A stretch of DNA of 64,000 nt, taken from Oscillospiraceae bacterium (lineage in GTDB: Bacteria; Bacillota; Clostridia; Oscillospirales; UBA929). The position numbers and the translations under genes are program-made. Location: positions 62,001-126,000 of the forward strand of contig WRAI01000001.1 of assembly GCA_009780275.1 (NCBI GenBank), in the 5' to 3' direction. This document shows positions 1 to 64,000 of this stretch, one piece after another (positions within the stretch are counted from its first letter, which is position 1; every line of letters begins with the position of its first letter). The notes under the pieces were generated by a model. The model had not been told where the DNA came from. It ran no database searches and saw only the letters and a list, made by a program, of their open reading frames with translations.

Positions 1-2
1 AT

Positions 3-683
3 GAGAATATAGCGCAATGTGAATTGCTTTTGCTGGCGACGTATCCGCAAGGCGTGATTGACTGGGTGACGGCGAAGGCGGCGAAAATCGCCAAAGACGC
101 GGTCGTGATTGACTGTACGGGCACGAAAAAGCGGATTTGCGACGCGCTTTTCCCTGTGGCAGCGGCGCATGGCTTTGTCTTTGTCGGGGGTCACCCGATG
201 GCGGGCACGCATCAGTCGGGGTTCAAACACAGCCGCGAAGATTTATTTGACGATGCGCCGATGGTTATTGTGCCGCCTACATTTGGGGATATTCAGCTCT
301 TTGAACGCGTCAACCGGCTGCTCAAACCGATCGGGTTTGGGCGCGTATCGATGACAACGGCAGAGGAGCATGATGAGATCATCGCTTTTACCTCGCAGAT
401 GCCGCATATTATCTCCAACGCCTATATCAAGAGCCGCACCGCCGCGCGGCACAAGGGATATTCGGCGGGTTCGTATCGCGATTTGTCGCGTGTAGCGTGG
501 CTGAATGCCGATATGTGGAGCGAATTGTTTGTTGAAAATCGCGATGCGCTGCTGGATGAAATGGACGAGTTTATTTACAGCTTGAAGCAGTATCGTGACG
601 CGCTGAAAGCGAGCGACAGCAAGCGTTTGTGGGCGTTGCTGGAAGAGGGTAGACGGCGTAAGAAAGAGGTAGATGGACCATGA
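3..683 (+). CDS. tyrA: Prephenate dehydrogenase, 5' end outside window
   Basis: Catalyses NAD-dependent oxidative decarboxylation of prephenate to 4-hydroxyphenylpyruvate, the tyrosine branch. The frame is open from the first complete codon at position 3, so the start and the NAD-binding glycine motif lie to the left of the window. Visible family motifs are GGHPMAGTHQSG (prephenate-binding His region), DDAPMVIVP and EHDEIIAFTSQMPH, followed by the helical dimerisation domain. No ACT domain follows. The stop TGA overlaps the aroB start (ATGA), indicating translational coupling in an aromatic amino acid operon. A TTG at 24 is internal and not a credible start. Confidence 0.93.
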   Translation, partial: ENIAQCELLLLATYPQGVIDWVTAKAAKIAKDAVVIDCTGTKKRICDALFPVAAAHGFVFVGGHPMAGTHQSGFKHSREDLFDDAPMVIVPPTFGDIQLFERVNRLLKPIGFGRVSMTTAEEHDEIIAFTSQMPHIISNAYIKSRTAARHKGYSAGSYRDLSRVAWLNADMWSELFVENRDALLDEMDEFIYSLKQYRDALKASDSKRLWALLEEGRRRKKEVDGP

Positions 684-1738
684 CGCGGGTAAATGTGCTA
701 GGCTACGATGTTTTGATTGCACAGGGGTTGCTTGCCGATGTCGGTGAACAAGTCAGGGTCTTGCACCTTAAGGCGACTGCTGGCTGTGAGACAGCGCGCG
801 TTGCGGTGATTACCGATAAGACTGTTGCCGCATTGCATTTGTCAACTGTACGACAGTCGTTGGAAGCCGTAGGCTTTGGCGTGATTGACCATGCCTTTGT
901 GGCAGGTGAAGCGTCTAAAAATGGCGCGACATATCTCGCCTTGCTTGAATGGCTGGCAAGTGAAAAAATCACGCGCAGTGACGTCATTGTTGCGCTTGGC
1001 GGCGGCGTGGTGGGCGATTTGGCAGGGTTCGTCGCGGCGACGTACTTACGGGGAATTCCCTGTATACAAGTGCCGACGACGTTGCTGGCGATGGTTGATT
1101 CTTCGGTTGGCGGCAAGACGGCTATTGACCTTGCGGCGGGCAAAAACTTGGCGGGCGCATTTTATCAACCAAGCGCAGTGTTATGTGACCCGAACGTGCT
1201 TGAGAGCTTGCCGTTGCGGATATATAATGAGGGCATGGCGGAGATTGTTAAGCATGGGGTGATTGCGAGCGCGGCGCTGCTGGAGGTAACGCAGAATGCA
1301 GAATGCAGAATGCAGGAAATCATCGCGGCAAGTGTGACCATTAAGCGGGATATTGTGCGGCGGGATGAGTTTGACCGCGGCGAACGGCAGTTGTTGAATT
1401 TTGGACATACAGTTGGGCATGCTATTGAGCATTTGAGCAATTTTGCCATACCGCACGGATATGCAGTGGCGATTGGCATGGTGGTGGAAATGAAAGCGGC
1501 TGTGGCACAGGGGTTTTGTGCAGTGGAATGTGTGGATGTGCTGCAAGCGCTGTTAGAACGTTTCGATTTGCCGGTACGAACGGACTATACCGCCGAAGCG
1601 CTGGCAAATGCCGCATTGCATGACAAAAAACGGACAGGCGGAGACATTACCATCGTTGTGCCGCGCAAACTTGGGCATTGTGAATTGCAAAAAATTTCTG
1701 TCGAAAAATTAAAAGATTGGATGGCATTAGGGCTATGA
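680..1738 (+). CDS. aroB: 3-dehydroquinate synthase
   Basis: Converts DAHP to 3-dehydroquinate, the second step of the shikimate pathway, in the cytoplasm with NAD and a divalent metal. The 352-residue product has normal family length. Diagnostic stretches are ALGGGVVGDLAGFVAATYLRG, QVPTTLLAMVDSSVGGKT (substrate and NAD site), the metal-ligand region NEGMAEIVKHG, and NFGHTVGHAIE with its metal-binding histidines. The ATG at 680 overlaps the tyrA stop, and the gene ends in an ATGA overlap with aroA. A heptanucleotide tandem repeat lies inside the gene at 1291-1315 and encodes part of a variable helix. Confidence 0.96.
   Translation: MTRVNVLGYDVLIAQGLLADVGEQVRVLHLKATAGCETARVAVITDKTVAALHLSTVRQSLEAVGFGVIDHAFVAGEASKNGATYLALLEWLASEKITRSDVIVALGGGVVGDLAGFVAATYLRGIPCIQVPTTLLAMVDSSVGGKTAIDLAAGKNLAGAFYQPSAVLCDPNVLESLPLRIYNEGMAEIVKHGVIASAALLEVTQNAECRMQEIIAASVTIKRDIVRRDEFDRGERQLLNFGHTVGHAIEHLSNFAIPHGYAVAIGMVVEMKAAVAQGFCAVECVDVLQALLERFDLPVRTDYTAEALANAALHDKKRTGGDITIVVPRKLGHCELQKISVEKLKDWMALGL
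1291..1315 (+). repeat. Heptanucleotide tandem repeat inside aroB
   Basis: The unit GCAGAAT occurs three times head to tail, followed by GCAG. Because seven is not a multiple of three, gain or loss of one unit would shift the aroB frame. The frame is intact in this sequence. Confidence 0.85.
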
Positions 1739-3024
1739 CAGTAACGATACAACCGGGCAAAATCGCGGGTGATGTGACGATTATACCGTCGAAGTCGCAT
1801 CTGCATAGGTTGCTGATTGTTGCAGCGTTAGCGGACGAGAAAACCTTTGTGCGTTCGGGCGCAACGGAGGCGGAAGATGTCGTGGCAACCTGTGCTTGCT
1901 TGCAGGCGCTGGGTGCGGAGATTGAGCGGGTAGACGGTGGGTTTTCTGTTATGCCCGTCAATCGCAACCAGTTGCCACAACATGCTGTGTTGCCTGTCCA
2001 TGAAAGTGGTGCGACACTTCGGTTTATGTTGCCTGTAGTGTGTGCGTTGGGCGTGGCAAGCGAGTTTCGCATGGCGGGACGGCTGCCGCAGCGGCCTATG
2101 AAACTATTAGAGGACGTGTTGTCAGCGCATGGGATAGAAATAAGCCGACCGGAGCCGAATATTTTGTGCTGCCAAGGGCAACTACAAGCTGGCCACTATA
2201 TCTTACCGGGCGATGTATCTTCACAATATATTACAGGGCTGTTGCTTGCCTTGCCGTTGCTGGATGGTGACAGTAAGCTGGATATCGTGCCGCCAATTGA
2301 GTCGCAAGATTATATTGAAATGACACTGGAAGCTTTACGTCAATTTGATTGCAACCCAAAATTGACGGGTAATTGCTATGATATTCGTGGCAGGCAAGTG
2401 TTCAAAAGCCCCGCAGGCGACGGCGGCTCAAATGAAGTACAAGCCGAGGGTGATTGGTCAAATGCTGCGTTCTGGCTGTGCGCGGGGGCGATGCCGGGTG
2501 GGGATATTCGCTTGGCAGGGATGCAGGCGCACAGCCGTCAGGGTGATCGCGGTGTGGCCGACTTGTTGGCTTGCATCGGTGCGCGGCTGTCGTGGCGCGA
2601 TGAAAGGATTACGGCGAAAGAACACGCACGTCGCGCCTTGACGATTGATGCAACGGATATTCCCGACCTGATTCCCGTGTTGTCGGCCGTTGCAGCGGTA
2701 AGTGATGGGGTGACGGTGGTTAAAAATGCCGCGCGATTGCGGCTGAAAGAATCTGATCGTTTGGCGTCGACGGCGGCAACGCTAAACGCCTTGGGCGGAC
2801 AAGTGACGGAGTTGCCCGATGGATTGGAAATTGTTGGCGTGCCGAGTCTTACAGATGGCACGGTTGACGCATGGGGCGACCACCGCATTGCTATGATGGC
2901 AGGAATCGCTTCGGCAGCGTGTGAAGGTGCAGTTACGATCACGGGTGCAGAGGCCGTGGCAAAATCATATCCGCAGTTTTGGAGGGAGTTGGCGCGGCTG
3001 GGGAAAGAGGTTACATATGAGTAG
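1735..3024 (+). CDS. aroA: 3-phosphoshikimate 1-carboxyvinyltransferase (EPSP synthase)
   Basis: Transfers the enolpyruvyl group of PEP to shikimate-3-phosphate, the sixth shikimate-pathway step. The 429-residue product starts MTVTIQPGK and has the N-terminal PSKSHLHRLLIVAALA motif, ESGATLRFMLPV, the SSQYITGLLLALPLL region, LKESDRLA and the C-terminal DHRIAMMAG motif, all characteristic of AroA. The ATG at 1735 overlaps the aroB TGA; an upstream in-frame ATG at 1717 lies within aroB and has no ribosome site. The 3' end overlaps aroC by 8 bases. No feature seen here decides the glyphosate sensitivity class. Confidence 0.96.
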   Translation: MTVTIQPGKIAGDVTIIPSKSHLHRLLIVAALADEKTFVRSGATEAEDVVATCACLQALGAEIERVDGGFSVMPVNRNQLPQHAVLPVHESGATLRFMLPVVCALGVASEFRMAGRLPQRPMKLLEDVLSAHGIEISRPEPNILCCQGQLQAGHYILPGDVSSQYITGLLLALPLLDGDSKLDIVPPIESQDYIEMTLEALRQFDCNPKLTGNCYDIRGRQVFKSPAGDGGSNEVQAEGDWSNAAFWLCAGAMPGGDIRLAGMQAHSRQGDRGVADLLACIGARLSWRDERITAKEHARRALTIDATDIPDLIPVLSAVAAVSDGVTVVKNAARLRLKESDRLASTAATLNALGGQVTELPDGLEIVGVPSLTDGTVDAWGDHRIAMMAGIASAACEGAVTITGAEAVAKSYPQFWRELARLGKEVTYE

Positions 3025-3997
3025 TACATGGAAAAACAACCTATCACTATCTATTTTTGGACAGTCGCATGGCGTAGCAATCGGTATGACATTAGACGGT
3101 GTTCCGGCGGGCGAGGCCATTGATTTGCAAGCTTTGCAGGCGTTTTTAGATCGCCGTGCGCCGGGGAAATCGCCGTGGAGTACGCCGCGCAAAGAGAGCG
3201 ATACGCCCGAATTTTTATCGGGGCTGCTTAACGGCAAGACGTGTGGTGCGCCAATTGCGGCGATTATCCGCAACGAAAACACGCGGTCGCAGGATTATGA
3301 CAACGTGCGAAACATACCGCGCCCGGGGCACGCCGACTTTACCGCGCATGTCAAGTATCGTGGATATCAAGATGTGAGCGGTGGTGGGCATTTTTCGGGG
3401 CGGCTGACAGCAGCGTTGTGTATTGCCGGTGGCATTTGTTTGCAAATTTTGGCACGGCGGGGTATTATGATTGAAGCCAAGATTGTCGCGATGGGCGATG
3501 TCGATGCCGCGAAGCAAGATGGCGACTCGGTCGGTGGAGTCATTGAATGTACTGTCAACGGATTGCCGGTTGGGCTGGGTGAGCCGATGTTTGATGGCAT
3601 GGAAAACAAGATTGCCGGTTTGATTTTTGGAATCCCTGCCGTGCGCGGCATTGAATTCGGCACAGGCTTTGCAGCGGCAGCGATGTGCGGCAGCCAGCAC
3701 AACGACCTGTTTATCTTGGGTGATGACGGCGCAATCAAGACGCAGACAAACCACCACGGCGGTATTCTGGGCGGTATTACATCGGGTATGCCGTTGACAT
3801 TCCGCGTGGCAATTAAGCCTACGCCGTCGATTGCCAAGGCACAGCAGAGTGTGAATGTAATGACAAACGAGCCGACAACACTTGTCGTCAAAGGGCGGCA
3901 TGACCCGTGCATTGTACCGCGGGCGGTGCCTTGTGTTGAGGCGGCGGCAGCAGTGGCGGTGCTGGATGCGATGTTAATGCAGAATGCCGCGCCGTAA
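3017..3997 (+). CDS. aroC: Chorismate synthase
   Basis: Converts EPSP to chorismate using reduced FMN, the last common step of aromatic synthesis. Family signatures are FGQSHGVAIGMTLDGVPAG near the N-terminus, RPGHADFTAHVKYRG, DVSGGGHFSGRLTAA (FMN and substrate site), NHHGGILGGITSGMP and GRHDPCIVPRAVPCVEA near the C-terminus. At 326 residues it is somewhat shorter than the usual 350-390, mostly from shortened loops, but all core motifs remain. The start at 3017 lies inside the end of aroA; a longer frame beginning at 2921 is only overlap with aroA. Confidence 0.95.
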   Translation: MSSTWKNNLSLSIFGQSHGVAIGMTLDGVPAGEAIDLQALQAFLDRRAPGKSPWSTPRKESDTPEFLSGLLNGKTCGAPIAAIIRNENTRSQDYDNVRNIPRPGHADFTAHVKYRGYQDVSGGGHFSGRLTAALCIAGGICLQILARRGIMIEAKIVAMGDVDAAKQDGDSVGGVIECTVNGLPVGLGEPMFDGMENKIAGLIFGIPAVRGIEFGTGFAAAAMCGSQHNDLFILGDDGAIKTQTNHHGGILGGITSGMPLTFRVAIKPTPSIAKAQQSVNVMTNEPTTLVVKGRHDPCIVPRAVPCVEAAAAVAVLDAMLMQNAAP

Positions 3998-4021
3998 GCG
4001 CAGGGAAATTACGGAGGAAAA

Positions 4022-4705
4022 ATGATGGACGAGTTATTCGACTTACAACCTCTCAAAAGCTACATGCCGCCGAGTTTACCGACATTGGATGCGGGGAAAT
4101 TGCAACTGCACAAATTGCCGTCGCGTTGGCAGAAGAATGCGGCGGTGATTGTTTGTGCGGGTGTGTTGGGACTATCGGTGTTGACAGGGTGTGTGGGCAG
4201 CAGAGATGAGCAAATAGATCCACCGTATATTGGCTATGTTGATTACAGCGCACTAGAAGTGGAATGGGATGTTCAGTTTACATATGGCGGCGGGGGACCA
4301 ATACCTCATTATGTTGTGCAGTTAACCGAACAAGAAGCGTTAAACATCATCCGCGCACATCTCGAAACAGCAGGGCTTAACTTTGATGCCGTGCCGCTTG
4401 AAGGCATGGATTTATTTGATGCTGACAGAGATGTTGGCATTACATATGTGAGTGCCGGGGGTGATTTTGCCGATGCGGTCAGAAATTGGTGGGCGGCACA
4501 TGATGAAGATATAGTAGTTGGTGTATTTTATAACCGTCCCAGCGAATTATTTGAGGAAATATCGTCAGAACGGGTGGATGGGGAAGAAGTATTCGCGCCA
4601 CCGTCGGAAGCAGAAATTGACCGTGCGCGCCCGTTTGTTTACCAAGCACTTGTACAGCAAATCCGGGATTTTGTCACCCAACTCCGCGCCGACGGCGTGC
4701 TATAA
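4022..4705 (+). CDS. Putative lipoprotein of unknown function within the aro cluster
   Basis: I do not recognise a function. The 227-residue product has about 37 polar residues, including a YMPPSLPTLDAG stretch, then a hydrophobic segment ending in a lipobox-like VLTGC (Cys about 57), and then an acidic domain. That domain has LTEQEALNIIRAHLETAG, GVFYNRP and a C-terminal helix. The pre-lipobox region is unusually long for a signal peptide, so it may instead be a single-pass membrane protein. GGAGG lies 4 bases before the ATG at 4022 and 7 before an ATG at 4025, so either start is possible. It sits between aroC and pheA in the same orientation and is probably co-transcribed. Confidence 0.75.
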   Translation: MMDELFDLQPLKSYMPPSLPTLDAGKLQLHKLPSRWQKNAAVIVCAGVLGLSVLTGCVGSRDEQIDPPYIGYVDYSALEVEWDVQFTYGGGGPIPHYVVQLTEQEALNIIRAHLETAGLNFDAVPLEGMDLFDADRDVGITYVSAGGDFADAVRNWWAAHDEDIVVGVFYNRPSELFEEISSERVDGEEVFAPPSEAEIDRARPFVYQALVQQIRDFVTQLRADGVL

Positions 4706-4739
4706 TCCATAAAATGAGACAACGAGGAGGAAACGACAC

Positions 4740-5888
4740 ATGAAAAACCTAGACCAACTCAGAGGAAAAATCGATCAAATCGACGACGAATTGCTCAGTC
4801 TGTTCGCGGCGCGTATGGACACGGTGGCGGACATCGCGGCGTACAAGCGTGAGCAGGGGCTGACGGTGTTGGACAAAAAGCGTGAGAATGTCAAGCGCGG
4901 CGCGTTGCCTGAAAAAGTTGCGCCCGAATTGGTGCCGTCAGCGCAAATCCTCTATGATACGCTGTTCGACATTTCGCGGGCGCACCAGAGTGCGACGCGG
5001 GTCGAGCATTCGCCGTTGTATAAGGAGATTCAGAGCGCCATTGAAAGCACACCAAACCTCTTCCCGCAGAGTGCAACAGTGGCCTGTCAAGGTGTTGAGG
5101 GCGCATATTCGCAGATGGCGGCCGAGCGGCTGTTTAAGCGACCGGAGATTCAGTATCTCAAAACTTTTGAGAGTGTTTTTACCGCCATTGAAAATGGCTT
5201 TTGCGATTACGGCCTGCTGCCCATTGAGAACAGCACAGCCGGCTCGGTGACTAAAATTTACGACCTGATGAAGCACCGTGATTTCAAAATTGTGCGCAGT
5301 GTGCGGCTGAAAGTTGACCACAACTTGGTGGTACGGAAAGGTGTAAAGCGTGAAGACATTCGTGAAATCTTCTCGCATGAGCAAGCCATTTCACAGTGCG
5401 CGGCATTTTTGGAGCAGTTTGGGCAAGACGTTAAGATTACACGCTGCGAAAACACCGCTGCGGCCGCCGAAACGGTAGCGAACTCTGGCCGCAGTGATAT
5501 TGCTGCTATCTGCTCGCACAGTTGTATCGCGCTGTATGACCTCGATTGCCTTGCCCGCGACATTCAAGATCGTAGCAACAACTACACACGATTTATTTGC
5601 ATCTCCAAGAAGCTGGAAATCTACCCGGGCGCCGACCGTACCAGTATTATGATGGTGTTGTCGCATAAACCGGGCTCGCTGTACAAAGCATTGGCACGGT
5701 TCTACGCGCTGGGCATCAATCTCAACAAACTGGAATCGCGGCCCGTACCCGACCGTGATTTTGATTTTATGTTCTATTTCGATTTGGAAACATCGATTTA
5801 CGCCGATGAGTTCGCCAAATTGCTCGACAGCTTGCAGGAAATTTGCGAAGAGTGCCAATATTTAGGCAGCTATATCGAGGTGCTGTAA
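4740..5888 (+). CDS. pheA: Bifunctional chorismate mutase / prephenate dehydratase (P-protein)
   Basis: Converts chorismate to prephenate and then phenylpyruvate, the phenylalanine branch. Domain order in 382 residues: an AroQ-type chorismate mutase helix bundle (about 1-90; LRGKIDQIDDELLSLFAAR), prephenate dehydratase (about 110-285) with GVEGAYSQMAAERLF, LPIENSTAGSV and NYTRFICI, where the TRF motif is catalytic, and a C-terminal ACT domain with the Phe-binding LESRPVPDRDFDFMFY. The ACT domain implies feedback inhibition by phenylalanine. The ATG at 4740 follows a GAGGAGG site. The TAA overlaps the next start (TAATG). Confidence 0.95.
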   Translation: MKNLDQLRGKIDQIDDELLSLFAARMDTVADIAAYKREQGLTVLDKKRENVKRGALPEKVAPELVPSAQILYDTLFDISRAHQSATRVEHSPLYKEIQSAIESTPNLFPQSATVACQGVEGAYSQMAAERLFKRPEIQYLKTFESVFTAIENGFCDYGLLPIENSTAGSVTKIYDLMKHRDFKIVRSVRLKVDHNLVVRKGVKREDIREIFSHEQAISQCAAFLEQFGQDVKITRCENTAAAAETVANSGRSDIAAICSHSCIALYDLDCLARDIQDRSNNYTRFICISKKLEIYPGADRTSIMMVLSHKPGSLYKALARFYALGINLNKLESRPVPDRDFDFMFYFDLETSIYADEFAKLLDSLQEICEECQYLGSYIEVL

Positions 5889-7132
5889 TGGTCGACCGCC
5901 ATCATCTGCGCATTGGGCTGCTGGGGCAGTCGTTAAAGCATAGCTATTCGCCGCAAATTCATGCGGCACTGAGCGGTGCGTACAGCTATGAACTTTTTGA
6001 AGTCGAGCCGGGAGATTTGGAAAATTTTATGCAGTGCGCCGATTGGCATGGTATTAATGTCACCATTCCGTACAAACAAGCTGTTGTGTCGTATTGCGAC
6101 GAGCTATCTAAGGCGGCCAAGTCCATCGGCAGCGTCAACACCATTGTGCGCCGCGCTGACGGCAGTTTGTATGGCGACAACACCGATGCTGCCGGTTTTG
6201 CTCTTATGCTGCAAAAAAGCGGCATGACAGTCAGCGGAAGCAAGGCTCTTGTGCTGGGAAGCGGCGGCAGTAGCTTGGCGGTCAGCCATATGCTGCGGCT
6301 TTGCGGTGCGCGTGAAGTGGTGACCATTTCACGTCGCGGTGAGAACAACTACGAAAATATTGGCCGCCATGCCAATGCCGACGTGCTTATCAATACCACG
6401 CCGCTTGGCATGTATCCTAATGTGGGCACGGCGGCCGTTGATATGCGAAAATTTCCAAATGTAAGCGGGGTGCTGGACATAGTATATAATCCTGCGCGGA
6501 CAGCATTGATGCTTGATGCTGAGGTGGCGAAAATCCAACATATTTGCGGCGGGCTGCCTATGCTTATTGGGCAGGCGGCGCGGGCAGCCGAGATTTTTAC
6601 GGAGCAGAGTATTGCAAATGAAACCGTCGATGCTGTGCTGCGTGACATGGAAATCAAGGCGCAGAATATCATTATCATTGGTATGCCAGGCAGTGGAAAG
6701 AGCACCATTGCGCGTACCCTGGCCCAGCAGTTAGGGCGGCCGTTGATTGACACCGATACCGAAGTGACCGAGGCCATCGGCATGACGCCGGGCGAGATGA
6801 TTCAGCGCGAGGGCGAGGATGCTTTCCGCGCGCGTGAGACTGAAGTGCTGGCGCGGTTTGGGAAGCAGACAGGTCTGGTTATTGCCACCGGCGGTGGCGT
6901 GGTGACGCGGGAGGAGAATTATCGACATTTGCGTCAAAACGGTGTCATTGTTTTCCTCGAACGTCCTGTCAGTTGGCTGGCGCGTAAAGACCGTCCGCTG
7001 TCGCAGGGAGACATCTATCAACTGCACCGTCAGCGTTTGCCGATGTATCGGCGATTTGCCAACGCGACAGTTAAAAATGACGGCAAGCGCGAGGTCGTAG
7101 CCGAGGCTGTTTTGCGGGCGTGTTTTCCATGA
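5888..7132 (+). CDS. aroE-aroK: Shikimate dehydrogenase - shikimate kinase fusion
   Basis: A 414-residue fusion covering two consecutive pathway steps. Residues 1 to about 250 are AroE: GQSLKHSYSPQIHAAL for shikimate binding, NVTIPYK with the catalytic Lys63, DNTDAAGF with Asp100, a GSGGSS NADP loop near 124, and the C-terminal GGLPMLIGQAA. Residues about 255-414 are AroK: Walker A GMPGSGKST (265-273), DTDTEVTEAIG, the shikimate-binding FRARE and TGGGVV, and an RPL lid. No stop or internal start separates the parts, and the linker is short. The start overlaps the pheA stop. Upstream in-frame codons from 5843 lie within pheA and were not used. Confidence 0.93.
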   Translation: MVDRHHLRIGLLGQSLKHSYSPQIHAALSGAYSYELFEVEPGDLENFMQCADWHGINVTIPYKQAVVSYCDELSKAAKSIGSVNTIVRRADGSLYGDNTDAAGFALMLQKSGMTVSGSKALVLGSGGSSLAVSHMLRLCGAREVVTISRRGENNYENIGRHANADVLINTTPLGMYPNVGTAAVDMRKFPNVSGVLDIVYNPARTALMLDAEVAKIQHICGGLPMLIGQAARAAEIFTEQSIANETVDAVLRDMEIKAQNIIIIGMPGSGKSTIARTLAQQLGRPLIDTDTEVTEAIGMTPGEMIQREGEDAFRARETEVLARFGKQTGLVIATGGGVVTREENYRHLRQNGVIVFLERPVSWLARKDRPLSQGDIYQLHRQRLPMYRRFANATVKNDGKREVVAEAVLRACFP

Positions 7133-7279
7133 TGCACGGGGCAACGAGGTTATTCCGGCGATGCATTTCCCCTTGGGAAAAATATCAGCGAAGTGCGTCC
7201 AAAATCCGGGGGGCTGATAACTGTTTCGGTACGTAAAGATGATGAAATTCGTTGGGGCTTTGTTCGGGTAAATCGGTAA
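7133..7279 (+). pseudogene. C-terminal fragment of a WG-repeat protein gene
   Basis: Directly after the aroEK stop and in the same frame, an open stretch of about 48 codons has no start of its own and ends at TAA 7277-7279. Its translation contains GDAFPLGKNI and a terminal RWGFVRVNR. These align without gaps to the last 41 residues of the WG-repeat protein at 8532-9968 (GDTFPLNPRI, RWGFLRVTP), with about 20 identities by eye. It is therefore a remnant of a paralogous WG-repeat gene whose 5' part has been lost. It probably has no product unless the aroEK stop is read through. Confidence 0.7.
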
Positions 7280-7321
7280 AATGTAGAAATGAAACGCAAA
7301 GATTTTTACAGGAGGCAACGT

Positions 7322-7759
7322 ATGAAATTCCTAGTCATCAACGGCCCTAATTTAAATCTACTCGGCAAACGGCAGCCCGACATTTATGGGCAGGCCGATT
7401 ATGCCGCGCTGGAAACACTAGTGCGCGAAGTATGCGCATGCGAGGGTATTGAAGTTGATATCATACAGTCCAATCACGAGGGTGTTATTGTCGATGCCAT
7501 TCAAGCAGCGGTAAGTGTATATGACGGCATTGTCATCAACCCTGCAGCGTATACGCATACGAGTATAGCGATCCTTGACGCATTGACAGCGGCGGAGATC
7601 CCCGCCATTGAGGTGCATATTTCCGATATTGCAAAGCGGGAAGCGTTTAGGCAAGTGTCATATGCCGGCATGGCTTGTGTGCATACCATTGCGGGGCAGG
7701 GCATCGATGGCTACCGTGCGGCGATTATTTGGCTGAAAGGCCACCTTGAATCTGCGTAA
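7322..7759 (+). CDS. aroQ: 3-dehydroquinate dehydratase, type II
   Basis: Dehydrates 3-dehydroquinate to 3-dehydroshikimate, the third shikimate step, as a small cytosolic dodecameric enzyme. The 145-residue product carries the type II hallmarks INGPNLNLLGKRQPDIYG (catalytic Tyr), QSNHEGVIVDAIQ, INPAAYTHTSIAI and EVHISDIAKREAFR with the catalytic His. The ATG at 7322 follows AGGAGG with good spacing; an in-frame ATG at 7289 lacks a ribosome site. The 3' end overlaps the convergent bioY gene by 35 bases. Confidence 0.96.
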   Translation: MKFLVINGPNLNLLGKRQPDIYGQADYAALETLVREVCACEGIEVDIIQSNHEGVIVDAIQAAVSVYDGIVINPAAYTHTSIAILDALTAAEIPAIEVHISDIAKREAFRQVSYAGMACVHTIAGQGIDGYRAAIIWLKGHLESA

Positions 7760-8318
7760 TAACATGCCGCTGCAGCAGCAAAATGACACCGAATTTTAAC
7801 ACTGTGCCTGGGATAAACGGCACGAGCATCATAGAAAGCACTGCCGACCAGCTTTGAATATTGGGCGTGGCAAGATAGCGAGCGTAGAACATGCCGCCGG
7901 CAAAGATGATGATGTAGGCGAGAGCGGCAGTGATGGCGGTGGCGACGAGTCGCCGTTGATGATTCTGAGGCGCGTTGTTTGTCATTTCAGACCTTCGTCC
8001 GCTTGCTGCCCCTGTAACTATCACCGCCGGGATAAAGCTAAAAATAAAACCGCCGCGTGCCGTCATTAAAATGCCCCAACCACCTGTCAGCCCCGAGAAG
8101 ACAGGTACCCCAATCGCGCCGAGAATAATATACGTTGCCACAGTCGCAAGCCCATATTTAAGGCCGAGGCACAAACCGGCTAAAATGACAAACATATCGA
8201 CAAAGTTGACAGGGCTGGGCGATGGCGGCACGGGGATGCTGATCGCGCCGGCCAGTGTAATCAAGGCGACGAACATAGCGGCGGCGGTGAGATTTGCGAT
8301 ATTTTTTCGAGTGTTCAT
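7725..8318 (-). CDS. bioY: BioY-family biotin transporter (ECF S component)
   Basis: A hydrophobic 197-residue protein with about six membrane segments, the substrate-binding subunit of an energy-coupling-factor biotin importer. Features matching BioY are the N-terminal AAMFVALITLAGAISIPVP, the central VILAGLCLGLKYGLA, the LGAIGVPVFSG segment and the glycine-rich GGWGILMTARGGFIFSF. The A and T subunits are not in this window, so it probably uses a shared ECF module or acts alone. AAGGAGG precedes the start, and a sigma-A-like promoter lies at 8348-8376. I found no clear BirA operator, so biotin control is not evident. Confidence 0.85.
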   Translation of the reverse strand: MNTRKNIANLTAAAMFVALITLAGAISIPVPPSPSPVNFVDMFVILAGLCLGLKYGLATVATYIILGAIGVPVFSGLTGGWGILMTARGGFIFSFIPAVIVTGAASGRRSEMTNNAPQNHQRRLVATAITAALAYIIIFAGGMFYARYLATPNIQSWSAVLSMMLVPFIPGTVLKFGVILLLQRHVITQIQGGLSAK

Positions 8319-8347
8319 GAATAGCCTCCTTCAAGATGATCGTTGCG

Positions 8348-8376
8348 AGTATATCATAAGGAAAGCAAATTGTCAG
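8348..8376 (-). promoter_or_regulatory. Sigma-A promoter for bioY
   Basis: Reading the minus strand, CTGACA (8376-8371), a 17-base spacer and TATACT (8353-8348) lie 30 bases upstream of the bioY start. Confidence 0.7.
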
Positions 8377-8411
8377 CCATAAAATAAAAATGGGTGACAA
8401 TAAAGAGGTTC

Positions 8412-8440
8412 TTGCGGGTGATGGGCAATTATGGTATGAT
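8412..8440 (+). promoter_or_regulatory. Sigma-A promoter for the WG-repeat gene
   Basis: TTGCGG (8412-8417), 17 bases, then TATGAT (8435-8440), upstream of the gene starting at 8532. It is divergent from the bioY promoter. Confidence 0.6.
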
Positions 8441-8531
8441 TAAAATTATAGGATATGTTGAAGGGGCGATGAAGAGCATTGGGATTTGTCCGCGTAGTGT
8501 GGTGACTAAGTAACAAACGGAAGGTGATAAC

Positions 8532-9968
8532 ATGACTTGCAAACGATGCAAAACCAAATCGTCGCCGGAAAATGCATTCTGTGAAGTGTGTGGCGTGCCG
8601 TTGTGTAAAAAGTCTGCTGGAGGACACTTGCTCACTGCGGGTATCGCATTGTGCTTGCTTATCGTCGGCATAGGCGGATTTTTACTGTTTGGCAACCGCG
8701 CTGCACCTGCTGAAGCTGAGATCGCACGCGCACGCTTTGTTGTGCAGCCAACCTACAGCGGTGTCGCCGATTTTGTTGAAGGGCTCGCCGCTGTGTATGT
8801 TGAAGACGATAGTTGGCACGGCGAGCTGTGGGGTATTATCGACAGGAACGGCAATGAAGTCATCGCACTGCAGTATAGGCATATATTTGGTTTTCAAGAC
8901 GGCATTGCCTTGGTGGCAGTTGACGACGAGAGGGGTGTCAGTCTGTTGTGGGGCATGATTGACCGGCAAGGCAACTATATCATTCCACCGATGTATCACG
9001 ATTTAGAGGGATTTAACGATGGTTTGGCCCGGATGGCGTTTTGGAGTGAGGGAGGACGACAGACCGAAGGTTTTGTCGATCGCTACGGCAATGAGCATTT
9101 TGTCGGACAATTTGACGCAGTGCAATCTTTTTCAGAAGGGCTTGCTGCCGTGCGCATAGGTAACCGCTGGGGGTTTATTGATACCGACGCCAATCAAGTC
9201 ATTCCGCCGGTGTACGATATGGTGTTCCCTTTTTTTCATGGCACAGCTGCTGTGTTGCTGGGCGACGGAAGCACAATGGGCTGGGGTCTTATTGACCGCT
9301 GCGGCAATATGATTGTGTCGCCTGTTTACGAAGGTGCATCCCGTTATTTTAATGGCTTGATAGGGTTGATTTACGACGGGCGTTTGGGTTTTGCCGATGC
9401 AACCGGCCATGTCATTATCGAGTCACGGTTTGATGCGTTTGTGCCGTCGTTGGACGACAAGTCGATAGTTGTGAGGGAGCATGATGGCGATGTCTTTGGG
9501 CTGATTGATGATGAGGGAAATATCGTTATTGAGCCGCGATTTGAGGCGATACAATTGATTTCCAAGGAACTGGTTTCAGTGCAACAGGACGGCTTGTGGG
9601 GGTTATATGACAGGCAAGGCAACCAAGTTCTCGCGCCGCAGTTCTTGTCCATATATTTTATGCATGAGGGCTTGGCATTTGTAACACAGTTCAGCGGCGA
9701 TAACGAAAGTGCTGTCGGTGTGATTGACAGCCAAGGCAATATCGTTATCGAACCCATACACCCATGGCGGGGTATGAGTCATTTTTCCGAAAGCGTCGCG
9801 GCAGTTGGCGACTGGGAAGACAACTGGCATATTATTATCGTTGACGGCGATACCTTCCCGCTTAATCCGCGCATTCACAATGTACGCTGGAAATCCGAGG
9901 GGCTGATGGCGGCGTCGATTATCGATGGTGGCGAAGAGCGCTGGGGATTTTTGCGTGTGACGCCATAA
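8532..9968 (+). CDS. Membrane-anchored WG-repeat protein with N-terminal zinc ribbon
   Basis: A 478-residue protein with a short zinc-ribbon-like start (CKRC at 3-6, CEVC at 17-20), one membrane helix (about 32-55) and then an extracytoplasmic domain. That domain has about nine WG (KWG-type) repeats with units such as WGIIDRNGNEVI, WGMIDRQGNYIIPP and WGLYDRQGNQVLAP. WG repeats are common in clostridial surface proteins; their ligands are mostly unknown. The ATG at 8532 follows GGAAGGTGAT. The C-terminal 41 residues are related to the broken fragment at 7133-7279. The role is unknown; envelope sensing or binding is only an inference. Confidence 0.88.
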   Translation: MTCKRCKTKSSPENAFCEVCGVPLCKKSAGGHLLTAGIALCLLIVGIGGFLLFGNRAAPAEAEIARARFVVQPTYSGVADFVEGLAAVYVEDDSWHGELWGIIDRNGNEVIALQYRHIFGFQDGIALVAVDDERGVSLLWGMIDRQGNYIIPPMYHDLEGFNDGLARMAFWSEGGRQTEGFVDRYGNEHFVGQFDAVQSFSEGLAAVRIGNRWGFIDTDANQVIPPVYDMVFPFFHGTAAVLLGDGSTMGWGLIDRCGNMIVSPVYEGASRYFNGLIGLIYDGRLGFADATGHVIIESRFDAFVPSLDDKSIVVREHDGDVFGLIDDEGNIVIEPRFEAIQLISKELVSVQQDGLWGLYDRQGNQVLAPQFLSIYFMHEGLAFVTQFSGDNESAVGVIDSQGNIVIEPIHPWRGMSHFSESVAAVGDWEDNWHIIIVDGDTFPLNPRIHNVRWKSEGLMAASIIDGGEERWGFLRVTP

Positions 9969-10042
9969 AGGACAAACTTGTCACGATGCGTGGGGGACGC
10001 TATAAATAATAGGAATATATATTCAATAAAGGAGAAACACAC

Positions 10043-10579
10043 ATGAACACCATCACAAAAAGCATCACGAGACCAAAACTGATTACTGCGGTGGCATGCC
10101 TCATCCTCGGGTTGATATTGCCCACGATTTTCCACTTCTACACCGACGGTTTGGGACAGGTAATCTTGCCTATGCACTTCCCCATTTTGCTTGTTGGCAT
10201 GCTGTGTGGCTGGCGGCTGGGACTGGTTGTCGGCGCGGCGACGCCTATCTTATCATCATTGTTGACCAATATGCCGCCGCTGTGGCCGACGGCTTCGAGC
10301 ATGGCGTTTGAATTAGCGGCCTATGCTGTTATCGGCGCGCTGCTTATTCGGCGGATGAATGTCTACGGTGCGTTGATCGGCGCGTTAGTCGGTGGGCGCA
10401 TTGTGGCGGCGTTGGCGCGATTTGCGCTGTTCAGTGCGGCGGGGCAAGCCTTTACGCTGGAAGGTTTCTGGCGTGGCGTCATCCAGCCGAGCTTGCCGGG
10501 CATCGCGCTGCAACTGGCGTTTGTGCCGGTGGTTGTCATTTTGGTGCGGCGTTCAGGGCTGTTGGGTGAGGACGAATGA
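10043..10579 (+). CDS. ECF transporter S component, substrate unknown
   Basis: A 178-residue hydrophobic protein with five or six membrane segments. The arrangement LPMHFPILLVGMLCGWRLGLVVGAATPILSSLL, followed by MAFELAAYAVIGALL, is typical of the small substrate-binding subunits of energy-coupling-factor vitamin importers. The substrate cannot be read from the sequence, and no riboswitch was recognised in the short leader. AAGGAG lies 8 bases before the ATG at 10043. The last codons overlap rmuC as ATGA. Confidence 0.8.
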   Translation: MNTITKSITRPKLITAVACLILGLILPTIFHFYTDGLGQVILPMHFPILLVGMLCGWRLGLVVGAATPILSSLLTNMPPLWPTASSMAFELAAYAVIGALLIRRMNVYGALIGALVGGRIVAALARFALFSAAGQAFTLEGFWRGVIQPSLPGIALQLAFVPVVVILVRRSGLLGEDE

Positions 10580-11772
10580 TTGTCGAAATTGCGTTAGCGC
10601 TGTCCGGCTTGACGCTGCTGCTGGTGATATTGGTTTTGGTCAAGCTTGGCAAGCGCGAAAACGGCGCTGATTTTGAAAAAGAGTTTGCCCGCCTGCAATC
10701 GAGTTTGCAGGCCATGTTCACGGCATCCAACGACGGTCAGGCGCGCTTGCTGTCACAGTCGGCGCAGGCGCAAGATGTGCGCTTAGAGGCCTTAGAGCGC
10801 ACCATGTCGACGCGGCTGCTCGAAAACGCCAACCGCACCGAGATGATTCGTGACGCTGTCGAGCAGAAATTGTCGGCTATTCAGCAAGATAATGCGAAAA
10901 AGTTGGAACAAATGCGCATGACGGTAGATGAAAAATTGCAGTCGACGTTGGAAGCGCGCATCGCGCAGTCGTTCAAACGCGTCAGCGAACAGCTTGAAGC
11001 CGTCTATAAAGGCTTAGGCGAAATGCAGTCGCTGGCAACTGGCGTCGGCGATTTGAAGAAGCTGTTAAGTGGCAGCAAGACACGCGGCATCTTGGGCGAA
11101 CAACAATTGGCTGCCATTTTAGAGCAGATTATGGCGCCTGAGCAGTATGCCGAAAATGTTACAACGACAGGCACGGCCGAGCGTGTGGAGTTTGCCGTGC
11201 GGTTGCCGGGTGAAGGTGATGCTCCGGTTTGGCTGCCGATTGACGCGAAATTTCCCATTGACCCTTACAACCGCCTGCTCGAAGCCTACGAAACAGGTGG
11301 TGATACGAGTGTGCCAGCGGCGGAGCTGCGTGCCATGCTTAAAAAATCGGCTAAGGACATCAAAGACAAGTACATTGCACCGCCAATGACGACCGACTTT
11401 GCTGTGCTGTTCTTGCCGAGTGAGGGACTGTATGCTGAGGTTTTGCGCCTCAATATAGCGGCTGAACTGCAAGCGGCGCACAAAATTATCATCGCCGGCC
11501 CGACAACAATGGCAGCGTTGCTCAACAGTCTGCAAATGGGGTTCCGCACACTGGCCATTCAAAAGCGTTCAGGCGAAGTATGGACGAAATTGGGCGAAGT
11601 TAAAAGTGAGTTTGAGAACTTCAACATTATTTTAACTAAGGCACAGGACAAACTGCGCCAAACAGGCGATGAGCTGGAGAAACTCATCGGCGTGCGCAGC
11701 CGCGCCATTGAGCGCAAGCTGCGAGGCATTGAACATTTGCCGGAAGGAGATGTGCCATTGGAGTTGATGTAG
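10576..11772 (+). CDS. rmuC: RmuC-family DNA recombination protein
   Basis: A 398-residue protein with an N-terminal membrane segment (about 3-22), a long coiled-coil region (about 35-150) and a C-terminal nuclease-like RmuC domain. That domain contains GSKTRGILGEQQLAAILE, WLPIDAKFPIDPYNRLLEA, TTDFAVLFLPSEGLYAE and ILTKAQDKLRQTGDELEKL, which are family signatures. E. coli RmuC affects rearrangements at inverted repeats; the domain belongs to the PD-(D/E)XK-like fold group. The start overlaps the preceding ECF gene by four bases, so the two are probably co-translated. Confidence 0.92.
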   Translation: MIVEIALALSGLTLLLVILVLVKLGKRENGADFEKEFARLQSSLQAMFTASNDGQARLLSQSAQAQDVRLEALERTMSTRLLENANRTEMIRDAVEQKLSAIQQDNAKKLEQMRMTVDEKLQSTLEARIAQSFKRVSEQLEAVYKGLGEMQSLATGVGDLKKLLSGSKTRGILGEQQLAAILEQIMAPEQYAENVTTTGTAERVEFAVRLPGEGDAPVWLPIDAKFPIDPYNRLLEAYETGGDTSVPAAELRAMLKKSAKDIKDKYIAPPMTTDFAVLFLPSEGLYAEVLRLNIAAELQAAHKIIIAGPTTMAALLNSLQMGFRTLAIQKRSGEVWTKLGEVKSEFENFNIILTKAQDKLRQTGDELEKLIGVRSRAIERKLRGIEHLPEGDVPLELM

Positions 11773-11853
11773 TGTTGTCAGTGACTTGCGATTAAAAAGT
11801 ACCCTGATTTGCTTTCTCAAGAACGGCGAAAAATGCACTGTATAGGAGGTCGC

Positions 11854-12285
11854 ATGAAGATAACGGACAGATCAGATAGGGATATTTCAAAAAAAGAACT
11901 CAACAATATTTATGATGACTTCAAAAAAATTGAGATACAAGATGGCGTGCCGCCGAATAATCAAAGAAGATATCAGTTTATTGCAGAAGAAAATGGTGTT
12001 ATCATCGGCTTTGCTTCTGGGGTTACGAACCATAAATGGTTTTATTTAAGCGATATGTGGGTACATGAGGATTATAGACGGCAGGGATTGGGCGCGAAGC
12101 TGTTGAAGCTGTTAGAAGACAGGGTCAAATCAATAGGTATGGAACACATATGGACATGGACAACAGGTTTTGTCAACCCTAAGTTTTACGAAAGCCAAGG
12201 CTATAAAGTTTTTACTGTTTTTGAAGATTTCTGTCAAGTAAAAGGCTATCATCAAATAGGTTATCGAAAAGATTTTATTGAATGA
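11854..12285 (+). CDS. GNAT-family N-acetyltransferase
   Basis: A 143-residue single-domain acetyltransferase. The acetyl-CoA motif A region is LSDMWVHEDYRRQGLGAKLL (about 65-85), matching the GNAT R/Q-x-x-G-x-G/A loop, followed by the C-terminal NPKFYESQGYKVF element. The acceptor substrate is unknown. The ATG at 11854 follows TAGGAGG; an upstream in-frame ATG at 11809 lacks a ribosome site. The gene is visibly richer in A and T than its neighbours, which suggests acquisition by transfer. It stands alone between rmuC and the rny promoter. Confidence 0.85.
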   Translation: MKITDRSDRDISKKELNNIYDDFKKIEIQDGVPPNNQRRYQFIAEENGVIIGFASGVTNHKWFYLSDMWVHEDYRRQGLGAKLLKLLEDRVKSIGMEHIWTWTTGFVNPKFYESQGYKVFTVFEDFCQVKGYHQIGYRKDFIE

Positions 12286-12394
12286 TAAGACTTTTCGAAT
12301 AACACATCACAACACAGGGGCGGCTGATTGTCGTCCCTGTTGGCTGTCTGCAATAACACACGATAAAAAATTTACAAAAAATCAAGAGTTTCCC

Positions 12395-12423
12395 TTGACA
12401 AATATCGATATACCCGCTACAAT
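12395..12423 (+). promoter_or_regulatory. Sigma-A promoter for rny
   Basis: Consensus TTGACA (12395-12400), a 17-base spacer, TACAAT (12418-12423), 49 bases before the rny start. Confidence 0.85.
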
Positions 12424-12471
12424 AAACTTTAATGTGCCATAATAGGCACTTAATATAAAGGAGAGCTACAG

Positions 12472-14022
12472 ATGAGTATTTTACAAGTCGTGCTGGGCGC
12501 GTTGGGATTGTTTGCCTGTTTTGTAATCGGCGTGATTACCGGGATTGTATATCGTAAAAACGTTGCCGAAAAAGAAATTGCCAGTGCCGAAGAAGAATCG
12601 AAACGCATAGTCAACGACGCTATCAAGGATGCCGAGTCAAAAAAACGCGAGACATTACTGGAAGCAAAAGAGGAAATTTTACGCGACAGAAACGAATTGG
12701 ACCGCGAAATCAAAGAGCGTCGCAAGGATATTGTGGCACAAGAGCGTAATCTGCAAAGTAAAGAGAGCAAGCTGGAAAAAAAGCAAGACACACTGGAAGC
12801 CAAAGATGAGCAATACAATGAGAAATTGAAGGCTGTTGAGGAGCTGCGCGACGAGACAGTCAAAATGAAACAAGCGCAAATCGAAGTGCTGGAACGCATT
12901 TCCGGCATGACGGCTGATGAGGCGCGAGCGCACTTGCTGCAAAATTTGGAGGCGGAATTGGAGCGCGCGTCAGCCATCAAGGTCAAGGAATTCGAATCAC
13001 GCACACGCGAGGAGAGCGACCAAAAAGCGCGTGAAATTATCGGTTCAGCCATCCAGCGTTGCGCGGCCGACCATGTGACCGAAGCAACGGTCAGCGTTGT
13101 TAATTTGCCGAGCGATGAGATGAAAGGGCGCATTATCGGGCGCGAGGGGCGCAACATTCGCACGTTGGAAACACTGACAGGCGTTGATATGATTATCGAC
13201 GATACGCCGGAAGCCATTACATTGTCAAGCTTTGACCCGGTACGCCGTGAAGTTGCGCGTGTCGCTTTGGAGAAATTGATTCTTGACGGGCGCATCCACC
13301 CGACACGCATTGAGGAAATGGTCGAAAAGGCACAGCGCGACGTTGACAATGTCATCAAGCGCGAGGGCGAACGCGCCATCTTTGAGACCGGCGTACACGG
13401 CATTCGCTCGGAATTGGTCAAGCTGCTCGGGCGCATGCACTACCGTACTAGCTACGGACAAAATGTGTTACAGCACTCCATCGAAGTATCACAGTTGGCG
13501 GGGCACTTGGCAACCGAAATCGGCGCCGACGCCGTCGTCGCTCGCCGCGCCGGCTTATTGCATGATATTGGCAAAGCTGTTGACCGAGAAATGGAAGGCA
13601 CACACACAGCACTGGGTGTTGAGTTGGCCAAGAAGCACCGCGAGGGCTACGAGGTCATTCATGCTATCGAGTCACACCACGGTGACGTGGAAACTAAGAC
13701 CGTTATCGCAGCACTTGTGCAGGCGGCCGATGCCATCAGCGCAGCGCGTCCGGGCGCTCGGCGCGAGAACTTGGAGCACTACATCAAACGCTTGGAAAAA
13801 CTGGAAGAAATCGCGACCGGATTTGGCGGCGTGGAGCGTGCCTTTGCCGTGCAAGCGGGGCGTGAGATTCGTGTGGTGGTCAAGCCCGAAGAAATCAATG
13901 ATGATCAAATGACTCTGCTGGCCCATGAAATGACACAGAAAATTGAGGCCGATATGCAATATCCGGGCCAAATTAAAGTGCATGTTATCCGCGAGACGAG
14001 GCATACTGCGATTGCCAAATAG
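12472..14022 (+). CDS. rny: Ribonuclease Y
   Basis: A membrane-anchored endoribonuclease that initiates mRNA decay in Bacillota. The 516-residue product has the canonical order: an N-terminal membrane helix (about 3-24), a long charged coiled coil (about 30-190), a KH RNA-binding domain with the [15 protein letters not shown] loop (near 215-230) and an HD domain with [12 protein letters not shown] and ESHHGDVE carrying the metal-binding His-Asp residues. The length matches the family. AAGGAGAG precedes the ATG. It is followed by ymdB, a neighbour pair seen across Bacillota. Confidence 0.97.
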
Positions 14023-14024
14023 AG

Positions 14025-14057
14025 GTGCCCGGTAGGCGGTATCGTGAGGCGTGACAG
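14025..14057 (+). repeat. Dispersed AGGCGTGACAG repeat, copy 1
   Basis: GGTAGGCGGTATC followed by GTGAGGCGTGACAG (14044-14057) in the rny-ymdB gap. Six further copies occur in this window, all on the plus strand. Confidence 0.6.
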
Positions 14058-14093
14058 ATCGAGAACGGCCAAGTAATGGAGAGTTTTATATTT

Positions 14094-14118
14094 TAGGGGC
14101 GCACTGTGTGTGCCCCTA
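14094..14118 (+). repeat. TAGGGG...CCCCTA palindromic element
   Basis: TAGGGGCGCAC and TGTGCCCCTA form an imperfect inverted repeat that could fold into a hairpin. Its ends match the copies at 17601-17631 and 30169-30216. There is no T tract, so it is not a typical terminator. Confidence 0.6.
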
Positions 14119-14140
14119 CGATTGAAAAAGGGTGTGAAAT

Positions 14141-14932
14141 ATGAAGCTTTTAACCATCGGCGACGTTTGTGGCGAAATCGGACTCATTGCGCTGAGTCAA
14201 GCGCTGCCGAAACTTATACAAACACATAAGCCCGATTTGATTGTCGTCAATGGCGAGAATGCTGATGTTATCGGACTTACACCATTGCAGGCCGAACGTA
14301 TTTTTATGATGGGCGCGCACGTCGTTACGCTGGGCAACCATGCGTTTGGTCGCGGGCAGATTGCAAGTGTGCTGGACAAAGATGAACGCATTCTGCGCCC
14401 GCTAAACCTCACCAAACATGCGCCGGGCGGCGGATATATTGAACTTCCCTGCCGCAGCGTAACGGTTGGTGTGATGTGTCTGATTGGGCGCTGCTACATG
14501 GAACACAATTTTGACAACCCATTTTTGGCCGCCGAGGCGCAGTTGGCGCAGTCGAATGCCGATATAGTTGTCGTGGAATTTCATGCCGAAGCCACCAGCG
14601 AAAAAATGGCGATGGCATATCACCTGGATGGCTTGGACAGCCGCGTTGTTGCGCTGTATGGCACGCATACCCATGTGCAGACGTCTGACGAGCGCGTCTT
14701 CCCCAACGGGATGGGCGCTATTACCGACATCGGCATGACGGGAGCCTACGACTCAATTTTAGGCGTTAAGCCACACCAATCTCTCAATCGATATTTAGGA
14801 AAAATGCCGGAGCGGTATACGTCGCCGCAGAGCGGTGCGACGGTTGTCGAGGGTGCGGTGTTCAGCGTTGACACAGAGAGCAAAAAATGCATCGGCATTG
14901 AGCGGGTCAGGGTATTTGGGGAGGCCATATGA
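14141..14932 (+). CDS. ymdB: YmdB-family metallophosphoesterase
   Basis: A 263-residue calcineurin-like phosphoesterase of the YmdB group. In Bacillus the protein has cAMP phosphodiesterase activity and affects biofilm and motility decisions. Metal-binding motifs are IGDVCGEIG near the N-terminus (Asp), VNGENAD (Asn), TLGNHAF, VEFHAEATSEK and the C-terminal YGTHTHVQTSDERV. The length matches the family. The ATG at 14141 follows AAAGGGTGT. It ends in an ATGA overlap with the next gene. Confidence 0.94.
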   Translation: MKLLTIGDVCGEIGLIALSQALPKLIQTHKPDLIVVNGENADVIGLTPLQAERIFMMGAHVVTLGNHAFGRGQIASVLDKDERILRPLNLTKHAPGGGYIELPCRSVTVGVMCLIGRCYMEHNFDNPFLAAEAQLAQSNADIVVVEFHAEATSEKMAMAYHLDGLDSRVVALYGTHTHVQTSDERVFPNGMGAITDIGMTGAYDSILGVKPHQSLNRYLGKMPERYTSPQSGATVVEGAVFSVDTESKKCIGIERVRVFGEAI

Positions 14933-16233
14933 TAGACGTTACTTCGTTTCTTGAATACTTGACGCAAATCGGCTATACCGGCGACAAGGAAATGCAACGT
15001 CGTCACATTTGGCTGTGCCGTGAGATGAGCGTGACAGTCAACGACTTGTGCGAAGGCGGCGTTGTCACCGCGCATGAATTATCGACTGTGGTAGCGCGTA
15101 CGACTAAGCGCATTGTCGATGGCGGTTTTGGCACGTATCACGGACTTCATCGTTGGATGGACGAACACGCTTGCAAGTTTTTTGCACAGTTACTGGAATA
15201 TTTTGAGTTGGACCCCGCCGATGGACAAACTCATGCGTTCATCAATGAGTTGCGTCGACACAACGCCCAATATTGGCAGCAAAAGGCAAGCCGGATCGTC
15301 GCAAATCTGCGGGAGATGATGACGTTTATCCCCGATGATGCCGTTATCGACCAACGATGGTTGGATGCAGCCGATTTGTCTAACCAAGAATTTGTCAACG
15401 CATTTGCCGCATTGCAAGGCGTACTGGTGGGCGCGTATTTGGACATTGAATTTGACGCTTTTGCGTGGGGATTCCCCGGAAAGCAGACCACTGAAAAGAA
15501 CTTGCAGTGTCGCGTGAGTGATGTGCTGGTGACCTTGGGCTGTGCAGCCAATCGTCATGGCAGCGAATTGGAAGTATTGAATGAATACTTCAAAGGCATG
15601 ACGAAAAATCGGCGACAAATACCTGCCTTAATGACGCAGCTGCAGTCGCTGGGATTTGAGTTTGAAAATTATTCACCCAGGATGGCGCTAACGGAGCGGT
15701 TCAAAGTGCGTTTTCCCGATAATCCCCATGTTATCAACGTACTTAAGGCATACTGTGTGCGATACGAGGCGGCTATGTGCAAATGTTGCCCCAATTGCGG
15801 CGAGATGCGCAAGACAGGCGGTTGTCCTATCCAAGTCATGCAGCGTCACGCCTTATTTAGCCATCGATACTTAGAGGCATCTTTACAATATAACGATAAT
15901 TTTCAAGTTGAGTTTGATGCTTTTGACGACGAGACCGGAAAAATCGCCGTGTGGCTGCATGACAATGCTGAACAATATGGCTATACGCTGTGTCCCGGCC
16001 GCACGATTTGTGGTGAGTTGCTTACATTTCGCCCGATTGAGACGCCGAACTGCGGCGGGTGTCGTCGTTGCTTAAAGTTTGGCAAGCTGCCGGACACAGG
16101 AAATGACGGCATTGGCGGGCCTGTTCGTTTTATGCACTATTGGTTGAAAAACGGTGTGGGTGTCGTCAATCCAAGCTTAGACGACGTTAAGGCCGCGCTG
16201 GCGGATATAGCAACTTATCAGGCAAAAAAATAA
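14929..16233 (+). CDS. Unknown cysteine-rich protein coupled to ymdB
   Basis: I do not recognise this 434-residue family. No signal peptide or membrane segment is visible, so it is probably cytosolic. The N-terminal two thirds are mixed alpha/beta with no known motif. The last third has clustered cysteines: CKCCPNCGEMRKTGGC (about 283-298), then an isolated pair around LCPGRTICGE, and CGGCRRC near 380. These suggest one or two zinc sites or a metal cluster. Its ATG overlaps the ymdB stop, so it is translated with an RNase Y-associated gene, which hints at RNA or nucleotide metabolism. Function is unassigned. Confidence 0.8.
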   Translation: MIDVTSFLEYLTQIGYTGDKEMQRRHIWLCREMSVTVNDLCEGGVVTAHELSTVVARTTKRIVDGGFGTYHGLHRWMDEHACKFFAQLLEYFELDPADGQTHAFINELRRHNAQYWQQKASRIVANLREMMTFIPDDAVIDQRWLDAADLSNQEFVNAFAALQGVLVGAYLDIEFDAFAWGFPGKQTTEKNLQCRVSDVLVTLGCAANRHGSELEVLNEYFKGMTKNRRQIPALMTQLQSLGFEFENYSPRMALTERFKVRFPDNPHVINVLKAYCVRYEAAMCKCCPNCGEMRKTGGCPIQVMQRHALFSHRYLEASLQYNDNFQVEFDAFDDETGKIAVWLHDNAEQYGYTLCPGRTICGELLTFRPIETPNCGGCRRCLKFGKLPDTGNDGIGGPVRFMHYWLKNGVGVVNPSLDDVKAALADIATYQAKK

Positions 16234-16268
16234 TTTCATAAAACAAATTAAAAATGAGGAGAACCATC

Positions 16269-17591
16269 ATGCCAAAAATCACGTTCATGGGTGCAGGCAG
16301 CACCATCTTCGCGCGCAACGTCTTGGGCGACTCCATGCTCGCACCGTCGTTGCAAAATGCCGACATCGCGTTGTTCGACATCGACCCGGTGCGGCTGAAA
16401 GACTCTGAGACAATCCTCAGTGCCATCAACGGTACGTGTAATGAAAACCGTGCCAAAATTACGTCATATACTGACCGCTTAGCAGCTCTTGACGGGGCAG
16501 ATTTCGTCGTCAACGCTATTCAAGTTGGTGGCTATGAACCATCAACAGTCATTGACTTCGACATTCCCAAGAAGTACGGCTTACGTCAAACAATCGCTGA
16601 CACACTGGGCATTGGCGGTATTTTCCGTACTCTGCGGACGCTGCCGGTGTTTCAAGACTTTGCCGAGGACATGGAAAAAGCCTGCCCTGACGCGTGGTTC
16701 TTGAATTACACCAACCCCATGGCTATGCTGACGGGGTTCATGCAGCGCTACACGCCGATTAAAACTGTCGGTCTCTGCCACAGTGTGCAATGGTGTGCCG
16801 AAGGATTGCTGCAATCGCTGGGTATGCCTAACGACAACGTACAGAGTAAGATTGCCGGCATCAATCACCAAGGCTGGCTATTGGAAATGAAGCGCAATGG
16901 CGAGGACCTTTACCCCGAAGCGCGTAAACGCGCCGCTGAGAAGAACGCAAGCGGCGAAAAGCATCACGACATGGTGCGCTTCGAAATGATGAAGTGGTTT
17001 GGCTATTACGTCACCGAGTCGAGTGAGCATATGTCAGAATATCTGCCGTATTTTATCAAAGAGAAGTATCCTGAACTTATCGAGCGGTTTAATATTCCCC
17101 TTGACGAGTATCCGCGTCGCTGTGTCAACCAAATTGCCGGTTGGAACGAATTGCGCGATCGCTTAGTCAACGACAAAAATCTGACACACACACGCTCAGG
17201 CGAATATGCCTCGTACATTATGGAGGCCATGGTCGAAAATAAACCGTATAAAATCGGCGGCAATGTGCTCAATACTGGTTTGATTACCAATCTGCCGTCT
17301 AATGCCTGTGTCGAAGTGCCGTGTTTGGTCGATGCATCGGGTGTTAATGGGTGCTATGTCGGCGATTTGCCGGAGCAACTGGCGGCCATCAACCGCACCA
17401 ACATCAATCCGCAGCTCATGACAATCGAAGCGCACGTCAGCAAACGCAAAGATGCCATCTATCAAGCTGCGATGCTGGATCCGCACACTTCGGCTGAGCT
17501 GTCGATTGACGACATTGTGGCAATGTGTGATGATTTGATTGAAGCGCACGGCTTGCTCGGCAAGGGCGGATATTTGCCGTCGTATTCGTAA
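16269..17591 (+). CDS. melA: Family 4 glycoside hydrolase (alpha-galactosidase/alpha-glucosidase type)
   Basis: A cytosolic NAD- and metal-dependent glycosidase of family GH4, 440 residues. The N-terminal Rossmann motif is TFMGAGSTIFARNVLGD. The substrate and metal regions are NYTNPMAM (about 146-153), GLCHSVQ (Cys170, His171; metal ligand) and GINHQGW (His near 200). The GLCHSVQ form resembles MelA and AglA-type members, so an alpha-galactoside or alpha-glucoside is likely, but the sugar is not proven. The ATG at 16269 follows GAGGAG; the ATG at 16254 is too close to that site. No sugar transporter is adjacent. Confidence 0.88.
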   Translation: MPKITFMGAGSTIFARNVLGDSMLAPSLQNADIALFDIDPVRLKDSETILSAINGTCNENRAKITSYTDRLAALDGADFVVNAIQVGGYEPSTVIDFDIPKKYGLRQTIADTLGIGGIFRTLRTLPVFQDFAEDMEKACPDAWFLNYTNPMAMLTGFMQRYTPIKTVGLCHSVQWCAEGLLQSLGMPNDNVQSKIAGINHQGWLLEMKRNGEDLYPEARKRAAEKNASGEKHHDMVRFEMMKWFGYYVTESSEHMSEYLPYFIKEKYPELIERFNIPLDEYPRRCVNQIAGWNELRDRLVNDKNLTHTRSGEYASYIMEAMVENKPYKIGGNVLNTGLITNLPSNACVEVPCLVDASGVNGCYVGDLPEQLAAINRTNINPQLMTIEAHVSKRKDAIYQAAMLDPHTSAELSIDDIVAMCDDLIEAHGLLGKGGYLPSYS

Positions 17592-17600
17592 ATAACTTTT

Positions 17601-17631
17601 ATAGGGGCGACCGGCCCTCGGTCACCCCTAT
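17601..17631 (+). repeat. TAGGGG...CCCCTA palindromic element
   Basis: ATAGGGG-C-GACCG, a 5-base loop, then CGGTC-A-CCCCTAT: an almost perfect palindrome just after the GH4 gene and upstream of the RNHCP gene. Confidence 0.65.
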
Positions 17632-17639
17632 GCACAATT

Positions 17640-17948
17640 ATGAAAAATTTCACCAAAAATGATAACAATTTTATTTGCCGGCATTGTAATGCAGACGTTA
17701 TGCCGTTGGGATATACCTCTCGCAATCACTGTCCGCGCTGTTTACATTCACTGCACGTCGACATCAACCCCGGCGACCGTGCCAATACCTGCGGTGGCCT
17801 AATGCGTCCCGTCGGACTTGACCCACATGGCAAAAAAGGTGCGGTGCTTGTGCATCAATGCGTAAAATGCGGTGCGCGTCAACGCAACCGCACGGCGGAC
17901 GATGACGATGGGGCCTTGCTGATAAAAATTAGTGCAATCCCACTATAG
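17640..17948 (+). CDS. RNHCP-domain zinc-binding protein
   Basis: A 102-residue protein with the RNHCP signature (SRNHCPRCLHSLHVD) and four CxxC-type pairs: CRHC (13-16), CPRC (32-35), the later single Cys in NTCGG, and CVKC (75-78). The domain is a small predicted zinc ribbon found in Bacillota; its function is unknown. The ATG at 17640 lacks a good ribosome site and follows the palindromic element. The stop TAG lies within another degenerate ATAGGGG sequence. A shared terminator follows. Confidence 0.85.
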   Translation: MKNFTKNDNNFICRHCNADVMPLGYTSRNHCPRCLHSLHVDINPGDRANTCGGLMRPVGLDPHGKKGAVLVHQCVKCGARQRNRTADDDDGALLIKISAIPL

Positions 17949-17975
17949 GGGACGCACGCCGAGCGTCCTGCAAAA

Positions 17976-18003
17976 AAAAGCTCTGCCTATAGCAGAGCTT
18001 TTT
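17976..18003. terminator. Bidirectional rho-independent terminator
   Basis: AAAAGCTCTGC, a 5-base loop and GCAGAGCTTTT form an 11-bp stem flanked by A and T tracts, between the convergent RNHCP gene and the small minus-strand lipoprotein gene. Confidence 0.92.
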
Positions 18004-18018
18004 GCCTATAGACAAATT

Positions 18019-18147
18019 CTAAACAGGGAACTCTTCGCCTTCCCATGTGCCGACCAAGGTTGCGTTGCTGCCGCTGCAACCGGCAAAAATCATGAACAAA
18101 GCGGAAAGCATGAGGGCGGCTGTGCTTATGGAAAGTATCTTTTTCAT
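18019..18147 (-). CDS. Very short putative lipoprotein
   Basis: A 42-residue product, MKKILSISTAALMLSALF then MIFAGC with a good lipobox (Cys about 25), followed by only about 17 residues including LVGTWEGEE. The LVGTW start is typical of lipocalin-like clostridial lipoproteins, so this may be a truncated relic. However, it has a GGGGGGA ribosome site, a perfect promoter (TTGACA-17-TATAAT at 18219-18191) and a terminator, so expression as a small lipopeptide is plausible. Confidence 0.55.
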   Translation of the reverse strand: MKKILSISTAALMLSALFMIFAGCSGSNATLVGTWEGEEFPV

Positions 18148-18190
18148 AAAAATCCCCCCAATTGTGCGCGTTTTGAATAAAAAACAATTT

Positions 18191-18219
18191 ATTATACAGC
18201 ACATTTGTGTAGTTGTCAA
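18191..18219 (-). promoter_or_regulatory. Consensus sigma-A promoter for the small lipoprotein
   Basis: On the minus strand TTGACA (18219-18214), 17 bases, TATAAT (18196-18191): both hexamers match consensus exactly. Confidence 0.85.
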
Positions 18220-18241
18220 TCGAGGCAAAATCTGCTATACT
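18213..18241 (+). promoter_or_regulatory. Sigma-A promoter for the Nudix-mnmG operon
   Basis: TTGTCA (18213-18218), 17 bases, TATACT (18236-18241). Its -35 box coincides with the -35 box of the divergent promoter, so the two promoters should compete for RNA polymerase. Confidence 0.82.
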
Positions 18242-18284
18242 GTGTAGAGCAATGAATCGTTTTTATATCCTTAGGAGGGAATCC

Positions 18285-18827
18285 ATGCAGTTGCACGAAC
18301 AAGCTATCACGCAATCGACCGCGTATAGCGGCATTATCGTTAACGTCCGCCGCGACACCGTGCGGCTGCCCAATGGTAACGCTGCCGAACGCGAAGTTGT
18401 TGTCCATCCCGGCGGCGTGGCAATTTTGCCGTTGGATGAGGACGGTAACGTGACGCTTGTTAAGCAATTCCGCTATGCCGGAAACCAGGTGCTGCTCGAA
18501 ATCCCGGCCGGCAAGCTGGAAATCGGCGAAACGCCGGAAGAGTGCGGGCGGAAAGAGCTGCGCGAAGAAGTGGGTTTTACAGCGGGCCGTTTTGAGTTGC
18601 TGTCCGTGATGTACCCGACGATGGGGTATTGTACAGAGAAATTGCATCTCTATTTGGCGCGGGATTTGACCTTTGTCAGCCTGCAACCCGAAGAGGACGA
18701 ATTTTTAGAAATCGTCAAAATGCCGCTAGCAAAATTGATTGACATGGTCGTCAATGGCGAAATCGTTGATGCCAAAACGGCGTTAGCGGCAATGGTTACA
18801 GAGGCTTGGTTGAAAGATGGCAGATAA
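18285..18827 (+). CDS. nudF: Nudix hydrolase, ADP-ribose pyrophosphatase type
   Basis: A 180-residue cytosolic pyrophosphohydrolase that probably cleaves ADP-ribose to AMP and ribose-5-phosphate. The Nudix box is GETPEECGRKELREEVGF (about 85-102), preceded by LEIPAGKLE, and the YPTMGYCTEKLHLYLA segment fits the ADP-ribose subgroup. The ATG at 18285 follows TTAGGAGGG; longer in-frame starts (from 18213) overlap the promoter. The 3' end overlaps mnmG by 11 bases. Confidence 0.92.
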   Translation: MQLHEQAITQSTAYSGIIVNVRRDTVRLPNGNAAEREVVVHPGGVAILPLDEDGNVTLVKQFRYAGNQVLLEIPAGKLEIGETPEECGRKELREEVGFTAGRFELLSVMYPTMGYCTEKLHLYLARDLTFVSLQPEEDEFLEIVKMPLAKLIDMVVNGEIVDAKTALAAMVTEAWLKDGR

Positions 18828-20682
18828 CAATTCAATATTTGATATAGCCGTTGTCGGCGGCGGACATGCCGGCATTGAAGCGGCCCTCGCGGCGGCGCGC
18901 ATGGGTTTGCGCGCTGTTATTTTTGCCATGCACTTAGATGCTGTCGGCAATTTGCCCTGTAATCCCGCTATCGGCGGCAGTGCCAAAAGCCATCTCGTTC
19001 GTGAAATCGACGCACTGGGTGGTGAGATGGCAAAGATTGCCGACCAATGCGTCATCACGGCGCGTATGCTCAACGTTGGCAAAGGTCCTGCCGTACACGC
19101 TTTGCGTGCGCAAGTTGATAGACGGCAATACATGGCAATCGTTAAGCACACCTTAGAATCGACGCCTAACGTAACGCTGAAACAAGGCGAAATCGTTGAT
19201 ATTATTGTTGAACATGGACAAGTCGCCGGTGTAGTCACGGCACTTGGGCGGACATACACTGTTCAAAAAGTCATTCTCTGCACGGGAACGTATCTCAAAT
19301 CACGTATCATCACGGGCGAAAATGCCAGAGAGTCCGGCCCCGACGGCCTGCACAACGCCAACGCTTTAGCCGATTGCCTGCAGCGCTTAGGTTTGCCCCT
19401 GCAACGCTTCAAGACAGGTACGCCGCCGCGTGTCAACGCCAATACCGTTGATTTTACCGCAATGGAGCGGCAACCCGATGAGCCAAATTTGCCCGCCTTC
19501 TCCTATCAAAATGAAGCGACCCGTTCGCCAAAAGCCTGCTGCTATGTCACGCATACGAATCAACAAACACACGATATTCTGCGACAAAATTTGCATCGCT
19601 CACCCATGTATTCGGGTGAAATTGAAGGTGTGGGCGCACGGTATTGCCCGTCAGTGGAGGACAAGATTGTGCGGTTTGCCGACAAGGAGCGGCATCCCGT
19701 TTTCGTTGAGCCGATGGGACTGGATACCGATGAGCTATACTTGCAAGGCCTGTCGTCATCTATGCCGGAAGATGTACAAGAGCTTGTATTGCAATCGATT
19801 CTCGGCTTGGAAAACGCTGTCATGACGCGTCCGGCGTATGCTATCGAGTACGAGTGCTTCGATCCGACTTGCTTGCTGCCGTCACTGGAATGTCGCCAAG
19901 TGCGAGGGCTCTATGCCGCGGGGCAAATCTGCGGCACATCGGGCTACGAAGAAGCAGCGGCGTTAGGGCTGGCAGCAGGCGTCAACGCCGCGCTGGCCGT
20001 GCAGGGAAAAGCGCCTGTCACGCTCGATCGCGCCGGTTCATACCTTGGTATCTTGATTGACGACTTGGTGCACAAAGGCACAAACGAACCCTATCGCATG
20101 CTGACTTCACGTGCCGAATATCGCCTGCTGTTGCGACAAGACAACGCCGACCAGCGTTTGACGCACATCGGCCACGCTGTTGGCTTGATTTCAGGCGAAC
20201 GGCTGCAAGCTGTGCAGGCAAAATATGCCGCTGCTGCTGCCGAACAAAAACGCCTCGAAACAACACATGTTGCACCGTCCGAAGCGTTGAATGCTTTACT
20301 TGCCGCTATTGACGCACCGCCTAAAACGACAGGCATACGGCTCGCCGACTTGCTCAAACGTCCCGGCATCACGTATCAGATGCTTGCGGCTGTGGACACC
20401 GAGCGCCCGCAAGATATATTGCCTGTGATCGCCGAACAAGTTGAAATCGCTGTCAAATACGAGGGATACCTCAAGCGACAGCAGGCGCAAATCGAGGCAT
20501 TCCGCCAGATGGAGGATGTCAAATTGCCCGAAGATCTCGACTACATGGCGTTGGGCGGCGTGCGCTGGGAGGCGCGGCAGAAGTTAGCTGCTGCCAAGCC
20601 TCTAACATTGGGGCAAGCGTCACGCTTGTCAGGTGTCAACCCCGCTGATATTACGGCATTGATGGTATATTTGGCAAGGTAA
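18817..20682 (+). CDS. mnmG: tRNA uridine-5-carboxymethylaminomethyl modification enzyme MnmG
   Basis: The FAD-dependent subunit that, with MnmE, modifies U34 of several tRNAs. The 621-residue length is standard. Motifs: N-terminal FAD loop DIAVVGGGHAGIEAALAAAR, PCNPAIGGSAKSHLVREIDALGG, RMLNVGKGPAVHALRAQVDR, GTYLKSRII, GQICGTSGYEEAAALGL, and the C-terminal SRLSGVNPADITALMVYL. mnmG is often adjacent to rsmG; here rsmG is about 5 kb away on the opposite strand. A terminator follows at once. Confidence 0.97.
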   Translation: MADNNSIFDIAVVGGGHAGIEAALAAARMGLRAVIFAMHLDAVGNLPCNPAIGGSAKSHLVREIDALGGEMAKIADQCVITARMLNVGKGPAVHALRAQVDRRQYMAIVKHTLESTPNVTLKQGEIVDIIVEHGQVAGVVTALGRTYTVQKVILCTGTYLKSRIITGENARESGPDGLHNANALADCLQRLGLPLQRFKTGTPPRVNANTVDFTAMERQPDEPNLPAFSYQNEATRSPKACCYVTHTNQQTHDILRQNLHRSPMYSGEIEGVGARYCPSVEDKIVRFADKERHPVFVEPMGLDTDELYLQGLSSSMPEDVQELVLQSILGLENAVMTRPAYAIEYECFDPTCLLPSLECRQVRGLYAAGQICGTSGYEEAAALGLAAGVNAALAVQGKAPVTLDRAGSYLGILIDDLVHKGTNEPYRMLTSRAEYRLLLRQDNADQRLTHIGHAVGLISGERLQAVQAKYAAAAAEQKRLETTHVAPSEALNALLAAIDAPPKTTGIRLADLLKRPGITYQMLAAVDTERPQDILPVIAEQVEIAVKYEGYLKRQQAQIEAFRQMEDVKLPEDLDYMALGGVRWEARQKLAAAKPLTLGQASRLSGVNPADITALMVYLAR

Positions 20683-20684
20683 AA

Positions 20685-20708
20685 GACCGCCCTCGGCGGT
20701 CTTTTTTT
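20685..20708. terminator. Terminator shared by mnmG and the RCC1-repeat gene
   Basis: GACCGCC, loop CTC, GGCGGTC, then seven T; AAAA precedes the stem, so it can also serve the minus-strand gene ending at 20710. Confidence 0.9.
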
Positions 20709-20709
20709 G

Positions 20710-23700
20710 CTAGCGTGGCAGCATTTCTAAGGCCTGTCGATGCAGTTCATTTTGCCGCTCAGTATGGTCGGAAATGATTTGCGGGAGTAGTTCTCCGGCA
20801 AGTTCTTCTCGCGCGGCCCAATCCGATGAGATGTCGCTTTGTGCCTGCACAAGAAGATGTGCGCGCGCCCACGGACTGCAATAATATTCGCCGATAATCG
20901 CGGCATTAAAGGTGAAAATAATATCGGCGTTGAGCAACTCATGTCGTTCAGGCGGAGGGTCACGCCATTCGGCGCGAAGCTCGACGAGCCGTGCGTTGTG
21001 CTGTGTGGCCATCTCGGTAAATGTTGCGTGCGAAATGTTAAAATATTGGATCATCCGCACGAGAACGGGAAACTCGTGACGCAACGGCCTATCACGGGCG
21101 AAGTCATATGCCAAAAATCTCTCCACAGCGTCTTCGCCAAGATAGGCGTCAAACAACGTGCCATCTAAGCTGGCAAGAATACCGCCGCCATGGTTGACGC
21201 ACCCCCAATGATCGCCAAAACAGGAAGCAAAGATGGTGCCGTTGGTCGGAGAACGCAGATTTTCGTGGCTTACGATTAAGCCGTTTTCAACCGTAAAACG
21301 TGAAAAAACAAAGTAGGGAATGCCGCCGTCAATCATTGGTGCCCATGACTCAACAACAGTGCGTCTGTCATCTTGTTCGACAATGGCATGAACGGCACTG
21401 TCCCAAAACACGGTGTAGTTGGCTTCGCATGATTCGATAAGAAGTGTATAGAGATAGCCGTCACGCTCAATCAATAGCGGTATGTCGTCCCACGTGAAGA
21501 ATAACGCATCAAGAAAATTCGGCTCGTAGTAGCGCAGCAATTCACCGCGCACATCGGCGATGCTTCTAAACCCGCTGTTGGGGTTGATGCGAGCGTATGA
21601 TATGATAAATGGTGTGCGCCACTCAGAATCAGCCGGCGGGGCGTGCCCAACGTCAACGGTAATCCACTCGCCGTCAGCGCCTCTGTATATTTGGCGGCTC
21701 AATCGCCTCGGCCAAAGCAAGTCCTGGCGCAATATTTGCGCCGCCGAAATCAACGCTCCGATTTCCAATTCTTCCACTGTGCGCTTGCGGTCTAAATCAG
21801 CAAGCGTTTGTGTCGCCAACGGTTGGGAGTCGACGGGATTATCTTCCGCCGCGGGCGGCTCAGAATCAACGGCCTCAGGCTTATCAGCCATTTCCCACGG
21901 GAAAACAACCTGTATCGGTGCGCCGCTTGACGGCGACCACTGCCATACACTGCCGTCATCGCGGAGCGCGAGAAGATGTGCGTTGCTGGCTGAAATAGCA
22001 GTGATGTTTGTAAGCTCATAAAGCGTCGGATTCTCATACGCCGGGCGGAACGCAAACGCGAGGTCGCTAAGTGTAGAATTAGAGGATAGACCGGCGAGCA
22101 TAGGCCACGCCCACACCGTGCCGTCGGCGTTGAGGATAAAATAGGACGACAACGCCGCGGCGTCACCAATACCGGGAAGCTCTATAAACCTACCGTCAAC
22201 GCGCACCCAAACTGTGCCGTCGCTGCGGAGAATTACGACGGAGCCATCACCGGCAATTGTCATGTCAGCGGCGTTGTCGATGCCGTGAATTCGTTCGGGA
22301 CGCCCCAAATAAGATGAGGCAACCAGCGAAGGAGCAGGCATTATATGTTCCCAAATCGTGCCATCGTCACGAAGCCAAATGTTAAATGTATGCACAGGCG
22401 TCGTATTGGTTGAAATAGCGCCAAAGCCATAGGCCACAATGCCAGATAAGTTAAAGATGTCGTTATATTCCCATCGATAAAATTCGCGTCCGGCGCGGTT
22501 GACGTCCCGCACAAAGAAACGCAATCTGCCGTTGCTGTCGACGATAGATGGTGTTATAAAATCGTTGCCGACGATTGACGCATCGGGCAAATCAGGTAAT
22601 TGGATAGGCTCCGGCTGACGTGCGCCCCAAATAAAGATCGCGCCATCCTGACGAATGGCCATATTATACTCCGTGCCTGTGCCGACATCGACGATATTAT
22701 TCAAGCCCTGTATTTGCACAGGTGTAGTACCGTCGTTGCGCCACTCCCAAACATTACCATTGTGGTCAATTGCCAAATTGTGTGTCGAACCTGCGGAAAC
22801 AGCAGCGATATAATGCCCCGGCGGCGCAGGAGTAGCTGTCTCCCACGGGAAGATAACGCGGATGGGCGGGCTTGAAGTCGTAGACCAACCCCAAACCGTA
22901 CCATCCTTGCGTAATGCCAAGCAGTCGGAAATGGCGACGATGTTGTCAAGATTTGGTATTTGGAGAATGATGGGTGTGTCATCAAGGCCGTTTTGGTGCC
23001 TGTCCATTGACCACACTGTGCCGTCGTCGCGCAGTGCTGTGGTGGATAGCAATTCCGGTACAATGGCGATAATGTTATCTAGACCAAATTGTACCGGCGT
23101 ACGTTGGCTTCTAAAAAGTGAAAGACTCACGCCTTGGGAGGAGTGAAAGCCCCACTCCCACGTCGTACCGTCGGATAAAATCGCGGCATGGCGGCTGCTC
23201 GAAGCAATGGAAACAACGCTGTATAGCTCCGGCACTTGCACCGGTTCATCAAAAACATCGAATTGCGTGGTGCTAACGCCATCGGCCTGCACGCCCCATG
23301 TCCAGACCTTGCCGTCGGCATCAAGCGCCATGCTGTGGTCGCCGCTTGCGGCAACCGCTGTGACGTTGTTTAAGTGCAGTACCTGCACGGGGGGCTGCCA
23401 GTTCTCTTTTGTTATATGCCGCCTTGTGCCGGTCGTGCCGCTGCCCAGCTGTCCGTAGCCGTTTTGTCCCCATGCCCAGACTGTGCCGTCATCGCGCAAA
23501 GCTAAAAGATGGTCGCCCCCTGCTGCAATAGCCGCAATGTTACTGAGTTCGGGCACTTGCACGGGCAGTGGGTTGAGCAAATCTTCGTTTTCATTCGCGT
23601 TGGTGGGATGAACAGCAATATTTTCCCGATACCAAACCGTGCCGTCGCTTCGCAGTGCATAGATAGCGCGGGGGGAAGGCTGACCAATGGCGATGATGTC

Positions 23701-24096
23701 ATAGAATCCTCGGAGTTGTTGCGGCGGTTGGTCGCTGTCGGGAGAGTTCCACCAACGCCAGACCGTGCCGTCGTTGCGAAGGGCAAGGGCACTGTTGTGT
23801 TGTGCTGAAATGGCCGTGATATAATATTGTGGTGAATCCCAAGGCTCAACCGGCTCTTGCGCCGGCGGCGCGTCGATAAAAAACAACGGCAGTGCAAATG
23901 GCAAAGCAATGGCAAGCAGCAAACACGCAGCGATGGCGGTAAGCACATATCGCTTGCGGACGAGAAAACCATCTGCCGTTGTGCCGCCGTCCTCTTTGCG
24001 AAGGAGGGTAGGAGTTTGTTGCCCCACAACATTTTCGCGAATTTTCTCCTTATCCAGAAGCTCCTCGCGGACAAGCGACTTGATAAAATTTTTCAT
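20710..24096 (-). CDS. Large membrane protein with two RCC1-type propellers, putative sigma-factor regulator
   Basis: A 1128-residue protein. Residues 1-49 are charged and cytosolic, 50-73 form one membrane helix, and the rest should be outside. Fourteen RCC1-type blades (ALRxDGTVWxW) form two sets of seven, about 91-419 and 427-750. Blade 7 ends PPIRVIFPWE and blade 14 ends APIQVVFPWE, so the seven-blade unit was duplicated. A linker and a C-terminal domain of about 350 residues that I do not recognise follow. The start lies 2 bases after the sigma gene stop with GGAGGG upstream. The layout (short cytosolic segment, one helix, large outer sensor, directly after a sigma gene) fits an anti-sigma factor, but no zinc anti-sigma or RsgI motif is visible. 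Confidence 0.82.
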   Translation of the reverse strand: MKNFIKSLVREELLDKEKIRENVVGQQTPTLLRKEDGGTTADGFLVRKRYVLTAIAACLLLAIALPFALPLFFIDAPPAQEPVEPWDSPQYYITAISAQHNSALALRNDGTVWRWWNSPDSDQPPQQLRGFYDIIAIGQPSPRAIYALRSDGTVWYRENIAVHPTNANENEDLLNPLPVQVPELSNIAAIAAGGDHLLALRDDGTVWAWGQNGYGQLGSGTTGTRRHITKENWQPPVQVLHLNNVTAVAASGDHSMALDADGKVWTWGVQADGVSTTQFDVFDEPVQVPELYSVVSIASSSRHAAILSDGTTWEWGFHSSQGVSLSLFRSQRTPVQFGLDNIIAIVPELLSTTALRDDGTVWSMDRHQNGLDDTPIILQIPNLDNIVAISDCLALRKDGTVWGWSTTSSPPIRVIFPWETATPAPPGHYIAAVSAGSTHNLAIDHNGNVWEWRNDGTTPVQIQGLNNIVDVGTGTEYNMAIRQDGAIFIWGARQPEPIQLPDLPDASIVGNDFITPSIVDSNGRLRFFVRDVNRAGREFYRWEYNDIFNLSGIVAYGFGAISTNTTPVHTFNIWLRDDGTIWEHIMPAPSLVASSYLGRPERIHGIDNAADMTIAGDGSVVILRSDGTVWVRVDGRFIELPGIGDAAALSSYFILNADGTVWAWPMLAGLSSNSTLSDLAFAFRPAYENPTLYELTNITAISASNAHLLALRDDGSVWQWSPSSGAPIQVVFPWEMADKPEAVDSEPPAAEDNPVDSQPLATQTLADLDRKRTVEELEIGALISAAQILRQDLLWPRRLSRQIYRGADGEWITVDVGHAPPADSEWRTPFIISYARINPNSGFRSIADVRGELLRYYEPNFLDALFFTWDDIPLLIERDGYLYTLLIESCEANYTVFWDSAVHAIVEQDDRRTVVESWAPMIDGGIPYFVFSRFTVENGLIVSHENLRSPTNGTIFASCFGDHWGCVNHGGGILASLDGTLFDAYLGEDAVERFLAYDFARDRPLRHEFPVLVRMIQYFNISHATFTEMATQHNARLVELRAEWRDPPPERHELLNADIIFTFNAAIIGEYYCSPWARAHLLVQAQSDISSDWAAREELAGELLPQIISDHTERQNELHRQALEMLPR

Positions 24097-24098
24097 AC

Positions 24099-24617
24099 TC
24101 AGCCCTCCAACAATGCACGCAAGGTTTTCAGCGTACGGTACAGCTTGTTTTTGACGTTCGATTGGCTCACGCTAAGCGTTTTGGCGATTTGCGGAATGGT
24201 CAGCTCAACATCGTAGAAGAGTGCGAAAATTTTCTGCGTTACGTCGTCCTGCTGGCGCAAAATGTCACGTGCCTGTGCCGCCATGGCTTGATTGACGGCA
24301 AAGTCCTCGGTCAACAGCGCGTCAAGGTTGGCATCAACCTCCGTTTGCTCGTCCAACGGCATGACGTCAGGCTGCTTCTTAGACTTGGCGTAATGCTTGG
24401 CGACTTTGCGCCGCGCGAGTTTCATCGCCAGCCCCTTGTCATGGCGCACATATTCAACGCCGTGTCGGCGCAAGATTTGATACAGCTCTATGTACGTCTC
24501 CTGCACCAAATCGCCGATGTCGTGAATATTGCGGCACTTGGACGCAATTAATCTCGTCACCGATGTATATGTAGCGTCATAAATTTCGTTAAAACGTGCG
24601 GTGACCAAATCGAGCAT
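24099..24617 (-). CDS. ECF-type RNA polymerase sigma factor
   Basis: A 172-residue sigma-70 family protein with region 2 (about 5-75; DLVQETYIELYQIL is the region 2.2-type motif) and region 4 (about 112-165; IFALFYDVELTIPQIAKTLSVSQSNVKNKLYRTLKTL, the helix-turn-helix that reads the -35 element). No regions 1 or 3 are present, as in ECF sigma factors. The ATG at 24617 follows GGGTGAAA; a TTG one codon earlier is less likely. It is followed two bases later by the RCC1 membrane protein, the probable partner. Its target promoters are unknown. Confidence 0.9.
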   Translation of the reverse strand: MLDLVTARFNEIYDATYTSVTRLIASKCRNIHDIGDLVQETYIELYQILRRHGVEYVRHDKGLAMKLARRKVAKHYAKSKKQPDVMPLDEQTEVDANLDALLTEDFAVNQAMAAQARDILRQQDDVTQKIFALFYDVELTIPQIAKTLSVSQSNVKNKLYRTLKTLRALLEG

Positions 24618-24670
24618 CAAATTTCACCCTTTCGATGATGTAATGGCACGGTTGATAGAAAAAGTTTCAA

Positions 24671-24697
24671 AAAAATCCGTGCATAACACGGATTTTT
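24671..24697. terminator. Rho-independent terminator
   Basis: AAAAATCCGTG, loop CATAA, CACGGATTTTT: an 11-bp stem with A and T runs, just beyond the minus-strand relic gene ending at 24714. Confidence 0.85.
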
Positions 24698-24713
24698 TGC
24701 TGTTCAACGCTTA

Positions 24714-24919
24714 TTATTGTATACGTCCTGCCGCCCGCAGCTGCGCCGTAATGCGTTCAATCAACTGTGTTTGTAATGTTTCCATCGGCTCAATCTGCCG
24801 CCATAGCCTGTCGAGAAATGTTCGCCCGTGATATGGTTATAAAAATACTCCTGTCCAACCATCAAAGGACAAAATGAAAGCAACAAATCCGCGCCATCTC
24901 GTATCCTGTCAATTTTCAT
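24714..24919 (-). pseudogene. Frameshifted small gene after the membrane protein
   Basis: An ATG at 24919 overlaps the end of the upstream gene, and the frame reads MKIDRIRDGADLLLSFCPLM and on to about 24830. A different frame then reads YHGRTFLDRLWRQIEPMETL, continues as a helical tail ending AAGRIQ, and stops at 24716-24714. The two parts look like one protein of about 68 residues split by a frameshift, ending at a good terminator. I do not recognise the family. A sequencing error or a programmed shift is also possible. Confidence 0.45.
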
Positions 24920-25196
24920 AGGAATCGCAATTGTCAGGGTAATGGAAGAGCGGCAAAAATTCCGCCAAAAACGCCTCTAATGCGCCTTCCCAATCAGTCG
25001 GCTGCTCACCATAGCCTTGTGTGGGTGGTGCCATTTCTGTGGGCATCGCCGTTTCAGTGGGCTGTGGCACGCATATTCGAAGGTCTTCTGCAGGAGCGTC
25101 ATTGCTGCGATTGAGCCATACGATAGCAATAATTGTCATGGCAATCAGCCATACGATAATTGTGATAAGAATAAAGTGTTTGAGTGGGCTCTTCAT
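24909..25196 (-). CDS. Small single-pass membrane protein, unknown
   Basis: A 95-residue product with an N-terminal membrane helix (about 7-28; FILITIIVWLIAMTIIAIVW) and an exported tail rich in Pro, Thr and Glu (PTETAMPTEMAPPTQG) with an aromatic C-terminus. The ATG at 25196 follows GGAGAA; longer starts lack a ribosome site. It overlaps the broken gene 24714-24919 by 11 bases, so the two formed an operon. No function is known. Confidence 0.6.
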   Translation of the reverse strand: MKSPLKHFILITIIVWLIAMTIIAIVWLNRSNDAPAEDLRICVPQPTETAMPTEMAPPTQGYGEQPTDWEGALEAFLAEFLPLFHYPDNCDSYEN

Positions 25197-25272
25197 GTGC
25201 TGTTCTCCAAAAATTAAAGGTTTGTACACAACTTAGCCATTATATCAAATACTTTACCGTTTGTCTAGCCCT

Positions 25273-25920
25273 TTATGGTTTTCCGTTCATTTTTGCCCAA
25301 CGGCGCGGATATTTCGTCGGCGTTGCCGCGATTTTTTCAATGATGATAAACATATGCTTTGTGCCGTCACTCAGTGTGTAAGGGGTGCGTCCCCGGGCAT
25401 CCCGCATATTGCCGCCCAACGCCTCAACTATTTCAAACGCTTCTGCCGCCTCACTGCCATCCTGCTTCATTGCGATAAATACGCCGCCGACTTTTACAAA
25501 AGGCAGACATAGCTCGGCCAACACATCAAGTCGCGCCACACCGCGGCTGACCGAGATGTCGTAACTTTCGCGCCGCGGGGGCTTAGTGGCAGCTTCCTCA
25601 CCGCGCGCGTGGAGGCAATCGACATTAGCCAGCCCCAGCGTTTCAACAGCATGGCGCAAAAAATCGACTTTCTTGCGCGTCGCGTCCAGCAACGTCAAAT
25701 GCGCACCAGGACAAGCAATCGCCAACGGCATTCCGGGAAACCCGCCGCCTGCGCCAACGTCAATGATCCGCTTGCCATTAAAATCACACACATCAAGCAA
25801 CGCCAATGAATCCTCGACATGGCGAACGTATGCCTCAGCGGGATTGGTAATGGCGGTAAGATTAAGATGTCGATTGGTTTCAAGTACCAAATCGAGGTAT
25901 TGCCGTTGTTTATCTTGCAT
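25273..25920 (-). CDS. rsmG: 16S rRNA (guanine527-N7)-methyltransferase
   Basis: Methylates N7 of G527 in 16S rRNA with S-adenosylmethionine. The 215-residue product has NRHLNLTAITNPAEAYVRHVEDSLAL, the SAM loop IIDVGAGGGFPGMPLAI (about 55-71), and LLDATRKKVDFLRHAVETLGL, all typical of RsmG. The ATG at 25920 starts MQDKQRQYLD; the longer frame from 25953 runs into the upstream gene. It is the last gene of the pyrimidine-type operon, 11 bases after the CarB-like gene. Confidence 0.95.
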   Translation of the reverse strand: MQDKQRQYLDLVLETNRHLNLTAITNPAEAYVRHVEDSLALLDVCDFNGKRIIDVGAGGGFPGMPLAIACPGAHLTLLDATRKKVDFLRHAVETLGLANVDCLHARGEEAATKPPRRESYDISVSRGVARLDVLAELCLPFVKVGGVFIAMKQDGSEAAEAFEIVEALGGNMRDARGRTPYTLSDGTKHMFIIIEKIAATPTKYPRRWAKMNGKP

Positions 25921-25931
25921 AAAAAATTCCC

Positions 25932-27443
25932 TTACAAAAAAACAAACCCGCACTCATCCAACGGCTGCCGCAATAAGCAGTTCACAGCCGCAGCGGCCAG
26001 CGGGTAGTCGTCCTCAATGGCCAACGCGCCCGCGCCCGCACAGGGCAGTGCGGACAGTAATAGCAATTGTTCATCAAGCAGTCGATAATACAGTGTAAAT
26101 AATCCGGGTAATTTTTTGGTCTTGACCGCGATATCTTTTTCCGCAACCGCCTGCCAATCCGGCGGCAGTGCCATGTCCTTGCAGTGCGGAAATGGCGGAA
26201 ATGCCAGCCATGTTTCGCCGTCGGACAACGCCGTGACTGACCAGACGCAGTCGCGGCAGTTCATAGTTTTGGGCGGGCGAATTCCCGGAACAACAAGGCT
26301 GTGCTCCAGTGCCGCCATCACCGCCGTCACGCCGCCAAACACCGGCAAGATGGCGCGCGGGCGCTCAGCGTCGGCAACGCTTTTAACGCTGTCAGGCGTG
26401 ATAGGCTCGACATAATGCCGCCGAATGTCCGCCGCCGTCAAATATGGCGACAGAAGCGACGCCTCATAGCCGCGGCGATGCAGTTCGGTCACGGCATTGA
26501 CAATCAACGGCTCGTAGTTGCGATGCCCCAGTAGCAGCACCCGCGGCTTGTCGGAATGTTTCACCTCGTTTCGCGTTCCGCTGATGGGGTAAAAATAATC
26601 CGCCGAGGTTGTCACGCCGGTAGCTGCCGTGCTGTGTACGTTGGCGCGGCGATAGCCCGGCTTTTGGTGGCGCGGTGTGTCGCCGATAAGCGCCTCAATA
26701 TCCTGCACGGAAAACCCCAGTTTTAACGCAACGCTGATAGCTGCTGCGTCCCGTGAGGCAATCAGTTCGCGTTGTGCGTAAAGAAGTTCAAGCAGTACTT
26801 GAATGTAGATGGTGTCAATCCCCGTCATACGTCGCACCTGCTCAATGTCATACAGCCCGCGGCGCAGCAGCTCGGCGGCATGCGGCAAGGAGTGCTTGCA
26901 ATGATGCACCAGCGCGCCGTCACTCAGCCGCCGGACGTTGACATCAAACAGCCCGCCGGTGTGGCGTGCGGCGTTGAGCAACGCCTTGCCAAGTTGGTTG
27001 GAAATGCTAAACATACCGTCGTTAAGCACTGCTAAATAGTCAAGATTGGGCGGAAAAACATGCCCTTCATTTTGAATGTCCCACAGCGTCGCGCCGTCTT
27101 TCAGCCGTTGCGACAGCGTCGCCAAATCAACCTGCTGAGCTTGGGCGACAAGCAGCGTCTCAGCACACAGTTCCTGCGAATGCGCCAGCAGCAAAAATTC
27201 ATGGCTGTCAAACACTATGGCGTAGCGAAACACAGTTGCGCCGCACAAGTTTTCGCGCTCGGAGACCTGTATGGCATCGGCACGCAATAACGCCAAGTCA
27301 TGCGGGCTCATCGTCAAAGCCGGCACGATGGCGCGGTCGTAATCAATTTGCTCAGCAGGACAAAGCCACGCGACAGAACCGTTGCTATCGCGCAATTGGA
27401 TCAGCGTAATGCCCTTGGTGTGGAGCGGGCGATTTGTTGTCAC
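25932..27443 (-). CDS. CarB-like protein lacking functional ATP-grasp sites
   Basis: A 503-residue protein that is collinear by eye with carbamoyl-phosphate synthase large subunit (about 1070 residues) but heavily cut down. Residues about 15-125 match the second half of ATP-grasp 1 (RDSNGSVAWLCPAEQID), yet the catalytic NPR motif is replaced (LAHSQELCAE). About 185-255 match the oligomerisation domain (LLRRGLYDIEQVRRMTGID). About 275-375 match the linker and start of the second half (SDKPRVLLLGHRNYEP, with the glycine loop lost; RRHYVEPITPDSV). About 440-500 match the end of ATP-grasp 2 (DYPLAAAAVNCLLRQPLDE). The N-terminal 200 residues and the allosteric domain are absent. GTG at 27443 follows TTGGAGGAA. 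Synthase activity is not expected; the role is unknown. Confidence 0.7.
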   Translation of the reverse strand: MTTNRPLHTKGITLIQLRDSNGSVAWLCPAEQIDYDRAIVPALTMSPHDLALLRADAIQVSERENLCGATVFRYAIVFDSHEFLLLAHSQELCAETLLVAQAQQVDLATLSQRLKDGATLWDIQNEGHVFPPNLDYLAVLNDGMFSISNQLGKALLNAARHTGGLFDVNVRRLSDGALVHHCKHSLPHAAELLRRGLYDIEQVRRMTGIDTIYIQVLLELLYAQRELIASRDAAAISVALKLGFSVQDIEALIGDTPRHQKPGYRRANVHSTAATGVTTSADYFYPISGTRNEVKHSDKPRVLLLGHRNYEPLIVNAVTELHRRGYEASLLSPYLTAADIRRHYVEPITPDSVKSVADAERPRAILPVFGGVTAVMAALEHSLVVPGIRPPKTMNCRDCVWSVTALSDGETWLAFPPFPHCKDMALPPDWQAVAEKDIAVKTKKLPGLFTLYYRLLDEQLLLLSALPCAGAGALAIEDDYPLAAAAVNCLLRQPLDECGFVFL

Positions 27444-27458
27444 CTCAGATTCCTCCAA

Positions 27459-28484
27459 TTACGATTTGTCAGTGGCCGCCACCCACGCCGGCGGAATATA
27501 TCCTGTAAACTGTACACCCCAAATCGGCTTATCCTTGTGTTGCAAACCGGCACAAAGTCCGTCGGATGTGCGATGTGTAACGATGAGGTCGCTGCGGTCG
27601 GCAAGCAAACACTCGGGCAGTGACAGGCGGTGGTTGTGTGCGTTGCCGTACATGCGGCCGGCGGAAACATCAAGTGTGGCAAAATCATCGCTGTGAACGC
27701 CCAGTCCAATGGCTTCCAACGGCAAATCCAGTGCCGCGCAGAGCAACGAAAAGCCGTTTCCGACAGCCAAAATCGGCTTTTGACACTGCCGAATTTTGTC
27801 AATTAGTCCAACGTCATGTCCATCCTCACGCGCACCATGAGAAATAACGATGGCATCGTAATTGTCAGCCGCCCAATTGCCCAACGGTGGCAGTAACTTT
27901 ACATCAAAGCCTTGTAAGCACAACTGCCGCACCAACGTGCGCGAACTGCCCAGATCAACAACGCCGATATGTCCGCGCGACGGCCCATGCGCCTCGTACG
28001 GTGTGGCGTGTTTGACCGCGCCGGGATACGCGCCGCGCATGGTGTGGTCGTTGAGCTTGGCGTGAAGTGCCTGCCAGCCGCTGAATCCCGGCGTGGCGCA
28101 AATGGCGGCACGCATAGCACCGTGCTCGTTGAGATGTGTCTGCAACGCCTGCGTGTCAATGCCTTTAATGGCGGTGACATAGTGCCGCCGCAGATAATAA
28201 TCCAGCGTCTCGGCTGAGCGCCAATGCGACGGCGTATCGCACACATCGTTGACGATCAAGCCGCTCAAAAAGGGCTTGCCCGCCTCGCAGTGCTCGGTAT
28301 TGACGCCGTAAACCCCAACCAACGGCGTGTTGAGCAGCAGCAATTGGTTGGCATACGCGGGGTCACCAAGCGGCGGCATATACGAGCCGTCATGACAACA
28401 AATATGCCCGATGGCAACGCCTGGCGAACCAAACGCCTCGCCTTGGAATCGGGTTTTGTCGGAGAGCAGCAATGTGGCTTTCAT
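27459..28484 (-). CDS. CarA-like protein with a dead glutaminase site
   Basis: A 341-residue homologue of carbamoyl-phosphate synthase small subunit. The N-terminal CarA domain is recognisable: LLLSDKTRFQGEAFGS, GDPAYANQLLLLNTPLVG, and VTAIKGIDTQALQTHLNEHG. In the glutaminase domain the nucleophile motif ICLGHQ reads VGNGFS (Cys to Gly242), and the GVQYHPE triad motif reads GVQFTGY (His to Thr327, Glu to Tyr329), so glutamine hydrolysis should be impossible. The frame is intact, with TAGGAG before the ATG at 28484. It lies 15 bases before the CarB-like start, in the normal carA-carB order, downstream of pyrF. Confidence 0.8.
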   Translation of the reverse strand: MKATLLLSDKTRFQGEAFGSPGVAIGHICCHDGSYMPPLGDPAYANQLLLLNTPLVGVYGVNTEHCEAGKPFLSGLIVNDVCDTPSHWRSAETLDYYLRRHYVTAIKGIDTQALQTHLNEHGAMRAAICATPGFSGWQALHAKLNDHTMRGAYPGAVKHATPYEAHGPSRGHIGVVDLGSSRTLVRQLCLQGFDVKLLPPLGNWAADNYDAIVISHGAREDGHDVGLIDKIRQCQKPILAVGNGFSLLCAALDLPLEAIGLGVHSDDFATLDVSAGRMYGNAHNHRLSLPECLLADRSDLIVTHRTSDGLCAGLQHKDKPIWGVQFTGYIPPAWVAATDKS

Positions 28485-28529
28485 GGAAACTCCTATTTAT
28501 CTGTTTGCAGGGCGCTCGGTGTGCGCCGC

Positions 28530-29402
28530 CTATATAATTTTTTGCAACTTCTCTCGCATATCTAATGCTTCGGCCCGCGCTGCCTCAGCGTAATGCCCGC
28601 CGCGTTTCTGCCACGCCCGCAAAATATCACGTGAATTATTGACGATTGCGTGACCGCCGTTGGCAAAGGCAGGGGCAACACTTGCCGCCGTGCCGCCTTG
28701 CGCGCCATAGCCGGGGATTAAGAAAACAGTGTCGGGCATGGCGTCTCGCAATTCGGTCAATTGTGCCGGATGCGTTGCGCCGACAACAATGCCGATATGC
28801 CGGTTGTGCAGTGCCGCCAGTTGTTCGGCAATATGCCGGTAAACCGGCTTGCCATCAACAAGTAAGTCTTGCACGTCGCTCGACGATGGGTTCGATGTCT
28901 TGACCAACACAAAAATATCGCGATCATACGCCTCGCAAGCGTCAAGAAACGGGTCAAGATTGTCACTGCCCTGATACGGGTTGACAGTCATACAGTCGCA
29001 GCCGAACGCCTCATATTCGGTATTGCCGATCCTGGTTTTTCCGATAAATGCCTGCGCGTACTGCGCCGATGTTGAACCAATGTCACCGCGTTTGGCATCG
29101 GCGATGATGTAGTAGCCCAACTGCTTAGCGTACTTGACGCTCTCGGCAAAGGCAATCATGCCCGGCACGCCGAACGCCTCATGACACGCCAACTGCGGTT
29201 TGACAGCCGGCACAATGTCTTGCAGCGCGTCCAAAATGCCCTTGTTAAATTCCAGAATGGCAGCCCCCGCGGCCTCCGGCGTTTCGCCCTGCGCGGCGAT
29301 ATGCTTGTCCAGCAATTCAGCGGGCAACATATCCAATCGCAGATCGAGCCCCACAACGGTGGGGTTCTGTTTGGCGGCGATGGCGGCAATTAGCTTATTC
29401 AT
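28530..29402 (-). CDS. pyrF: Orotidine 5'-phosphate decarboxylase, subfamily 2
   Basis: Decarboxylates OMP to UMP, the last step of de novo pyrimidine synthesis. The 290-residue length and motifs fit the long PyrF subfamily: VVGLDLRLDMLP, PAVKPQLACHEAFG, the catalytic IADAKRGDIGSTSAQYA (Asp-Lys-Asp array), TVNPYQGSDNLDPFL, VGATHPAQL and IPGYGAQGG. Catalytic residues are all present, in contrast with the two following genes. The start overlaps the end of pyrC by 8 bases. Confidence 0.95.
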   Translation of the reverse strand: MNKLIAAIAAKQNPTVVGLDLRLDMLPAELLDKHIAAQGETPEAAGAAILEFNKGILDALQDIVPAVKPQLACHEAFGVPGMIAFAESVKYAKQLGYYIIADAKRGDIGSTSAQYAQAFIGKTRIGNTEYEAFGCDCMTVNPYQGSDNLDPFLDACEAYDRDIFVLVKTSNPSSSDVQDLLVDGKPVYRHIAEQLAALHNRHIGIVVGATHPAQLTELRDAMPDTVFLIPGYGAQGGTAASVAPAFANGGHAIVNNSRDILRAWQKRGGHYAEAARAEALDMREKLQKII

Positions 29403-30420
29403 AAGTAACTTTTCCTCTCAACTTCATGCCTGTAAACGGCGTATTGACACATCGCCCCGACGGCTGATATGTGTATTCGGCGTCTAAGTCAATTTGCACT
29501 GTCTCATCCGTTGACGGTAAACCTAAAATGCGGCGCGGCGCATGACAGAGCTTGTCAACAATCTGTTCAAGTGTCAGCAAGCCGGTGAAATATAATGCCG
29601 TCAGTGTCGCCGGCCACAACGTTTCTAAGCCGATGATGCCGTTGGGTGGCTTGTTGCGCATCTTTTCTACCCAATGGTGCGGCGCATGGTCGGTCGCAAT
29701 GGCATCAATTGTGCCGTCTTGCAAAGCTTCAAGAACAGCCTCAATATCGGCCTGTGTCGCCAGCGGCGGCGCCATGCGGGCGTTGCCGCCAAATGTCGCC
29801 ACTGCGTCCTTGGTGAAGGTAAAGTGGTGCGGCGCGACCTCGCAAGTGACGGGTAAGCCGTCACGCTTTGCCTGTCGAATAAACGCCAGTGCATTAGCAC
29901 GGCTGACATGCGCGATATGTATCGGCACGCCTGTTTTGGCCGCCAGTTCACAATCCCGCGAGACTTGCTCTATTTCCGGCTCACAGTGGTCAATCAGCGG
30001 CAAGCCGACAGCCTGCGCCTCACGCATCGCCGCTTCCATGATAACATCGCTGACAGGTATGCCGTCATCACTCAACGCAACAACGCCGGCTTGCTTCAAT
30101 GCCGCAAAGTCGGTCAGCTCCTGTCCGCGTTGCCCGACAGTTACGGCGGCAATGATGTGAACATTGGCGTAGGGGCGGCATTCTGCCGCCCGCGGGCGAC
30201 TGCAAGTCGCCCCTATGTGGGCAATACGCTCACGCAACCGCGTCACCATCGCTGCGTTGTCAATGGGCGGTGCCGTATTGGGCATCATGACAATGTCGGC
30301 AATGCCGTTGGCCGCAGCAATCCGCGTCCCCTCGGCAATGTCAGTCTTATACGTCTGCCCCGGGTCGCGAAGATGAACATGCATATCGCATGCAGCGGGG
30401 AGGGTTATGATATTTGACAT
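29395..30420 (-). CDS. pyrC: Dihydroorotase, short form with a repeat-derived insertion
   Basis: Cyclises N-carbamoyl-aspartate to dihydroorotate. The 341-residue product begins almost at the first metal motif (CDMHVHLRDPG, residues 11-21) and so lacks the roughly 45-residue N-terminal beta-sandwich segment of ordinary 420-residue class I enzymes. Other metal and substrate motifs are intact: ALSDDGIPV, DHCEPE, HIAHVSR, APHHFTF and IATDHAPHH. A 16-residue stretch (GATCSRPRAAECRPYA) is encoded by a palindromic repeat (30169-30216) and has no counterpart in the family. The ATG at 30420 follows AGGAGA. Confidence 0.92.
   Translation of the reverse strand: MSNIITLPAACDMHVHLRDPGQTYKTDIAEGTRIAAANGIADIVMMPNTAPPIDNAAMVTRLRERIAHIGATCSRPRAAECRPYANVHIIAAVTVGQRGQELTDFAALKQAGVVALSDDGIPVSDVIMEAAMREAQAVGLPLIDHCEPEIEQVSRDCELAAKTGVPIHIAHVSRANALAFIRQAKRDGLPVTCEVAPHHFTFTKDAVATFGGNARMAPPLATQADIEAVLEALQDGTIDAIATDHAPHHWVEKMRNKPPNGIIGLETLWPATLTALYFTGLLTLEQIVDKLCHAPRRILGLPSTDETVQIDLDAEYTYQPSGRCVNTPFTGMKLRGKVTYE
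30169..30216. repeat. TAGGGG...CCCCTA element inside pyrC
   Basis: 48 bases bounded by GTAGGGG and CCCCTAT. Inside are two hairpins: GGGCGGCA-TTC-TGCCGCCC and GGGCGACT-GCA-AGTCGCCC. The ends match the intergenic copies at 14094 and 17601. Being 48 bases long without a stop in the pyrC frame, it adds 16 codons without breaking the gene. Confidence 0.75.
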
Positions 30421-30561
30421 GGTGAGGTTCTCCTGTCGCGCCTCGTGTACGCGTGCTGTTCGCCAAAACTTCGGCATTACAACTTCCGCGCCGTTGGCTG
30501 TGCCAACTATGCGAAAGTTTCTATGCACTCCATTTTTGGCGGCACGCTACTCGGCAGTTCT

Positions 30562-31800
30562 TTATGGATTAAACTGCTTCATCACAACACCTGTTGTTAA
30601 TTTCGGGTAAAAGTATGTCGATTTCTGCGGCATACGCTCGCCCGCGAGAGATACATCGGCCATTTGTTCAATGCGGGTGGCGTTGAGCAGGAAAGCACAC
30701 TGCGCTTCGCCGTTGTCTACCGCGTCAAGCGCCGTTTGCAGTGAGCGGGTGTATTTAATGTGGCTTTGCGCCGCCAGCTCAGCTTTGCCAATGCCTAAAA
30801 CGGGCTCTAAAATCATGTTGTGCAGCAGCGCCACATCCAAGCCGCGGTACGCCTCGCTATGCTGAGGCAGTGCTTTGGCCATTTCAGCGCGGTCACGCAA
30901 CGTCAACAACGCATAATGCCGGTTGCCGGCATAGAGCGCGACAGTGTCTTCGCGCTTAGCAAGCTGCTCTTCGACATTGGCAATGTCTTCGCACAATGTG
31001 ATCTCAAAGTGCGGCGACAGCTGCATCAATACATCGGTTGCCGAGAAGTTGTCCACATTAAAGACAAGGCGGTGTGTCGGCCAAATCACCAGTCCATCGT
31101 CAGCCATATCGACCAGCATGGTCATAATACGCGAAGCATTGATATCGGGGTGTTCATTATAATATTCCAATGCTGTGGTATAGCGGTGGTGCCCGTCGGC
31201 AATATAGAGCGTCTTGTCATGAAACGCCTCTGTGATTTTTTGCGTATCGGTCGGGTCATCAATACGCCAAAAGCGGTGAACAACGCCGTCTTCGTCAGAG
31301 AACTCCAAGTCAGGCGCATTTGTCGTATAACCGGACATTAACCTATCGACTGCCCGCTGCGGGTCTTGATACAGGCAGTAAATCTGACTGAAATTGCAGT
31401 GTGTAGCATCCATCAAGGCGTAGCGGTCACCTCGTGCCTTGGGTAAAATTTCCTCGTGCGGCAACACAACGCCGGCCGCAAACGGCTCCAAACCGACATC
31501 GCCGATGATGCCGGTAATCTTGCGGCGCGTGCCTCTGTCATCAAACTCCTCTTGATACACCGTAAACGAAGGCGCGTCATCGGTCGCCAAAATCCCGCCG
31601 CCCAACCAGTCTTTTAACGTTTCCGCCGCCTCGCCGTAATCAGTCGGCTTCTCCAAGCGGATGACATTATATTTGTTTTTTGCCAGCAATGCCTGCTCTT
31701 CTTTGTCATAAATGATGTCATAAGGCGGGCAGACAAGCAGCGTGATGTCACCTGCCTCAGGTGTGTACCGCAGAGCGCGGAATGGAAATACGTTAGCCAT
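30562..31800 (-). CDS. DUF1015 family protein
   Basis: A 412-residue protein matching the DUF1015 family: VFPFRALRYTPE and VCPPYDIIYDKEEQALLAKNKYN near the N-terminus, the LPHEEILPKARGDRYALMDAT segment, and YIADGHHRYTTALEYYNE in the middle, which is the family's most conserved motif. Some members have been linked to serine/phosphoserine metabolism, but the function here is not established. The ATG at 31800 follows GGGAGG and a consensus-like promoter. It is the first gene of the minus-strand unit leading into pyrC, with about 140 bases between them. Confidence 0.88.
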   Translation of the reverse strand: MANVFPFRALRYTPEAGDITLLVCPPYDIIYDKEEQALLAKNKYNVIRLEKPTDYGEAAETLKDWLGGGILATDDAPSFTVYQEEFDDRGTRRKITGIIGDVGLEPFAAGVVLPHEEILPKARGDRYALMDATHCNFSQIYCLYQDPQRAVDRLMSGYTTNAPDLEFSDEDGVVHRFWRIDDPTDTQKITEAFHDKTLYIADGHHRYTTALEYYNEHPDINASRIMTMLVDMADDGLVIWPTHRLVFNVDNFSATDVLMQLSPHFEITLCEDIANVEEQLAKREDTVALYAGNRHYALLTLRDRAEMAKALPQHSEAYRGLDVALLHNMILEPVLGIGKAELAAQSHIKYTRSLQTALDAVDNGEAQCAFLLNATRIEQMADVSLAGERMPQKSTYFYPKLTTGVVMKQFNP

Positions 31801-31829
31801 AAAATAACCTCCCAATGTATTTATGTCGT

Positions 31830-31858
31830 ATTATACCATATATTCCCCCTGCTGACAA
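31830..31858 (-). promoter_or_regulatory. Sigma-A promoter for the DUF1015-pyr unit
   Basis: On the minus strand TTGTCA (31858-31853), 17 bases, TATAAT (31835-31830), 30 bases before the gene start. No PyrR attenuator is evident in this short leader. Confidence 0.82.
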
Positions 31859-31925
31859 TGCATGGAATAGAAAATTTCTGATAAACTATAGCAAGAGACA
31901 ATCACACACAAGGAGGAAGTTTGTT

Positions 31926-32081
31926 ATGCAGACACGATTTTTATGCGGTGTCAGTGTTGGCGTTGTTGCCGGGGCTGCACTGGCTGCCGCTATTTTGCCC
32001 ATTGATAAACGAACTTTACGAAAATCGCCGCCCGCCCGTGCCTTGAAATCCATGGGAAAGATCATTGACCACGTCACGTAG
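31926..32081 (+). CDS. Small membrane protein, 51 residues
   Basis: A short protein with one hydrophobic helix (FLCGVSVGVVAGAALAAAIL, about 5-24) followed by a basic tail (DKRTLRKSPPARALKSMGK). The glycine/alanine-rich helix with a basic tail resembles YtxH-like small membrane proteins, but it is too short to assign. A strong AAGGAGGAAG ribosome site precedes the ATG at 31926. It stands alone between divergent units. Confidence 0.6.
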   Translation: MQTRFLCGVSVGVVAGAALAAAILPIDKRTLRKSPPARALKSMGKIIDHVT

Positions 32082-32086
32082 GGGCG

Positions 32087-32122
32087 TTGCTGAACAGTTG
32101 CGCGGCGTCGTGAGGCGTGACA
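32087..32122 (+). repeat. Dispersed AGGCGTGACAG repeat, copy 2
   Basis: TTGCTGAACAGTTGCG, GGCGTC, then GTGAGGCGTGACA. It directly follows a GTAGGGGCG end like those of the palindromic family. Confidence 0.65.
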
Positions 32123-32190
32123 AGCGAGCGATGTAAAAACATCGCCGCTCTACATATAAAAATTTTCATAAAAAATCATGTAAAAAACAC

Positions 32191-32220
32191 TTGCCATTCA
32201 CGCCGTGTTCATGGTATACT
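32191..32220 (+). promoter_or_regulatory. Promoter for the large exported protein
   Basis: TTGCCA (32191-32196), an 18-base spacer and TATACT (32215-32220), about 50 bases before the start at 32272. Confidence 0.65.
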
Positions 32221-32271
32221 TTCTAGTAATTAGGGATGCATATCCCACAGAAAAAGAGGAGGAAATACATA

Positions 32272-35200
32272 ATGGCAAAGTATCGTAAATCATGCAAACG
32301 AACGGCATCGTTTCTACTTGCGCTGGCGATGTTGTTCACCCTCGTGCCCGTATTTGGAGCGAACGCGGCACAGGCACAGACGGGTACGCCGTCAACACCT
32401 GAGAATGTCAATGACATTCCGGGCATAACGCACACGCAAATTGCCAACAGTGGTGTTGGCAGCGATCTCCGCTTCAATGTATTGGAAATCGCGCCGAATG
32501 CGCCTGTACGCGTCTTGGCAGGTTTGCCGCGCTACGGACAGGTTGAAGGATTCCGCACCGTCGGCCAAATGGCAACAAGCTACGGTGAAGCGGGCTATGA
32601 TGTCGTTGCCGCCATGAACACCGGCTTATTCGGACTGGGTGTCCCTGCGGGGACACAAGTTGCATCGCAGGGTGCGTTCATCCGTGATGGCATTCTTATG
32701 CGCAACTGGGGCCCGGGCGGCACATCCGAATATGTCGGCGCAGAGCAATATCTTTTGGGATGGAAAGCCGACGGCACCTTTGTCTACGGATTGAACCCCT
32801 TCCATACCATGAACCTTTCGGTCAACGGTGGTGCGCCTCGTACCTTTACGGGGCTGAATACGGGCCGCGGAGACTTCCAAGGAAATCCGCCTCCATGGAG
32901 CGACCTGATACTGTGGACAGAACACTTCGCCCCGGAAGCTGTCACGCCGGCTGCGCGCTTAGCAGGCGCACGGGATGTTTATCTTGAAGTACTGTCAGGG
33001 CGTATGGCGTTTGGCGAAACGCTGACTATGCGTGTCGTGCAAGCGGCACATGACGGGGTCAATAACGCCGTCATCGCGCCCGACCACGCCCGCCTTGTGG
33101 CAAGAAATGCCGCTGACGTCGCTTTCTTAAACGGGTTGAATGTCGGCGATATAGTCACCATTAACCATACAGTCACCAATCGCAGCACAAATACACCGGA
33201 CCCGCGCATCAATCACATCACATTCCCCGCAATGCCGAACTTCACTTGCACGGTGGATTGGACAGAAGTGGTGGAAGCAGTTCCTGCTGCGCTTTGGGTA
33301 CATCGTGATGGTATAGACCATAACATTACACAAGGGCAAAGCGGCGGCCTTGTTTGGAACTCATATCGCCCCCGCACCGTCTTTGGCGTAACGGCCGATG
33401 GCACACAGCTATGGGCTGTTGCCAGCGGCAACAGCAGCGGTATGAGCATTCCGCAAGCACGCCAGCAGTTGGTCGACCGCGGGGCCGTCAATGTTTGGAA
33501 CTTCGACGGCGGCGGCAGCTCGACCATGACCATCGGCAATACGTTAGTGACGTTCGCCGCCGGCATGAGCGGTGGTGTGCCGTCGACATTCCAACGCTCT
33601 ATTGCTAACGGTATGGTGCTGGTGCGCGACAACCAACCACCCATCACCGGCAGTTATGCCGTGACGGTGGACGGCGCTTACGTCGGCACATTTGATGTCG
33701 GCGAAACCGTTTCCCTCGAAGTCCTGCGTGCAGGCTTCAGCATCCGCGCTGTCGGCGGTTTGGCCGGCATTACGCCGACCATCGACGGCACAGATTTGGT
33801 ATTCACCATGCCGGATAGGGCCGTAGACATTACGCTGGTTGTTGTCAGTGTGCCCAGAGCCGGCGGACGTGTCGGCAGCTTCCTGAACCAAGCCGGCCCG
33901 ACAAACGAAGTTCACATTGGACCGTGGGTTTCGGGCGTCGGCACACCGGTAGCACCGGGCGGCTCGACGTTGACAGGCATGGCAGGCAACCCGCTCGTCA
34001 TGAATATCACAGCGGCAGACGCAGGAGTACATCCGCAGCTCCGCCGCCAGTTCTGGCACTTGACAACGGCCGGCTCGCTCAATACCGCCGGTGCCGGTGC
34101 GTTTGTCAACCAAAATCTGCGTGCCGATGAGCATTACATCAGCTACCGTGTCGTAGCCACAATGCCTTTTAACATCCGTGTCCACGCCCACCAGCCCGGC
34201 TATCGTGGTGTAGGTGAAAGTTGGAGAAGTGTTCTTGGTACAGGCACAACAAGCGGTTTTGCACCTGCCGATACACACGAAGGCAAAATCAGCTTGGCCG
34301 ACATCATCGCATTCAACGCCAACCTGGCCGACAGCAACATCGCTGTGGTAAACGGCTTTGAAATTTGGGGTGACCAAAACTATGCGGGTGGCGGAAACAT
34401 CAGCGTCGAAAAATTCGACTGGTATTATGCGCCTCCGGCATACGGCATCATCCTTGGCGACCGCATGGGATTTGTCGATCCCGATACATTAGACGGCTTG
34501 CTCACGCCGGCGGCCGACTTTACCGTCGGACAAACCATAGTCATTGAACTCGATGTTGGCGGTTTGGCGGGCGTAAGCATCCCCGCGCTCGGTGGCATCA
34601 ACTACTCGCTCTTTGCCGCGGGCGGCAGGTTCTTTGCCTCTTTCGCCATGCCGGACGACAACTTAGAGTTAGACGTCGTAGGTGGTGAAAGAGACTATGT
34701 ATACTTGATTAATGAGGACTTCGAAGGGCTGACAGAGCTGCCCGAAGACTGGTGGCTCGCCAATGCAGCCAGCGATCTTGCGGTCAATGTTCAAGACGGC
34801 ACGCTGACGCTGGACAACGGTGCGGTATCTGGGCATACTTTGATTATGCTGCCCGTCGATGTCTGGGATTTTGACCTTGGCTACACAGCCACCTCAGCCG
34901 GCCGTCATGATACACGTCTCCGTGTGCAAGATGATATGCTGAGAGGCGGGCACAACCATTACGGCCTCGCCACCGTCATCCTGCCCGGCAATCCGAACGC
35001 CAACGTCATCGTCGGTCTGCCGCGCTTTACCGATGAAAACATCATGCGTGACGACACGCAATTTCAAACAGGCAACTGGCCTGCCGAAAATCGTCCCGGT
35101 CCGTTTGCCGCCGCCTCAACGCACGATTGGCTTTATCGCGTCCGCGGCACGCAGCTGACCATCTATAAAGACGGTGCCTATTTCGTCAGCATGGACATCA

Positions 35201-37128
35201 CCGACTATTATCGCGGTGTTATGGGCAACAACCCCGGCGACGCCGGCTTCTTGCAACTCGGCGCAAATTCCGGCAGCATCGCCCTATTCGGGTTCAGTAC
35301 GACAGTTGTCTACGACAATGTCTTCGTGCGCGTGCCTGCAAATGTTGAGCCCGAAGAAACGCCGAACATTTCGATTAACTTCCCCGGTGAATTTTTGACG
35401 GGCTTTGCGACAACTAACTATACCATCAATGGCGTTGCTGTCGATTTTTCCGCCGGTGGCGTAATAACCAACTCGACGGCAATTGATCCCGCATGGTTTG
35501 GCACAACGCTGAGCATCGTCCGTGTAGGTGACGGTGAAGACACCTCTGATAGCAAGCCGCAAATGCTCTTTGTTCCCGCCCGCCCCGCCGCGCCGACGGG
35601 CCTGACGGCTGTGGCAACAAGCTCAGCGACGATAAATGACGGCCGCATCACCGGCGTCACCACTGCGATGGAATTTAGCACCGACGGCGGCGACACTTGG
35701 ACTAACGCAACAGGCATCGAAATCACCGGCTTGGCGCCCGGTGCTGTGCGGGTACGTGTTCGCGGTACGGCAACAGGCTTTGCCGGCCTGGCGGCAATGT
35801 TGACCATCGAGGTCGGCGCGATCGACACCTGGGCTGAAGCTGAAGACACACCAAACAGCTGGGCCATTCCCGATATGATTCGTGCCCGTCAGCACGGCAT
35901 CGTCGGTGACGCGTTGCCGCAAGGCGTTCTCTACCGTCAAGGCGCACCGCGCTGGTACATCGCCGAATTGCTGGCCAGCTACATGGTTGTCTATACAGGC
36001 TTGCCAACCATTAACGACGTTGTAAGTGACTGGAAAGACAGAACCGGCGCCGATATTACCCCGACCCCCGGCCCGTTCTTCCCCGATATCCCGGAAACCC
36101 ACCCGCTGTTCGATGAAATCCAAGCCTTGGCGATCATGGGCATCCTGCAAGGCGGCGAATTCGGCGGCGTATTTGGCTTCGGACCCGATTACACCTTGAC
36201 GCGCGCACAAGCCGCTGTTGGCTTGGCACGTATGATGGAAGTGTTGGGCTATACCACCATAGGTTTCCCGCCGGCGATCGATTTTGCCGATTGGCATATT
36301 GGCGGCGGAGGGGGCGGCATCCAGTCTTGGGCGCGTGACGCCGTGGCATTCTTATACTACCACGAAGTCATGCTCAGCACGGCCACTACCGGCACCCCGC
36401 CCGGCGACCCGCTCTTCATCTTCAACCCCAACTTCGAGTTCCACACCCAACAACTGCTCACCGGCATGGTGCGCATGTTGCTGGAAACCGATTGGAGAAA
36501 TCCGCCGACTCCGCCCGAGGGCGTCGTTCTGTTCGACTTGTTTGATTTGCCGACCAGTGGCTGGGTCATCACTGATGCAGGTGGCGGCACAGCTCAAGTC
36601 ACCAACGTTGGCGGTGCATACACTTTTGTCAACAGCGGTGGTGGTCGGCCAAACGCACTCTTTGAGTTTGATGCCGAAATGGCCGAGACAATGACTTGGC
36701 CGCGTGAAATGTGGCCGTACATCACACTGCACTTTGACATTGAAGTGGCAAGTGAAGCAGCCATTTTGACATACGACTGGGACACATACTCTGTCTACAG
36801 CATCTTTGTCAACGGCGCGTTTGTTGACTTGTTGCCCGACTTCTCCAACTGGCAAAATTACTTCAGCAATGCGGGCGACCTCTTGTCAGGCCACTATACC
36901 GGCACACGGACGCTGCATCAGCTGCTCAACAGCCGTTTTGCAACCCTTCCCACTAATGAACCCGATGTCTTTCACTTTGAGTGGATTGACTTTGTAGAAG
37001 ACACCTTTGTCTTCGCCGGCATGCAGTTCTGGCCAGTCGGCGGCAACATAACAGTGCGCGAATTTCGCCTCACCATGCCGTTCGATATGTTTGCGCCGGT
37101 ATCAATGATTAATTTACCCTTGGCATAG
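32272..37128 (+). CDS. Large exported phosphodiester glycosidase-like / SLH-domain protein
   Basis: 1618 residues. A Sec signal peptide (about 1-34) is followed by a NAGPA-type phosphodiester glycosidase domain (about 80-450; VWNFDGGGSSTMTIGN near 408 is the signature). Next comes a beta-rich region with VDGAYVGTFDVGETVSLEV-type modules, a concanavalin-like domain (near 820-1020; LINEDFEGLTELPEDWW), and a fibronectin-like stretch. SLH-type repeats follow near 1193-1403 (SWAIPDMIRARQHGIV, HPLFDEIQALAIMGILQG, TRAQAAVGLARMM), then a C-terminal beta domain. The SLH repeats imply cell-wall attachment; the glycosidase domain implies action on phosphodiester-linked glycans such as wall polymers. GAGGAGG precedes the ATG. 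Confidence 0.85.
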   Translation: MAKYRKSCKRTASFLLALAMLFTLVPVFGANAAQAQTGTPSTPENVNDIPGITHTQIANSGVGSDLRFNVLEIAPNAPVRVLAGLPRYGQVEGFRTVGQMATSYGEAGYDVVAAMNTGLFGLGVPAGTQVASQGAFIRDGILMRNWGPGGTSEYVGAEQYLLGWKADGTFVYGLNPFHTMNLSVNGGAPRTFTGLNTGRGDFQGNPPPWSDLILWTEHFAPEAVTPAARLAGARDVYLEVLSGRMAFGETLTMRVVQAAHDGVNNAVIAPDHARLVARNAADVAFLNGLNVGDIVTINHTVTNRSTNTPDPRINHITFPAMPNFTCTVDWTEVVEAVPAALWVHRDGIDHNITQGQSGGLVWNSYRPRTVFGVTADGTQLWAVASGNSSGMSIPQARQQLVDRGAVNVWNFDGGGSSTMTIGNTLVTFAAGMSGGVPSTFQRSIANGMVLVRDNQPPITGSYAVTVDGAYVGTFDVGETVSLEVLRAGFSIRAVGGLAGITPTIDGTDLVFTMPDRAVDITLVVVSVPRAGGRVGSFLNQAGPTNEVHIGPWVSGVGTPVAPGGSTLTGMAGNPLVMNITAADAGVHPQLRRQFWHLTTAGSLNTAGAGAFVNQNLRADEHYISYRVVATMPFNIRVHAHQPGYRGVGESWRSVLGTGTTSGFAPADTHEGKISLADIIAFNANLADSNIAVVNGFEIWGDQNYAGGGNISVEKFDWYYAPPAYGIILGDRMGFVDPDTLDGLLTPAADFTVGQTIVIELDVGGLAGVSIPALGGINYSLFAAGGRFFASFAMPDDNLELDVVGGERDYVYLINEDFEGLTELPEDWWLANAASDLAVNVQDGTLTLDNGAVSGHTLIMLPVDVWDFDLGYTATSAGRHDTRLRVQDDMLRGGHNHYGLATVILPGNPNANVIVGLPRFTDENIMRDDTQFQTGNWPAENRPGPFAAASTHDWLYRVRGTQLTIYKDGAYFVSMDITDYYRGVMGNNPGDAGFLQLGANSGSIALFGFSTTVVYDNVFVRVPANVEPEETPNISINFPGEFLTGFATTNYTINGVAVDFSAGGVITNSTAIDPAWFGTTLSIVRVGDGEDTSDSKPQMLFVPARPAAPTGLTAVATSSATINDGRITGVTTAMEFSTDGGDTWTNATGIEITGLAPGAVRVRVRGTATGFAGLAAMLTIEVGAIDTWAEAEDTPNSWAIPDMIRARQHGIVGDALPQGVLYRQGAPRWYIAELLASYMVVYTGLPTINDVVSDWKDRTGADITPTPGPFFPDIPETHPLFDEIQALAIMGILQGGEFGGVFGFGPDYTLTRAQAAVGLARMMEVLGYTTIGFPPAIDFADWHIGGGGGGIQSWARDAVAFLYYHEVMLSTATTGTPPGDPLFIFNPNFEFHTQQLLTGMVRMLLETDWRNPPTPPEGVVLFDLFDLPTSGWVITDAGGGTAQVTNVGGAYTFVNSGGGRPNALFEFDAEMAETMTWPREMWPYITLHFDIEVASEAAILTYDWDTYSVYSIFVNGAFVDLLPDFSNWQNYFSNAGDLLSGHYTGTRTLHQLLNSRFATLPTNEPDVFHFEWIDFVEDTFVFAGMQFWPVGGNITVREFRLTMPFDMFAPVSMINLPLA

Positions 37129-37148
37129 TAAACCAACTAAATATTTCC

Positions 37149-37179
37149 AAAGCCCCGCACCTTATCGTGCGGGGCTTTT
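37149..37179 (+). terminator. Rho-independent terminator after the SLH protein
   Basis: AAAGCCCCGCAC, loop CTTATC, GTGCGGGGCTTT, then TT: a 12-bp GC-rich stem. Confidence 0.92.
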
Positions 37180-37351
37180 CGTGATTTTATCGCCAATTGA
37201 TAGGGTGTTTTACAGGCATTTGTCAGGTATTTTGCAGGGCGTCGTAAGGAAAACGAGGCATTTTGCGGGCAAGGGCACCCGGGTTCTCTTGATAAAATGG
37301 CCAGTCGGTGCAGCCAAGCGAATGATTTCCCCGAGCTGCGCACGACATATC

Positions 37352-37406
37352 TCAACCACAACATATAGTGTTATGTCAACTTTGTGCATCAGTCAACCAC
37401 AACATA
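37352..37406 (+). repeat. Two direct repeats TCAACCACAACATA
   Basis: Identical 14-mers at 37352-37365 and 37393-37406, 41 bases start to start (about four helical turns), roughly 110-190 bases upstream of the mraZ -10 box. Possibly activator or repressor sites. Confidence 0.7.
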
Positions 37407-37516
37407 CAGGTTGTCAAAAGCGAAAAACAGAACATAAGTATCGAACAAAAATGCGCCAAAAACTCGTAATCAAGCTATATTTCTGCAGAAAAAGCAATCA
37501 ATTTACTAAAAAGGGC

Positions 37517-37545
37517 TTGCAATTTACGGCGCGATAGAGTATACT
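37517..37545 (+). promoter_or_regulatory. Sigma-A promoter of the division cluster
   Basis: TTGCAA (37517-37522), 17 bases, TATACT (37540-37545), 86 bases before mraZ. Confidence 0.82.
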
Positions 37546-37557
37546 GTGACCATATAG

Positions 37558-37582
37558 TGGGATAGTGTGGGGAAGTATCCCA
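37558..37582 (+). promoter_or_regulatory. MraZ-type operator
   Basis: TGGGA (37558) and TGGGG (37568) with exact 10-base periodicity, then an inverted TCCCA (37578). Repeats of TGGG at 10-base spacing are the known binding sites of MraZ, so autoregulation of the cluster is likely. Confidence 0.7.
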
Positions 37583-37630
37583 TATGTGGAATTCGCCGGA
37601 TACGAGACGTAACAAGGAGGTGGGCATAAT

Positions 37631-38047
37631 ATGACCGGTAAGTATAATCATAGCATTGACAGTAAGAGCCGTATGTCGCTGCCCGCCAAACTGCGTGAAG
37701 AGTTGGGCGATAGTGTGTATTTGGTTAAGGGCAACGACAAGTGCTTGACAGTTTATTCACTCGAACATTGGGCAGCATTTGAAGCCAAACTAAAAAGTGA
37801 AATAGGTTCTCAGGCGCGGAAGTTACAGCGTGCTATCTGTGCCAGCGCCGTCCGCTGCGATGTCGATGCACAGGGCCGGATCGTTCTCCCCCAGGAGTTG
37901 CGTGCCTATGCCGGGCTTGAACAAGAAGCTGTCATCGTTGGTGTCATCGATCGGGCTGAGCTGTGGCAACCTGACAGATGGCAAGCTTTCGATGAAGAGT
38001 TTACCGCCGATGACCTGGCAAACGCCATGGATGAATATGGCTTCTAA
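37631..38047 (+). CDS. mraZ: Transcriptional regulator MraZ
   Basis: A 138-residue DNA-binding protein with two AbrB-like SpoVT/MraZ folds: GKYNHSIDSKSRMSLPAKLRE (2-22) and RCDVDAQGRIVLPQELRAYA (about 77-96). MraZ forms ring-shaped oligomers that bind repeats in its own promoter and usually repress the division/cell-wall cluster. TGGGN repeats lie upstream. The strong AAGGAGGTGGG ribosome site fixes the start at 37631. The end overlaps rsmH. Confidence 0.96.
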   Translation: MTGKYNHSIDSKSRMSLPAKLREELGDSVYLVKGNDKCLTVYSLEHWAAFEAKLKSEIGSQARKLQRAICASAVRCDVDAQGRIVLPQELRAYAGLEQEAVIVGVIDRAELWQPDRWQAFDEEFTADDLANAMDEYGF

Positions 38048-38954
38048 TTTTCATCTGCCCGTCATGCTCAACGAGTGCTTGGACGCGTTAGCAATTAGGC
38101 AAGACGGCGTTTATCTTGACGCGACGTTAGGGCGCGGCGGACACAGCGCGGCCATCGCACAGCGTGGCGGCAAAGTCATCGCCATTGACCGAGATGCTGA
38201 AGCCATTGCCTATGCGCAGGCACACTATCCCGAGATCACTGTTCTGCGCGGCAATTACGCGCAAATGGATGTCTTGCTCAGTCGGCTTGGCATTACAAAA
38301 CTGGACGGCATTTTATATGACTTAGGCGTATCGTCGCCGCAGATAGATCAAGCCGAACGCGGTTTCTCTTATATGAAAGATGCGCGTTTAGATATGCGCA
38401 TGGACATCGCACAATCGCTGACCGCATACGATGTCGTCAATCGATTTTCCGTCGCTGAGCTGATGTGCATCCTGCGCGACTACGGCGAAGAACGATACAG
38501 TTTTCAAATCGCCAATGCTATCGCGCGGCAGCGCGGCATTGCCCCCATTGAAACGACGTTGCAGCTCGTCGAAATCATCAAGCAAGCCATGCCGCCCAAA
38601 GCCCGCCGTGAGGCGCAACATCCCGCCATGCGTGTGTTTCAAGCGTTGCGCATATCCGTGAATGATGAACTGACATCATTGCAAGACAGCCTGTACAAGG
38701 CCATCGCGTTGCTCAACCCAAATGGACGCCTGGCTGTTATAAGTTTCCACTCCCTTGAAGATCGAATCGTTAAGACCACCATGAAGTCACAATCGTTGAC
38801 CTGTGTCTGCCCTCCCAAAAGCCCTATATGTCAATGTAATCATGCACCGACCTTGCGGCTGATTTCAAAAAGGGCCATTACGGCGCCCCCTGATGAATGC
38901 ATTGCCAACTCCCGCGCCAAAAGCGCAAAGCTCAGAGTTGCAGAAAAGATATAA
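38037..38954 (+). CDS. rsmH: 16S rRNA (cytosine1402-N4)-methyltransferase
   Basis: Methylates C1402 of 16S rRNA. The 305-residue protein has NFHLPVMLNECLDALAI, the SAM loop YLDATLGRGGHSAAIA (about 26-41), DGILYDLGVSSPQID, FSYMKDARLDMRMD, HPAMRVFQALRISVNDEL and SFHSLEDRIVK, all RsmH signatures. The start is uncertain between ATG 38031 and 38037; both lie within mraZ, so translation is probably coupled. Order and overlap are standard for the cluster. Confidence 0.95.
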   Translation: MASNFHLPVMLNECLDALAIRQDGVYLDATLGRGGHSAAIAQRGGKVIAIDRDAEAIAYAQAHYPEITVLRGNYAQMDVLLSRLGITKLDGILYDLGVSSPQIDQAERGFSYMKDARLDMRMDIAQSLTAYDVVNRFSVAELMCILRDYGEERYSFQIANAIARQRGIAPIETTLQLVEIIKQAMPPKARREAQHPAMRVFQALRISVNDELTSLQDSLYKAIALLNPNGRLAVISFHSLEDRIVKTTMKSQSLTCVCPPKSPICQCNHAPTLRLISKRAITAPPDECIANSRAKSAKLRVAEKI

Positions 38955-39000
38955 AAACAAATTCATGTCTCTTCTTAACTAAATGAAAGGAGCCCTCACT

Positions 39001-39477
39001 ATGCCAACACCACAAATCGCGCCTGATTATTCCCGTTTTGAGCGACGACAAATCGTTGTAGAGCCGGAAGTGCCATTGGAATTGCTCGAAGAAGAGCAAG
39101 CATTACAGGCACCGAAAAAGATTATAGAAAAGACCCGCATACCATACAAAGTGTTGGCGGCATTTGCTGTTGTCGCGGCATTGCTAGTCGCTGTCATTTT
39201 CAGTTACAATCGCATGTGGACGGTCAATGCTGAAAATCTACGACTTGAACGTGCCTTGCAAGCACTGCAAATGGAGGAACAAGCCTTGCTGCAAGAATTT
39301 GCCGGTGGGCTGACAATACATGAAATTACTGCTGAGGCGCGCGGAATCGGCATGTTGCCGCCTGCGCCCGACCAGGTTGTGCATGTCAACCTAGGCGGCC
39401 AAGATCGCGCAGTAGTTTATACACAAGAGGGATTCTTGGAACGCATTTGGAATTGGGTCACGGGATTATTCGGCTAG
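39001..39477 (+). CDS. ftsL: FtsL-like division protein
   Basis: A 158-residue single-pass protein in the conserved ftsL position between rsmH and the transpeptidase. It has a charged cytosolic N-terminus (1-49), a membrane helix (about 50-68; VLAAFAVVAALLVAVIF), and an external coiled coil (NAENLRLERALQALQMEEQ), followed by a TIHEITAEARGIGMLPP segment matching the FtsL/DivIC juxtamembrane pattern. Sequence identity to known FtsL is low, so the call rests on position and topology. AAAGGAG precedes the ATG at 39001. Confidence 0.75.
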   Translation: MPTPQIAPDYSRFERRQIVVEPEVPLELLEEEQALQAPKKIIEKTRIPYKVLAAFAVVAALLVAVIFSYNRMWTVNAENLRLERALQALQMEEQALLQEFAGGLTIHEITAEARGIGMLPPAPDQVVHVNLGGQDRAVVYTQEGFLERIWNWVTGLFG

Positions 39478-39593
39478 TTCTATCATACAACGCCGGGAAA
39501 TAAGATTGTAATGCTGGGTAGAGGGTGCTATGAAGCGGCTACCGCGCTGCGCCCATTTGCATTTTTTACAACGACAACAGGAGGAAGATGACG

Positions 39594-41882
39594 ATGGAAA
39601 ACATTAACACTAAACGTGCACGGCGAAAAATTGATAAACGCATTTGGGTCATTGCCGTGTTGTTTAGTTTTGTCGTTTTCATCTTCCCTGTTGCACAATT
39701 GTATCATATTCAGATTGTGCAGCATGACCACTTTACGCAACTGGCACAGAACCAGCAGACGAGCAATACCGTCATTCATCCCAATCGTGGCAGAATTCTT
39801 GACCGTAATGGTGTCGTGTTGGCACAAAGCATCAGTGTTGAAACAGTGGTTATCAATCCGTCGCAAATTCGAGCGACCCAAACGCGTACGGTTGATGAGA
39901 CGCGTGCGCTTGTGGCACAAGGGCTGTCGGAAATTCTCGACAATGTAAGTGAACAGTGGATTTATGCACGTGCTGAGCGCAGCTTTTCCGGAAACGAGTA
40001 TATTGCGCGGCGCGTTGACCGTGAGGTTGCCGGCAGCGTACGGGAGTTTACCCGTGAAAATCGATTGGGCGACATTATTCACTTGATTCCTGACACCAAG
40101 CGCGTATACCCGCTCAACGATGTTGCTTCACACATCGTCGGCTTTACCGGTTTTGAAAACACGGGTCTGCATGGCGTTGAAATGCGTTTTGATTCATTCT
40201 TGAGCGGTGTACCGGGTCAAATTGTCAACGTGCAGGACGCATCGGGCAATGTTGTGCCTTTTCAGTTTGAACGTTACATCGACGCGAGCGATGGCAATGA
40301 TGTTGTGCTGACCATTGATTCTTCAATTCAATATTTCCTTGAAAATGCCTTGCGCGAGGCTGTTGAAGTTAATCATGTTCAACAACGTGCCCAAGGCATT
40401 GTTTACAATGTACAAACAGGCGAAATTCTTGCCATGGCAACCATGGGGAATTTCGATCTCAACGAACCGTTTGCCTTGACCGATTCCGCTGCATTGACTC
40501 AACTCGAAACGTTGGAAGGCGAAGAACGAGACGCCTTCCTGTATCAGCAACGTAACGAAATGTGGCGATTGAAATCGGTGAACGATATTTATGAGCCCGG
40601 CTCGGTGTTTAAGGTCATTACAGCAGCCATTGGGCTGGAAGTGGGTGCTGTGCGTCCTGAGGATATGTTCAATTGCACAGGCAGCTTGAAAGTACAGGGC
40701 TGGGATTATCCCATTGGTTGTGTGCGGCGGCACGGGCACGGGTCGCTGAACTTTATAGAAGGCATGCATATGTCGTGCAATCCCGTCTTTATGCAGGTGG
40801 GGCAACGCATTGGCGGTGAAGTGTTTTATGAGTACCTCGAAGCCTTTGGGCTACTGTCGCGCACAGGTATTGACCTACCGGGCGAGGCCAACAGCTACGT
40901 CATGAGCCGTGAACGTATGCGCACGCCGCTGGATGTTTCGATGACATCGTTTGGGCAGAGCAATCTGTTTACACCGCTGCAGGTTATGACTTCTGTCGGC
41001 GCAGTCGCGAATGGTGGAAGGTTGATGCGTCCGTTTGTTGTGCGTGAGGTGCGCGATAGTGAGGGGCAGTTGATTGAAAGTTTTGAGCCGTACATGGTGC
41101 GGCAAGTCATCAGTGAGGAGACCTCGCGTATCGTCAATGAAATGTTAGAAGGCGCAGTCACGGACGGCACAGGGCGCAACGGCGCAGTAGCAGGCTTTCG
41201 TGTGGCGGGCAAGACCGGTACATCAGAGAAAATCAACCCCGAGACCGGTGCGCGTTGGGACGCATCATACGGTAAATATATTGTGTCATTTTTGTCATAT
41301 GCGCCAGCTGATAATCCCAAAATCGCGGTGTTGATTACTTTAGATGAGCCCATGCCACCCGGACAGCCCAATAATTTCCGCACCGGTGGCCGCATGGCGG
41401 CACCAGCCGCACGGCGTGTATTAGAGCAAGCCTTGCCCCATTTAGGTGTTGAGCGGCAGTATGCTGATGCCGACAGAGAAATGATGAATGTCAACATACC
41501 AAATGTGATGAATTTATCGGCAGAAGAGGCGCGGCGTACATTGCAAGGACGACACTTGAGTGCTCGTACCGAGGGTGATGGCAGCATGGTTACAGGGCAG
41601 CGGCCTGCGGCGGGCGCGACGGTGCTGAGCGGCACAGAAGTCATTCTTTACATGGGCGTGCCCGTACCCGACGCGATGGTCGATGTGCCTGACGTAATCG
41701 GCATGAGTCAATCCGACGCGCGAGCAGCACTGGAAAATGTGGGGCTGTTCATTCGCTTTGCCGGAACAGTAGGTGCCAGTAGTGGTCGTGTAATTGCTGA
41801 ACAACAGTCGAACCCCGCAGGCGAGCAAGTGCCCAAAGGCAGAGTCATTGAAGTGACGTTTTTTGATGATATAATGTATTGA
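39594..41882 (+). CDS. pbpB: Division penicillin-binding protein 2 (FtsI/SpoVD type) with two PASTA domains
   Basis: A septal peptidoglycan transpeptidase, about 762 residues: N-terminal membrane helix (about 16-36), the dimerisation domain starting HPNRGRILDRNGVVLA, and the transpeptidase domain with EPGSVFKVIT (SxxK, Ser near 337), MSCNP (SxN near 394) and AGKTGTSEK (KTG near 541). Two PASTA domains follow (NIPNVMNLSAEEARRTL, DVPDVIGMSQSDARAAL). Clostridial SpoVD and PbpB proteins have the same plan. GGAGG sits 3 bases before the ATG at 39588 and 9 before the ATG at 39594; the latter is chosen. Confidence 0.93.
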   Translation: MENINTKRARRKIDKRIWVIAVLFSFVVFIFPVAQLYHIQIVQHDHFTQLAQNQQTSNTVIHPNRGRILDRNGVVLAQSISVETVVINPSQIRATQTRTVDETRALVAQGLSEILDNVSEQWIYARAERSFSGNEYIARRVDREVAGSVREFTRENRLGDIIHLIPDTKRVYPLNDVASHIVGFTGFENTGLHGVEMRFDSFLSGVPGQIVNVQDASGNVVPFQFERYIDASDGNDVVLTIDSSIQYFLENALREAVEVNHVQQRAQGIVYNVQTGEILAMATMGNFDLNEPFALTDSAALTQLETLEGEERDAFLYQQRNEMWRLKSVNDIYEPGSVFKVITAAIGLEVGAVRPEDMFNCTGSLKVQGWDYPIGCVRRHGHGSLNFIEGMHMSCNPVFMQVGQRIGGEVFYEYLEAFGLLSRTGIDLPGEANSYVMSRERMRTPLDVSMTSFGQSNLFTPLQVMTSVGAVANGGRLMRPFVVREVRDSEGQLIESFEPYMVRQVISEETSRIVNEMLEGAVTDGTGRNGAVAGFRVAGKTGTSEKINPETGARWDASYGKYIVSFLSYAPADNPKIAVLITLDEPMPPGQPNNFRTGGRMAAPAARRVLEQALPHLGVERQYADADREMMNVNIPNVMNLSAEEARRTLQGRHLSARTEGDGSMVTGQRPAAGATVLSGTEVILYMGVPVPDAMVDVPDVIGMSQSDARAALENVGLFIRFAGTVGASSGRVIAEQQSNPAGEQVPKGRVIEVTFFDDIMY

Positions 41883-41887
41883 TACAA

Positions 41888-41915
41888 AGTCGCCGTACAT
41901 AAGGCGTGACAGGAG
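41888..41915 (+). repeat. Dispersed AGGCGTGACAG repeat, copy 3
   Basis: AGTCGCCGTACATAAGGCGTGACAG, partly degenerate on the left, ending in AGGAG that serves as the murE ribosome site. Confidence 0.6.
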
Positions 41916-41920
41916 AAAAT

Positions 41921-43333
41921 ATGCAACTATCCCAGCTCATCTCTCATAATCTTTCAACTGACTGCGACATCACTGTTGTGGTTGATGACTCACGCCGTGC
42001 CGTACCCGGCGCGCTCTTTGTTGCTGTCAAAGGTGCTGACAGCGATGGGCATGATTATATCGACGCTGCCATGCGCAACGGCTGTGTTGTCGTAGTGTGC
42101 GAACGACCGAATGACTATCCGCATATTTTGGTCGAGGATGCGCGTGCCGCATTGGTACAGATTGCTGCTAACTTTTACGGAAATCCCGCGAAACAACTGA
42201 CCATGGTAGGCGTGACCGGCACAAACGGCAAAACTTCGGTGACTAAGATTACCGCTGATTTGCTTGGTAAGCTGAGCGGTATGCCGTGCGGCCGCATTGG
42301 AACGAGTGGCGTATACATCGGCGAACAATACAGTGAAAGTGAACGTACCACGCCCGGTACATTGGAGTTGCAGGAAATCTTAGCACGCATGGTCAAAGTC
42401 GGCTGCCGATATTGCGTCATGGAAGTATCTTCTCACGCTCTCGATCAACGCCGCGTGGGCGGTTTGCAGTTTCAAACGGCAGCATTTACAAATTTAACGC
42501 AAGACCATCTCGACTACCACGGTACGATGGAGAATTATTACCAAGCCAAGCGCAAGTTGTTTGACATTTGTGATTTTGCTATAGTTAATATTGATGATGT
42601 TTACGGATTGCGTTTGTTCGGCGAAATTGGTTGCTTGAAACAGTCGATTGCTGTTGATAATGCCGACGCCGACTGGCGGGCGCAGGATGTTAAGCTCAAA
42701 AGTGATTGCGTGGAATTCGGCTATGATAATTCGGTATTTGTTTGGCACACGCCCGGGAAATTTTCGGTTTATAACGCCCTGACTGCCATTGCCATTTGTG
42801 CGCATGTTGGCTATGCGCCGAGTGATGTTGCGGCTGTCATGCAAGTATTGCACCCAACAGCCGGACGCATGGAAGCTCAGCCTTTACAGGGCGCGCAGTT
42901 TACGTGTGTTGTAGATTTTGCACATACACCTGATGCCATTGCTAATGCTTTGCGGGCAGCGCGGGGCTTTACGCGGGGAAAATTGATAGCCTTGTTCGGT
43001 TGTGGCGGTGACCGCGATGCCAAAAAGCGATCTTTAATGGCGCAAGCAGCGTGTCAAGCTGCCGATTACGTTATCATTACCAGTGATAACCCGCGCTATG
43101 AAGAGCCGATGGCAATCATTGATGATATTTTAACCGGCGCGAGCGGTGAATTTACTGTGGAGTGTGACCGACAGACGGCCATTAGACGAGCTTTGCAGAA
43201 GGCGCGGGCCGGCGATGTCGTCATGGTATTGGGCAAGGGTGACGAGAATTACTTAGACATCAAAGGCGTAAAATACCCGTATAGCGACGCGGAAGCAATC
43301 GCGGCGGCATGGGAGGCGTTACAGCATGGATAA
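41921..43333 (+). CDS. murE: UDP-MurNAc-tripeptide synthetase (meso-DAP type)
   Basis: Adds the third amino acid to UDP-MurNAc-L-Ala-D-Glu. The 470-residue ligase has the ATP loop GVTGTNGKTSVTK (near 100), TTPGTLELQEIL, MEVSSHALDQRRVGGL, LTQDHLDYHGTMENYYQAK and, near 390, TSDNPRYEEP. The DNPR motif is the determinant for meso-diaminopimelate, so the wall is inferred to be DAP type. The ATG at 41921 follows AGGAG supplied by a dispersed repeat. The 3' end overlaps mraY by 8 bases; murF is not between them. Confidence 0.95.
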   Translation: MQLSQLISHNLSTDCDITVVVDDSRRAVPGALFVAVKGADSDGHDYIDAAMRNGCVVVVCERPNDYPHILVEDARAALVQIAANFYGNPAKQLTMVGVTGTNGKTSVTKITADLLGKLSGMPCGRIGTSGVYIGEQYSESERTTPGTLELQEILARMVKVGCRYCVMEVSSHALDQRRVGGLQFQTAAFTNLTQDHLDYHGTMENYYQAKRKLFDICDFAIVNIDDVYGLRLFGEIGCLKQSIAVDNADADWRAQDVKLKSDCVEFGYDNSVFVWHTPGKFSVYNALTAIAICAHVGYAPSDVAAVMQVLHPTAGRMEAQPLQGAQFTCVVDFAHTPDAIANALRAARGFTRGKLIALFGCGGDRDAKKRSLMAQAACQAADYVIITSDNPRYEEPMAIIDDILTGASGEFTVECDRQTAIRRALQKARAGDVVMVLGKGDENYLDIKGVKYPYSDAEAIAAAWEALQHG

Positions 43334-44291
43334 ATTGGCGATCGGATTTGCCGTAGCATTTATTGTTAGCGCGCTGTCAGGACTATTCCTTGTGCCAATG
43401 CTGCAGCGGTTTAAGATGAAGCAGCAGATTTTAGAAATTGGTCCGAAATGGCATATGAGCAAACAAGGCACACCTATGATGGGCGGACTGATGTTTATTA
43501 TCGGCACAATAGTTGCCAGTGTATTGTTGGGCATACAAAGCCAACAGCGTGAATGGTTGCTCATTCTTGTTTTTGCATTACTCAATAGTGCCATTGGCTT
43601 GATAGATGACCTGGCCAAAGTCAAGCGCAAGCAAAATCGCGGACTGTCGGTACTGCAAAAGCTATTTTTGCAATTGGCATTTTCGGCGGCGTTTATCACG
43701 GCATTGTACTGGATGAATTTGATGGAGTCGGGCGTGTATATTCCTTTCACAAATATCACACTTATATTGCCATGGGTCTTGTTTTTGCTGTTGGCGATCC
43801 TGTACAATACCTTTATCGTCAATGCCGTCAATTTGACAGACGGCGTCGACGGGCTTTGCACAGGGGTGACCATTCCCATCGCGCTGTTTTTTGTGTTGGT
43901 TGCCGTATCACGCGGAACGCCGGATATGGCAATATTCCCCGTGGCGCTGGCAGGCGGTTTATTGGGGTTTTTATTGTATAATTTCAACCCTGCTAAGGTT
44001 TTTATGGGCGATACCGGGTCGCTCTTTCTTGGTGGCGCAGTGTGTGGTATGGCGATGGCCTTTGAAATGCCTTTAATTCTAATTGTCGTGGCTGTGGCGT
44101 ATATTATAGAGGCATTATCGGTCGTGATACAAGTGAGTTATTTCAAAGCATCAGGCGGCAAGCGTGTGTTCAAAATGACGCCCATTCACCATCACTTTGA
44201 AATGAGTGGTTGGAGCGAGAAAAAGTTGTTTTTTGTATTTACATTGGGTACGGTGTTGCTTTGCACCATTGCGTATATTTGGGCGATATAA
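43326..44291 (+). CDS. mraY: Phospho-N-acetylmuramoyl-pentapeptide transferase
   Basis: An integral membrane enzyme that forms lipid I from UDP-MurNAc-pentapeptide and undecaprenyl phosphate. The 321-residue product has about ten membrane segments and the family motifs KQGTPMMGGLMFI, IDDLAKVKRKQNRGL (Asp pair), NAVNLTDGVDGLC, NFNPAKVFMGDTGSLFLGG and MTPIHHHFEM. It starts inside murE. The next gene is ftsW; the usual murD is missing. Confidence 0.96.
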   Translation: MDKLAIGFAVAFIVSALSGLFLVPMLQRFKMKQQILEIGPKWHMSKQGTPMMGGLMFIIGTIVASVLLGIQSQQREWLLILVFALLNSAIGLIDDLAKVKRKQNRGLSVLQKLFLQLAFSAAFITALYWMNLMESGVYIPFTNITLILPWVLFLLLAILYNTFIVNAVNLTDGVDGLCTGVTIPIALFFVLVAVSRGTPDMAIFPVALAGGLLGFLLYNFNPAKVFMGDTGSLFLGGAVCGMAMAFEMPLILIVVAVAYIIEALSVVIQVSYFKASGGKRVFKMTPIHHHFEMSGWSEKKLFFVFTLGTVLLCTIAYIWAI

Positions 44292-44339
44292 ATGTCATTG
44301 TAAAAAAGGGGTTGCCCTATGATAACGAAAGGAGTCATC

Positions 44340-45494
44340 ATGCAAGACGTCAGACCGCGACAGCAAGCTACACAACCAGAAGCCCGCGGCGAAGACGTTG
44401 CCTACGGGCACATTGATTTGCCTTTTTTGCTGCTGATGCTTGCCATTTCGGCTATTGGCATTATTATGATGTTTTCGGCGAGCTATGCCTCGGCGGTGCG
44501 AAGCGGATTACCGCCGAGTTATTTCTTTTTGCGACAAGGTCAGTTTTATCTCGCTGGGCTAGTTATTATGGGCATTTTAAGTCGTGTGAATTATCAAATT
44601 TATAAGATGGCGGCACCATTTATTCTTGTTGGTGTGACGGTGTTGCTGGCATTGGTGCTGATTGCCGGCGAGTCGCGCGGCGGTGCGCGACGGTGGTTTA
44701 ATCTTGGCTTCCAATTCCAACCGTCGGAGCTGGCAAAGCTGGGTATTGTCATTATTTTTGCGACAATGATTGTCATGTTTGGGCGGCGGATGGAAAAATT
44801 TAAGTATGGCGTATTGCCGTTTGGCTTTATTTTGTTATTGTTCTGTGGATTGGTGCTGTTACAACCGCATTTGTCGGGTGCGATCATCATTGGCTCGGCG
44901 GGTATGGCGATGATGTTTGTCGGTGGGGTTAAGAAACGATTTTTTGCTATTTTGATTGCTGGTGGCACGACGGCAGCCTTTTTGGCGTGGCAGTATATGC
45001 CGCATGTTCGGTCGCGCATTAGGGTTTGGCAAGATCCATTTATTGCCCCGCGCGGGGCGGGGTTTCAGCCTATCCAATCGTTGTATGCCATCGGGCCGGG
45101 CGGACTGTTTGGGTTAGGTTTAGGACAAAGTCGTCAAAAATTTGGTAGCTTGCCTGAGCGGCATAATGACTACATCTTTTCGATTGTCGCCGAAGAGCTT
45201 GGCTTTGTCGGGGCATCGTTGATTATTATCTTGTTCATTTTACTTATTTGGCGTGGTTTTTGGCTGGCATTGCAAATGCGGGACAGGTTTGGAAAACTGC
45301 TTGTCTGCGGCATTATGACGTTGTTGTCGTTGCAGACGTTCTTGAACATCGGTGTTGTCACCAATTTGCTGCCTGCAACGGGTGTAAGTATGCCATTTTT
45401 CAGTTATGGCGGCACGGCACTGGTGGTACAGTTGGCACAAATGGGTATTGTGCTGAATGTATCGAAATACATTCCGGCAAAGAGGGAAGGGTAG
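44340..45494 (+). CDS. ftsW: FtsW/SpoVE-type lipid II polymerase
   Basis: A SEDS-family glycosyltransferase that polymerises lipid II at the septum with its partner PBP. The 384-residue membrane protein has about ten helices, with MMFSASYASA, GARRWFNLGFQFQPSELAKLG, FIAPRGAGFQPIQSLYAIG, GLGQSRQKFGSLPERHNDYIFS (the SEDS signature with the catalytic-site region) and MPFFSYGGTALV. The ATG at 44340 follows AAAGGAG; the ATG at 44319 has no ribosome site. SpoVE and FtsW cannot be separated by sequence alone; the context favours FtsW. Confidence 0.93.
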   Translation: MQDVRPRQQATQPEARGEDVAYGHIDLPFLLLMLAISAIGIIMMFSASYASAVRSGLPPSYFFLRQGQFYLAGLVIMGILSRVNYQIYKMAAPFILVGVTVLLALVLIAGESRGGARRWFNLGFQFQPSELAKLGIVIIFATMIVMFGRRMEKFKYGVLPFGFILLLFCGLVLLQPHLSGAIIIGSAGMAMMFVGGVKKRFFAILIAGGTTAAFLAWQYMPHVRSRIRVWQDPFIAPRGAGFQPIQSLYAIGPGGLFGLGLGQSRQKFGSLPERHNDYIFSIVAEELGFVGASLIIILFILLIWRGFWLALQMRDRFGKLLVCGIMTLLSLQTFLNIGVVTNLLPATGVSMPFFSYGGTALVVQLAQMGIVLNVSKYIPAKREG

Positions 45495-45496
45495 AG

Positions 45497-45524
45497 TTGT
45501 CAAGTAGCGTGCAAGGCGTGACAG
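45497..45524 (+). repeat. Dispersed AGGCGTGACAG repeat, copy 4
   Basis: TTGTCAAGTAGCGTGC then AAGGCGTGACAG, in the ftsW-murG gap, 3 bases after the ftsW stop. Confidence 0.65.
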
Positions 45525-45604
45525 ACAGAGCTGCCAAACAGCCGCCCGACAAAAATGGAGCCCGTAAGATTTTCGCCGATAGATGGAAATGGGAGGGCGG
45601 AATT

Positions 45605-45642
45605 TTGTCGAGTAGGTGGCGTTGCGAGGCGTGACAGGGAGG
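45605..45642 (+). repeat. Dispersed AGGCGTGACAG repeat, copy 5
   Basis: TTGTCGAGTAGGTGGC, GTTGC, then GAGGCGTGACAG followed by GGAGG, which is the murG ribosome site. Copies 4 and 5 are direct repeats in one 155-base gap. Confidence 0.7.
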
Positions 45643-45649
45643 ATTAATT

Positions 45650-46774
45650 TTGAGAATAATTTTCGCTTGCGGTGGCACGGGCGGGCATATCAATCCCGCC
45701 ATTGCGCTGGCCAAAATGATTCGCGAACGGCGGCCGTGCAGCGGTGTGCTATTTGTCGGCGGCGATAAGGGCATGGAAAACAAGCTTGTACCACGTGAAG
45801 GTTTTGAAATTCGGAGCATTTCTAGCCGTAGCTTCAGTCGCAAAATGACGCCGGCGGGATTTTGGAAAAATGTCAAGACTACCATTGGTATGGCAGATGT
45901 ATTGCGGCAAGCGGGTAGAATTATTGACGAGTATCGCCCCGATATTGTTGTCGGCACAGGCGGATACGCGGCATTTCCCATGGTGCGACAAGCTGCTAAG
46001 CGTGGTATTAAGACTGCTATCCATGAGTCCAATGCCGTGCCGGGATTGGCAACGCGGGCATTGGCAGGGCGTGTTGACAAGGTTATGGTCGGGTTTAACG
46101 ACTGCGTCAAACATTATCGTCGCAAAGATCACCTTGTGGTGACAGGCACGCCGGTACGTGAGGAGTTTATCTACACGCAAAAAGCGGCGGCAAAGCGCGC
46201 GTTGGAGCTAGATGATCGCCCTGTCGTCGTCGTATATTTTGGCTCACTCGGTGCGCGTGAGATGAATAAAATGATGGTTGATTATATCGATAGCTTGCGA
46301 AAAACAGAGGCATTTCAGCTTATTTATGCGACCGGTACATTTGGCATGCGCTGGATGCCCGAGCGTATCGCGGCACACGGCATTGACTTGGCGCAGTCGC
46401 CGTTTATCCGTATGGAGGAATACATTTATGATATGCCAAACGCTGTCGCGGCAGCCGACTTACTTATTACACGAAGCGGCGCGTCTACCTTGACTGAAAT
46501 GGCCGTGACAGCAACACCGGCCATTCTCATCCCGTCGCCAAATGTCACGGGCAATCAGCAAGAAAAAAATGCCCGTATGGTAGAGCCACATGGCGGCGCA
46601 GTTGTGATTTTGGAAAAAGATTGCAACGGACAGAGGTTGTATGAAACTTCGATTGATCTGTTGCGATCGCCGAAAAAATTGGAAAAGATGAACGCCGCTA
46701 TGCGCGGTTTGGCGATTTTGGATGCCAATGAGCGCATTTATCGGACGATTATGGATTTGGTTGATGCCGAATAG
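45650..46774 (+). CDS. murG: UDP-GlcNAc:lipid I N-acetylglucosaminyltransferase
   Basis: Makes lipid II by adding GlcNAc to lipid I on the inner membrane face. The 374-residue GT-B enzyme has IIFACGGTGGHINPAIALA, a second glycine-rich GTGGYAAFPMVRQA, HESNAVPGLATR, VTGTPVREEF, the C-terminal donor-site ITRSGASTLTEMAVT and SPNVTGNQQEKNA. The start is TTG at 45650, supported by GGGAGG 8 bases upstream and by the immediate N-terminal motif. The ribosome site belongs to a dispersed repeat. Confidence 0.95.
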   Translation: MRIIFACGGTGGHINPAIALAKMIRERRPCSGVLFVGGDKGMENKLVPREGFEIRSISSRSFSRKMTPAGFWKNVKTTIGMADVLRQAGRIIDEYRPDIVVGTGGYAAFPMVRQAAKRGIKTAIHESNAVPGLATRALAGRVDKVMVGFNDCVKHYRRKDHLVVTGTPVREEFIYTQKAAAKRALELDDRPVVVVYFGSLGAREMNKMMVDYIDSLRKTEAFQLIYATGTFGMRWMPERIAAHGIDLAQSPFIRMEEYIYDMPNAVAAADLLITRSGASTLTEMAVTATPAILIPSPNVTGNQQEKNARMVEPHGGAVVILEKDCNGQRLYETSIDLLRSPKKLEKMNAAMRGLAILDANERIYRTIMDLVDAE

Positions 46775-46778
46775 TCGC

Positions 46779-46841
46779 TCGTTAAAATTTTGCTGCCATG
46801 ACAGAATCGCGGTTCTGTCGTCACTGCGCCAATTTTAACGA
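46779..46841. other. Nested inverted repeat between murG and murA
   Basis: TCGTTAAAATT (46779-46789) pairs perfectly with AATTTTAACGA (46831-46841). Inside, GACAGAA (46800-46806) pairs with TTCTGTC (46813-46819). It could be an RNA hairpin or a processing or termination structure; no T tract follows the stem. Confidence 0.7.
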
Positions 46842-46934
46842 CAAGACAGCATCACAAGGTTCGAAAGACCAATGTTGCAGATATGTTCTAGCCATCATTC
46901 CTACATTAGCAAGCCGTGACGCATATCGAAAATT

Positions 46935-46964
46935 CCGCATAGAATGGTCTAGTTTTCTATGCGG
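46935..46964 (+). promoter_or_regulatory. Hairpin overlapping the murA ribosome-binding site
   Basis: CCGCATAGAA (46935-46944), a 10-base loop, TTCTATGCGG (46955-46964). The 3' arm includes the first two bases of the GGAGGG ribosome site (46963-46968), 12 bases before the ATG. Confidence 0.65.
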
Positions 46965-46975
46965 AGGGCAAAAAA

Positions 46976-48232
46976 ATGAGTTATTTTCAAATCAACGGCG
47001 GTCGGCGATTGCGCGGAGAACTTAATGTTCAGGGAGCCAAAAACAGCGTATTGCCTATCCTGGCGGCAACGGTACTGCTCGAAGGGCAGAGTGTGATTAA
47101 GAATTGCCCGCGGCTGCGCGATGTTGACATCACTTTGCAGATTTTACGGCACTTGGGCTGCAAAGTTACACGAAACGGCAATGAAATCACCGTTGATGCG
47201 TCAACGGTGACCTGTGCCGATGTGCCGCATGAACTGATGGATAGCATGCGCTCGTCAATTGTTTTTATGGGTGCGTTGCTGGCGCGATGTGGTGAAGCGA
47301 CGGCGGGCATGCCGGGGGGGTGCGACATTGGGTTGCGTCCCATTGATTTACATCTCAATGCTTTGGGTAAGTTGGGGGCTGAGATTTATACCGAAGGCGG
47401 GCGCATTGTCACTAAAGCTGAACGGCTCAAAGGCTGTGATATTGCGCTGACTTTTCCGAGCGTCGGGGCGACCGAAAATGCCATGCTGGCGGCAAGCAGA
47501 GCAGAGGGATTGACGCGTATTCAGAATGCCGCCTGCGAACCTGAAATTGTCGATTTAGCGCGTTTTCTCATGTCTTGCGGTGTGCGTGTTGGTGGTGCCG
47601 GTACGCCGACAATCAGCATTCGCGGTGGATTGACGGCGCGCGAAGTAACGCATACAGTGATCGCTGATCGCATTGTGGCGGCGACATATATGGCGGCTGT
47701 GGCAGCTGCAGGCGGTGAGGTGTGGCTCAACAAAGTTGATACGCGTCAATGCGGCGCGGTCATCGCCGCATTGACGCAGGCGGGTTGCCGCATTGAGATC
47801 CATGCCAGCCGGCTGTATGTTGAGCAAACGGGCAGGCTGCAAGCCGTGCCATTGCTGAAAACCATGCCGTATCCAGGCTTTCCGACCGACGCGCAAGCGC
47901 CGCTAATGGCAGCGTTGACAAAAGCACAAGGCACATCGGTGGTTGTTGAGACTATTTTTGAAAATCGTTACCGACATGTCGGTGAGTTGGCGCGGATGGG
48001 GGCGGACATCAAGATTGAAGGACGCGCGGCTGTGGTGATGGGCGTAGAGGCCTTGCAAGGGGCGCGTGTCGAAAGTCCTGACCTGCGCAGTGGCGCGGCA
48101 TTGGTGGTGGCGGGACTGGGCGCGAACGGTACGACGCAAGTCAACAATATCAAATACATTGACCGCGGGTATGACAGATTAGAAGACGCATTGGTGGCGA
48201 TTGGCGCGGATATTGTGAGGGTGCAGGGATAA
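46976..48232 (+). CDS. murA: UDP-N-acetylglucosamine 1-carboxyvinyltransferase
   Basis: Transfers enolpyruvate from PEP to UDP-GlcNAc, the committed step of peptidoglycan synthesis. The 418-residue product has LNVQGAKNSVLPILAATVL, the active loop AGMPGGCDIGLRPIDLHL with the catalytic Cys near 116 (the fosfomycin target residue), SVGATENAMLAA, ADRIVAATYMAA, GFPTDAQAPLMAAL and ESPDLRSGAALVVAGL. GGAGGG lies upstream at 46963-46968 in a hairpin. A location between murG and ftsQ is common in Bacillota clusters. Confidence 0.95.
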   Translation: MSYFQINGGRRLRGELNVQGAKNSVLPILAATVLLEGQSVIKNCPRLRDVDITLQILRHLGCKVTRNGNEITVDASTVTCADVPHELMDSMRSSIVFMGALLARCGEATAGMPGGCDIGLRPIDLHLNALGKLGAEIYTEGGRIVTKAERLKGCDIALTFPSVGATENAMLAASRAEGLTRIQNAACEPEIVDLARFLMSCGVRVGGAGTPTISIRGGLTAREVTHTVIADRIVAATYMAAVAAAGGEVWLNKVDTRQCGAVIAALTQAGCRIEIHASRLYVEQTGRLQAVPLLKTMPYPGFPTDAQAPLMAALTKAQGTSVVVETIFENRYRHVGELARMGADIKIEGRAAVVMGVEALQGARVESPDLRSGAALVVAGLGANGTTQVNNIKYIDRGYDRLEDALVAIGADIVRVQG

Positions 48233-48248
48233 AGGAGAGTTTATAAAT

Positions 48249-49034
48249 ATGCCGAACGAAAGAAATGCTGTCCGCAGCAGGCGACAGCGGAGACAAAGCT
48301 TATTATTACGTTTGTTTATCGTGCTTATTATCGCCGGTGTGTTGTTGCTGGCGTCAATGCTGTTTTTTCGCGTCGAGTATGTCGTTATTGAGGGCGCGAC
48401 GCACCACAGTATCGAAGAAATCCAAGCTGTAGCGGATGTAGGTACGGGACGAATGCTTTTTGCGACGCCGCGCAGGCGCGTACGGCAACGACTGCTCAAT
48501 GCTTTTCCCTACTTGCGCGATGTCAATGTTCGGCTGCGGTTGCCCGGCACAATTGTGTTGCAATTGGATGAGCGGCAAGCCATGGCGTATATTGACCAGG
48601 ATGGGCAGCGGTGGATGATTGACTATTATGGGCGATTGTTGGAGGTCACTGCGCCGAATACTGAAGTGGTCGGCTTTGCCCTGCGTGGCATAGGGCTGTA
48701 CGAACCACAAGTCAACACGTACTTCAGTTCGCCTGATCATGTGCAACAGCAAACGTATGAATTATTGTTGCCGGCGTTTCGCAAGCATGGCTTTTTAGAT
48801 TCGCTTGATGAGCTCGACTTGACGGCGTTGGCCGACATTACTTTTTCATTGCACGGACGGTTTACTGTGCGATTGGGCGTGATTAGTGATTTGGACTACA
48901 AACTGCGCCTGTTGACAGAAATGTTGCAACAGCTTGAACAAGAGCGCCCAAACGCTCGCGGTACAATTACTTTGGTTGATGCGGCAGAGCAACGGCGGGC
49001 GTTGTTTAGCGAAGATATTGACTGGGTGGAATAG
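48249..49034 (+). CDS. ftsQ: Division protein FtsQ/DivIB
   Basis: A 261-residue single-pass membrane protein with a basic cytosolic start, a helix (about 20-40; LLLRLFIVLIIAGVLLLASML), a POTRA domain (about 45-115; VEYVVIEGATHHSIEEIQAVA) and the FtsQ/DivIB beta domain (VRLRLPGTIVLQLDERQAMAYI). It is a scaffold with FtsL and FtsB/DivIC at the septum. AAAGGAGAG precedes the ATG. It lies 16 bases after murA and upstream of ftsZ. Confidence 0.9.
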   Translation: MPNERNAVRSRRQRRQSLLLRLFIVLIIAGVLLLASMLFFRVEYVVIEGATHHSIEEIQAVADVGTGRMLFATPRRRVRQRLLNAFPYLRDVNVRLRLPGTIVLQLDERQAMAYIDQDGQRWMIDYYGRLLEVTAPNTEVVGFALRGIGLYEPQVNTYFSSPDHVQQQTYELLLPAFRKHGFLDSLDELDLTALADITFSLHGRFTVRLGVISDLDYKLRLLTEMLQQLEQERPNARGTITLVDAAEQRRALFSEDIDWVE

Positions 49035-49181
49035 GGGCTGCCGCGGACAAAAATTAAACAATTTTCCGAATCATTCAAATGCGAACTCACAAAGGTGCAG
49101 TGCTGTACGTGGTCGACGAGTTGGGCCGTCCTATGCATAACAATTGCAAGCAACGAAATCGAAAGGTATAGGATTGAAATC

Positions 49182-49213
49182 TTGTCGAACAGTTGGCATA
49201 TACAAGGCGTGAT
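49182..49213 (+). repeat. Dispersed AGGCGTGACAG repeat, copy 6
   Basis: TTGTCGAACAGTTGGC, ATATAC, then AAGGCGTGAT: a good match on the left half, with one change on the right. Confidence 0.65.
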
Positions 49214-49267
49214 AATAAGCTGCTAAATCGCCGTGTAAAGAAATTTCAAACAATTGCAAGAAAAAGC

Positions 49268-49296
49268 TTGACCAAACGCATTTTTTTAGGTAGAAT
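49268..49296 (+). promoter_or_regulatory. Sigma-A promoter for ftsZ
   Basis: TTGACC (49268-49273), 17 bases, TAGAAT (49291-49296), 66 bases before the ftsZ start. Confidence 0.75.
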
Positions 49297-49361
49297 AGAG
49301 AAGCGAAACTTTCTAGGGTTTACATAACAAAAGATAAGCATAAAGAATAGAGGTGCATTTC

Positions 49362-50663
49362 ATGCGTATCGAACTTGAAGATGTCGGCGGCCAACGGGTT
49401 GTCAATATTAAGGTAATCGGCATTGGTGGCGGCGGCAATAACGTTATTAACCGCATGATTAAAAACAATGCGGCAGATGTGGATTACATTGCTGTCAACA
49501 CCGACAAGCAACAGCTTCGCACATTGGACGCAACGACAAAAATCCAAATTGGTGAAAAATTGACGCGCGGACAAGGCGCGGGCGCGGACCCGGAAGTAGG
49601 GCGCAAGTCGGCCGAGGAGACACGTGCCGAATTGGCTACGGCGTTGGAAAACACAGACATGCTGTTCTTGACGGCGGGCCTTGGCGGCGGCACGGGTACT
49701 GGTGCTGCGCCTGTGATTGCCGACATTGCGCACGAGATGGGGATTTTAACGGTTGCTATCGTAACCAAGCCGTTTAAGTTTGAGGGTGCGTTGCGTATGG
49801 AGCAGGCTGAGCGCGGTATTGAGGAATTGTATACGCGTGTCGATTCGTTGGTGGTGATTCCAAATGAGAATTTGAAATTGGTGTCAGAACAGCGCATTAC
49901 GCTGGCAAACGCCTTTGCCATTGCCGACAACGTATTGCAACAAGCTGTGCAGAGTATTGCCGATTTGATTAAAATGCCGGGACTGATTAACCTTGACTTT
50001 GCCGATGTGACGGCGGTCATGAAAAACGCCGGATATGCGCACATGGGTGTCGGTTTCGGTGAGGGTAAAACCAAGGCTGAAGACTCGGCGCGTATGGCCA
50101 TTCAAAGCCCGTTGCTCGAAAGCTCAATTAACGGCGCAATGGGCGTATTGGTCAACGTGACCAGTTCGGTTGATTTGTGTATGGAAGATGTTGATGTTGC
50201 GCTCAGTATGGTGAGTGATGCGGCGCATCCGCGGGCCAATATTATCTTGGGCGCCATCTATGATGAGGGTATGGAAGATGCCATGCGCTTGACTGTGATT
50301 GCCACCGGCTTTGAAAAATCGCCTAAGAGCACGGCAAGTGCGCCGGTTGAGACAGAAAAGTCGGCAGGCACGTTTAGTGCAACAACTAAGCGTGAGCCTG
50401 TGGCGCAGCCTATGCCAAACTTTGGAACACCAACGCCAACAGCGTCGGTCGCTGAGCCGGAAACGCCGCGTGCAGACGATTTTAAGCCGCCGTTCTTGGC
50501 CGGTATGCAAAGCAAGTCGACAAGTTCGACCTTCACAGCTGCACCTGAAACACCTGTGAAGGTAGCGTCATCAAGCGGTGAAAATAACGCGGAAGATGCC
50601 GATAAGTTTATTAAGGATATTATGAATGTCTTTGGCAATCGCGGCAAGCAGGACAACGATTGA
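49362..50663 (+). CDS. ftsZ: Cell division GTPase FtsZ
   Basis: The tubulin-like protein that forms the Z ring. The 433-residue product has KVIGIGGGGNNVINRM, the tubulin signature GLGGGTGTGAAPVIA (near 105-120), the T7-region motif LINLDFADV and a C-terminal variable linker. The usual terminal peptide (IPxFL type) is not at the very end; a similar DDFKPPFLAG lies about 60 residues before the C-terminus, which ends DKFIKDIMNVFGNRGKQDND. The ATG at 49362 follows AGAGGTG. It has its own promoter. Confidence 0.97.
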   Translation: MRIELEDVGGQRVVNIKVIGIGGGGNNVINRMIKNNAADVDYIAVNTDKQQLRTLDATTKIQIGEKLTRGQGAGADPEVGRKSAEETRAELATALENTDMLFLTAGLGGGTGTGAAPVIADIAHEMGILTVAIVTKPFKFEGALRMEQAERGIEELYTRVDSLVVIPNENLKLVSEQRITLANAFAIADNVLQQAVQSIADLIKMPGLINLDFADVTAVMKNAGYAHMGVGFGEGKTKAEDSARMAIQSPLLESSINGAMGVLVNVTSSVDLCMEDVDVALSMVSDAAHPRANIILGAIYDEGMEDAMRLTVIATGFEKSPKSTASAPVETEKSAGTFSATTKREPVAQPMPNFGTPTPTASVAEPETPRADDFKPPFLAGMQSKSTSSTFTAAPETPVKVASSSGENNAEDADKFIKDIMNVFGNRGKQDND

Positions 50664-50664
50664 T

Positions 50665-51105
50665 ATGGCGAAGGCGCTCGTTATCGGCTGTGATCACACG
50701 GCGCGACCGTTGAAAGCAGTTATTGCACAGCTTTGCCGTGATAAGGGGTGGCAAGTTGAGGATATTGGCACGCATAGCGATGAATCATGCGATTATCCGC
50801 TGATTGCCGCCGAGGCGGCTCAGCTTGTTGCTGACGGGAAAGTTGAGCGCGGCATTTTGATTTGCGGCACTGGTGTAGGCATGAATATTGCGGCGAATAA
50901 AATTAAAGGCATTCGTTGCGCTTGTTGTTCTGAGCCGTATACGGCAATGCTGATGCGACAGCATAACGATGCAAATATGTTGGCCATCGGTGCACGTGTT
51001 GTCGGCGATGAGTTGGCGAAGATGATTGTAACGGCGTGGCTGGACGCGGAGTTTGAGGGCGGCCGGCACATGCGCCGTGTCGGACAAATTGATGCGTTGA
51101 TGTAG
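50665..51105 (+). CDS. rpiB: Ribose-5-phosphate isomerase B
   Basis: Interconverts ribose-5-phosphate and ribulose-5-phosphate. The 146-residue LacAB/RpiB family protein has IGCDHTARPLK, THSDESCDYP, GILICGTGVGMNIAANK with the catalytic Cys67, and MRQHNDANMLAIGARVVG. The ATG at 50665 is one base after the ftsZ stop, so it is probably translated from the ftsZ transcript. A longer frame from 50626 only overlaps ftsZ. Confidence 0.94.
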   Translation: MAKALVIGCDHTARPLKAVIAQLCRDKGWQVEDIGTHSDESCDYPLIAAEAAQLVADGKVERGILICGTGVGMNIAANKIKGIRCACCSEPYTAMLMRQHNDANMLAIGARVVGDELAKMIVTAWLDAEFEGGRHMRRVGQIDALM

Positions 51106-51160
51106 GGTGCGATGACCTTGAGTGCCGATGTTTAACGAGTCGCGGAATATTGATTGAATC

Positions 51161-53065
51161 ATGATAGAAATCACAGCCATTAATGTAACAAAAGAATTTG
51201 GGGCACGCACGGTATTTCGTGACGTGTCCTTTACCGTTGACGGCGGGCATAAAGTTGGGCTGGTCGGCAAAAACGGCTGTGGCAAGACGACGCTATTGCA
51301 TGTTTTAACTGGTGCGCTGCAGTCTGATGGCGGCAGCATATCTATCGCACCGGGCCGGCGAGTCGGATTATTGTCTCAGATTCCCAATTATCCGCCGCAT
51401 ATGACAGGTGAAGAAGTAATTAAGACAGCGTTCGAGCGGCTCAATTCCATCAAAGCCGAGCTATCCGTACTTGAGGTTGCTATGCAGAGTTGCCAAGACA
51501 AAGCTCTATTGGCGAAATACGGAAAGCTATTCGAGCAGTTTGAGCATGGCGGCGGCTTTACTGCCGATGTCGACTTTGCCAAGGTTAAGAATGGGTTGGG
51601 CATTTCGCAAGATGTGTTATCGCAAGAGTTTGAAAAGCTGTCAGGCGGTGAACGCACGCGCATCAACTTGGCACGATTGTTGCTGCAACAGACTGAAATT
51701 TTGTTGCTTGATGAACCAACGAACCACTTGGATCTTGAGGCTGTTGAGTGGCTAGAGGAATTTTTGGCGACGTATAAAGGAACGGTGTTGGTCGTCAGCC
51801 ATGACCGCGTGTTTCTCGACAAGGTGATCACACGAGTTTTAGAACTCGAAAACGGTGTCATGACGGCATATACCGGAAATTATAGTCAGTATGTCGCTGA
51901 AAAAGATCAGCGGCGGCAACATCAGTTAAATACATATACGCAAGAGCAACGCAAAATTAGGCAGTTGCTCGATACAGCGCGGGTCATGCACGAGCGCGGT
52001 ACCGAAAAGCAGCATAAAACGGCGTTTGCTATTGAAAAGCGCGCGGCGCGTATGGCGACTGTTGACAAGCCGCCGTCTGAGAAGAAGCTTAAAGCCGCTG
52101 TGAGCAGTCGTGAATTCAAGGGTGATGAATTATTGACGCTGCATGGTATCGGCAAGTCTTACGGCGAAAAAGTGCTTTTCGATGATATAAAACTACAAGT
52201 CAAAGGGCAAGAGCGCATTGCCATTATGGGCGGTAATGGCACGGGAAAGACAACGTTGCTAAATATCTTACAGGAACAAGAGCCGCACGAGGGACAGATT
52301 CGCTACAATCCATCGGTTCGGCTCGGTTATTTGCCGCAAATTGTGCAATTTTCTGTGCCGACGCGCAGTTTAGTGGATACGCTGTTGTATGAGTTAGACT
52401 GCTCGGTGCAAACAGCGCGGGATAGGCTCGGCGCATTTGGGTTTTTAAACGATGATGTTTTTAAGCCGGTGAACGCATTGTCCGGCGGAGAAAAGAGCCG
52501 CTTGAAATTATGCTTGTTGCTGTTTCGCGATGTCAACCTGCTGTTGATGGACGAACCGACTAACCACTTGGACATTGCAGCACGGCAATGGATGGAAGAC
52601 GTGTTGACACAATATGACCAAGCATTATTATTTGTCAGCCATGACCGTGCTTTTATCGGAAAATTTGCGCAGCGCATTTGGTTATTGGAAGGGCAGAAAA
52701 TCCACGATTACGCAATGGAGTATGAGCAATATAAAATTGTGCGCACGCAGGAAAGTAAATCCCGGCCGCTTACGAGTGACATCTTCTTTCAAAAGGGGGC
52801 TGAAACTGTAAGGGATTCGCATCGAAGGTCCAATAAAAATGTGCAAACATCTGCCAATAAAGACAAAGCTCGTAAGGATAAAACTAAGCAACGGCTGCTC
52901 GAACAACAACTCAATGCTATTGATGAAAAACTCGCCGATATTGCGCGTGAAATAGAAGAGAATGCCAGCAACGCGAGCGAATTGCAATGGTTGGTGCAAG
53001 AACAAGGTATTTTAGAACAAGAGAAAGAGGAACTCTATGCACAGTGGTTTGCTATTGAAGAATAG
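51161..53065 (+). CDS. ABC-F family ATPase
   Basis: A soluble 634-residue protein with two ABC ATPase domains and no membrane domain. NBD1: Walker A GKNGCGKTT (near 34), signature LSGGERTR, LLLDEPTNHLD. NBD2: GGNGTGKTT (near 356), LSGGEKSR, LLMDEPTNHLD. A long linker separates them, and a C-terminal coiled coil (about 560-634) follows, as in Uup/YdiF-type members. ABC-F proteins act on ribosomes as translation factors or antibiotic-protection proteins; the subgroup cannot be decided here. No good ribosome site is visible. Its end overlaps the next gene by 29 bases. Confidence 0.9.
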   Translation: MIEITAINVTKEFGARTVFRDVSFTVDGGHKVGLVGKNGCGKTTLLHVLTGALQSDGGSISIAPGRRVGLLSQIPNYPPHMTGEEVIKTAFERLNSIKAELSVLEVAMQSCQDKALLAKYGKLFEQFEHGGGFTADVDFAKVKNGLGISQDVLSQEFEKLSGGERTRINLARLLLQQTEILLLDEPTNHLDLEAVEWLEEFLATYKGTVLVVSHDRVFLDKVITRVLELENGVMTAYTGNYSQYVAEKDQRRQHQLNTYTQEQRKIRQLLDTARVMHERGTEKQHKTAFAIEKRAARMATVDKPPSEKKLKAAVSSREFKGDELLTLHGIGKSYGEKVLFDDIKLQVKGQERIAIMGGNGTGKTTLLNILQEQEPHEGQIRYNPSVRLGYLPQIVQFSVPTRSLVDTLLYELDCSVQTARDRLGAFGFLNDDVFKPVNALSGGEKSRLKLCLLLFRDVNLLLMDEPTNHLDIAARQWMEDVLTQYDQALLFVSHDRAFIGKFAQRIWLLEGQKIHDYAMEYEQYKIVRTQESKSRPLTSDIFFQKGAETVRDSHRRSNKNVQTSANKDKARKDKTKQRLLEQQLNAIDEKLADIAREIEENASNASELQWLVQEQGILEQEKEELYAQWFAIEE

Positions 53066-53825
53066 GGGGGATTATCGCCCGTGGGGGCTGATTGCTGCGC
53101 CCATTTTCGCATTATTTGGGTTGTTGTTTGTGGGCGGCGGATCGTTTGGATTTCTGTATTTTTTATTGACGTGGGTGCTTGCGCCGTATTTTATGCTGTA
53201 TGGATTGTCAGCGTGGCTATGTCGTCATGACGGGTTGATAGGTAAAGCGGCCTTTGCCATGCGCCGTGTGTTGCAAGGCGGTGTGGTGTGCGGGCTGATG
53301 TTGTGCATTGTGGCGCAGGGTTTTATTCTTGCAAATATGAGCGGTACACGCAATCAAGAAGCCGATATATTGCTCGTGTTGGGTGCAGGTCTGCGTGACG
53401 GACAGTACCCGTCGGGAATTCTTGCCGTGCGGTTGGATTTTGCTATTGATTACATGAACCGTCATCCCAATGTGTCGGCAGTTGTGACCGGCGGGTTGGG
53501 TGCAAATGCGCTGGTGACAGAGGCTGAGGCGATGTATGCCTACATGGTGGCACGGGGCATTGACAGCTCGCGTGTCATGATTGAAGATCGCTCGACAACA
53601 ACGGGCGAGAATATACGCTTTTCGGCGGAGTTTCTTGATGGCGCGGGACGCATCGGCATTGTGTCAAACGACTTTCACCTCTATCGGGCGCGATTTTTAG
53701 CACAGCGGGCGGGCTATGACGACATTGCGTTGATTTCTGTGCCGACGTGGAACAGAAATCAACGCATAATAATGCATATACGTGAAACAGGCTCAGTAAT
53801 TTTCGCATGGCTTGGAAGAAACTAG
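53037..53825 (+). CDS. YdcF-like membrane protein (DUF218)
   Basis: A 262-residue protein with three N-terminal membrane helices (about 16-95) and a DUF218/YdcF domain with ADILLVLGAGLRDGQYPSGIL, SAVVTGGLGANALVTEAEAM, EDRSTTTGENIRFSAEFL and IGIVSNDFHLYRARFLAQRAG. Family members (SanA, YdcF, ElyC) are linked to envelope or polysaccharide functions, with poorly known chemistry. The start lies inside the ABC-F gene with GAGGAA upstream, so translation is coupled. Confidence 0.85.
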   Translation: MHSGLLLKNRGDYRPWGLIAAPIFALFGLLFVGGGSFGFLYFLLTWVLAPYFMLYGLSAWLCRHDGLIGKAAFAMRRVLQGGVVCGLMLCIVAQGFILANMSGTRNQEADILLVLGAGLRDGQYPSGILAVRLDFAIDYMNRHPNVSAVVTGGLGANALVTEAEAMYAYMVARGIDSSRVMIEDRSTTTGENIRFSAEFLDGAGRIGIVSNDFHLYRARFLAQRAGYDDIALISVPTWNRNQRIIMHIRETGSVIFAWLGRN

Positions 53826-53865
53826 AATTTGGAATAAGGGGTTGACTGAGGGCAGCCGTATCTAC

Positions 53866-53894
53866 TTGTCGTATTGTAAAATTCGTGCTATAAT
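53866..53894 (+). promoter_or_regulatory. Sigma-A promoter for the lipoprotein gene
   Basis: TTGTCG (53866-53871), 17 bases, TATAAT (53889-53894), with GAGGTGAT close downstream. Confidence 0.75.
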
Positions 53895-53917
53895 AAGCAT
53901 GTTGAGGTGATATGCCC

Positions 53918-55444
53918 ATGAAGAGAATTGGTATTTTCAGTATACTGCTTACGCTGCTTTTCGCCGCTTGTGCGTATGGCGTGTCGGGTGATGATTTGTT
54001 GGCTTTGCCGCGTCAACCATTGGAATTGCAAGCGTTGAGCGTTGAAATCGACCGTTTGATTGATGAGCGCGGTGGTACACTGATTGCGCCTATTTCCGGA
54101 GCAAATCGTCAACCTATTCAAAAGCGCGACTTGACCGGTGACGGCATTGATAATGCTATTGTGTTCTATCAAGAGCCGGGTGGCTTGTATATCGCTGTAT
54201 TTGCGCAAGCTGACGGAGAATTTGCGCCATTATTGACTATTGATTTGCCTGGTGAGACAATGGTGTCTGTGGCATATGCGGACTTGACCGGTGAGGGCAC
54301 ACTGGACATCATTGTAGGTACGCAAATTGGTGAGGAGCGCCCGCTGAAAACGCTGTCGGTATTTCGCCTGGATGATGCAGTGGCGCGCAACATCTTGCAC
54401 ACTGATTACGATGCTGTTATCGTGCATGACATTGATAATTCGGGGCGCGAGCGTTTGCTAACTGTTCACTATGATAATGATGTACAGGCGGGCCATGTTT
54501 TTCTGCATGAATGGATTGAGCATGAATTGGTGGTATCTTCGCTGGTCGAATTATCGAATGAAATTTCCGGTTTACAGCATATACGATTTTCTGAGTTGAT
54601 TGACGGACATCCTGCCATGTTTGTCACCAGTGTCGCTGTCGCGACAATGCCGATGGATGCATTGACATCGACAGTGGCCGAGTCCGAGTTTGGTCGACGG
54701 AATGCAGTTGAAACAGCATTGCCGGAGCTGGTGATTATCGACGTGCCGATGGTTGTCACCGATGTGCTGATTTACCGCGACGGTGTGCTGGAAAACATAT
54801 CTATCGACACGGCAACGGCAAGGAGTGACGCAACGCGCCGTGAGGCGTTTCTGAGTATTGTAGATATCAACGGTGACGGCAAGCTGGACATTCCCATGCT
54901 ATTGCCACTTATAAACAATGATGATGGCGATGATGATATCAATATGCATATCCTGCTGTGGAAAAATTTTAACGCTGATGGTGAATTGATTCCCGTGTCG
55001 CAAACGTTTCATAATTTTGCCGAGGGTTGGTATTTTATATTGCCTGAGCTGTGGCAGGACAACACAGTGCGGGTTGTGCGGCGCGACGCGACGGTGCGCG
55101 AGCGGCAAGTGGTATTGGGTATATTGGGGTCGTGTATTTATCTTGATAACTTGTACAGTGGGGTGTTGTATGAAGAACATCCATATGACGAGCCGCTACG
55201 CGACGATGAATACAGTAGCGATACTGTGTATGACGCTATAGCGATTTCGCGTTTGACCGGCATGGCAAATGGAGTGCCAGCAGACGGACGTTTTGAAGTG
55301 TTGCGGCGCAATGATGATGTCATTGTCGTCAAAATATTTGAATTGTGTGATAACATGGTGGCGTATCAACTTGATGAACAACAAGTGCGAGAAGCCTTGC
55401 ATTGGATAGAAACAGACATGCTGTCAGATGCGTTGCACCATTGA
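53918..55444 (+). CDS. Exported lipoprotein with FG-GAP-like repeats
   Basis: A 508-residue lipoprotein: signal MKRIGIFSILLTLLFAAC with the lipid-modified Cys at 18. The mature part has calcium-binding VCBS/FG-GAP-like units such as DLTGDGIDNAIVF, DLTGEGTLDIIVG and DINGDGKLDIPML, suggesting a partial beta propeller. The function is unknown; it probably sits on the outer face of the membrane. The start at 53918 is 8 bases from the GAGGTGAT site; an ATG at 53912 is too close. It precedes a two-component system, which may respond to the same envelope signal (inference). Confidence 0.8.
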   Translation: MKRIGIFSILLTLLFAACAYGVSGDDLLALPRQPLELQALSVEIDRLIDERGGTLIAPISGANRQPIQKRDLTGDGIDNAIVFYQEPGGLYIAVFAQADGEFAPLLTIDLPGETMVSVAYADLTGEGTLDIIVGTQIGEERPLKTLSVFRLDDAVARNILHTDYDAVIVHDIDNSGRERLLTVHYDNDVQAGHVFLHEWIEHELVVSSLVELSNEISGLQHIRFSELIDGHPAMFVTSVAVATMPMDALTSTVAESEFGRRNAVETALPELVIIDVPMVVTDVLIYRDGVLENISIDTATARSDATRREAFLSIVDINGDGKLDIPMLLPLINNDDGDDDINMHILLWKNFNADGELIPVSQTFHNFAEGWYFILPELWQDNTVRVVRRDATVRERQVVLGILGSCIYLDNLYSGVLYEEHPYDEPLRDDEYSSDTVYDAIAISRLTGMANGVPADGRFEVLRRNDDVIVVKIFELCDNMVAYQLDEQQVREALHWIETDMLSDALHH

Positions 55445-55451
55445 TAAAGGG

Positions 55452-55518
55452 TTGCCGAACAGCCGGTGCAGGAGAGGCTAAGCAGAATGCTTAGATGGCT
55501 GACCGTGAGGCGTAACAG
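55452..55518 (+). repeat. Dispersed AGGCGTGACAG repeat, copy 7, expanded
   Basis: TTGCCGAACAG (55452-55462) and GTGAGGCGTAACAG (55505-55518), with extra sequence between them that includes a CTAAGC-AGAAT-GCTTAG hairpin. It is followed by AAAGGAGGG, the ribosome site of the response regulator. Confidence 0.6.
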
Positions 55519-55533
55519 GAAAGGAGGGCTATT

Positions 55534-56217
55534 ATGCCAAAAAAAATACTCATTCTTGAAGATGAGGCAAGCATTCGTAGCTTTGTGGTCATTAATCTCA
55601 AGCGCGGTGGTTATGAAGTTGTTGAGGCAGCGACTGGCGCGGCGGCATTGGCCGCCGTTGCAGAGCACCCCGACATACAGCTGGCCCTTCTCGACTTGAT
55701 GCTGCCCGATATGGATGGCTTTGAAGTCTGTCGAGCCATTCATGCTGCGCGCCCGCACATGGGTATTATCATGTTGACGGCACGAAGCGGTGAAGTCGAT
55801 AAAGTAACCGGGCTGATGACAGGTGCTGATGATTACATGACAAAACCTTTTTCGCCGACTGAGTTGTTGGCGCGTATTGATGCGGTGTACCGCCGCTTGG
55901 GGCAGGAGACGCAAAGCTCGACTGAGATAGTCAGCGGACCATTTCTGCTCAACATTGCCACGCGCATGTTGTATAAACGTGGGCGCGAAATCAAGTTGAC
56001 GCAGGTAGAGTATGCTATGATGAAGCTCTTTTTGGACAATCCGAATGCGGCATTGAGCCGCGAGATGTTGCTCGAAAAGGTGTGGGAAAAAGAGCATAGC
56101 GATTTGAAAATTGTTGATGTCAATGTGCGGCGGCTGCGGATTAAAGTTGAAGACGACAGTAATAACCCAAGACATATTACAACAGTATGGGGCTACGGAT
56201 ACAAATGGGAGATGTAA
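55534..56217 (+). CDS. OmpR/PhoB-family response regulator
   Basis: A 227-residue two-component regulator: receiver domain (1-120) with the acidic pocket ILEDEA, phospho-acceptor Asp54 in LLDLMLPDMDGFE, Thr82 and Lys104 (MTKPFSP). The winged-helix DNA-binding domain (about 130-225) has LTQVEYAMMKLFLDNPN and DVNVRRLRIKVED. The ATG at 55534 follows AAAGGAGGG. The 3' end overlaps the kinase gene, its presumed partner. Target genes are unknown. Confidence 0.94.
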   Translation: MPKKILILEDEASIRSFVVINLKRGGYEVVEAATGAAALAAVAEHPDIQLALLDLMLPDMDGFEVCRAIHAARPHMGIIMLTARSGEVDKVTGLMTGADDYMTKPFSPTELLARIDAVYRRLGQETQSSTEIVSGPFLLNIATRMLYKRGREIKLTQVEYAMMKLFLDNPNAALSREMLLEKVWEKEHSDLKIVDVNVRRLRIKVEDDSNNPRHITTVWGYGYKWEM

Positions 56218-57677
56218 AAAAACAATACCGTAATAACCATCGTCAACGGGGCGGTTTAAGGCGGCGATGGGTGCGCAATAGTTTAGTCGTAGTGGTGGGC
56301 GTAGTGCTTGTGGTGGTATTGGCGTTTTTTGTTATCGTTGCTGACTACTATTACGGCAATGTTGAAACAAATTTGCGCACGCGAGCATCTGTCGCGGCAC
56401 GGTCGTTGACAGGGGTCAACATACTTGGTGATGAGGCGTTTAGTGCTGCTATCATTCAGTATGTCGAATATTTTGCCGACCGCGGCTCGATTGAAGCGCA
56501 ATTTATCGGGCAAAACGGACGAATCGTGCGCACATCGACTGGCTTGACAGCTGATTTTTCGCCGGCAACGCCAGACGTGGCGCAAGCCATGGGCGGTGGC
56601 GGGATGTCATCATCGCGTGGCATGGATGACGTGACAGGCGAGCGCGTGGTGAGCGTAACCACGCCCCTACACGACGGTAACGGTCGGTTGGTCGGGGCAC
56701 TGCGGCTGGTGACGTCATTGCGCCGTGCCGATGCGCGTATCGCGCAAAGTATGATGGAAGCATTGGTTGTGGGTCTTTTGGCGGTGATGTTGATTATCGT
56801 TGTCAACTTTGTTTTTATCAACTCGGTGACTAAGTCGCTGCGCGAAATTAACGACACGGCGTGCCAAATCGCGGCAGGCGGGTATGGTATTCGTATTGAG
56901 AAGAAATATAACGATGAAATTGGACAGTTGGCTGAAACGCTCAACCACATGTCAGCAGAAATTCGCACTGCTGAAACAATTAAGTCCGATTTTGTCAGCA
57001 ACGTCAGTCATGAGTTGCGTACGCCGTTGACTGCCATTTCCGGTTGGGGTGAAACGTTGTTGGCAGGCGATGTGACTGACGAGGAAGATGTGCGGCAAGG
57101 TATTCGCATTATGCTCAAAGAAACGGGGCGGTTGTCGCGCATGGTTGAGCAGTTGCTCGACTTTACTAAGCAAGAGTCTGACCGCTTTGTCATGACGATG
57201 GAGCCTTTCGACTTAGGTACTGAATTAGGCGAGCTGCTCAGCTTTTATCGCGATGTATACAACGCTGAAGGCATTGCGGTACATTACGATGCATTGTCCA
57301 AGGAAAACACAAGCATCGTAGGCGACAAAGAGCGCATTAAGCAAGTGATGATTAATCTGCTGGACAATTCCGCCAAACATGGACTTGCCGACTTGGACGT
57401 TACCGATGAGAATAAACGCATTGATGTGAGTTTACAAAGTGTTGATGACAAGCTTGTTATTGCAGTTCGCGATCATGGGAAAGGTGTCGCGCCGGAAGAT
57501 ATTTCGCACGTTAAGTTGAAATATTACCGCGGAACCTCGGGCGCACGCGGCAGTGGCATCGGGCTGACCATTGCCGATGAAATCGTGCGCGCGCACAACG
57601 GAAGTCTGGACATTGAAAGCGCACCAGATGGCGGCACGATGGTGACGGTGACGCTGCCGCAGCTGACAACGACCTAG
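56205..57677 (+). CDS. Membrane sensor histidine kinase
   Basis: A 490-residue partner kinase: TM1 (about 27-47), an extracytoplasmic sensor (48-184), TM2 (about 185-206), HAMP domain (207-259), HisKA with the phosphorylated His269 in NVSHELRTPL, and a HATPase_c domain with NLLDNSAKHG, VRDHGKGVAPED and GSGIGLTIADEIV. The plan resembles PhoR/ResE-type kinases. The start is uncertain: ATG 56205 or 56187, neither with a clear ribosome site, both inside the regulator gene. Confidence 0.93.
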   Translation: MGDVKKQYRNNHRQRGGLRRRWVRNSLVVVVGVVLVVVLAFFVIVADYYYGNVETNLRTRASVAARSLTGVNILGDEAFSAAIIQYVEYFADRGSIEAQFIGQNGRIVRTSTGLTADFSPATPDVAQAMGGGGMSSSRGMDDVTGERVVSVTTPLHDGNGRLVGALRLVTSLRRADARIAQSMMEALVVGLLAVMLIIVVNFVFINSVTKSLREINDTACQIAAGGYGIRIEKKYNDEIGQLAETLNHMSAEIRTAETIKSDFVSNVSHELRTPLTAISGWGETLLAGDVTDEEDVRQGIRIMLKETGRLSRMVEQLLDFTKQESDRFVMTMEPFDLGTELGELLSFYRDVYNAEGIAVHYDALSKENTSIVGDKERIKQVMINLLDNSAKHGLADLDVTDENKRIDVSLQSVDDKLVIAVRDHGKGVAPEDISHVKLKYYRGTSGARGSGIGLTIADEIVRAHNGSLDIESAPDGGTMVTVTLPQLTTT

Positions 57678-57764
57678 AATGCAACAGAAAAACGGACGGA
57701 GATTCGGCGGACTGCCATAAGACAGTATCAATAAAACAAAAACATGGCAGTCGCCATAGGGTAA

Positions 57765-57821
57765 ACAAGCACCGTGCCACATATGTAGCACGGTGCTTGT
57801 TAGTGCCAAAACGGCACTTTT
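57765..57821 (+). terminator. Double hairpin terminator after the histidine kinase
   Basis: ACAAGCACCGTGC (57765-57777) pairs with GCACGGTGCTTGT (57788-57800). Directly after it AGTGCC and GGCACT (57802-57818) form a second stem followed by T residues. Confidence 0.75.
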
Positions 57822-57849
57822 GAAAGCAACTTCGGGACAAATTGCAGCG

Positions 57850-57920
57850 CCCCCTGTCAAGTAGACAAGCGGGGCAGTCAAGGGCGTGGTACACGCCGCC
57901 GTAGGCGGTTTACCCTTGAC
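57850..57920. other. Nested inverted repeats, possible three-way junction
   Basis: GTCAAGGG (57877-57884) pairs with CCCTTGAC (57913-57920). Between them GGCGTG-GTA-CACGCC and CCGCC-GTA-GGCGG form two further stems. Just upstream CCCCTGTC and GACAAGCGGGG give another hairpin. The arrangement looks like a folded RNA or a palindromic repeat element. Confidence 0.6.
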
Positions 57921-57996
57921 GGAGGCGTGCAGGCTATGCACATTGCGTCCGGCGGCGGGGGCATATATCCTCCGGAGCCGGCTACCTTTCGCAATA

Positions 57997-58025
57997 TTGA
58001 CTTTGCCACCATGTCGTGGTATAGT
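57997..58025 (+). promoter_or_regulatory. Sigma-A promoter for the AT-rich gene at 58088
   Basis: TTGACT (57997-58002), 17 bases, TATAGT (58020-58025), with GGAGG near 58073. Confidence 0.65.
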
Positions 58026-58087
58026 GGTTTCGTTATCTGCGTTCGGCGTGATATTCAAAATTTATATTTTCGGAGGCAGATGGTAAA

Positions 58088-58651
58088 ATGCGGGAACTTA
58101 AAAGGAATAACAAACCAACACCAAAGATTGTTGCCGCTGAATTTCTGAGTGAAGATAAGTTGCACGACATCATAAATTTTACTGACTTTTTACATGACAA
58201 CGGGCTTAAACTACGTTGGGCAGCAAGAAATGCTTGGACAGTCAAGTTTTTTTGTAATCCTATAATGAGTCGTCTTCGTATAAATACAGATGAAAAAAGT
58301 TGGAATGTCCAACTAAACTTCTTTTACAAATATAATGATAAGATAACAGACGATGGATTAAAGAACTTTGTTTGGGAAAATTTGTATTACAGCCGCGCGG
58401 GGTGTCATCAGGACGCTGATGGAAATTGCCGGAATCAATCATGCGCGAATGTTTTAGGCAAAAAAATTGATAGGGTATGCTGTTGTGGGCAAATTAAAAT
58501 TGTAAATCCTACCGGACAAGCGGTAGAATGTATCAAAGCGTTAGTGCTGATAGCAAAAGAGATAGTCGAAAATGCAATTGCGGAAGGACGCATTGAAAAA
58601 TCTAACAAAAACGTGAGCTATGATTTGATAGGCAACACCCCAATTGATTGA
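58088..58651 (+). CDS. Unknown AT-rich cysteine-containing protein
   Basis: I do not recognise a family. The 187-residue product is probably cytosolic (no signal or membrane helix). It has an aromatic N-terminal part (INFTDFLHDNGLKLRWAARN, KSWNVQLNFFYKY), a Cys/His cluster (AGCHQDADGNC, QSCANVLG, RVCCCG) that could bind metal, and a C-terminal helix (VECIKALVLIAKEIVENAI). It is clearly richer in A and T than flanking genes, and so is its neighbour at 58838, with which it shares a similar plan. Both suggest horizontal transfer. Confidence 0.7.
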   Translation: MRELKRNNKPTPKIVAAEFLSEDKLHDIINFTDFLHDNGLKLRWAARNAWTVKFFCNPIMSRLRINTDEKSWNVQLNFFYKYNDKITDDGLKNFVWENLYYSRAGCHQDADGNCRNQSCANVLGKKIDRVCCCGQIKIVNPTGQAVECIKALVLIAKEIVENAIAEGRIEKSNKNVSYDLIGNTPID

Positions 58652-58731
58652 TTATCTTATCCATATTGCATAAAAGTACAAATGCACCTATTAAGCAGAG
58701 AACGGCACAGGATTCAAAACAACCCCGCGCC

Positions 58732-58760
58732 TTGATTATAGCGGTTAGTTGTAGTATAGT
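58732..58760 (+). promoter_or_regulatory. Sigma-A promoter for the AT-rich gene at 58838
   Basis: TTGATT (58732-58737), 17 bases, TATAGT (58755-58760). Confidence 0.65.
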
Positions 58761-58837
58761 GTGTGGGTAGATATATTAGATAGCGTACATTTGCGCCGTT
58801 TGTGTAGACGGCAACATTTATATTAGTGGAGATAGTT

Positions 58838-59341
58838 ATGTCCAAATTTTTTCTAAAAATAAAAACTCATATCAACGAAAAGCGGTTTGACATCGTCAGC
58901 GATATTGATAAGGCATTTATCGCTGCTTTTGATGAAACGATGAATGAATTGGGGTATGACATCGGCGCAACCATCGGGCTTGATGACGGTTGGAACGTAT
59001 TGTTTACCTACTCAAAAACAGGGTTGAAAACCAAAAACAAGATAGCGCAAATACAAATATTTGAAAATGAAATAAAATTACGTTTTTATTTCAAAAAGAT
59101 AAACGACCATTGCACATACATAGAAAACGCGCCGACGCATATTAAAGACGCTTTCGCATTTGAGGGTGGCGATTGTTACTGTGATGGACCTTGCAAGGGA
59201 TTAAGAAAATACACTATTGATGGACGGTTATATGATAAGTGTAGTCATAAAATGGTGTTTTTTAATAACCCGACGATTGAGAAACTTTCAGATTATATAG
59301 CATTATTTACGAAATTTTATCCGGTTAAAAGACCCCGATAA
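58838..59341 (+). CDS. Unknown AT-rich cysteine-containing protein
   Basis: A 167-residue protein of unknown function. Residues 1-95 form an alpha/beta part (KRFDIVSDIDKAFIAAFDET, IQIFENEIKLRFYFKK). Then comes GGDCYCDGPCKGLRKYTIDG with three close cysteines and a fourth in YDKCSHKMVFF, suggesting a zinc site, followed by a C-terminal helix (NPTIEKLSDYIALFTKFYP). The order aromatic domain, Cys cluster, NP-x-helix parallels the gene at 58088, so the two may be distant relatives. The ATG at 58838 follows GGAG. Its end overlaps the truncated sigma gene on the other strand. Confidence 0.7.
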   Translation: MSKFFLKIKTHINEKRFDIVSDIDKAFIAAFDETMNELGYDIGATIGLDDGWNVLFTYSKTGLKTKNKIAQIQIFENEIKLRFYFKKINDHCTYIENAPTHIKDAFAFEGGDCYCDGPCKGLRKYTIDGRLYDKCSHKMVFFNNPTIEKLSDYIALFTKFYPVKRPR

Positions 59342-59646
59342 TAAGCAAACTCCCTACTAGCACCCAATATGTTCCCCACGCCGTAATGGGCGAGATTATC
59401 TACAATAAAACAAAAAGAAACGTGCCGTCGCCATGCCGTTTTGAACAAGTTTTTACAGCGGTGCATAGTGACGCGGATAAACCATGCTGTCTCGTGTTCG
59501 GGCGATGCAAAAGTAGGCTGGCGGCGCGCGTATTCCAAGAAGACTTCTTGTGTAATGTCTTCGGCATCGGCCGTATGCCGGGTCTGTACGCAAGCAATGC
59601 GATATACGGTATCAAGTTGCCGATCTACAATGGGAATGGTATTCAA
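59317..59646 (-). pseudogene. Truncated ECF sigma factor gene
   Basis: The first 70 or so codons encode sigma region 2: VDRQLDTVYRIACVQT, then DAEDITQEVFLEYARRQ and ETAWFIRVTMHRCKNLFKTAWRRH, a typical ECF pattern. After that the frame runs through unrelated sequence to a chance stop at 59317, and region 4, needed for -35 recognition, is absent. The TTG at 59646 has an ideal AAGGAGGTGAG ribosome site; a GTG at 59655 is an alternative. The break point adjoins the AT-rich genes 58088-59341, suggesting deletion of the 3' part when they arrived. Confidence 0.7.
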
Positions 59647-59720
59647 GCACCTCACCTCCTTTACTTGAAATATACCCTCTGTACGATATACAATGGAGGG
59701 GTGGTATCTGGTGACATAAA

Positions 59721-59741
59721 AAAACCGCCATTGGCGGTTTT
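59721..59741. terminator. Rho-independent terminator of ftsH
   Basis: AAAACCGCC, loop ATT, GGCGGTTTT, with extra A and T runs on both sides, 7 bases beyond the ftsH stop. Confidence 0.9.
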
Positions 59742-59747
59742 TTGTAA

Positions 59748-61580
59748 TTATTCAAAATATTTGGCAAATGTCTCGCCGTCCATTGTTTCGTTTTTGAGGA
59801 GGTACGCCGCTACGTCATGCAGGACTTGCATATTGGCGTTTAGAATTTCTTGGCATTTTGTATAGGCATTGTCGATAATGGCTTTGACTTCCTCATCAAT
59901 AATGGCTGCGACGCTCTCAGAATAATTACGCATATGTCCGTAATCACGCCCCAAAAATACTTCTTCATGGTCACCGGCAAAGTTGACAGGGCCGAGTTTG
60001 TCACTCATACCATATTTTGTAACCATATTACGCGCAAGGGCTGTTGCGCGCTGAATGTCATTGCCTGCCCCAGTGGAAATATCATCGAGAATGAGTTTTT
60101 CGGCAACGCGTCCGCCCAGGAATGACACAATGCGCTCTTGCAATTCGAGCTTAGACATAAAGCGACGGTCTTCCTGTGGCAAGCTGATGGTCATGCCGCC
60201 TGCCATGCCGCGCGGAATAATTGAGATGTGATGCACCGGGTCATGTGTCGGTAAGTGGCGCATAACGATGGCATGACCTGCCTCATGATATGCGGTCAGC
60301 TTGCGCTCATGCTCAATGACAACTTGCGACTTTTTCTCCGGTCCGGCGATGACTTTGAGCATAGCTTCGTGCAAATCTTCGTTGCGTACGGCTTTCTGCT
60401 TATTCCGTGCGGCAAGCAGTGCTGCTTCATTGAGTAGATTTTCTAAGTCGGCGCCCGTAAAACCGGGGGTTTTCTTTGCAAGCACGTTTAAATCAACAGC
60501 GCCGTCAAGGCTTTTGCCTTTAGCATGGATTTTCAGGATCGCTTCACGACCTTTAATGTCAGGCATACCAAGGTACACTTGGCGGTCAAAACGTCCCGGG
60601 CGCAGTAGCGCAGGGTCGAGAATGTCAGGACGGTTGGTCGCCGCGATGATGATAACGCCTTCATTGGTGGCAAATCCGTCCATTTCAACCAGTAGTTGGT
60701 TCAATGTCTGTTCGCGTTCGTCATGGCCGCCGCCCATACCGGCACCGCGTTGTCGGCCGACGGCGTCAATTTCGTCAATAAAAATTAGTGACGGCGATGT
60801 TTTCTTGGCCTGCTCAAACAAGTCGCGCACGCGGGACGCACCTACGCCAACGTATAGTTCAACGAAATCCGAACCGGAGATAGACAAGAACTGCGTACCT
60901 GCCTCGCCTGCGACAGCTTTGGCAATTGTGGTTTTACCTGTACCCGGAGGGCCGACTAGCAGCACACCTTTGGGAATGCGTGCGCCAATGTCGATATAAC
61001 GCTTAGGATGCTTGAGGAAATCAACAATTTCTTCCAATTCCATACGCTCTTCGTCAAGCCCTGCCACATCATCGAAGGTGAGCTTCTTTTGGTCTTCGCT
61101 GGCAATACGTGTCCGCGCACGACCAAACCGCATGGCACGGCCGCCTTCACCACCGCCGCTGCGCTTAATCATAAAGTACCACAACAGGACGACAACGACA
61201 ATTAAGATCAAATAGGGTATGAACACGATCCACCACGGCGGTGCGACCGGTGGCTCAATGTTGGAGTCTTCGCTCAATATGCCGTCAAGAATTTGTGCGT
61301 CAATCATCGGCATTAAGCTGTCACGCCAGCCTAATGGCAAGTCAATTTCAGCGACACCGCCGAAACGCTCAAAAAACGGCGAGTCTTCACGGAACTGCAC
61401 GGTCAGCTCGTTATCTTCAATTTCAACTTTCTCGACATATTCCCCTTCAAGCGCCAAAAGCACCTGCGCATACGTCAAGCGTTCGGGCTGCGATGAACGA
61501 TTTAACCAAGTAAACGCAAAAATCATAATGATAATTACGACAATATAAAATCCCAAGTCTTTGACCAAACGTCTTTTCAA
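59748..61580 (-). CDS. ftsH: ATP-dependent zinc metalloprotease FtsH
   Basis: A membrane AAA+ protease that degrades damaged membrane proteins and regulators. About 610 residues: TM1 (near 8-27), an external domain (about 30-115), TM2 (near 117-138), the AAA domain with [19 protein letters not shown] (Walker A near 212), [13 protein letters not shown] (Walker B) and the second-region-of-homology [20 protein letters not shown]. The peptidase domain has HEAGHAIV (zinc site near 430). The TTG at 61580 is preferred because AAAGGATG lies upstream; a GTG at 61598 has no ribosome site. hpt, often between tilS and ftsH, is absent. Confidence 0.95.
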
Positions 61581-61676
61581 TTTGTCACATCCTTTCACAC
61601 AAGTTTTTATATTGTATCAAATGTTTGGATTGATGTCAAGTCGTAGGTTGCCATAGACAATATCCAATAATAGTCC

Positions 61677-62657
61677 TTATTCATTGCCCACAGTTTGGGC
61701 GAGTATCGCATTGCTGTTTTCGTTAATTGTCACTTTTCCTTTGCGCACATTCAACCGTAATTTATGAGGCAATTCTGTACCGCTGTGCCGTTCAATAGCT
61801 TCCAGCATAGCGGCGATATGTTTTTGCTCCAATCCCTGCCGCGCATACAGTTTTCGCAGCGCACGCGCCTGTAGCGCACATGGTGCCGGTAATATTTCAT
61901 GGCGCAAACAATATGACTGCCCTTGCTCATCAGAGTGAACCAACGCGGTGGCGAGCGTATTTAAGCATTCTGTATCTTGGGCTGCAATGTTTGCTAAGCG
62001 GTTGAGCGCGTTATTAATTTGCGGGTTAAATTCGCGCAAGAGCGGCAGCAGTTGATGCCGGATACGGTTGCGCGTGTAGTCGATATCGGCGTTACTGGAG
62101 TCAACGGCACATTTGATGTTGTGCATGGCGACATATTCGTCGATTTGCGCCCGCGTGACATGCAATAAAGGTCGTAAGTGTTTGCCTTGCAAAGCTTGCA
62201 TGCCTCGCAAGCCGTGTGTGCCGCAGCCGCGTAGGATATGCTGTAAAACGGTTTCGGCGTTGTCGTCATGCGTGTGTGCCGTTACATAGTAGTCGGCGTT
62301 TAGTTTCTCCAAAAGTGCGGCAAAAAAATCATAGCGTACAGTACGTGCTGTTTCTTCAAGGCCGCGTTTGCTTTCGCGCGCAAGCTTCGGCACGTTAAAC
62401 GTACCGACATAGCAGTCAATATCGTGTGTTTGGCAATAATTTTCAACCAGTGCCTGTGCGGCATTGGCTTCGGCAGTGTTGATTTGGTGGTTGACATGGG
62501 CGACGGTCAGTAGGGAATTGCTACACAAGCGGCATACTGCACTGTGTTCATCTGCGTGAGCAGAGAGTAATGAGCAGAGAGTGGTTCTATGGTGCAAGCT
62601 GTGCAGCAACGCCATCGAATCCGCCCCGCCGGATACGGCTACGAGCAATTTACCCAT
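61677..62657 (-). CDS. tilS: tRNA(Ile)-lysidine synthase
   Basis: Modifies C34 of the CAU-anticodon tRNA-Ile to lysidine, so that AUA is read as Ile; usually essential. The 326-residue product has the PP-loop AVSGGADSMALLHSL (Ser9 to Ser14 core), VAHVNHQI, SKRGLEETARTVRYDFF, TAHTHDDNAETVLQHILRGCG, and DSSNADIDYTRNRIRHQLLP. It is at the short end for TilS, with a reduced C-terminal domain. The ATG at 62657 overlaps the dnaB stop by 8 bases. Confidence 0.93.
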   Translation of the reverse strand: MGKLLVAVSGGADSMALLHSLHHRTTLCSLLSAHADEHSAVCRLCSNSLLTVAHVNHQINTAEANAAQALVENYCQTHDIDCYVGTFNVPKLARESKRGLEETARTVRYDFFAALLEKLNADYYVTAHTHDDNAETVLQHILRGCGTHGLRGMQALQGKHLRPLLHVTRAQIDEYVAMHNIKCAVDSSNADIDYTRNRIRHQLLPLLREFNPQINNALNRLANIAAQDTECLNTLATALVHSDEQGQSYCLRHEILPAPCALQARALRKLYARQGLEQKHIAAMLEAIERHSGTELPHKLRLNVRKGKVTINENSNAILAQTVGNE

Positions 62658-63993
62658 GTCCGTAATCAATGGCTACAAAACTCGTGTGCTTGCCATCCCA
62701 CTTCATTTCGATGCTGCCGGTTTCACCATGACGGTTTTTAGCGATGATCAATTCGGCGTCGTCTTGGTTTTCAGTCTCGCGGTCATGGTATGCCTCACGG
62801 TGCAGAAAGACAACGACGTCGGCATCTTGCTCAATCGAACCCGATTCACGCAGATCGGATAGAATGGGGCGCTTATCCTCGCGCTGTGTGTTGCGGCGCG
62901 AAAGTTGGGCGCAGCAAATAACGGGCACATGGAGCTCTTTTGCCATAATCTTCAATGAGCGTGAAATTTCACCAACTTCTTGCACGCGGTTATCATTGCG
63001 TTTACCGCCGCTCTGAATCAACTGCAAATAGTCAATAATGACCAATCCTAAATTGGGGATGCGACGGCATTTGGCCTTCATTTCAAGCACCGTTGAAGAG
63101 GGATTGTCGTCAAAATAAATGTCGAGTTCTGCCAATTTTGCACTGGCGTTGGCAAGCCTGTCCCATTCGTCGTGGGTTAGATTGGCGTCGCGTAACTTTT
63201 TATTGTCGACTCGCGCGGCACTTGACAGCAGGCGTAGACCGAGTTGTTCATTTGACATCTCCAAGCAGAAAAACGCTACGGACTTTTGGCTCAATTTCGC
63301 GGCCGAGAGCATGATGTTTAGCGCGGCAGACGTTTTACCCACACCGGCATTGGCGGCGAAAATAATTAAGTTTGACGGAATCAAGCCGCCTAAACGTGCG
63401 TCCAATTCATTGAAGCCCGAACGAATGCCGGGTAGCTCGCCGGGGCGTTGCGCCAACTCGTCCAGGCGCAGGTAGACTTCGTGGAAGACCTCACTCAGCG
63501 TAGACATATGCGTGTTGGCGTTTTCGTTGCGGATGGCATAGATTTTTTGCTCGGCAGCATCAAGGATGGCTTGTGCCTCGCCCGCCGCTTCGCCCACCAT
63601 GGCCGAAATGTCGGCGGCGGCGGTTGCTACGGCGCGCAGCACGGCGTGGTCTTTGACAATCTGCGCATATTCTAAAACGTGTGCCGCTGTTGGTGTGATT
63701 TCCATTAGCCGCAAGATATAAGTGCGTAACGTATCGATATCTTTGGTCTCTTGTAATCGCAGTTCGTCCATGACCGTAATGCCGTCGACAACACGCCCTT
63801 TGCCATACATGGTTAAAATAACGGCGTAGATATCGCGGTTCTGCTCAACGTAGAAGTCAGATGGCTTGAGGATTTCGATGAGCTCGGGCAATCGGCTTGA
63901 CTCAATCAGCACAGCACCGAGTACCGATTGCTCGGCCTCAACGTTGTGCGGCATGCGGTTGACAATGAGTTGATCCATAGGCAAGTTATTCAT
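62650..63993 (-). CDS. dnaB: Replicative DNA helicase
   Basis: The hexameric helicase of the replication fork. The 447-residue length is standard. The N-terminal domain starts RMPHNVEAEQSVLGAVLIES, and the RecA-like domain has the Walker A AANAGVGKTSAALNI, FFCLEMSNEQLGLRLLSS, LVIIDYLQLIQSGG (Walker B), ICCAQLSRRNTQREDKRP and DLRESGSIEQDADVV. GGAGG abuts the ATG at 63993, so real initiation may be at the TTG three codons later (63984) or the ATG at 63978. In many Bacillota rplI lies upstream; that would be outside the window. Confidence 0.95.
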   Translation of the reverse strand: MNNLPMDQLIVNRMPHNVEAEQSVLGAVLIESSRLPELIEILKPSDFYVEQNRDIYAVILTMYGKGRVVDGITVMDELRLQETKDIDTLRTYILRLMEITPTAAHVLEYAQIVKDHAVLRAVATAAADISAMVGEAAGEAQAILDAAEQKIYAIRNENANTHMSTLSEVFHEVYLRLDELAQRPGELPGIRSGFNELDARLGGLIPSNLIIFAANAGVGKTSAALNIMLSAAKLSQKSVAFFCLEMSNEQLGLRLLSSAARVDNKKLRDANLTHDEWDRLANASAKLAELDIYFDDNPSSTVLEMKAKCRRIPNLGLVIIDYLQLIQSGGKRNDNRVQEVGEISRSLKIMAKELHVPVICCAQLSRRNTQREDKRPILSDLRESGSIEQDADVVVFLHREAYHDRETENQDDAELIIAKNRHGETGSIEMKWDGKHTSFVAIDYGHG

Positions 63994-64000
63994 CCTCCTT

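Follow-up and report, generated by a model that had tools for sequence, protein, structure and literature searches.

The closest described system is the bacterial glutamine-dependent CarA-CarB enzyme (CPS II). The carA-like gene A and the carB-like gene B described here resemble it in the ancestry of both genes, the gene order, the place in the pyr operon, the CarA fold and parts of the CarB fold. However, A and B lack the Cys-His-Glu triad, the ATP-grasp active sites and the allosteric domain. The pair is thus predicted to be unable to make carbamoyl phosphate by known chemistry. Mammalian ammonia-dependent CPS1 has a glutaminase-like domain in which Cys is replaced by Ser (PMC4655335), and it likewise retains a CarA portion without glutaminase activity. 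The synthetase part of CPS1 is complete and active, whereas that of the A-B pair appears dead too. Retained dead paralogues are already known in pyrimidine synthesis. The inactive dihydroorotase of Pseudomonas (pDHO, PyrC') was shown experimentally to be needed for assembly of aspartate transcarbamoylase (PMC7053772). Like A and B, pDHO is a pyrimidine-enzyme paralogue that has lost activity but stays in the pathway; it belongs to another protein family, however, and the assembly role demonstrated for pDHO is only proposed for A-B. No report of a dead CarA-CarB pair was found among the top results of the open-licence literature.

In this study, we analyzed a window, a 64,000-nucleotide stretch from an Oscillospiraceae genome (G000; 2.09 Mb, estimated to be 97% complete), and compared it with its family in a set of 18 genomes. 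The features of the locus are as follows.

30562..31815, minus strand: DUF1015 protein, first gene of the conserved operon
29395..30528, minus strand: pyrC (dihydroorotase), same operon
28530..29402, minus strand: pyrF (orotidine-5'-phosphate decarboxylase)
27459..28484, minus strand: carA-like pseudoenzyme gene (A), 341 aa, ATG start, AGGAG at 28490-28494
28035..28484, minus strand: N-terminal (CPSase) domain of A, spanning residues 1-150 and better conserved than the remainder
27504..27974, minus strand: glutaminase-like domain of A, residues 171-327, fold retained, catalytic residues gone
27759..27761, minus strand: codon 242 of A, Gly in place of the nucleophile Cys (GICLGHQ to AVGNGFS)
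27498..27509, minus strand: codons 326-329 of A, FTGY where active CarAs have FHPE
27451..27456, minus strand: ribosome-binding site of B, GGAGGA, directly past the end of A and 7 nt upstream of the GTG
25932..27443, minus strand: carB-like remnant gene (B), 503 aa from the GTG at 27443; the open frame reaches 27458
27040..27416, minus strand: late half of ATP-grasp 1 in B (CarB about 214-357); species of the sister genus retain the segment formed by its first 100 residues
26689..26879, minus strand: remnant of the CPSase oligomerisation domain (CPSase_L_D3) in B
26308..26501, minus strand: pre-ATP-grasp domain of the second CarB half (CPSase_L_D1) in B, shortened, low model confidence
25975..26261, minus strand: weak remnant of the end of ATP-grasp 2 in B, by alignment only

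The original prediction placed the two genes in carA-carB order after pyrF, and the order was found to be pyrC-pyrF-A-B, with DUF1015 before pyrC and rsmG after B. No Rfam RNA elements were found near the operon. A 1630-aa secreted-looking protein is encoded divergently from the DUF1015-pyr operon (32236-37128, plus strand). At 20710-24620 (minus strand), a sigma-factor-like gene (24099-24620) is followed by one for a 1128-aa protein that carries RCC1-like 'DGTVW' repeats.

We examined A and B against the CarA and CarB families. A matched the Pfam domains CPSase_sm_chain (7e-30) and GATase (8.5e-10) and showed homology to CarA (TIGR01368 / PRK12838) over its full length, which also aligned with E. 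coli CarA. Its scores stayed under the curated equivalog cut-offs (166 vs 221 and 155 vs 307 bits). An AlphaFold2 model of A (mean pLDDT 70) had the CarA fold, matching E. coli CarA with a TM score of 0.80 (E 2e-25). The predicted replacement of ICLGHQ by VGNGFS and of the terminal HPE by TGY was borne out by alignment, in which all seven known A proteins lacked the triad in the same way, with Cys replaced by Gly and HPE absent.

B was collinear with CarB from about residue 214 to 645, followed by the weak ATP-grasp 2 end (hhalign probability 99.3%, E 1e-20), and matched TIGR01369 at 7e-15; its descent from CarB is supported by sequence. The shortening, the collinear fragments and the loss of the NPR and glycine-loop motifs were all as predicted. 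Absent from B are the first ~210 CarB residues, most of the second ATP-grasp domain and the allosteric domain, whereas a CarB of the TIGR01369 type has two complete ATP-grasp halves with NPR motifs and an allosteric domain. The structure model of B, which matched CarB, was good mainly over the first 250 residues (late ATP-grasp 1 and oligomerisation domain). The frame proposed for B (25932-27458) is indeed open, but the GTG at 27443, lying behind GGAGGA, is the better start.

We searched related genomes for the same pair. Six species of a sister genus (g3), all Oscillospiraceae MAGs, carry the pair with intact frames in the operon DUF1015-pyrC-pyrF-A-B-pyrK-pyrD-pyrE; the contig of one of them, G002, does not extend over both ends. 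The E-values together with the occurrence of the pair in six other species exclude a chance match. The A proteins of g3 share 35-36% identity with the window A and have also lost the triad, and the g3 B proteins are only 175-193 aa long. The N-terminal domain of the window A keeps 31 of 38 ancestral-type residues that are invariant in g3. The sample codes of three of the six g3 MAGs, Th196 and Nt197, denote the termites Termes hospes and Neocapritermes taracua (PMC7024585), so at least three of the seven pair-bearing bacteria come from termite guts.

Elsewhere in the family, five genomes of genera g2, g4 and g5 (G005, G007, G003, G011 and G004) have pyrK immediately after pyrF and no pair in this slot, and a different gene lies between pyrF and pyrK in G009. 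Intact carA-carB genes fill the same slot in the sister family f2 (G042) and in Petroclostridium. An order-wide search of 295 genomes gave no further member: members scored above 500 bits, against 278 for the highest match below them, and the top non-members that we inspected were triad-bearing CarAs of the ordinary kind. A search of the genome contigs with the A alignment returned the g3 records and ordinary CarAs that keep the triad (Petroclostridium, MAG-2163, Kyrpidia), and a scan of the contigs with B alone found no relative.

In the CarA tree, the seven A proteins formed one clade with support of 100/99. Because the branch of the window species is long, derived states were also checked. 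The window A has 30 of the 71 alignment columns that are fixed in g3 A and unlike the active consensus, and other CarAs, triad-less ones included, share at most 10. Long-branch attraction is an unlikely source of the clade, as the other fast triad-less CarAs share only 4-9 of these 71 states. B also starts at about the same CarB residue in both genera. By these sequence characters, we infer that the seven A proteins descend from a single origin.

We then considered whether A and B are merely still-open remnants of a redundant carAB. The lost catalytic residues, the large deletions in B, the different extent of truncation in the two genera and the absence of the pair from other genera of the family are what such decay would leave. 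However, pairwise codon models within g3 rejected neutrality for both A (2dlnL 263-312) and B (2dlnL 43-94). In A, omega was at or below 0.07 and dN was 0.15-0.22, like that of the working operon genes pyrF, pyrC, pyrK and DUF1015. In B, dN was 0.25-0.50, about 1.5-2 times faster than in A and still constrained. Saturation of dS in many g3 pairs makes the omega values approximate, but omega = 1 is still rejected and the comparison with neighboring genes stands. In neutral simulations, the open frame survived in 0.6% (A) and 0.1% (B) of cases at 0.25 hits per site, and frames were lost at 0.5 hits per site, yet they are open in seven species. The constraint on A and B within g3 and the derived residues common to both genera make plain decay improbable, and for g3 this reading is already disfavored. 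A combines lost catalytic residues with purifying selection, measured in g3, as a pseudoenzyme does.

The strength of selection may differ between the two genera. The divergence of the C-terminal relative to the N-terminal domain was 1.09 in g3 A and 1.03-1.22 in other CarA groups, which indicates that the g3 glutaminase-like domain is, at the sequence level, as constrained relative to the N domain as in those groups. Between the window A and g3, the N domain was 54% different and the C domain 74%, and selection on the glutaminase-like domain of the window A may for this reason be weaker than in g3. Selection was measured within g3, and the window species has no close relative found. Retention of the pair is well supported in g3 and likely, if less directly shown, in the window species. 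These results agree with the original prediction that the genes are kept rather than simply decaying, as they occur in seven species of two genera, have a single origin and are under purifying selection in g3.

The constraint on the g3 glutaminase-like domain would also be expected if A and B catalyzed a different, new reaction. Against this, the old site holds neither a conserved Cys-His-Glu set nor another evident catalytic one, and the ATP-binding parts are missing from B, so we regard a new reaction as very improbable. It could further be argued that translational coupling or spacing in the operon is the sole reason why the frames persist, as in most g3 species A overlaps B, and B overlaps pyrK, by a few bases. 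This idea is largely refuted and hardly credible: selection acts on the amino acids and not on length alone, the gene that follows B in the window is rsmG, and pyrF stands directly before pyrK in the five genomes of g2, g4 and g5.

Each pair-bearing genome has another carA. In the window genome, a second carAB lies on contig 16 (C16; locus L058, 881-6018), where CarB is fused to DapF (diaminopimelate epimerase) and is complete except for a shortened oligomerisation domain. The genome also has pyrB, argF and dihydroorotate dehydrogenase. The C16 CarA, whose loss of the triad was not part of the original prediction, reads GIGLGHQ and FYPG instead of GICLGHQ and FHPE, and we therefore rejected the C16 carAB as an ordinary glutamine-dependent enzyme. 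Because its triad is lost, it is probably an ammonia-dependent synthetase like CPS1. With a triad-less CarA and a nearly full CarB, it is by sequence the true analogue of CPS1 in this genome and comes close to the arrangement expected of such an enzyme, a triad-less CarA with a complete CarB; the operon of A offers no complete CarB as a partner.

The presence of another carA in all pair-bearing genomes, together with the CarA fold and conserved N-terminal domain of A, raises the question of whether A and B act on the second synthetase, with A competing with or replacing the true small subunit on its CarB and tuning activity or the nitrogen source. We consider this rather unlikely. A carA of its own lies next to the other carB, A and B are located in the pyr operon and not beside the second carAB, and the second carAB differs in origin among the pair species (CarB-DapF type or 1075-aa type) while the pair is unchanged.

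A new non-catalytic job for the pair is probable, because the catalytic parts are lost and yet seven species keep the pair and A is under selection in g3. We lean slightly towards the view that A and B are a retained pseudoenzyme pair in which A may bind B and which may play a structural or regulatory part in pyrimidine synthesis. A and B would be the former carA-carB of the pyrimidine operon. In the common ancestor of the two genera, the glutaminase triad would have been lost (Cys to Gly, with His and Glu gone), and carB would have lost its first ~210 codons. Neither protein would then hydrolyze glutamine or use ATP in the manner of CPS, and carbamoyl phosphate supply would have shifted to another carAB elsewhere. 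The CarA fold, whose N-terminal domain is the most strictly kept part across the genera, may be a partner without catalytic activity through which the de novo pyrimidine enzymes are assembled or regulated, much as the inactive dihydroorotase serves aspartate transcarbamoylase in Pseudomonas, and the retained CarB piece may be the docking partner of A.

The retention of A is more secure than a complex of the pair, because B is shortened far more than A and changes faster. The shortening of B, to 175-193 poorly conserved residues in g3, speaks most strongly against an A-B complex of the CPS type, and A may act alone or with something other than B. The pair is missing from other genera of the family, and pyrimidine synthesis as such therefore does not depend on it.

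Loss of the triad is not confined to A. Among the 42 aligned CarAs, all triad losses fell within the family of the window species, and the CarAs examined outside it keep the triad. Their positions in the tree suggest at least four separate losses: in the pyr-operon clade, in the C16 CarA of G000, in G007, and in a group of G010, G014, G016 and G017 whose triad-less CarAs group with family f13 in the tree. At the triad-less CarA loci L168, L053-L057, L035 and L083-L088, Cys was replaced by Gly each time. GuaA without a glutaminase domain was observed in G000, G007, G010, G014 and G012, and as a second copy in G006, G008 and G017 (loci L186, L177, L183, L184, L185, L179, L191 and L192); some of these loci are close to triad-less carAB. 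No match to CTP synthase was found in G007, G010, G014 and G016, which are 89-94% complete and have triad-less CarAs; this absence may reflect loss or incomplete assembly.

At least four losses of the CarA triad, together with GuaA lacking its glutaminase domain, indicate a lineage that uses free ammonia. High ammonia has been reported in termite guts (PMC4675541), and it may have driven the triad losses. It is conceivable, and we put it forward tentatively, that a whole two-subunit enzyme was converted in place to a non-catalytic complex that assembles or regulates its own pathway, in a lineage that repeatedly abandoned glutamine as a nitrogen donor. The pair offers a way, provided by nature, to test which functions the CarA fold has beyond hydrolyzing glutamine.
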